Source: a virus
Reading direction: 5' to 3' (one strand)
IMG/VR virus record: IMGVR_UViG_3300043410_000684
Location: 1-22,477 of that record
DNA length: 22,477 bases
Notes under the pieces: generated by a model
What the model saw: only the letters and a program-made list of their open reading frames with translations
What the model was told of the DNA's origin: nothing
The model's database searches: none
Program-made: the position numbers and the translations under genes
Shown: in pieces, positions 1 to 22,477 of the stretch
Layout of the letters: every line of letters starts with the position of its first letter
Position numbering within the stretch: position 1 is the stretch's first letter

Positions 1-7
1 AAATCGC

Positions 8-35
8 TTGCCTTTTTCACCAAAACCTGTATAAT
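8..35 (+). promoter_or_regulatory. sigma70-type promoter, copy 1 of a duplicated cassette
   Basis: A -35 box TTGCCT (8-13) and a perfect -10 box TATAAT (30-35) are separated by 16 bp. The ribosome binding site AAGGAG (52-57) and the ATG at 65 follow closely. The whole block, from about 1 to 64, closely resembles the one at 338-400, so it looks like a reusable early promoter-leader unit read by the host RNA polymerase. Confidence 0.8.
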
Positions 36-64
36 GGTTTTCATACTAACAAAGGAGAGAAAAG

Positions 65-337
65 ATGCAAAATCAAGCAGAAAAATTAGCATGGGAATTA
101 CAAGCTTACGGATGCTCAAAAGCAGAGCTAGAGCACATCGTAAAAACTCAATGCTTTCCAGGTGAGGAAATCATGTTCGCAGCTGGAATCCTATCAGACG
201 CTCAGGAAATCATCAGCGCTGAATTCAACGAGGATGGCTGGGTTTCACCGGATCAAGCTAATCAAGCTCGTCAATTCCTAAACCGTGCTAAATTCATCAT
301 GTTTAGGGTTCGAGAACAGCAAAGGGAAGCGGCATAA
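65..337 (+). CDS. Small phage protein of unknown function (90 aa)
   Basis: I do not recognise this protein. It is 90 residues, soluble, mostly helical in character, mildly acidic over the first two thirds and basic at the C-terminus (RVREQQREAA). There is no signal peptide, membrane segment or cysteine motif. The start is fixed by AAGGAG at 52-57, eight bases upstream of the ATG, and by a consensus promoter at 8-35. Its stop codon (335-337) lies only a few bases before the -35 box of the next promoter, so the two + strand genes form separate one-promoter units. Its small size, strong promoter and position apart from the long leftward operon suggest an early host-takeover gene, which is inference only. 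Confidence 0.8.
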   Translation: MQNQAEKLAWELQAYGCSKAELEHIVKTQCFPGEEIMFAAGILSDAQEIISAEFNEDGWVSPDQANQARQFLNRAKFIMFRVREQQREAA

Positions 338-342
338 ACCGC

Positions 343-370
343 TTGCCTTTTTTACCAATTACAGTATAAT
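343..370 (+). promoter_or_regulatory. sigma70-type promoter, copy 2 of a duplicated cassette
   Basis: TTGCCT (343-348), a 16-bp spacer and TATAAT (365-370) repeat the arrangement at 8-35. The flanks CGCTTGCCTTTTT and ACCAA, and the downstream AACA...AAGGAGAG leader, are also shared. The distance from the -10 box to the ATG is nearly the same (29 bases in copy 1, 30 in copy 2). Confidence 0.8.
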
Positions 371-400
371 CCACCATTCAATAACATTAAGGAGAGCAAT

Positions 401-640
401 ATGAAACCAGCAATTGAATCTAAAATTTTAAAAGCATTCCCAGGTATCACCATATACGATAGCGGTGCTACAGTTGAGAACCCATTCAGCGGACAGTCAG
501 CAGAACTAGACCGCTTTGGTGTATCACTATACGACCTTATCATAGGTGCTGAGCAATTAGGACAGTACCAAATCGTCCGTAAAGGTCTTGATATCTTCCG
601 TGAATTCTATCCATCAGAGTATATGACGCTGCTAGACTAG
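401..640 (+). CDS. Small phage protein of unknown function (79 aa)
   Basis: This 79-residue protein is not recognised. It has no cysteines, no membrane segment and no signal peptide, and has a mixed alpha/beta composition with several aromatic residues near the C-terminus (REFYPSEYM). The start is set by AAGGAG at 389-394. It has its own promoter at 343-370 and is followed, after 38 bases without a visible terminator, by two more + strand small genes that are probably cotranscribed. A 63-aa reading frame on the other strand (352-543) has no ribosome binding site and is an antisense shadow. An early accessory role is likely from position; function is unknown. Confidence 0.75.
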   Translation: MKPAIESKILKAFPGITIYDSGATVENPFSGQSAELDRFGVSLYDLIIGAEQLGQYQIVRKGLDIFREFYPSEYMTLLD

Positions 641-678
641 TAGCGTTACCATACCTCAACCAACCAATAGGAGAACAT

Positions 679-855
679 ATGATTAGCTTAAAAGAATACG
701 CAGCAATGGGTGTAAAGGTTACAGTAGACCATAAGGTGCGGAAGACCAAAGGTTGCCGCACATTCTTTGGTAAGGCCAAGAATTCGGCCAGTTTTATTGG
801 TAGCAGCAAGCCGGTTGGTTATTCCAAAATGACATTTGGAGGCATCAATGGATAA
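679..855 (+). CDS. Small basic phage protein (58 aa)
   Basis: The frame runs from the ATG at 679 to TAA at 853-855 and gives a 58-residue basic protein (start MISLKEYAAMG) rich in Lys, Gly and Ser, with one cysteine in KTKGCRTF. The ribosome binding site AGGAG (669-673) sits five bases upstream, which supports the start strongly. No promoter is seen directly upstream, so it is probably transcribed from the promoter at 343-370. The last eight bases overlap the start of the next gene. The N-terminal helix followed by a basic, small-residue-rich body would suit nucleic-acid contact, but no known fold is visible. Confidence 0.65.
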   Translation: MISLKEYAAMGVKVTVDHKVRKTKGCRTFFGKAKNSASFIGSSKPVGYSKMTFGGING

Positions 856-943
856 GTTTTTATATGGTGCTATTTTTGGTGTGGTTTTAACAACGCTTTG
901 CATGGTCATTCAGGCCGCATTCGAACTTGGTATGGTATCATAG
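848..943 (+). CDS. Putative single-pass membrane peptide (31 aa)
   Basis: An ATG at 848 overlaps the end of the preceding gene by eight bases and opens a 31-residue frame ending at TAG 941-943. The peptide starts MDKFLYGAIFG, and residues 4 to about 24 form one hydrophobic helix with two aromatic residues near the start. GGAGGC lies just upstream of the ATG (838-843) and serves as a ribosome binding site. The layout fits translational coupling to the 58-aa gene. Short one-helix phage peptides often act on host membrane enzymes, but nothing here says which. It is very short, so confidence is moderate. Confidence 0.5.
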   Translation: MDKFLYGAIFGVVLTTLCMVIQAAFELGMVS

Positions 944-961
944 TCGTGGAGTGGTGGCAAG

Positions 962-973
962 CAGCCTAGGCTG
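962..973. repeat. 12-bp perfect palindrome CAGCCTAGGCTG
   Basis: A perfect 12-bp inverted repeat with no loop lies between the last + strand gene and the terminator of the leftward operon. The absence of a loop argues against an RNA hairpin and for a dimeric protein-binding site, but no promoter is seen next to it. Chance is possible. Confidence 0.4.
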
Positions 974-978
974 AGTAT

Positions 979-1004
979 AAAAAAGCGCTCCTTTTTAGGA
1001 CGCT
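979..1004 (-). terminator. Rho-independent terminator ending the leftward operon
   Basis: Read on the - strand, AGCG TCCT pairs with AGGA (one bulged base) CGCT around a four-base loop, followed directly by six T residues (979-984 are A on the + strand). It lies 63 bases beyond the stop of the last leftward gene. In the + direction no T-run follows the hairpin, so it is judged to act on leftward transcripts only. Confidence 0.75.
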
Positions 1005-1066
1005 AGACGGCGTAACTGAAAATCTTAGGCCAGTTCTCTTGATTTCGAAATTTTTTTCTGGAGCCC

Positions 1067-1219
1067 CTAACCCACCAGGTCGATTTTATAGGGGACGAAA
1101 TGGACACTATCTTTACCATATTGAGTCTCAAATTCTTTAATGGCATCCTCTACAGAGTTAGCGTCTATCTGTTTATTCACATACTGGCCATCCACAATCA
1201 CTAAGCATTCATAGATCAT
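1067..1219 (-). CDS. Small phage protein of unknown function (50 aa)
   Basis: The ATG at 1219 opens a 50-codon frame ending in TAG at 1067-1069. The product starts MIYECLVIVDGQYV and has a beta-strand-like N-terminal half, a helix around SVEDAIKEFE and a C-terminal strand. That pattern resembles small single-domain phage proteins, but I cannot name a family. The start lies one base after the stop of the upstream gene, with GGAG about 12 bases upstream, so translation is probably coupled. It is the last gene before the terminator at 979-1004. Confidence 0.65.
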   Translation of the reverse strand: MIYECLVIVDGQYVNKQIDANSVEDAIKEFETQYGKDSVHFVPYKIDLVG

Positions 1220-1220
1220 C

Positions 1221-1436
1221 TTATAGTATCTCCGGATGGTTCTTCTTAATAAGCATTAGATTCTTTCTAGCAATCTCTCTTACAATCTTTGCCTTATTCT
1301 TCTTTTGTTGTGTCTTATCTAATAGAGCAACTAATTGTTTTACATTTAGTGGACCTAATCTTGGTTTACCATTTCTGGTAAGCATTGGATTTGCTTTACG
1401 TCTACCTGGATGGACTTTTACACTTGGACCTGCCAT
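1221..1436 (-). CDS. Small, very basic phage protein (71 aa)
   Basis: This 71-residue protein is strongly basic, with Lys and Arg throughout. It has a proline- and glycine-rich N-terminal arm (MAGPSVKVHPGRRKANPM) and a helical C-terminal half rich in KK and RE pairs. No cysteines or membrane segments are present. Its ATG (1434-1436) shares one base with the stop of the upstream gene (TAATG), a sign of coupled translation. The charge makes RNA, DNA or ribosome binding plausible, which is inference. I recall similar small basic proteins in marine phages but cannot give a function. Confidence 0.75.
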   Translation of the reverse strand: MAGPSVKVHPGRRKANPMLTRNGKPRLGPLNVKQLVALLDKTQQKKNKAKIVREIARKNLMLIKKNHPEIL

Positions 1437-1729
1437 TATTTTCTCCTAGTTAATTTAACGCCTAATTCGGTTATTCTTACATCATTTACTCTTTGTTTCT
1501 CATTGAGTTCTTTAAATCTCTTATCTACACTATCAAAGTGTTTTAATATGATAAGGTCTTCCTCTGAAAGTGATACAGACTTATTATTAAGGTCATCTAA
1601 TCTTTTCGTCAGAGAAACTATAGAGGCATGGTAATCAGCTATCTGGTAATAACAGACCACAGCCACGTAGGTGGAGATGGCTGAGATTACCATAAGTATA
1701 AACATCATAATACGTTCTGAATTACTCAT
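1436..1729 (-). CDS. Membrane-anchored coiled-coil protein (97 aa)
   Basis: Residues about 7-28 form one hydrophobic transmembrane segment. Residues 35-90 are charged with leucine and isoleucine spaced as in a coiled coil (SLTKRLDDLNNK, VDKRFKELNEK). The topology is probably N-terminal anchor with the rod in the cytoplasm or periplasm. The start overlaps the upstream stop by four bases (ATGA), so it is translationally coupled to another small membrane protein. Together with 1726-1872 it makes a pair of small membrane proteins downstream of the metallopeptidase-VWA gene. No family is recognised. Confidence 0.75.
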   Translation of the reverse strand: MSNSERIMMFILMVISAISTYVAVVCYYQIADYHASIVSLTKRLDDLNNKSVSLSEEDLIILKHFDSVDKRFKELNEKQRVNDVRITELGVKLTRRK

Positions 1730-1872
1730 CTGGTCTCCATATAGTAAATTAACATAGCTATTACATTAAGACCATAACAGAATACATTGAATATTTCTTC
1801 ATATGACACTGCCACAATCATAGCAATTATATTCAGTAATATGATACCACTCATCAGTGTTGATTTTTTCAT
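1726..1872 (-). CDS. Small membrane protein (48 aa)
   Basis: The ATG at 1872 opens a 48-residue frame ending in TGA (1726-1728). The product begins MKKSTLMSGII and is hydrophobic almost throughout, with two likely short membrane helices (about residues 7-23 and 28-44) and a KK start that favours a cytoplasmic N-terminus. It overlaps the upstream gene by one base (TAATG) and the downstream gene by four (ATGA), so it lies in a tightly coupled chain. Function unknown. The overlaps on both sides are the main support for calling so short a gene. Confidence 0.6.
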   Translation of the reverse strand: MKKSTLMSGIILLNIIAMIVAVSYEEIFNVFCYGLNVIAMLIYYMETR

Positions 1873-2000
1873 TACATTCCTCTCAGTTTTCTAATCACGT
1901 TCTCTAGTTCTTCTTTTAAAGCCTTGTTAGGGTATTCTGGTAAGTTTACTCTAACTCGGTTTAGTAATTGTATAAAGTATTGGGCTTCGTTCTGATCCAT
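1872..2000 (-). CDS. Small charged protein (42 aa)
   Basis: The frame runs from the ATG at 2000 to TAA at 1872-1874 and gives 42 residues starting MDQNEAQYFIQLLNRV. It is predicted to be two amphipathic helices joined at LPEYPNK, with a basic C-terminal end. The start lies 21 bases after the stop of the metallopeptidase-VWA gene, and its stop overlaps the next start by one base. No known family. Position alone suggests that it works with its neighbours. Confidence 0.6.
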   Translation of the reverse strand: MDQNEAQYFIQLLNRVRVNLPEYPNKALKEELENVIRKLRGM

Positions 2001-2021
2001 AGGAAAAATTCTTTCAAAAAG

Positions 2022-4088
2022 TTAAGCAATCATCTCCACGAATCTATTTAATACTACTCGGTTCTGTATATGGCCTTTAGAATACTTCTTGAAAGCGGAT
2101 ACTAAACCACGTGTTGTTTGACTTTTGACTTCTAACTCTGCCTCGTCATCTACGTCAAGTTTATCAGCTTTAAGTAGATAGAATTCGTCAAAACCACCAG
2201 TGGTGATTACCATAGACTTTTCTTTCTTAAACTTGTTATACGCTGGTGTATAGTCTACGTTCTTATATGTATACCATAGGTATTGTCTTACATCTCTTAA
2301 TGCTACGATACGGAATCCAATCACATTACAACCAGTCCTTTGTTTAAGGAGGTATAGGAACGGTTTGGAGTTCGATATACGATTATGGTTGTCATCTTTC
2401 ATCTGTGCCAATGTTTTTGGATCACGGTAGATTAGGTCGTATGAATTAGTGATACCATAGTCAGCTTTGTCATCGATTACTTTACTTAAAGCATGGCCAT
2501 CACCATCTGTTAAGAATACGGTATTTACCACTTGTAGTTTGTATTGTTTTTGGAACTCTGGAACAATAGTCATCGCTGTGATAATAGCTTCATTCAATGG
2601 TGTTGAACCTAAAGCATAATCTGGATAGTCATGGTGACTATAAACACCAAATAGTAAAGCTGAGGCAGCATAGGTAAACTCTGAAGCACTCATTTTACTT
2701 GATAGAATGTTTAATAGGTGGAAACCTGATAGTCTCACATCTCCATTCTTATATTGAACAGGCACGGTATCAGAACCATTATAATAACCATATCGAGTAG
2801 TGAAAGCATACACTTCAAATGGAATCATTACCTTTTTACAGAACATAGCCAAGGTCAATAATTGCTTGACGGTGTTATCCATAACGTTTGACATTGAAGC
2901 AGACCAATCAAGGTATAAAACTAGGCCATGAGATTTACCATTAGGAACATTAGTAATCTTCTTAAAGATATCCTCATTAAATTGGTAAGAGAAGATTTTG
3001 TTCATATCTAACTCACCAGTTTTGGCAGTCTTAGCTCTTTTAAGTTGGTCAGCGTTCTTACGTAATTCAAATTCTTTAGCTAGATAAGCTACAACCTTAT
3101 TGGTTGAGTTTCTGAATTCAATAAACTTCTTTGTATCAATCTTTTGTTTACCAATGAATTTTGAATCATAACTTGTTTCATTCTCATCACGGATTTCTTT
3201 ATACATTTGTTTGAAACCAATAATAAAGTCATTATGATCGATATCAGGAATGTTAGCGTAGATACGATCCTTTGAATTATAGTCGTATAATTCTTTTTCA
3301 TTCTCACGGAACTTAATATCTGTTTCAGCGTCTAATTCTTGGTCACCTTCAGCAGATTGTTCATCTCTTACTGCTTTATTGCTTTTACCTTGTTGTTCTT
3401 CTTCATCATAGTCTTTGAATTCGGATTGACCTTCCATATCAGCCTGTTGTTGGTCTTCATCTTGACCTTCATCATCTAAATCTTCACCTTGGCCACCTTC
3501 ATCTTTTTCCATGATTTTGATTTTAGCCTCTTCAAGCTGTTCTTTCATGTAGTCTTGAATCTTCTTGGCAACTTCTACAACTTGTTCCCAAGTTTCTGTT
3601 CCCATAACTTCATTAAGTAATGGTAACTCTTCATCTTTGAAAGATACTCCAGCACCTAAACCACATTTGGTGTGAAGATTAACTCTGTCAATAAATTTAA
3701 GTAAATCGGTGTCGAGGTCTTTAACACCAAAGAAATCTTTGCTTAATAACTCTTTGTATGATTTGATGAATGATGATTTTAAGCCAGGATACTTACGGCA
3801 GATCAATTTCTCAATACGAGCATCTTCACATACATTTAAGATAGAACGATTGACACCCATTTCTTTGATAGAATCGTGCCAGCCGTCTGCTGGAGTGAAA
3901 AGTGCATGGCCAACTTCGTGACCCATGAACAAATCGTATAAAGTAGGACCGATTTCATCTTTGAGAGTAGGAACAACTAGAACTCGGTCCGTAACGTTGA
4001 AGTAAGCCGTTGGAACATTCTTCTGTTCCACGATAATATTCTCTGTGGCCATCAATCTGGCGAGATTTGATTTAGAATCGATAAGCAT
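2022..4088 (-). CDS. Zinc metallopeptidase-like protein with C-terminal VWA domain
   Basis: The N-terminal domain contains HEVGH (residues 57-61), the zinc-binding HExxH signature, followed by CEDARIE (87-93), whose Glu88 is a good candidate for the third zinc ligand. Residues about 185-265 form a very acidic, Gln-rich linker. The C-terminal part is a von Willebrand A domain with a complete metal-ion-dependent adhesion site: DWSAS (394-398), Thr496 in GSTPL and Asp528 in LTDGDG. Phage proteins of this layout are often annotated as peptidase or CobT-like. CobT/MoxR-type VWA proteins usually work with an AAA+ ATPase partner, and none is encoded in this window. A consensus promoter lies 39 bases upstream, and five tiny genes follow. 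The protease substrate is unknown. Confidence 0.85.
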   Translation of the reverse strand: MLIDSKSNLARLMATENIIVEQKNVPTAYFNVTDRVLVVPTLKDEIGPTLYDLFMGHEVGHALFTPADGWHDSIKEMGVNRSILNVCEDARIEKLICRKYPGLKSSFIKSYKELLSKDFFGVKDLDTDLLKFIDRVNLHTKCGLGAGVSFKDEELPLLNEVMGTETWEQVVEVAKKIQDYMKEQLEEAKIKIMEKDEGGQGEDLDDEGQDEDQQQADMEGQSEFKDYDEEEQQGKSNKAVRDEQSAEGDQELDAETDIKFRENEKELYDYNSKDRIYANIPDIDHNDFIIGFKQMYKEIRDENETSYDSKFIGKQKIDTKKFIEFRNSTNKVVAYLAKEFELRKNADQLKRAKTAKTGELDMNKIFSYQFNEDIFKKITNVPNGKSHGLVLYLDWSASMSNVMDNTVKQLLTLAMFCKKVMIPFEVYAFTTRYGYYNGSDTVPVQYKNGDVRLSGFHLLNILSSKMSASEFTYAASALLFGVYSHHDYPDYALGSTPLNEAIITAMTIVPEFQKQYKLQVVNTVFLTDGDGHALSKVIDDKADYGITNSYDLIYRDPKTLAQMKDDNHNRISNSKPFLYLLKQRTGCNVIGFRIVALRDVRQYLWYTYKNVDYTPAYNKFKKEKSMVITTGGFDEFYLLKADKLDVDDEAELEVKSQTTRGLVSAFKKYSKGHIQNRVVLNRFVEMIA

Positions 4089-4126
4089 AATATATGTAGT
4101 CCGTTAAAATTTTCAATTATGTGGTA

Positions 4127-4155
4127 ATTATGACACAAAATTGAGCATTTGTCAA
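4127..4155 (-). promoter_or_regulatory. Consensus sigma70-type promoter for the metallopeptidase-VWA operon
   Basis: On the - strand a perfect -35 box TTGACA (4155-4150), a 17-bp spacer and a -10 box CATAAT (4132-4127) lie in the short gap between the DUF6433 gene and the VWA gene. The leader to the ATG is about 30 bases and lacks a strong ribosome binding site. The position shows that the 4088-1067 genes can be transcribed apart from the replication block. Confidence 0.75.
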
Positions 4156-4161
4156 GCGAAA

Positions 4162-4635
4162 TTATGCTTTTTTAGTCTTTTTTTCGTCTTTTTTGACTTC
4201 GGGAATCGGTAAAAGTCCAGGAAACGCTAAATTTATCACTTCCGGCGTCAAATCCTGTATTTGTAAGTCTTTCCGAAGCACATCAATGAAGACTTGAGCG
4301 TCATCCGGCTCTAATCCTTCAAGGACTTGAATCAAAAGGTTGTTTCTTTTCTCTTCCGAGAGAGAATCCGCTACAGGATGACCTTTTTGAAAGAGATAGA
4401 TGCGTCTAAATTCAGTATATAACTGAGTCCTAGAGATTCCAGGAAAAGTATCAGGTTTTTTGTAGTCATCCGGTATGTCGGACAAGTACCATTGAGTATA
4501 AGGATGATAGGCACACTTAAAAACTTCTCTTACTGTAGGTGAATCGTTGCGTTTTAACACTTCGACAACTTCTTCAAGTGTTTCACACAATCTACATTCA
4601 TCAATTATTTCATAAATCTTTTTAATTAGTTTCAT
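4162..4635 (-). CDS. DUF6433-like phage protein (157 aa)
   Basis: The C-terminal half, LLIQVLEGLEPDDAQ followed by TPEVINLAFPGLLP, matches the pattern I know from DUF6433 proteins of T4-like cyanophages and pelagic phages. The N-terminal half is helical and contains an ECRLCE pair of cysteines and a short aromatic stretch (HPYTQWYL). The tail is basic (KKDEKKTKKA). Function is unknown for the family. It starts two bases after the RNase H stop, in the same transcript as the replication genes, so a role in DNA metabolism is possible. GC content is clearly higher than in the RNase H gene: one 60-base line holds 26 G/C, against 14 in a matching RNase H line. This hints at a different history. Confidence 0.75.
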   Translation of the reverse strand: MKLIKKIYEIIDECRLCETLEEVVEVLKRNDSPTVREVFKCAYHPYTQWYLSDIPDDYKKPDTFPGISRTQLYTEFRRIYLFQKGHPVADSLSEEKRNNLLIQVLEGLEPDDAQVFIDVLRKDLQIQDLTPEVINLAFPGLLPIPEVKKDEKKTKKA

Positions 4636-4637
4636 TT

Positions 4638-5492
4638 TTAAAAATCCTCTATATCACCCATTAAATTCCGTAGATTCTTCTCCATAAAGTAGTTGAGTAA
4701 TTTACTACGAGGAGCCGGTTTAAGTTCTTCATAACTGTTCACGATTCTTGATTTAACATCACTAGGTATTTTAGTTAAATCTATTAATAGTTGATTTCTT
4801 GAGAAACCATGTTTAGCCGTGGCATCTTCTGTCGTTTCAAAATCTTCTTTTAAATATTTGTCTAATATACCTTTACTAATTGCCTTTTGACGTGTTTCAG
4901 TCACAAAACAATCTGAAGCAGATAGTATATTAGGAATGCCATCACCTTTATCACCACGAATAATCTTTTCTTTTAACTCAAGTAATGGGTTAGGTGATTT
5001 AATGTATTTCTTTTGTGCTGGATTATATTGTTTAACATTATCACCATACACTTGTAATTGTAAAAAGTCATTATCACTTGATAAAATCAATATCTTCTCA
5101 TGTGGTGCATATAATGGTGTCAGTGTACCAATAATATCATCAGCTTCAGCACCTTCAACATCAAGCACTTTATATGGGAAATTCTCTTTTAACTCATTCT
5201 TTAGATTACCTAATATATCGAATATTAGTTTCCAATCTAAATCAGATTTCTCTCTGGTTTTCTTACGACCAGCTTTGTAATATGGGAATATCTCTTTACG
5301 CCAATATGTTCTATTGTCACAACATAAGACTACGTTGTTTCCAAATTCACGTTTGAAGTTTTTGATATGGCCACGTAAGATGTTCAATACTAGATGTCGA
5401 ATTAAATCTTCTTCTAGTTTAACATTCTTTTGATTTGAAATCTGAGCCATTAGTCCCGATAAAAGGACTTGGTTTAGGTCAATAAGTATCAT
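4638..5492 (-). CDS. rnh: T4-type RNase H (5'-3' exonuclease, FEN-1/PIN-like fold)
   Basis: This 284-residue protein carries the acidic residues of the T4 RNase H / FEN-1 family: Asp5 in LIDLNQ, Asp59 in CCDNRTYWRK, Glu113/Glu116/Asp118/Asp119 in VEGAEADD, Asp140/Asp142 in SSDNDF and Asp181/Asp184 in GDKGDGIPNI. The last motif is the helix-three-turn-helix entry typical of the fold. The enzyme removes RNA primers and nearby DNA from lagging-strand fragments. Its length is close to that of T4 RNase H (about 305). The ATG overlaps the stop of the upstream gene by four bases (ATGA), so the two are probably coupled. The primase lies upstream in the same block, which fits a replication role. Confidence 0.9.
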   Translation of the reverse strand: MILIDLNQVLLSGLMAQISNQKNVKLEEDLIRHLVLNILRGHIKNFKREFGNNVVLCCDNRTYWRKEIFPYYKAGRKKTREKSDLDWKLIFDILGNLKNELKENFPYKVLDVEGAEADDIIGTLTPLYAPHEKILILSSDNDFLQLQVYGDNVKQYNPAQKKYIKSPNPLLELKEKIIRGDKGDGIPNILSASDCFVTETRQKAISKGILDKYLKEDFETTEDATAKHGFSRNQLLIDLTKIPSDVKSRIVNSYEELKPAPRSKLLNYFMEKNLRNLMGDIEDF

Positions 5493-5908
5493 AATGTAGG
5501 TTTAATTTTCTTTTTTCTTGGTGTTTGTAGTTTTTTTCTTAATCTATTTTGTTTGTTTAATACTTTACCATCGGTGATAAGTCTATCACAATCATCAATG
5601 ATACCTGCCCACCAACCAACACACTTATTCAATTGTGATTTGGTGTAACAACTATATGCTTCTTTGACTTGTTCATCATCACTTGATTGTGCTTCTTTCC
5701 ATGATAGAACACGATCTTGAGCCCATACTTTAATTTTACGAGCATGAGCTGGCTTGATACCAAGATTATACAAGAAAGCATAATTCTTTAGTTCTTTCCA
5801 TTCAGTAATATACTTGTCAAACAAACCTTCAATCTCACCCATCATTTCATGAGTTTTATTTTCGGTACGTTCTTGTATACTAATTACTTTTTCTTCTTGA
5901 TCTGACAT
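5489..5908 (-). CDS. Unknown phage protein upstream of RNase H (139 aa)
   Basis: Not recognised. The protein is helical, acidic and Gln/Glu-rich at the N-terminus (about 1-45), has an aromatic core with several Trp (EWKELKNYAF, WAQDRVLSW, CVGWWAGI) and ends in a strongly basic tail (RKKLQTPRKKKIKPTL). In T4 the gene next to RNase H on this side belongs to the dsbA/33/59 group (DNA binding, late transcription, helicase loading). Position therefore suggests a replication or late-transcription helper, but I see no sequence match that would allow a name. Its start overlaps the WYL_2 gene stop by one base, and its stop overlaps the RNase H start. Confidence 0.75.
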   Translation of the reverse strand: MSDQEEKVISIQERTENKTHEMMGEIEGLFDKYITEWKELKNYAFLYNLGIKPAHARKIKVWAQDRVLSWKEAQSSDDEQVKEAYSCYTKSQLNKCVGWWAGIIDDCDRLITDGKVLNKQNRLRKKLQTPRKKKIKPTL

Positions 5909-6174
5909 TAGTGGTTTCTAACTTCGATAATTGAATCTAAACGAAATGATCTCCATGCTTTTTTATCTAAATCCCAAACTGATAATGAATTATCATTAGC
6001 TTTACGTGGAGTTTCATTTTCTGTTAATAACTTTTTCTCAACAACAGGCATTTCAGTAGAATCTAAGGTGCAATATAATTCTCTTACTTCACCATTTAAT
6101 TTTGTAAATACAACTGTATGAACACCATACTCAAGTGTTTGCTTTAAGATTGTTTTGTCCCAAACTTCCATCAT
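5908..6174 (-). CDS. WYL_2 / SH3-like beta-barrel phage protein
   Basis: The pattern REVRELYCTL... followed near the C-terminus by VWDLDKKAWRSFRLDSI is that of the WYL_2 (DUF2693, Sm-like SH3 fold) proteins of T4-like phages. From the MM start the protein is 88 aa. I placed the start at the ATG at 6174 because GGAGGA (6184-6179) lies at ideal spacing upstream of it. A further in-frame ATG at 6186 would place that ribosome binding site inside the gene, and the ATG at 6171 is also possible. The 5' end overlaps the preceding gene by about 44 bases in another frame. Its biochemical role is unknown; the fold suggests RNA or protein binding. Confidence 0.8.
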   Translation of the reverse strand: MMEVWDKTILKQTLEYGVHTVVFTKLNGEVRELYCTLDSTEMPVVEKKLLTENETPRKANDNSLSVWDLDKKAWRSFRLDSIIEVRNH

Positions 6175-6535
6175 CACTTCCTCCATAAATTAAATCACCA
6201 ATTTTTTCTAAAAGACTTTTTACTACTTCACCTGAAGTGCTTGTTTTCTTTGCTACAATTCCAAAATAATTACCATGATACATTCTATCACTATATGTAA
6301 ATGGACATGATAACACGGCTTCAAATTGTTCTAATTCACCAAACCCATCGTCAATGTCACCACGAAATATAATAATATCATATAAGTCACCTATATCTGA
6401 TTGTGTCTTAACTATTTCACCATGATCTTTATAATGTAAACCTTGGATGATTGCTTGTTCTTCAGGATTTTCAGATGGTAAAAAAGCTATAGCGTGACAC
6501 TTAGCTTCCTTCATTTTCTTGAATATTTCTTTCAT
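6131..6535 (-). CDS. Unknown phage protein (134 aa)
   Basis: The protein is a mixed alpha/beta chain. The start MKEIFKKMKEAKCHAIAFLP is followed by an acidic middle (IIIFRGDIDDGFGELEQFE) and a segment (YSDRMYHGNYFGIV) that looks like a beta-hairpin. I recognise no family. I chose the ATG at 6535; a TTG at 6550 would add five residues (MKERK) but lies deeper inside the preceding gene, and neither has a strong ribosome binding site. It overlaps the GIY-YIG gene at its 5' end and the WYL_2 gene at its 3' end, so all three are packed into one transcript. Confidence 0.7.
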   Translation of the reverse strand: MKEIFKKMKEAKCHAIAFLPSENPEEQAIIQGLHYKDHGEIVKTQSDIGDLYDIIIFRGDIDDGFGELEQFEAVLSCPFTYSDRMYHGNYFGIVAKKTSTSGEVVKSLLEKIGDLIYGGSDDGSLGQNNLKANT

Positions 6536-6962
6536 TTTTCTTTCTTTCAATATAGTCTTTGATATGAGTATCTCTTACACGAACCATAATCCATGTATTA
6601 TAATAATCTGCACTCTCAATGACACCATTAACAAATTGTTCTTTTGCTTCTAGGTAAGAACATTCACCTTTAGATTTACACAAATGAAGGATAGTTCTAG
6701 TGAAATTCTCTTTACCAAATTCGGCAATATCTTTCTTTAAAACTTCATTAGAACCGTAGTAGTCTTGCCAATCAGAAGGTGCTTTATATCGTTTCTTCTT
6801 TTTGTTGACTTGTTTGGTCTTTGCTGACCAAAATAACTTCTTACCAATATACTTTCTATTAGTTAGTGTATTGGTGATACTATACACGAAACCATAGTAG
6901 TTGTCAATATCATTTTCGGTAAATATTTTATTCTGGTAAGTCCAATCTAGGATTCTTCCCAT
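6501..6962 (-). CDS. SegE-like GIY-YIG endonuclease family protein
   Basis: The 153-residue protein has the two GIY-YIG strands in variant form, YYGFVYSITN (22-31) and RKYIGKK (36-42), then the stretch SDWQDYYGS typical of phage SegE-like proteins, and KSKGECSYLEAKEQF (95-109), in which Glu104 is the expected metal-binding glutamate. GIY-YIG enzymes make single- or double-strand cuts in DNA. In T4 the seg genes are mobile homing endonucleases. There is no separate DNA-binding domain after the catalytic core, only a short basic tail, and the gene overlaps both neighbours. It therefore looks like a settled phage gene rather than a recent insertion. It may act in replication or recombination. 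Confidence 0.8.
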   Translation of the reverse strand: MGRILDWTYQNKIFTENDIDNYYGFVYSITNTLTNRKYIGKKLFWSAKTKQVNKKKKRYKAPSDWQDYYGSNEVLKKDIAEFGKENFTRTILHLCKSKGECSYLEAKEQFVNGVIESADYYNTWIMVRVRDTHIKDYIERKKNERNIQENEGS

Positions 6963-7144
6963 TCATCATCTTCCTCATCCAGATCATCATCTTGTGATTC
7001 ATCTTGAATGTTTTCTTTCTCAATAACTTCACCACAAAATGGGCAAAATTCTGGTAATTCAGCTGATGATACTTCGGTTGCATATGATATCTCATAATTA
7101 GATTCACATTGAATACAATCAGCAATTATGTATTTGTCTGACAT
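6947..7144 (-). CDS. Zinc-ribbon protein with acidic tail (65 aa)
   Basis: Four cysteines in two pairs, C10-C13 (DCIQC) and C34-C37 (CPFC), form a zinc ribbon. From about residue 42 on the chain is almost entirely acidic (ESQDDDLDEEDDEWEES). Small zinc ribbons with acidic tails are common regulators of transcription or adaptors in phages, but the partner is unknown. It lies 15 bases downstream of nrdB and overlaps the GIY-YIG gene by 16 bases. An alternative frame over nearly the same bases (6928-7125) lacks any domain and is a shadow. Confidence 0.75.
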   Translation of the reverse strand: MSDKYIIADCIQCESNYEISYATEVSSAELPEFCPFCGEVIEKENIQDESQDDDLDEEDDEWEES

Positions 7145-7159
7145 TTCTTTTCCTTGTGT

Positions 7160-8143
7160 TTATGCCCAAACATCTCCCCAATTACCAGATAAAGCACCTT
7201 TTGCATAATCGGTTGCTCTATTCTCAAAGAAATTGGTATGTGTTGGTGCGTTAATCATCTCCTCTACCCATGGTAGTGGATTTCTTTTCACTTTGAATAT
7301 GCCTTTAAGACCTAAGGAAATCAAACGTCTGTCAGCAATATAACGAATATACTTCTTAACATCTTCTGATGTCAAACCTTCCATTTGATTGATACCAAAT
7401 GCAAGATCAATAAACTTATCTTCTAATTCAACCATCTTTTCAGCGATGGTATAAATTCTTGATTTTAAATCATCATTCCAAATTTCATTATTCTCTTCTA
7501 TATATGTTCTGAAGAGTTTAATCATAGATTCACAATGTTGGGTTTCATCTACAATAGACCAAGTGATGATTTGACCCATACCTTTCATTTTGCCATGACG
7601 AGGAAAATTAAGCAACATAATAAAAGAACTAAACAGCTGCATACCCTCCGTAAAAGCACTGAACACGGCAATATGCGTAGCAGTTGAGGCTGTGTCGCCG
7701 TTTTTCGAACTGATGTCCGTGACATAATCATGTTTCTCCTTCATTTCAGCGTAATCTAAAAATTCATTATATGTAGATTCTGGTAGGCCTAATGTTTCAA
7801 TAAGATGTGAATAGGCAGCAACGTGTAATGCTTCACGAGCAGCAAAACCCATCAGCATCATTCTGACTTCAGGTTGTGGAAAGTATGGAAGATAGTTTCT
7901 AACATATCCACCAGCTACATCGATATCACCTTGTGTAAAGAATCTAAAGATTTGTGTTAAGAAGTGTTTCTCTTCTTTAGTTAATTTCTTTTTCCAATCT
8001 TTAACATCTTCTAACATAGGAACTTCTGTATGTAACCAATGAGATTGTTCATGCTTTAACCAAGCATTATAAGCCCACGGATAATTAAAAGGCTTAAAGT
8101 ATGATCTATCTTCTGTTAGTTTGTAATCCGTTTTCTTTGTCAT
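7160..8143 (-). CDS. nrdB: Class I ribonucleotide reductase, beta (radical) subunit
   Basis: The beta subunit houses the di-metal centre and tyrosyl radical needed for ribonucleotide reduction. The metal ligands can be read: Asp73 (TQGDID), Glu104 and His107 (REALHVAAY), Glu166 (TEGMQ), Glu200 and His203 (VDETQH). Asp73 to Glu104 is 31 residues, as for D84-E115 in E. coli NrdB. Tyr111, four residues after His107, matches the radical tyrosine (Y122), so a class Ia-type tyrosyl radical is expected. The protein is 327 aa, somewhat shorter than E. coli NrdB (376), with less sequence between Glu104 and Glu166. It is read after nrdA, with two small genes between them. Confidence 0.95.
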   Translation of the reverse strand: MTKKTDYKLTEDRSYFKPFNYPWAYNAWLKHEQSHWLHTEVPMLEDVKDWKKKLTKEEKHFLTQIFRFFTQGDIDVAGGYVRNYLPYFPQPEVRMMLMGFAAREALHVAAYSHLIETLGLPESTYNEFLDYAEMKEKHDYVTDISSKNGDTASTATHIAVFSAFTEGMQLFSSFIMLLNFPRHGKMKGMGQIITWSIVDETQHCESMIKLFRTYIEENNEIWNDDLKSRIYTIAEKMVELEDKFIDLAFGINQMEGLTSEDVKKYIRYIADRRLISLGLKGIFKVKRNPLPWVEEMINAPTHTNFFENRATDYAKGALSGNWGDVWA

Positions 8144-8145
8144 AT

Positions 8146-8367
8146 TTACTTAATCATCCATACATAGGTTGCAATTATATTAACTATAAAGAAGTATATA
8201 TTCTGTATAATTAATGGCTTATTCTTGTGTGTAGTTGTGAAATCATATATCAATATCAAATGTGCTATACAAAACATTGGAAAAGCATATTTCATTATAG
8301 GCAATTTGAGAGCTACTAGTGTACCGGCAAAAATGAATAATGCTGAAGCAATCCATTTTATATCCAT
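8146..8367 (-). CDS. Small multi-pass membrane protein (73 aa)
   Basis: The protein has a positively charged start (MDIKW) and two or three hydrophobic segments (about residues 5-20, 26-42 and 54-70), with a polar turn TTTHKNKP between the last two. I start it at the ATG at 8367, four bases after the stop of the FmdB-like gene. An ATG at 8385 or a GTG at 8403 would overlap that gene and have no better ribosome binding site. It ends two bases before the nrdB start. The place between nrdA and nrdB is odd for a membrane protein, and no function is apparent. Confidence 0.65.
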   Translation of the reverse strand: MDIKWIASALFIFAGTLVALKLPIMKYAFPMFCIAHLILIYDFTTTHKNKPLIIQNIYFFIVNIIATYVWMIK

Positions 8368-8371
8368 ATTT

Positions 8372-8551
8372 TTAATGCGTTCCATTTTTATAAACACCCA
8401 CACCTTTCAATTCAAAATTAATTGCCTGAATTTCTTTCTTATTTACATCTTTACTGTCACATTCAGGACAATGTGGGGGTTCTTCATTATGTTTCACTAA
8501 TTTATCAAATTCAAGATTACACTCTTGACACACATAATCATATATTGGCAT
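8372..8551 (-). CDS. FmdB-like zinc-ribbon protein (59 aa)
   Basis: The start MPIYDYVCQEC, an aromatic-hydrophobic step (LEFDKLV) and the second pair CPEC give the signature of FmdB-type putative regulatory zinc ribbons, with cysteines at 8, 11, 28 and 31. Members of this family occur in bacteria and phages; their action is unproven, and transcriptional or metal-related roles have been proposed. The gene begins one base after the nrdA stop and is followed by the small membrane protein and nrdB, so it sits inside the reductase cluster. This could mean a regulatory or thiol/metal role in nucleotide reduction, which is inference. Confidence 0.8.
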   Translation of the reverse strand: MPIYDYVCQECNLEFDKLVKHNEEPPHCPECDSKDVNKKEIQAINFELKGVGVYKNGTH

Positions 8552-8552
8552 A

Positions 8553-10337
8553 TTAACCTTCGCAAGCTATACAATCATTACCTTGAGCAATTTGTGTCAT
8601 GTCAAGTTCTTTGATAACTTCTCTTTCAATACGTTTTGATACTTTATCAGCTTTACCAATCTTTTCTGAACGGCAGTAATATAATGTCTTAACGCCTTTC
8701 TTCCAAGCAGTAAAGTGAATAGCATGAACATACATGATATTAGCATCAGGTCTAAAGAATAGATTTACTGATTGTGCTTGATCGATATATTGTTGTCTAT
8801 CAGCTGCATGTTCAATAACCCAACGTTGATCAATTTCCATTGAAGTTTTAAATATAAACTTCTCATCTTCACTTAAAATTGATAAGTGTTGAACAGAACC
8901 ATCATTAGCAATAATTGATGACCAAATTTCAGCCAATTCATCTTCATCAGATATTTTTGTTCTCAATAACTGATCAAGATATTTGTTCTTATTTAAGTAA
9001 GCACCACTTAAAGTATCTTGTCTATAAGCATTAGCACGATAAGGCTCAATACTAGGGCTAGTGTTACCCATAATGATTGAACTACTAGCGTTAGGAGCAA
9101 TAGCCATAAGATGACTAAAACGGTTACCCGTACCTTCGGCGTCAGGTGCTTCACCACGTTCTTTACCCAATTCTTTATTCGCAACATCTAATTTACTCCT
9201 AACATTTTTGAATATTTGATTATTCAAAGATTTTGCCATCACACCTTCAAACGCAATACCTTTTTGCTGAAGTAAAGCATGGAAGCCAAGAGCGCCAACA
9301 CCAATTGAACGCTCACGAAGAGCAGAATACCTAGCCCTAGCAATAGTATCAGGAGCGTTGTCGATAAAATATTGAAGAACATTATCCAGCATTTCTGCAA
9401 CATCTCTAATAAAAAGTCCATCATTTTTCCAATCATCATATTTTTCTAAGTTAAGACTTGATAGACAACACACAGCTGTTCTATCTTTGTCAGTTGGTAA
9501 AATAATCTCAGAACAAAGGTTTGATTGATGAACCTTTAAACCTTTATCTTTGAGCCATTGAGGTAACATTCTGTTACTTGTATCAATATAGTGAATATAT
9601 GGTTCACCTGTATGCATACGGAGTTCCATAAGTTCTTGCCATAATAGTTTAGCAGATACCACTTCTCTAACTTCATTTGAATGTGGATCTTTTAATTCCC
9701 ATGAGTCATCAAAATCTGGATCAGTCATACACTTCTCAATGATGTGCATAAAGTCATCTGTGATGTTTACACCATGGTGCATATTCTGACAACGTAGATT
9801 TGGGTCACCTGTTGGTTTCCTCATCTCAATAAATGAAATGATATCAGGATGTGAAATATCTAGATAAGCTGCATAGGACCCACGGCGTGTCTTTCCTTGA
9901 CGATATGCAAGAGATGAAGCGTCATAAATCTTTAAATGAGGCATAACACCAGTTGATTTTTCACCAGCAGCACGAATACCAAAACCTATACCAACACCAC
10001 CTCCAAGCATTGACAACCAATTTGTTTCTGATAGATTATCAACAAGGCCTTCAGCCGTGTCATCGATAAAGTTTAAGAAACATGAAATAGGCATACCTTT
10101 TGATGAACGACCAAAAGATAAAATAGGGGTCGAATACGATAACCAATGTTTAGAAGCATATTCATATAATCTCTGAGCGTGTTCTGGATTACTTGAGAAT
10201 GATTTAGACACATGAGCAAATCTTTGTTGAGGTGAAGTTTCATCATCTCTCATATATGATTCTTTAAGACGTTTTAAACCTAATTCATCAAACAGTTTAT
10301 CTCGTTCCAAATCAATTTTAATTCCTTGATGTTCCAT
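8553..10337 (-). CDS. nrdA: Class I ribonucleotide reductase, alpha (catalytic) subunit, lacking the ATP cone
   Basis: This subunit reduces ribonucleotides to deoxyribonucleotides with NrdB. The active-site residues are present: Cys86 (PISCFLN, equivalent to E. coli C225), Asn273-Cys275-Glu277 (SNLCSEI, the N437/C439/E441 set), Cys290 (AVCCLSSLNL, C462), the radical-transfer pair Tyr553-Tyr554 (TLYYCRSEK) and the C-terminal shuttle cysteines C589/C592 (CIACEG). At 594 residues it is about 170 shorter than E. coli NrdA (761). The missing part includes the N-terminal ATP cone, which in full-length enzymes allows dATP to shut off activity. It should therefore escape overall dATP inhibition, which suits a phage. 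No thioredoxin or glutaredoxin gene lies nearby. Confidence 0.95.
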   Translation of the reverse strand: MEHQGIKIDLERDKLFDELGLKRLKESYMRDDETSPQQRFAHVSKSFSSNPEHAQRLYEYASKHWLSYSTPILSFGRSSKGMPISCFLNFIDDTAEGLVDNLSETNWLSMLGGGVGIGFGIRAAGEKSTGVMPHLKIYDASSLAYRQGKTRRGSYAAYLDISHPDIISFIEMRKPTGDPNLRCQNMHHGVNITDDFMHIIEKCMTDPDFDDSWELKDPHSNEVREVVSAKLLWQELMELRMHTGEPYIHYIDTSNRMLPQWLKDKGLKVHQSNLCSEIILPTDKDRTAVCCLSSLNLEKYDDWKNDGLFIRDVAEMLDNVLQYFIDNAPDTIARARYSALRERSIGVGALGFHALLQQKGIAFEGVMAKSLNNQIFKNVRSKLDVANKELGKERGEAPDAEGTGNRFSHLMAIAPNASSSIIMGNTSPSIEPYRANAYRQDTLSGAYLNKNKYLDQLLRTKISDEDELAEIWSSIIANDGSVQHLSILSEDEKFIFKTSMEIDQRWVIEHAADRQQYIDQAQSVNLFFRPDANIMYVHAIHFTAWKKGVKTLYYCRSEKIGKADKVSKRIEREVIKELDMTQIAQGNDCIACEG

Positions 10338-10350
10338 GTTTTACCCTATA

Positions 10351-11346
10351 TTAAATTTTATGCCAGTTGTTAAGTTCCATTTCAGCACGAAGTCCTGAAT
10401 ATGTATTCTCTTTAATTATACTCATTAATTGTTGTTTTGTCAATCCACTTAAAATCATTTCATTAATGTCTTTAGATTCAATTGTCGTAGGCCAGATAAC
10501 AACTTGAAATTGTTCCTTGATTGCCTTAGATATTTGTTTTACAATGTCTTTATTTCTAGGTTCATTGTCATATATTAAAACCAACTCATTAAAATGTTCA
10601 CGTTCTATTGAAGATAGATTTGCATCAGCCGTTGCTATGGCATTATCTATAAACATAGAATCGATTGGACCTTCCACAACATAAGTTGTACCAGATTTCA
10701 ATCTATCTAAACCGAAAATCTTGGGAGCATCTTCGTCTAGCTTTATGGTTATATATCTGATCTTGGACTCGGATAATGCTCTTCCTTGAAATCCTATCAA
10801 ATCTTTTTTTGCATTATAGAATGGTATAATTAATCTAGGATCATTCTCTTTTAAGTCTTTATCTATATCAAATGTTTCAACAAATGATTTAAAATCTGGT
10901 GTAAAGTATAATTCAGACCATCTTTCTTTTGGTATTTGCCTATTCGCCACATATTGTTTAGCAAAATGATTATCTGGTAAAGATTCAATACTTTCTAAAT
11001 CAATCTTTTGTTTAAAGATAGGTTTTGGTATATTGAAAGTTGGTTTGGTATAATTATGATTACCTGTTTCACCATCTTTATAACGTTCTAAAGAATATTC
11101 ACGAACAAGATTTGCATCTATAAACTTTAGAAAGTTATAGAAGGTGTGACCAACATGACAATTATGGCAAGAATAGAAATAATCATTTTTCTTTCGATAA
11201 ATGAAACCTCTTGCCTTTAATTTGTTCTTTTGGGAATCACCACAAAAAGGACAACGGAAGTTATAAAGATCCGTCTTCTTTTGTGTAAATCTTAATAGTT
11301 TGGGGGAAACCTGTAAAAGGAACTTTCTATCAATATAAACGCTCAT
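10351..11346 (-). CDS. DNA primase, T4 gp61 type (zinc finger plus TOPRIM)
   Basis: An N-terminal zinc-binding domain (C32 and C35 in CPFC, C60 and C63 in CHNC) is followed by a TOPRIM catalytic core with Glu225 in VVEGPIDS and Asp260 in LIYDNEP. This is the layout of the T4 gp61 primase, which makes RNA primers on the lagging strand together with a hexameric helicase. At 331 aa it is near the length of T4 gp61 (342). It is the first replication gene read after the lysis cassette and has a likely promoter of its own at 11380-11408. nrdA follows 13 bases downstream. No helicase gene is in the window. Confidence 0.9.
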   Translation of the reverse strand: MSVYIDRKFLLQVSPKLLRFTQKKTDLYNFRCPFCGDSQKNKLKARGFIYRKKNDYFYSCHNCHVGHTFYNFLKFIDANLVREYSLERYKDGETGNHNYTKPTFNIPKPIFKQKIDLESIESLPDNHFAKQYVANRQIPKERWSELYFTPDFKSFVETFDIDKDLKENDPRLIIPFYNAKKDLIGFQGRALSESKIRYITIKLDEDAPKIFGLDRLKSGTTYVVEGPIDSMFIDNAIATADANLSSIEREHFNELVLIYDNEPRNKDIVKQISKAIKEQFQVVIWPTTIESKDINEMILSGLTKQQLMSIIKENTYSGLRAEMELNNWHKI

Positions 11347-11360
11347 AATGAAATAATACT

Positions 11361-11795
11361 TTAATTAATCAGTTTTAGTATTGTATCAATTCCTAAGTGT
11401 TGTGTCAACCATGTTATAACAACTATACCACCAACAATTGTCCATTTCCATTGTAGAAGTTTGGCAATAGATTCTTGTTCTCTGTCATTATGATTTTTAA
11501 TCTCTTCACGCATTTCTTTGATTTCTTTCATAATCTTATCTTCAGTTTGTTCAAGTTTTTCGTTCAATTCTCTACTCGTATTAGTTATTCTTGAATGTAA
11601 CTCTTTAACATCTTGATTGGTGTCTGATTTTCTTTTATCCATATCTTGATATATCTGTGAAATGATTACGTCTTGGTGGTCAACAAGTTTTTCAATTACC
11701 TTGTCCATCTTTTCGCAAAGTCTAGTTAAGGTGTCAACATCATGTTTGAGCACCTCAACATCAACTTTAACTTCATGTAAATTTTCAGTAGCCAT
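11361..11795 (-). CDS. Coiled-coil protein with C-terminal membrane anchor (lysis cassette)
   Basis: Residues about 5-112 form a long, highly charged coiled coil with heptad-spaced hydrophobic residues. Residues about 118-136 (TIVGGIVVITW region) form a single membrane helix near the C-terminus. This resembles the XhlA-type proteins that accompany holins in lysis cassettes. It overlaps the holin-like gene by one base (TAATG), which supports joint function. The last bases of the gene also carry the likely promoter for the primase. Similarity to XhlA is by architecture only; no conserved motif was seen. Confidence 0.7.
   Translation of the reverse strand: MATENLHEVKVDVEVLKHDVDTLTRLCEKMDKVIEKLVDHQDVIISQIYQDMDKRKSDTNQDVKELHSRITNTSRELNEKLEQTEDKIMKEIKEMREEIKNHNDREQESIAKLLQWKWTIVGGIVVITWLTQHLGIDTILKLIN
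11380..11408 (-). promoter_or_regulatory. sigma70-type promoter upstream of primase
   Basis: On the - strand TTGACA (11408-11403), 17 bases and TACAAT (11385-11380) with TGA directly before the -10 box (extended -10) lie at the 3' end of the coiled-coil gene, about 33 bases before the primase ATG. It marks the boundary between the lysis and replication blocks. It overlaps coding sequence, so chance cannot be ruled out. Confidence 0.6.
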
Positions 11796-12175
11796 TATTT
11801 TAAATCAAATGTTTCTGTTTTGGCAACAGGTTTATTAACAATTGGTGCTGATGGTTGTTGCATAACAGGTTGTTGTAACATAACTGGATCTTGTGGTGGT
11901 GGGTTGTTAATTTGAGCAACCTTCTCTTGACCACGAGTCCACGCTGAAACTCCTAGAATAGCACCAAATGCAAGATGGAATAAACCGCCACCTTGTAATG
12001 TTAATGGTTGCCACATACCAACAGCTTGACCTGGATTCCAATATTGTAATAGGTTATATAAGATTGGACCAATAATAAAGTCAAATAAGTTAATCATCAT
12101 ATAAACAATGGCCATCATAGGACGCCATTTCTTGGTCATCCAATCTTCTTCTTTCTTTTCTACTGCTGTTGTCAT
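11795..12175 (-). CDS. Holin-like membrane protein (126 aa)
   Basis: A charged N-terminus (about 1-17) ends in MTKKWRPMMA and is followed by a long hydrophobic segment (19-44). An amphipathic stretch containing WQPLTLQGGG leads into a second helix (62-80), and RGQEK ends the membrane part. The motif KKWRPM plus the GGGLFHLAFGAILG helix fits holins of the type listed as 3TM or GTA-like. The C-terminal tail (85-126) is rich in Pro and Gln, unusual for a holin and perhaps a regulatory or timing element. Holins open the inner membrane so that the endolysin can reach the wall. The endolysin and spanins are in the same cassette, which supports the role. Confidence 0.75.
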   Translation of the reverse strand: MTTAVEKKEEDWMTKKWRPMMAIVYMMINLFDFIIGPILYNLLQYWNPGQAVGMWQPLTLQGGGLFHLAFGAILGVSAWTRGQEKVAQINNPPPQDPVMLQQPVMQQPSAPIVNKPVAKTETFDLK

Positions 12176-12186
12176 TTATGTGTCCT

Positions 12187-12396
12187 TTATGCTACTGCTG
12201 ATAGAACAGTAATCGTGTTAGATATGATAGAATTTAATTTTGCTAAATCTTCCAAATCTTGTGCTGTTTCAGTAATAACTTTAGAAGTATCTAAATCATT
12301 TAAAAGTTCTAAATATTCTTCTTTAGTCAATTGACCTTTTTCATAATATGATTCTAAATTTAAAATCTTGTTTTGTAAATCTAAAAGTGATGTCAT
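12187..12396 (-). CDS. Small helical protein in lysis cassette (69 aa)
   Basis: The sequence is dominated by leucine and acidic residues and contains YYEKGQLTKEEYLELLNDL, a helix-turn-helix-like hairpin, then a hydrophobic C-terminal end (NTITVLSAVA) that might touch a membrane. I recall similar small proteins beside holins in marine phages, without known function. The gene starts inside the last bases of the lipoprotein gene (four-base overlap) and is followed after 10 bases by the holin-like gene. A role as holin partner or antiholin is possible from position alone. Confidence 0.7.
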   Translation of the reverse strand: MTSLLDLQNKILNLESYYEKGQLTKEEYLELLNDLDTSKVITETAQDLEDLAKLNSIISNTITVLSAVA

Positions 12397-12779
12397 CTTG
12401 GTTTATTCCCCGTTGCTTTTTGAATGTTCTCTGTTGTATCTTGTATTAGTTTAAATTTCTCTTCACAATACAATTTACCCATCTCACCATTCTTGTTATG
12501 TAATCCAGTTACAATCTCAGTTAAACCTTGAGCCATCTTAAAAGATTTGTCATTTTTAGGAATATATTGAGAATAGTTTTGTAACTCGTTTGAGTAAAAC
12601 CATAATTTATTTGTTGCATCTTTAACACTATCTTTGTTACCACAATCAACTAATTGTGAAGTTGTTCTCATCTCATTAATAATTTTATATTCATTATTAT
12701 CAAAGTGAGCCATGGTCATAGAATCCACTATTGCGCATGATGTTAATGATAAAGAAAATAGCAATGCGATTAATTTCAT
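12393..12779 (-). CDS. Predicted lipoprotein in lysis cassette (128 aa)
   Basis: The N-terminus is a lipoprotein signal: two-residue charged start, hydrophobic stretch and lipobox LTSC with Cys15. The rest is polar and probably helical with two further cysteines, C47 in DCGNK and C105 in LYCEEK, that could form a disulfide in the periplasm. It overlaps the o-spanin gene by four bases upstream and the 69-aa gene by four bases downstream, so translation is likely coupled. It may be a second envelope component of lysis or a superinfection factor. No known family is recognised. Confidence 0.75.
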   Translation of the reverse strand: MKLIALLFSLSLTSCAIVDSMTMAHFDNNEYKIINEMRTTSQLVDCGNKDSVKDATNKLWFYSNELQNYSQYIPKNDKSFKMAQGLTEIVTGLHNKNGEMGKLYCEEKFKLIQDTTENIQKATGNKPR

Positions 12780-13075
12780 TTTAAGCTTTCTTCGTATATT
12801 TTTCTATTAGTGTTATACCATTCAATCCAAGCATCATATCTTGCTTTACAATCATAGTATGTAGAATAGTTATCAGATACAGTTTCTAATAACTCACTTA
12901 ATTTTGAAGTCTTCTCCGGAGACGTTTGCAGGCTTGGGCAATTCTCCATCAACTCCTTTGGAGGTTCCGGGAACTTTGCCGTGACTGGCAGAAATGTTGT
13001 GCAACTCGATAGCAGTAACATTGAGCTTACAATCAGCATCAATCTTACTTGCGTTTTTTCTAATAAGGTTAGCAT
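12776..13075 (-). CDS. o-spanin (Rz1-like outer-membrane lipoprotein)
   Basis: A signal sequence with lipobox LSSC (Cys25) is followed by a proline-containing stretch (FLPVTAKFPEPPKEL) and a helical C-terminal region. The gene starts inside the i-spanin gene in another frame and shares 182 bases with it, the embedded or overlapping arrangement typical of Rz/Rz1 pairs. The o-spanin sits in the inner leaflet of the outer membrane and binds the i-spanin across the periplasm to fuse the membranes at the end of lysis. At 99 aa it is longer than lambda Rz1 (60) and continues past the overlap. Confidence 0.8.
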   Translation of the reverse strand: MLTLLEKTQVRLMLIVSSMLLLSSCTTFLPVTAKFPEPPKELMENCPSLQTSPEKTSKLSELLETVSDNYSTYYDCKARYDAWIEWYNTNRKIYEESLK

Positions 13076-13412
13076 TATCTTTTGCCTTTTGTTTAATTAA
13101 TAATGTTTGTGCATTAAGTTTCTTTTGTAGTTTTGCAGTTTCTTGTTTAGATTTAATACTAGCTTCATCTAATTTCTTTTGAACTTCTGCAACTTTAGCT
13201 CTCCATGACATTTCTGTAGAATAACTACCAAAGAAATATACACCAGCAACTAATATTGCTAATGATATATATTTAATCACTCCACCCCAAAACTTAATTC
13301 CAGGGATAAATGATAGGAAGAAACCAGCAACAAAACCGGTTAATCCAATGCCCATCACAGCAATAACAGCTTGGTATAACCAACTGTCAGGTATAAAATG
13401 TAGAATCCACAT
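12894..13412 (-). CDS. i-spanin (Rz-like inner-membrane protein)
   Basis: Two hydrophobic segments (about residues 12-36 and 45-62) are followed by a periplasmic coiled coil (about 72-115, Lys/Glu/Gln rich) and a Gly/Pro-rich C-terminus. The i-spanin spans the inner membrane and contacts the o-spanin. Classical Rz has one N-terminal helix; the extra segment here is unusual. The last 182 bases also encode the start of the o-spanin in another frame. It lies directly after the endolysin gene (two-base gap). Confidence 0.75.
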   Translation of the reverse strand: MWILHFIPDSWLYQAVIAVMGIGLTGFVAGFFLSFIPGIKFWGGVIKYISLAILVAGVYFFGSYSTEMSWRAKVAEVQKKLDEASIKSKQETAKLQKKLNAQTLLIKQKAKDNANLIRKNASKIDADCKLNVTAIELHNISASHGKVPGTSKGVDGELPKPANVSGEDFKIK

Positions 13413-13414
13413 GT

Positions 13415-14038
13415 TTAATTAAATGCCTTTAATGCTCTAACCCAACGTTCTTTACGATCATCAAGACCTAAAGTTCCACCATTAATAACTTTTGTAGAAC
13501 CAGTAACGTCATTGTCATCAGCTAATACATTCAAATTGTGTGTATTCCAGAACCAGCAAGCAGATTCGATAGCACCTTCAAGTGTATCACAATACATTAC
13601 TGTTTCATCTAAATCTTTACCAATAGAATTAGCAAATCTAGTATAGTTATCTCTGCCTGTTAATTGTATCGCCCCACGGCCACGGAATTGATAACCATCA
13701 CCTGAATCTTCATCACCATTACCCATACGATCAGAATAAATCTTATTAGCAATCTTTTCTGGTTGACGGTGATATGGTTGTGCTGATTCTACTGTTGGGA
13801 ATCTTTTTGGAAACACTTTATGTAGACCATCAGCAGAGTAGTTTAAGTTTTCATGTAACATAGTGAAGTCAGCGCATTCGTGACCACATTGTGCTAAGAA
13901 ACCAGCCACTCTACGAGTAGTTGTTATTTCATATTTTGGTAATATTTCAGTTAATGCAACAAACAAATCGTGTATATGTTTATTTGTTGGACAAATCTGT
14001 TTTAATTGTTCTTCTGTGAAATCAAATTCGAAACTCAT
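13415..14038 (-). CDS. Endolysin, glycoside hydrolase family 19 (chitinase/lysozyme-like)
   Basis: The protein contains AQCGHECADF (49-58) and MLHENLNYSA (60-69), giving the catalytic Glu54 and Glu63 of GH19-type enzymes, and GYQFRGRGAIQLTGRDNY (115-132), the substrate-cleft signature. It is 207 aa, a single catalytic domain without signal peptide or wall-binding domain, so it needs the holin to reach the wall. It cleaves the glycan strand of peptidoglycan. It is the first gene of the lysis cassette in transcription order, with spanins, lipoprotein and holin-like genes after it. Confidence 0.9.
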   Translation of the reverse strand: MSFEFDFTEEQLKQICPTNKHIHDLFVALTEILPKYEITTTRRVAGFLAQCGHECADFTMLHENLNYSADGLHKVFPKRFPTVESAQPYHRQPEKIANKIYSDRMGNGDEDSGDGYQFRGRGAIQLTGRDNYTRFANSIGKDLDETVMYCDTLEGAIESACWFWNTHNLNVLADDNDVTGSTKVINGGTLGLDDRKERWVRALKAFN

Positions 14039-14049
14039 TATTCACCTTT

Positions 14050-15084
14050 CTACATTTTTGGTGGGGTTCTACGACCCATTGGTAAAAGAACTACTTTTTT
14101 CTTTCTCATTGGATGAACACCTGGTTCACCTGATTTACTACCTGGAGGTTGTCCCATACCAGCAACTGCGCCTGAACCAGTCACATTTGTTGGACCTGGA
14201 ACTGCAATACCACCATCTTCACCCATATTTAATCTCTTTGTGGCTCGATCTGTACCTACATTTCTATTTTTCCACTTTCTATCACCTAGAGCATCGGATG
14301 CACTAGGTCTCATCATAGTGTATGTTTTTTGTAAATTAGCTTTTTGTCTATATGACTTTAGTTTTTCTCTACCTGCTTCAGTATCACCAATTTCTTGTAT
14401 TTGTTCTACTTCTTCATTTTTTAATGAAGCTAGTTCTGATTTATGATGTCTAATATTTTCTTCATGTTCATCACCTTTACGTGTGCCATAATGAACATCA
14501 GCCATGTGGTCATGATATTTAATCATAGCTTTATGGTATCCAATTGTTCCATTTTTATATTCTCTAGCTGTTTGTAATAAATTATCACCAACAGATTCAT
14601 TTATTTCAGTTTCTTCTTTTAGATGTGCTATTTTATTATAGTCATCCATTGTTAATATGCCTTTATGACGCATATCAATAAGGCGTTCAACAACTTTATG
14701 TAATTCTACATCAGTCTTTACATCTTCACGAATAAGTTCAAATACACGAATCAATAATGGAATATCAAAAGTGATAGTATCTTTCTTATCAACTGATTCT
14801 GATATATCGCCAGTTAGATGTTCAGCATGAGTGTGTTTATGAGTATTAACATGAGCAACAAACTTATTAGCATGTTCTCTTTCTCTAAAACCAAATACAT
14901 ACCCTTTATCGGTAGCACCTTTATATGTGCCATGATGTTGGTTTACACCATAGTTTACGTGATCTTTAGGAAATGTAGAATGTTGATCATCAGGTTCGTC
15001 ATAGTTACGAACATGAACTTCGTGTGGATAACCATCAGACTCTTGTAATTGAGATTCTTTTCTAAGTTTACCAAATGATTTCAT
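14050..15084 (-). CDS. Modular virion-type protein with capsid-targeting-like N-terminus (344 aa)
   Basis: The start MKSFGKLRKESQLQE resembles the short N-terminal capsid-targeting peptides of T4 internal head proteins. I place it at the ATG (15084) that overlaps the upstream stop as TAATG; a GTG at 15096 is less likely. Four blocks follow: a His-rich part (20-92), a helical block DIPLLIRVFELIRED to LTMDDYNKIAHL (107-155) of a kind recurring in marine phage structural proteins, a helical His-rich part (167-222) and EEVEQIQEIGDTEAGREKL (225-243) with a basic continuation. The C-terminus is Gly/Pro-rich. Linkers DISES, EINES and QIQEI divide the blocks and resemble prohead-protease sites. Function is inferred only. 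Confidence 0.75.
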   Translation of the reverse strand: MKSFGKLRKESQLQESDGYPHEVHVRNYDEPDDQHSTFPKDHVNYGVNQHHGTYKGATDKGYVFGFREREHANKFVAHVNTHKHTHAEHLTGDISESVDKKDTITFDIPLLIRVFELIREDVKTDVELHKVVERLIDMRHKGILTMDDYNKIAHLKEETEINESVGDNLLQTAREYKNGTIGYHKAMIKYHDHMADVHYGTRKGDEHEENIRHHKSELASLKNEEVEQIQEIGDTEAGREKLKSYRQKANLQKTYTMMRPSASDALGDRKWKNRNVGTDRATKRLNMGEDGGIAVPGPTNVTGSGAVAGMGQPPGSKSGEPGVHPMRKKKVVLLPMGRRTPPKM

Positions 15085-15509
15085 TAGCAATTCCACTTTC
15101 TTAATGACTTATTAATTCTTGAATCCGGATCATGAGCAGTTTTAGCTGAAGTTAATTTAGCTTTCATACCTTTCATTCTTGAACAGAATGATTTTCTACG
15201 ATTAGCTGATTTAGAACCTGGTTTTAATTTACTAGGTTTAGTAGTGACCGCTGTTTGTAATTTTGAACCTGGATGTTCTCTGCGATATGATGCAACGCCT
15301 GCTTTATTGAGACCACCTTCGGGATTTTTACCAGCAGCACGTTGCCATGCAGGAGTTGATTCTTCAACACTTTCTGGAACGCAGTTAGGAACTGTTCTGC
15401 CATTTTTCTTTTTAGTACCTACGGCAGTATAACCTTTCCAACAAGCTTTCTTTAATTCACCTGATGGTTTAGATATTTCTTCTATCGTGTATGTTAAAAA
15501 AGATTTCAT
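15084..15509 (-). CDS. DUF6321-like two-module basic virion-type protein (141 aa)
   Basis: After an N-terminus MKSFLTYTIEE that resembles a capsid-targeting peptide come two recognisable modules: KKACWKGYTAVGTKKKNGR to VPNCVP (20-45), and AWQRAAGKNPEGGLNKAG through RRKSFCSRMKGM to DPDSRINKSLRKW (54-139), the latter matching what I know as DUF6321. They are joined by ESVEES, again an acidic linker. The protein is highly basic with five cysteines, compatible with binding DNA or RNA in the head or with zinc binding. It overlaps both neighbours by one to four bases. The module names come from memory and were not searched. Confidence 0.75.
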   Translation of the reverse strand: MKSFLTYTIEEISKPSGELKKACWKGYTAVGTKKKNGRTVPNCVPESVEESTPAWQRAAGKNPEGGLNKAGVASYRREHPGSKLQTAVTTKPSKLKPGSKSANRRKSFCSRMKGMKAKLTSAKTAHDPDSRINKSLRKWNC

Positions 15510-15892
15510 AGTTTTCTCAATATCTCTGCGATGTTTAAATCTACCATAATAGTAGATGATTCTATGTTATTATTTCTTATACCTTCAACTCTATTTGGCA
15601 TATAATTGAGATACAATAAAAATGTCTTTAGTATATCGTAGTCACGTTCATCTATTCGGTAGAATAAAATTCTCGTAGCTGCTTCTACACCAAAGACATT
15701 GTAAATGAGAATGATATGATTAAGTATCAATCTCTCTTTTAATATATTGCTTTTTTTATATTTGCGAAATAACTTTTTAAGATATTTCGTTCTTTTTAAG
15801 TCACCTTCAAATTCCGACATTATGCAATTCGGAGAATTGTAAGATTTCATTGCATATATCGTAAAATTTTCATCATTTAAATCATCAAACAT
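15506..15892 (-). CDS. DUF7207-like phage protein (128 aa)
   Basis: The start MFDDLNDENFTIYAMKSYNS, the middle LKERLILNHIILIYNVFG and the end LKTFLLYLNYMPN match a small helical family I associate with T4-like marine phages (DUF7207). It has no cysteine pairs and no membrane segment of convincing length. The gene is the first after the terminator at 15910-15931, and overlaps the next gene by four bases (ATGA). No sure promoter was found in the 17 bases between terminator and start, so it may depend on read-through. Function unknown; a head-assembly role is possible from its neighbours. Confidence 0.75.
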   Translation of the reverse strand: MFDDLNDENFTIYAMKSYNSPNCIMSEFEGDLKRTKYLKKLFRKYKKSNILKERLILNHIILIYNVFGVEAATRILFYRIDERDYDILKTFLLYLNYMPNRVEGIRNNNIESSTIMVDLNIAEILRKL

Positions 15893-15909
15893 ATAATCTC
15901 TTAATAATC

Positions 15910-15931
15910 AAAAAGAGGGGCCGAAGCCCCT
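15910..15931 (-). terminator. Rho-independent terminator with UUCG loop
   Basis: On the - strand the 6-bp stem AGGGGC/GCCCCT closes a TTCG tetraloop, an especially stable RNA loop, and is followed by CTTTTT. It stands eight bases after the stop of the Ig-like virion gene and so ends or weakens the late transcript. In the other direction the stem is followed by a weaker TATTTT run. Confidence 0.9.
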
Positions 15932-15938
15932 ATTTTAA

Positions 15939-16850
15939 TTAAGCACCAGCAAATATAGTGATTGAAGCATTTGCGGATGTTACTGATGCTGCAGTAGCAT
16001 TTGTAATGCCAGCTGGTGGTGTTGATGTAGCAGTAACACGGAACACATATGTATTAGCATTTGTGAACTTAGGTGTAACTGTCAACGTTGCAGATGTATT
16101 GCCTGCAAATGTTGTATTACCAACTGAAGTTGTACCGTTAAGAATGTTAGTCCAACCGATAGAACCTGAAGCATTGTTGTATTGCCAAACATAAGTTGTT
16201 GTAGCACTTGTAGGTTTAGCTAATGTAGCAACTGTAAATGTTGCAGAATTAGAATTAGCTGAACTTGAGTAAATAGAAGTTGATGAAGGTTGAGTTACAA
16301 TACTGATAGATGCATCTGGATAAATTGTATCATCATCATTATTATCTGATTTAAATGTAGCCACAACAGCAAGAAGTTCTTCGTGAACACGACCAACACG
16401 ACCAGCAGTTGTTAATGTTAATGAAGCATTACCAGATGGTGGTGTTGCTGAAGTTGGTAAAACTGTATATGAACCAGCTGAAGTAACAACAACGTTTTTA
16501 ACTTCACCTGATGTTTTAACATACATGTAAGCATTAGCATCTGTACCAGTACCACCTACAAATGTAATATAACCGTTAGCACCATAAGCGCCAGTATTTG
16601 CGGTTAATGTTGTAACGCTACCTGTACCTGTTTTTCTTAGAACCCAACCTGTGCCTGGATGATTATTATTAACAATAGCTTCATTAGAATCTACTGCAAA
16701 TAAACCATCTACTTCACCAGCAAAGTATGCACTGTTTGTTGTGTTGCCATATAACAGAGCAGCTTCAGCTGACGTTGGTGCTTTATGGACTGACGCTGCA
16801 GCCCAATATGGTGCGTTTGAAGACGCATCGTAATTTCCCCATGAGGACAT
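15939..16850 (-). CDS. Ig-like domain virion/decoration protein (303 aa)
   Basis: The first part (MSSWGNYDASSNAPYW, then GNTTNSAYF and a VDGLFAVD stretch) looks like the N-terminal region of small virion proteins of pelagic phages. Residues about 75-150 are Gly/Thr/Ala-rich beta-strand material. Residues about 180-303 form an Ig-like sandwich: ISIVTQP entry, ATFTVAT, YVWQYNN with the core Trp222, ATLTVTP and YVFRVTAT. No cysteines are present. Such proteins decorate capsids or tails and may bind host surface sugars or polymers (compare T4 Hoc). The start has a strong AAAGGAGA site. A GATAAATA late-promoter box lies 34 bases upstream, and a terminator follows, so it can be an independent, highly expressed late unit. 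Confidence 0.8.
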   Translation of the reverse strand: MSSWGNYDASSNAPYWAAASVHKAPTSAEAALLYGNTTNSAYFAGEVDGLFAVDSNEAIVNNNHPGTGWVLRKTGTGSVTTLTANTGAYGANGYITFVGGTGTDANAYMYVKTSGEVKNVVVTSAGSYTVLPTSATPPSGNASLTLTTAGRVGRVHEELLAVVATFKSDNNDDDTIYPDASISIVTQPSSTSIYSSSANSNSATFTVATLAKPTSATTTYVWQYNNASGSIGWTNILNGTTSVGNTTFAGNTSATLTVTPKFTNANTYVFRVTATSTPPAGITNATAASVTSANASITIFAGA

Positions 16851-16879
16851 CTTTATTCTCCTTTAATCTTAGATGTTTA

Positions 16880-17587
16880 CTATCTATTTATCTTTTTTTT
16901 ATCTGCTTTAATCTGCATTCCAGAAGCATCAGACTTGTTATTTGGTTTATTCAACATTGGATCAAACTCGACATCATCTCGTTTTTGACCTGTTAATGTT
17001 GTTCCACCAGTTAATATAGCCGCTGCTTTTGGTTTACTATCTGATTGGTCGTCTTGCTGACCATCTTTTACTTTAGCAAATTTGGGTTTCTTGCCATATG
17101 ATTCTCCACCTTTATCGTCTTTTTCGTGGTCATATAACTCTTCTTTTACTTCTTTTTTAACTTTATGTTTTTTGTATAGTGCTTTAATCAAGTTAGCGTT
17201 TCTAGACATACCTTTTGCTCTTTCACCCACAACTCTAGAACTAGAACCTTTAGGATCTATTCCATCGTTACCAGGAAATTCAAGTGCTTCAGTTGCAACA
17301 GCACTTTGAGGTTTATTTACATGAACACGTCTTTTTAATGCCATATCTTTAGTATGAACTCTAGTTTGAGAAATACCCATAGATGATGGTTTATTTTGTG
17401 CAGTAGGACTATTAATTGGTTGTTCAATTATAATCTCTTCATTTTGCATACGTTGTGCAAATTGTTGAAATCTAATAGTCTTGGTTAAAGCCATGCGTCT
17501 ATTTCTATCAATAGTCTGTGGATTATAACCCATAGACTTGATATATCTATCTACAATGTCTTTAGCAAATTCGTCTAATTGATCCAT
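16880..17587 (-). CDS. Unknown basic virion-type protein sharing a module with the 893-aa protein (235 aa)
   Basis: Residues 12-45 (VDRYIKSMGYNPQTIDRNRR and following) repeat, with 15 identities in 34, the module at residues 830-863 of the upstream 893-aa protein. Both proteins also have a matching EELYD/EALYD stretch. The rest is low-complexity, rich in Lys, Asp, Gly, Ser and Gln, and probably disordered. The ribosome binding site AGAGGA is encoded by the last codons of the upstream gene, and the start lies two bases after that gene's stop. The last codons contain a GATAAATA late-promoter box for the next gene. I infer a partner or paralogue of the 893-aa protein in head assembly. Confidence 0.7.
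   Translation of the reverse strand: MDQLDEFAKDIVDRYIKSMGYNPQTIDRNRRMALTKTIRFQQFAQRMQNEEIIIEQPINSPTAQNKPSSMGISQTRVHTKDMALKRRVHVNKPQSAVATEALEFPGNDGIDPKGSSSRVVGERAKGMSRNANLIKALYKKHKVKKEVKEELYDHEKDDKGGESYGKKPKFAKVKDGQQDDQSDSKPKAAAILTGGTTLTGQKRDDVEFDPMLNKPNNKSDASGMQIKADKKKINR
16885..16892 (-). promoter_or_regulatory. T4-type late promoter box GATAAATA
   Basis: The - strand reads eight A residues followed by GATAAATA, 34 bases before the ATG of the Ig-like gene. T4 late promoters carry TATAAATA at -10, and marine relatives use NATAAATA-type boxes. The same 16 bases occur at 20337-20352. It lies in the last codons of the 235-aa gene. Confidence 0.65.
17453..17554 (-). repeat. Diverged protein-module repeat, copy B
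   Basis: It encodes residues 12-45 of the 235-aa protein. It pairs with 17683-17784 in the 893-aa gene (core RYIKSMGY / KYIRSMGY). The two copies are about 130 bases apart, at the end of one gene and the start of the next, suggesting duplication followed by gene splitting or shuffling. Confidence 0.7.
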
Positions 17588-17589
17588 TA

Positions 17590-20271
17590 TTATCCTCTAG
17601 CGGTTGCACCTGGTGACATATGGTCATCAATGTCTTGAGTACCTTTTTGACCACCATCATATAAAGCTTCAGTTTTTTGTGATGAAGCAAATGTTTTAAA
17701 TGCATTTGTTTTAGCAAACATCACTTTTTTGTTCTTATCAAGATGTTCTGGATCATAACCCATTGATCTGATATATTTGTCTAAAACTGCGGTTTCATCT
17801 ATTGAAACTTCTTCTGCCCATTTACCTGTTTTGTAAAATCTATTTTGTATACCTTTAGCAATATCAGTATTTGAACCTGGATTCTTTTGACGTTTAACAG
17901 CAGCTACAAATTTTTTATTATTCTTTGCTGCTTTTTCTCTTTGAGCATACTCTCTTGAAGAAATTTCAGTCGATTCATCAACTTGTTCTACTTCTTCAGT
18001 TTTTTTTGACCACTCTGGTTGTTTTGTTTTTCTATTAAATAAATCTTCTAAATCTTTTTTCTTTTGTGCAGCTAATTCAGGATCAGGTTTACTAGGTTTA
18101 TATGTTCCAGCTTTTATTTCAGCAGAAACACCTTTAAATGTATTAAATCCTTCAGACTTAACCCCATATTTAGCTTTTAATTCATCAAATTTAGCTTTTG
18201 CTTCTTTTTCAGCATTTTCACCTGAAGCTGCATATAGTTCTTTATCGTGAAAATCACCACCTCTTCGTGGATTTTGAGTATCTACTTTAAATGTATGGTG
18301 ATTAACAAACCACTTTTGGTCTTTAGGGTCAGGACCAGTGTGTGCTTGTTTAACTAAATGAATATGACCACCATCACTATGTTTAACTTTATCTTTTAAC
18401 TCATAAGAAGTTTCGTTAATAGATTCTACTTCTTCTGGTAATTTACGTTTTGCGCCATGTTCTTTATTAGCTAGTGTTGACTTAATTGCAGTTTTTAATA
18501 ATGTTCTTTGTCTAGATTTATCATCATCAGAATATTTAAGTCGGCTTCCTGGTAAATTTCCAGCAGGAATATTTTTCAAATTAGTTTGACCAGCTCTTGG
18601 TTTTCTTAAAACTGCGTTCAATCCAGTTCTAGCTTTAAGTGGATCAGGCGATGTTCCAGTTCCTGGTGTAATTACACGTTCAGCTTTTTTTTTATCGTCT
18701 TCTGAAGTGCAACCAGCCTTACCCATCATTGTTTCATCAACTTGTTCGATTTCTTCTTTTTTCATTACAACTTCGTTTTCATCTTTAGGTGTAACGATAG
18801 TTGCTTTCTTGATATTTTTCATATCTTTAGCACGTGCAAGAAGATCACCAAGTTTAACTAATGGTTTAGTATAGATTGGACCACCTGTGCCTTCAGATAA
18901 ATCAGGATCAAATGAATTCTTTTGAAGAGATTTATTTTGGAGAGATTTTAAACCTTGATGAGCTAAATGTGCAGCGGCTGATGGACCATAACCATGTTTA
19001 CCAGGTTTAGCAATCGGTCCATGCGGTTTATCTGGTGTGAATGGTAAATCTTTTGATTTATATTCGGATTTTTTTGGTTCTGAAGCTTCAGAAACATCTT
19101 TTGTGAGTTTCTTGATGTGATGTAAAACTTCTTGTTTATCAACCTTATGAGCATCGTCCATACCATCAATAGCATCTTCAATATGGTCCATTGTTACATC
19201 TTTACCATGTTTTTTAACAAGATGTTTAGCAATAGCTTCGTTATCAACGATTGCTTCATTTAATTTAGAATAACTATGTGCTGTGTGATGACCAGCAATA
19301 ACAGCTACATCACCACCAGAAATGCCATGTTCTTTTCCAACTTTCTCATAGTCTGCTTTTTTAAATTCTTTTGGACTTGAATATCCTTGTTTGTCAGCAT
19401 GCATCATCATTGTAGTGTAGATATCTTTCATGCGACCTTCATTAAGTTCTACTTCTTCTTTAGCCATTTTAGTAGCGGTAGCATACATTACATCTTTTGC
19501 TCTAGAGCCATATCTTGCTTTGAAACCTGCTAAACCTTTTTTCATCGATTTAACATATTTTTCTTTTTTCTCAGTTTCACCTGATGTTAATGTTCTTTCA
19601 TCAATTTCAACTGATTCATGTTTAGCACGAATCTTAGCTAAAATAGCACCAGCAACTTTCTTGCCACTCTCTGCTGAACCATATTCTTTACCTGCTTTAG
19701 CTGCAATCTTAGCAAAGTTTTTACCTGGCTTACCAATGTCTTTACCTGCTTTAGCAGCTTTTGCTGAATATACAGCTTCATCTAAATCAAGTTCTACTTC
19801 TTCTTTTTTAGAAGCACGAAGTTTTTTGAAATCGTCAGAATCTAATTTACCGTTATGATTCTTATCAAGCTTAACTTGGCCACCTTTTAATTCTTCTCCA
19901 ATACCTAAAGCTTTGTTGGTTTGTTTGTGTAGTGCTTGAAGTCTATCTAAACTTGGTGCTGGTCTTGGTCTACCACTTGGAACATATTTTGGTGGAGGTG
20001 TCACACCTTTTGGTAATTCTTCATCTAATTCAGGTTCGTCTTTTTGTTTAGAACCACCGTAAGCAGTACCAGCAACTTTACGAACACCTTGAGGTTTGTC
20101 TTCACCCTTTTCAGCTTTATCAGCTTCTTCTTTATCTCTCAAAGCATCTAGTTTTTTCTTACGAGCAACAGCCTCTGGATCAGGTTTAGCTGGTTCAACT
20201 TTAGCTTCACCCAATACAGAATTAACTGCATCGACTAGTGACTTTGGAACATCTGGGGCAAATTTTGACAT
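17590..20271 (-). CDS. Large modular virion-type protein with EF-hand and protease-site-like linkers (893 aa)
   Basis: No single known family covers it. It is a string of short charged modules: KPDPE repeat (29-46), EF-hand loop (136-147), YSAKAAKAGKDIGKPGKNF block (168-218), KYVKSMKKGLAGFKARYG to YATATKMA (238-270), a His-rich block (280-390), a Gly/Pro/Lys stretch (400-470), NAVLRKPRAG to KLP (552-611), a beta-like block with WFVNHHTFKV (621-700), a second KPDPE repeat (728-745), REYAQREKAA to KTGKW (773-818) and an SMGY module (830-863). Modules are separated by acidic linkers ending in hydrophobic-x-Glu, such as EEVELNE, EEVEQVDE and EEVSIDE. It is Lys/Glu rich, with one cysteine. A prohead-core or internal head polyprotein is the best inference. 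A GATAAATA box and AGGAG precede it. Confidence 0.75.
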   Translation of the reverse strand: MSKFAPDVPKSLVDAVNSVLGEAKVEPAKPDPEAVARKKKLDALRDKEEADKAEKGEDKPQGVRKVAGTAYGGSKQKDEPELDEELPKGVTPPPKYVPSGRPRPAPSLDRLQALHKQTNKALGIGEELKGGQVKLDKNHNGKLDSDDFKKLRASKKEEVELDLDEAVYSAKAAKAGKDIGKPGKNFAKIAAKAGKEYGSAESGKKVAGAILAKIRAKHESVEIDERTLTSGETEKKEKYVKSMKKGLAGFKARYGSRAKDVMYATATKMAKEEVELNEGRMKDIYTTMMMHADKQGYSSPKEFKKADYEKVGKEHGISGGDVAVIAGHHTAHSYSKLNEAIVDNEAIAKHLVKKHGKDVTMDHIEDAIDGMDDAHKVDKQEVLHHIKKLTKDVSEASEPKKSEYKSKDLPFTPDKPHGPIAKPGKHGYGPSAAAHLAHQGLKSLQNKSLQKNSFDPDLSEGTGGPIYTKPLVKLGDLLARAKDMKNIKKATIVTPKDENEVVMKKEEIEQVDETMMGKAGCTSEDDKKKAERVITPGTGTSPDPLKARTGLNAVLRKPRAGQTNLKNIPAGNLPGSRLKYSDDDKSRQRTLLKTAIKSTLANKEHGAKRKLPEEVESINETSYELKDKVKHSDGGHIHLVKQAHTGPDPKDQKWFVNHHTFKVDTQNPRRGGDFHDKELYAASGENAEKEAKAKFDELKAKYGVKSEGFNTFKGVSAEIKAGTYKPSKPDPELAAQKKKDLEDLFNRKTKQPEWSKKTEEVEQVDESTEISSREYAQREKAAKNNKKFVAAVKRQKNPGSNTDIAKGIQNRFYKTGKWAEEVSIDETAVLDKYIRSMGYDPEHLDKNKKVMFAKTNAFKTFASSQKTEALYDGGQKGTQDIDDHMSPGATARG
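17683..17784 (-). repeat. Diverged protein-module repeat, copy A
   Basis: It encodes residues 830-863 of the 893-aa protein (LDKYIRSMGYDPEHLDKNKK and following) and is the partner of 17453-17554. It directly follows the linker EEVSIDE. Confidence 0.7.
18037..18090 (-). repeat. KPDPE module, copy 2, inside the 893-aa gene
   Basis: Residues 728-745 read KPDPELAAQKKKDLEDLF, against KPDPEAVARKKKLDALRD at residues 30-47. The shared pattern KPDPExxAxKKK is an internal repeat, so the same module was used twice, near each end of the protein. Confidence 0.6.
19831..19866 (-). other. EF-hand calcium-binding loop in the 893-aa protein
   Basis: Residues 136-147 read DKNHNGKLDSDD, followed by Phe148. 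This is a canonical 12-residue loop with D1, N3, N5, G6, a hydrophobic residue at 8, D9 and an acidic residue at 12. Asp instead of the usual Glu at position 12 may lower calcium affinity or favour magnesium. It is a single loop without an obvious partner hand. Confidence 0.7.
20134..20187 (-). repeat. KPDPE module, copy 1, inside the 893-aa gene
   Basis: It encodes residues 29-46 of the 893-aa protein and is the partner of 18037-18090. It lies in the N-terminal Lys/Glu/Ala-rich region. Confidence 0.6.
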
Positions 20272-20283
20272 TATTATCTCCTA

Positions 20284-22053
20284 TTATTTTCCACTGGTTT
20301 GTTTCTGCTCTACGCTAGAACCAATGTTTGATTGCTTATTTATCTTTTTTTTCTTTGTAGTTTCACCGGATGATGAAAATTTGTTCAATGGTGTTTCTAG
20401 TGGTTCTTTATTAACTGCATTACCCATACCACCAAACATACCCATATCTGAAGCACCTGGATCATCGATTGCTTCTTTGACTTTATTTCTGAATTTACTA
20501 AAACTTTCTCTATATGTGACGTTACCAAGACCACTCATTGGATAGACGGTACCAGAAGTTCTATTATCCCATGTATCACCAACACCTGTGCCATTCATGA
20601 CTTTACCAGGTAACACATTATTTACTGCTGTTCTTTTGTTCTTTTTAGTTTCTTTATCTGTATCGAAATTTGGCACTTTTGGTGTTGGATTAATCTTTAA
20701 TGTTGGTTGTGATTCAACATATGTCTTAAAGATGTAACTGGAGTTATCTTTAACATCACCATCTCTAACATCATCTTGTTTACCAGATTTTCTAATCATT
20801 TGTGTGACTGGTGCACTATTTTTTAATATCTTCTTAGTTTCAAATAGTGACTTAATATCTTCATTGATATCTAAACGGTCTTTTGATCTTAACCAATCTT
20901 TAGCGGATTCTGTCAATACTTTAGCTCTAAAGAAGAATGATATCTCATTAGACATATCACTCAATTCGTTTTGTTTATTCTCTCTTACAAGGGCATCTGA
21001 TTCCTGTAAATTGATTGAATTATCAAACTCTAAGAAAGCTTCAAATATATCATAAAACTTATCAAGATTTTCCTGTGATTTATTCCATTTATCAAGTCTA
21101 ATTTGTTCAGAGATTATTCTTGAATGTTGTTGGTTACGTTTCTCTGAGATTTCGTTTGTTGTATTAACGAATACCATCATTGTCGTGTAACCTAATTCTT
21201 CAAGCTCTTCTTTGATAGTAGAAATCTTTTCAATATCATCCGAAGCACCATTAATCACTAATGCGTTTCTATTTCTAATAGCATTGAGTTGATAATCTTT
21301 AGTTTCTTCTGATAACTTTAATTTGTCGATAATGAAATCGTAGGCTTTGTTTGCATTAATCTCAACTGCGTTCTTTTCTGCAATTGCTTCTCGGATAATA
21401 ACATCTTTTCCTGAACCAGGTCCACCAACCAGGAATAATGCTTTAAACATACTACGATTTGCACTCTCATGTAATCCCATACCACTTCTTGTGTCATGAA
21501 ACAATTCTCTTGAATGTTTGTCATTCTTTTGAATATTAGATGGCAAATTCTTTTTAAATGAACCATAATCATTATTCTTAGCGTGATTACGCATATCGGT
21601 GCCAGAAACACCTTCTTTTCTTTGGCCTGTAGATGTTACTGTAATCTTTTTGAAGTTGTATTCTTTACCGTTGTATTTGTGTAATAGGTCGTGATATTCT
21701 TTTGCTCTATCAGCACCAGCAGCTACGATAAGGTGATTGTAACCTTTTGCAGCTAAACGTTTAGCATGATGAATGATTGTTGGATGTTCTTTAGATGCAA
21801 CTTCAATGTTAGTATCTGGAAATGCTCTGTTTAGATGTTTTTGTTTTTGTTCAGGTGATAATGGGTTTTTCTTTTTATCTTGTGAATGTGAAGCAACAAC
21901 CAAATGGTCTGCATGATGTTTTGCAGCCAATTCTTTTACGCCATTAATATTTTCTTCATGGCCTTTTGTAGGAGGATTCATACGACCATAGTGTAAGACT
22001 ACGGCCTTATTTTTTTCTTCCGTTAATTCTATAAAAGATTTAATTTGAGTCAT
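20284..22053 (-). CDS. Nucleotidyltransferase-P-loop kinase fusion with virion-type tail (589 aa)
   Basis: After a short N-terminus IKSFIELTEE (4-13) that resembles a capsid-targeting peptide comes a cytidylyltransferase/NMN-adenylyltransferase-like domain: HYGRMNPPTKGHEEN (21-35; T/HxGH nucleotide-binding motif) and GVSGTDMR (148-155; the ISSTxxR-like motif). A second domain starts with a Walker A loop GGPGSGKD (210-217), where Asp replaces the usual Ser/Thr, and looks like a small-molecule or zeta-type kinase. Residues about 350-589 are charged and low-complexity, with a conserved-looking DPGASDMGMFGGMGN (542-556). The order adenylyltransferase then kinase recalls NadR of NAD salvage, but substrate residues cannot be assigned. 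It overlaps the HAD gene by 14 bases and is followed by the 893-aa gene. Confidence 0.8.
   Translation of the reverse strand: MTQIKSFIELTEEKNKAVVLHYGRMNPPTKGHEENINGVKELAAKHHADHLVVASHSQDKKKNPLSPEQKQKHLNRAFPDTNIEVASKEHPTIIHHAKRLAAKGYNHLIVAAGADRAKEYHDLLHKYNGKEYNFKKITVTSTGQRKEGVSGTDMRNHAKNNDYGSFKKNLPSNIQKNDKHSRELFHDTRSGMGLHESANRSMFKALFLVGGPGSGKDVIIREAIAEKNAVEINANKAYDFIIDKLKLSEETKDYQLNAIRNRNALVINGASDDIEKISTIKEELEELGYTTMMVFVNTTNEISEKRNQQHSRIISEQIRLDKWNKSQENLDKFYDIFEAFLEFDNSINLQESDALVRENKQNELSDMSNEISFFFRAKVLTESAKDWLRSKDRLDINEDIKSLFETKKILKNSAPVTQMIRKSGKQDDVRDGDVKDNSSYIFKTYVESQPTLKINPTPKVPNFDTDKETKKNKRTAVNNVLPGKVMNGTGVGDTWDNRTSGTVYPMSGLGNVTYRESFSKFRNKVKEAIDDPGASDMGMFGGMGNAVNKEPLETPLNKFSSSGETTKKKKINKQSNIGSSVEQKQTSGK
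20337..20344 (-). promoter_or_regulatory. T4-type late promoter box GATAAATA
   Basis: Eight A residues and GATAAATA on the - strand, identical over 16 bases to the box at 16885-16900, lie 65 bases before the ATG of the 893-aa gene and within the last codons of the kinase fusion gene. The repetition of the A-run with the box makes a functional late promoter more likely than either alone. Confidence 0.6.
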
Positions 22054-22477
22054 CGTTTAATTTCTTCGTTGTTCCGTCAGGTTGAACATGATAAGCATGA
22101 AACTTGACGTGTGGATATTCCTTTTTCATTTTTAATAATCTAGATAAATTTTGTTTACTATCATCATACAATGTTACATGTTTGTATGGGTGATTATCTA
22201 GATACTTTCTAACCACTTTAACTTTCTTCTCGGATGGTGGTTCATCACCAGGAATATTACCTGCTCGTTCTACATGGACTTTGTTAATATCAATTCCATG
22301 TTGTTTAAACTTCTTAGCAAACTTACCTTGTTTATCAAAATCTGCTCGTGCTGTATTTATAATGACCTTACTACCAGTCTTCTTCTCCACGTTTTTCTGA
22401 ATTGCTTTGAGTTTGTTAATCATAGGGTGTATAGGTTCACCTTCTTTATGAAACTTATCAGCACTTCTAAACTCAGA
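22040..22477 (-). CDS. HAD-like phosphatase, 5' end beyond the window
   Basis: The frame is open to the window edge. Eighteen codons before the first internal ATG (22423) read SEFRSADKFHKEGEPIHP, which continues the same conserved protein, so the true start lies outside. Visible HAD motifs are INTARAD (motif II Thr) and LYDDS (motif IV acidic pair), with KVHVERAGN and YPHVKFHAYHV typical of phage HAD proteins. The catalytic DxD of motif I must be upstream, outside the window. Such enzymes remove phosphate from nucleotides or small metabolites. Its overlap with the nucleotidyltransferase-kinase gene suggests joint expression and perhaps a shared pathway or shared packaging in the virion. Confidence 0.8.
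   Translation of the reverse strand, partial: SEFRSADKFHKEGEPIHPMINKLKAIQKNVEKKTGSKVIINTARADFDKQGKFAKKFKQHGIDINKVHVERAGNIPGDEPPSEKKVKVVRKYLDNHPYKHVTLYDDSKQNLSRLLKMKKEYPHVKFHAYHVQPDGTTKKLNDDSN

Follow-up and report, generated by a model that had tools for sequence, protein, structure and literature searches.

The closest described systems are the internal and core proteins of the phage T4 head. The T4 protease breaks gp22, gp67 and gp68 down to peptides, and it also trims the internal proteins and Alt (PMC5694885, PMC9958956). The internal proteins Ip1-3, with which T4 pre-loads its heads, are injected restriction inhibitors (PMC12373910). Each T4 internal protein is made as a single protein per gene and receives a single N-terminal cut, while Alt is cut at each end (PMC5694885). 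Polyvalent proteins combine many unrelated domains in one polypeptide and are predicted to be packaged and injected; they use enzymatic domains and often have their own peptidase (Iyer et al. 2017, PMC5512222). Inner-body proteins of SPN3US and phiKZ, among them head and ejection proteins, undergo multiple prohead-protease cuts after Glu (PMC5694885). A literature search for a polyprotein linked to a prohead protease or to an internal head protein returned no report, which is not proof of novelty.

Here we analyzed a stretch of 22,477 nt (IMGVR_UViG_3300043410_000684, called the window below) that encodes a modular protein of 893 aa. The phage of the window is T4-like and aquatic, and similar chain-like proteins of shuffled small domains, whose joints mostly carry a putative site of the head-assembly protease, are encoded by hundreds of related virus fragments. 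Like T4 IPI-III and Alt, the 893-aa protein has highly variable content and a short N-terminal leader that ends in hydrophobic-x-Glu before a small residue. The same arrangement is seen in neighbors (MKTFYTHLTE↓Q and MKSFKSFLTE↓G; arrows mark candidate cleavage positions) and in S-CREM2 (MKNFSSFLTE↓A). Unlike the T4 internal proteins, it holds about 13 segments and about 13 sites in one frame. Like gp67, gp68 and gp22, which lie in the core and receive several gp21 cuts into small pieces (PMC9958956, PMC5694885), it would be located in the core and cut several times, and linker-module proteins of G001 and G003 are fused to these genes or lie at their place. It differs from these core proteins in lacking sequence similarity to them (PHROGs) and in having modules that are recognizable, conserved and swappable, some of them of known fold in relatives. 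In contrast with polyvalent proteins, its modules are about 40 to 65 aa long, neither an enzymatic domain nor a peptidase was detected in it, and its sites match a separate prohead protease. The SPN3US and phiKZ proteins differ again, with a diverged protease, an AxE/SxE motif, long propeptides and no chains of shuffled modules. By membership tests on its sequence, the 893-aa protein thus appears to belong neither with the T4 core proteins nor with the polyvalent proteins. We judge that it would work like a T4 internal or core protein made as a polyprotein.

An 893-aa modular protein and its gene neighborhood

The ORF is real, as originally predicted: it begins with ATG and runs in one single frame on the minus strand, and the plus strand across 17590-20271 is stop-rich. 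It lies among the following genes.

20284..22053, minus strand: cytidylyltransferase and kinase protein, N terminus MTQIKSFIELTE↓E
17590..20271, minus strand: 893-aa modular protein, about 13 segments split by [LIV][DNSG]E sites; homologues L001-L005
16880..17587, minus strand: 235-aa ORF, start MDQLDE↓FAKDIVDRYIKSMGYNP; one more module in L005, modular counterparts in G037 and G038
15084..15509, minus strand: 141-aa ORF, CWKGY module plus DUF6321; has modules in common with S-CREM2 gp160 and gp137 and to S-SZBM1_139
14050..15096, minus strand: 348-aa ORF, N terminus MKSFGKLRKESQLQE↓S; module gain and loss among relatives

Through the neighboring cytidylyltransferase, the nearest cultivated relatives are T4-like Kyanoviridae. 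Relatives chosen by nrdA are about 82% identical and include two large records, G037 and G038. Their gene order matches that of the window: cytidylyltransferase, modular protein with leader MFTKxxxxQSMIDAVxSV, second modular protein, head protein, DUF7207-like protein and CW.GY/DUF6321 protein.

The 893-aa protein is Lys-rich (140 Lys), and its segments, mostly 40 to 65 aa, have mostly basic bodies and acidic ends. All eight acidic linkers of the original prediction are present as described, and the KPDPE duplication was found at residues 29 and 728. Five more candidate sites were identified: LGE22↓A, LDE84↓E, IGE126↓E, VSE395↓A and LSE460↓G. An EF-hand had also been claimed; the match is weak in the window protein (residues 134-151, E 0.019, below the cut-off) and stronger in modules of related proteins (1.1e-6 to 3.2e-7). 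Apart from this weak EF-hand, no PHROG or Pfam family matched, those of core proteins included. No peptidase or large enzymatic domain was detected (Pfam, E 0.1), and a sequence search of solved structures gave no match. The main features of the protein are as follows.

20206..20271, minus strand: N-terminal leader, residues 1-22, MSKFAPDVPKSLVDAVNSVLGE↓A; common form xxSxxDAVxxIMxE↓, also in G037 and G038
19807..19893, minus strand: EF-hand/dockerin-like module, residues 127-155; two copies each in L003 and L004
19777..19806, minus strand: linker KEEVELDLDE165↓A
19597..19617, minus strand: linker ESVEIDE225↓R; in homologues of diverse context P1 is Glu in 45/45 and P3 is L/I/V in 42/45
19459..19596, minus strand: module 226-271 (ERxLTxxE..YVKxMKK..FKxRYGxRAKxVMYATATKMAK), predicted helical, widespread
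19438..19458, minus strand: linker EEVELNE278↓G
19255..19437, minus strand: module 279-339, ending KLNE339↓A; swapped with the following module in L001, L002 and L004
19087..19254, minus strand: module 340-395, with DVSE395↓A at its end; in 3/3 unrelated contexts an [LIV]xE comes before it
18892..18903, minus strand: site DLSE460↓G; a counterexample, TKE↓G, stands here in L001 and L003
18733..18756, minus strand: linker EEIEQVDE513↓T; [LIV]xE stands ahead of the module MMGKAGCTSEDDKKK in 3/3 contexts unrelated to each other
18412..18435, minus strand: linker EEVESINE620↓T
17974..17997, minus strand: linker EEVEQVDE766↓S
17794..17814, minus strand: linker EEVSIDE826↓T, ahead of the conserved C-terminal module
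17593..17793, minus strand: C-terminal module 827-893 (LDKYIRSMGYDP...); the N terminus of the next ORF is its paralogue

The peptide KKEEVEQVDETMMGK is an example of a linker sequence. The leader is closed by LGE22↓A. By its position and this terminal site it resembles a capsid-targeting sequence and may have a targeting role; its sequence is unlike that of T4. An AlphaFold model of the whole protein, built from six sequences, was of low confidence (pLDDT 49, pTM 0.21), with an ordered island mainly at 279-395 and linkers predicted to be of low order. PDB matches of this model (Z ~5, some to small helical DNA-binding folds) were at noise level for helical models and were set aside.

Counterparts of the neighborhood proteins are found in virions of cultivated cyanophages

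Cyanophage cytidylyltransferases, the family of the 20284..22053 protein, are virion proteins (PMC3037559, PMC10665884, PMC9146016), as was found for S-SM1 (PMC3037559). The counterparts of the modular proteins in S-SZBM1 (S-SZBM1_139) and S-CREM2 (gp155, gp156 and gp160) are defined by map position and shared modules, and the 893-aa protein is not homologous to them over its full length. In S-CREM2 virions, gp154, gp155, gp156 and gp160 were detected and gp157-159 were not; gp137, which has a DUF6321 C terminus, was also found (PMC10665884). S-CREM2 gp154 is the cytidylyltransferase that starts MKNFSSFLTE↓A, and gp160 is a linker-module protein with a CW.GY module. In S-SZBM1, SSZBM1_139 (457 aa), encoded directly downstream of the cytidylyltransferase, is represented in virions by 4 peptides (PMC9146016), which fit a whole or a cut protein alike. 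It carries EMTE↓GLK ahead of its CWKGY module. The 893-aa protein is likely to be associated with the head.

A tight form of the cleavage motif is enriched in the linkers

The original prediction applied the T4 rule [LIV]xE. Taken by itself this form proved too loose and was rejected as evidence, with 14 sites against 11.3 expected and 441 of 2000 shuffles reaching 14. The form [LIV][DNSG]E, whose P2 set was picked post hoc from the window and then checked in other proteins, occurred 13 times against 2.7 expected, and no shuffle among 2000 reached that number. With P1' included ([LIV][DNSG]E[AGSTR]), 11 sites were found against about 1 expected (0.9; 0/2000 shuffles). In 48 independent proteins of other phages, the enrichment over shuffles was 4.1-fold for [LIV]DE (z 15) and 3.6-fold when P1' was included (z 12.8). 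In eight window ORFs for replication and metabolism, [LIV][DNSG]E stood at about 1x. The sites are also spaced more evenly than random points (CV 0.46 vs 0.90, P 0.0018).

Among the 27 ORFs of the window, only the 893-aa ORF passed Bonferroni correction for the motif statistic. When all ORFs of HTVC008M, Melnitz, G037 and G038 were scanned, none was significantly enriched after correction. In G013 and G012, modular ORFs ranked first yet failed correction. For G013, where none of 191 ORFs passed, the two genes that precede gp21, together with the scaffold gene, ranked 4th, 6th and 7th behind the modular ORF at rank 1. As far as the sequence goes, the motif evidence comes from the tighter form, from where it lies and from how it is conserved, not from bare [LIV]xE.

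Modules are shuffled and their boundaries prefer the sites

Viral contigs yielded five relatives of the protein (L001-L005), three at full length. They keep the leader and the C-terminal module, and the middle modules are permuted, duplicated or missing. The window order of 226-278, GRMKDIY and AIVDNEA is reversed for the last two in L001, L002 and L004, and the NNKKFVAAVKRQK module has a different location in L002 and L005.

In the close family, 20.0% of ungapped homology boundaries lay within 2 aa of an [LIV]xE, against 7.2% expected, and the same test on 54 proteins gave 22.0% against 9.4%. None of 1000 circular shifts reached the observed excess, an enrichment of 2.0- to 2.8-fold. The controls [LIV]xD and [LIV]xK were not enriched, and any Glu was enriched 1.4- to 1.8-fold, below [LIV]xE. 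The majority of homology boundaries lie more than 4 aa from any site. An earlier version of the test on gapped HSPs was uninformative, since weak HSPs end on Glu and the any-Glu and [DEKN]xE controls matched [LIV]xE; it was superseded by ungapped HSPs with controls.

At individual joints, AIVDNEA is preceded by LNE, IYE, ITE or VNE behind differing upstream modules, and MMGKAG by VDE, IKE, LDE or VKE. Some joints have no site, among them TKE↓GTGG of L001 and L003, and KKKAE↓RVITPG of the window, where a deletion took the VELDE present in L002, L003 and L005. The expectation that module boundaries in homologues fall at linkers is borne out as a preference for [LIV]xE amid permutation, duplication and loss of modules. 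Linkers left unconserved among varying modules, which had been named as counterevidence, were not what was found. Instead [LIV]xE lies at module joints and is kept across homologues with different modules, as looked for in a substrate of an S77 prohead protease.

The shared modules have a median dN/dS of 0.37, consistent with purifying selection, as calculated from HSPs with 60% identity or more, a choice that somewhat lowers the values. Linkers of the same sequence within a contig had a codon identity of 0.77 against 0.60 expected (n=133 codons); 0.77 is a lower bound, with exactly identical copies left out. Because such linkers share codons above expectation, recombination through linkers is plausible.

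One module retains its site in many contexts

At least 566 IMG/VR contigs contain a match to residues 222-278. Where the upstream sequence was unrelated (55 contexts), Glu stood ahead of the module in 55/55 and [LIVM]xE in 50/55. The P1 Glu was invariant in the 45-row alignment, where residues further upstream were weakly conserved. AlphaFold of the module segment alone gave pLDDT 91-96 at segment residues 11-50 and about 66 for the linker residues. Module 226-271 is thus predicted to form a confident helical unit that starts just past the site. Foldseek returned no significant match for this model.

Related linker proteins carry effector-type domains

Domains found across related modular proteins include HicA, SAM lyase, EF-hand and kinase. 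HicA-like modules were above the Pfam cut-off in 6 of 10 modular proteins tested, mostly between EEVExLDE↓MPE↓ and SEETEIDE↓. In S-SZBM1_194, a SAM-lyase-like module comes right after YREFIAE↓G, a sequence that we take to resemble the T4 capsid-targeting sequence. In the accessible part of the published virion-protein list, S-SZBM1_194 is absent. The occurrence of HicA modules flanked by such sites, and of a SAM-lyase module behind YREFIAE↓G, favors effectors over filler. With the purifying selection noted above, the sequences lean toward effectors and not pure filler.

A gp21-type protease and core genes in larger relatives

No S77 protease was found in the 22-kb window or in near relatives of 14 to 31 kb, contigs too short for this search; likewise, head genes are missing from the window because it is too short to hold them. 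The protease was present in all five nrdA relatives above 100 kb and in one of 89 kb, and was not found in eight shorter or partial nrdA records of 44 to 94 kb. It was also present in 3/3 relatives above 150 kb chosen by cytidylyltransferase and in 4/5 above 150 kb chosen by the module; in the 213-kb module carrier G014 it was not detected.

Both G037 and G038 carry the S77 (gp21-type) protease, with predicted sites LNE↓T in the major capsid protein and ITE↓G in the protease. The capsid LNE↓T has the same form as the linkers and lies at the inferred position of the expected T4 gp23 cut. Across 13 capsid proteins the predicted site was LxE throughout, and protease N termini were mostly [IL]xE. 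P2 differs: most linkers have D/N there, and the predicted sites of capsid proteins and proteases mostly have A/T/S/G/F. Immediately ahead of gp21-gp22-gp23 in G003, where T4 has gp67/68, stands a linker protein of 613 aa, and a linker protein of G001 has an N terminus matching PHROG 1064 'prohead' (E 1.3e-5).

Weighing the explanations

The best explanation, to which we give an even chance, is a late polyprotein associated with the head and akin to the internal and core proteins of T4, and we judge the originally proposed 'expanded T4 core/internal-protein system' to be the best reading of the protein. It is favored because the motif is enriched and evenly spaced, breakpoints fall on [LIV]xE, the linker is retained in 50/55 contexts, and relatives have the S77 protease, a matching capsid site and virion counterparts; the linker proteins of G003 and G001, the HicA and SAM-lyase modules and the purifying selection also speak for it. 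It is weakened because the window is without a protease, some junctions are site-less, most homology boundaries lie away from a site, no single ORF is enriched in HTVC008M, Melnitz, G037 or G038, P2 mostly differs and no protease was detected in G014. A sacrificial prohead core protein like gp67, gp68 or gp22 would also be cut; its pieces would exit the capsid, and its modules would be mostly filler or assembly contacts that are allowed to drift. The linker protein at the gp67/gp68 place in G003, the 'prohead' fusion in G001 and the ranks of the G013 genes near gp21 fit this alternative, and detection in virions is compatible with it since the scaffold protein itself was detected in virions by mass spectrometry (PMC9146016). 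However, purifying selection acts on the modules, one of them hardly varies at many of its positions across diverse phages, and related proteins hold effector-type domains (HicA, SAM lyase). We consider this alternative unlikely, though it deserves to be taken seriously.

If the protein were instead an uncut head protein arranged as beads on a string, the acidic linkers would be flexible hinges and recombination seams and not protease sites. The excess codon identity of the linkers is as expected from recombination through them, and their low predicted order suits any flexible hinge. But a hinge or seam requires no fixed [LIV]-x-Glu at P3 and P1, the [LIV]xD and [LIV]xK controls were unenriched, and the match to LNE↓T in the major capsid protein of close relatives would have to be coincidental, so that an uncut chain seems quite unlikely. 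A modular protein that is early or cytoplasmic and does not belong to the head, with acidic linkers that mimic the motif by composition, would account for the bare motif at chance. The tight motif exceeds composition-preserving shuffles, however, and mass spectrometry detected counterparts by map position, as well as proteins with shared modules, in virions, which makes a non-head protein very improbable.

For the polyprotein of the T4 internal/core kind, we propose that the leader ending LGE↓A would direct the protein into the prohead core. The activated S77 protease, the gp21 homologue, would then cut the [LIV][DNSG]E linkers behind their Glu, yielding about 13 small, mostly basic modules. 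On the sequence evidence, cutting of the linkers is somewhat more likely than its absence. Some modules would stay with the DNA, be injected and act on the host like T4 internal proteins, and others may merely fill the core and then leave; for retention and injection of some modules the chance seems just short of even. Recombination at linkers would allow quick module swaps, which would explain the swaps observed. Taken as a whole, the scenario for T4-like phages of seas and lakes is more tentative: a leader-bearing precursor would be cut by the prohead protease at EEVExxDE-type linkers into at least a dozen mini-proteins, some of them effectors with a counter-defense role or a toxin fold (HicA-like, SAM lyase), to be injected along with the genome, and the linker would serve as a standard joint that leaves modules freely swappable inside one phage and from phage to phage.

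T4 loads its counter-defense proteins gene by gene. A protease-cut chain with a standard joint, if true, would load many at once, and the standard joint would permit effectors to be swapped by recombination. With a recognizable joint, hundreds of unannotated small domains of aquatic phages could be parsed and cataloged as candidate injected effectors.

Virion presence and the prohead protease

Across the S-CREM2 block gp154-gp160 (locus L148), all four proteins detected in virions by mass spectrometry (gp154, gp155, gp156 and gp160; PMC10665884) carry [LIV]xE near the N-terminus, and the three undetected proteins (gp157-159) lack it in the first ~50 residues. The gp21-type prohead protease S77 was not detectable in virus record G014 (locus L114; 212,917 bases), even though the widespread, predicted helical module 226-271 is present there. 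G014 may use a different prohead protease.

Neighboring genes with capsid-targeting-like starts

Window 22040-22423; L001:1529-2161, HAD-like phosphatase
L001:378-1547; L028:7233-8465; L029:7368-8615, conserved 388-415 aa protein with an HLEHLEDxxxNxG motif, same gene block

The phosphatase N-terminus in relatives, MKSFKSFLTE|G (bar, candidate prohead-protease cut), looks capsid targeting. Because the window copy extends past the contig end, its listed ATG is internal. Some phages have a similar start on the 388-415 aa protein (MKTFYTHLTE|Q, LINFSKYITE|D).

Domains within linker-module proteins

L152:43253-45376, SAM-lyase-like module (PF23780), C-terminal in S-SZBM1_194, with YREFIAE|G just ahead
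L094:4125-8156, residues ~873-1027, intein-like insert in a 1344-aa linker-module protein (PF14890, E 5.6e-4, below cut-off)

HicA-toxin-fold modules, above the Pfam cut-off, were found inside linker-module proteins of six loci (L068, L074, L081, L084, L094 and L104); they are flanked by [LIV]xE sites and keep the GGH/GSH motif, including its His. The S-SZBM1_194 gene lies between the genes for the terminase subunits, and the intein-like insert interrupts a module of its host protein between KFDVYP and SAYANGW. Linker-module ORFs occur as neighboring pairs in many phages (L064, L068, L089, L097, L109 and L115), mirroring the 893-aa and 235-aa ORFs of the window.
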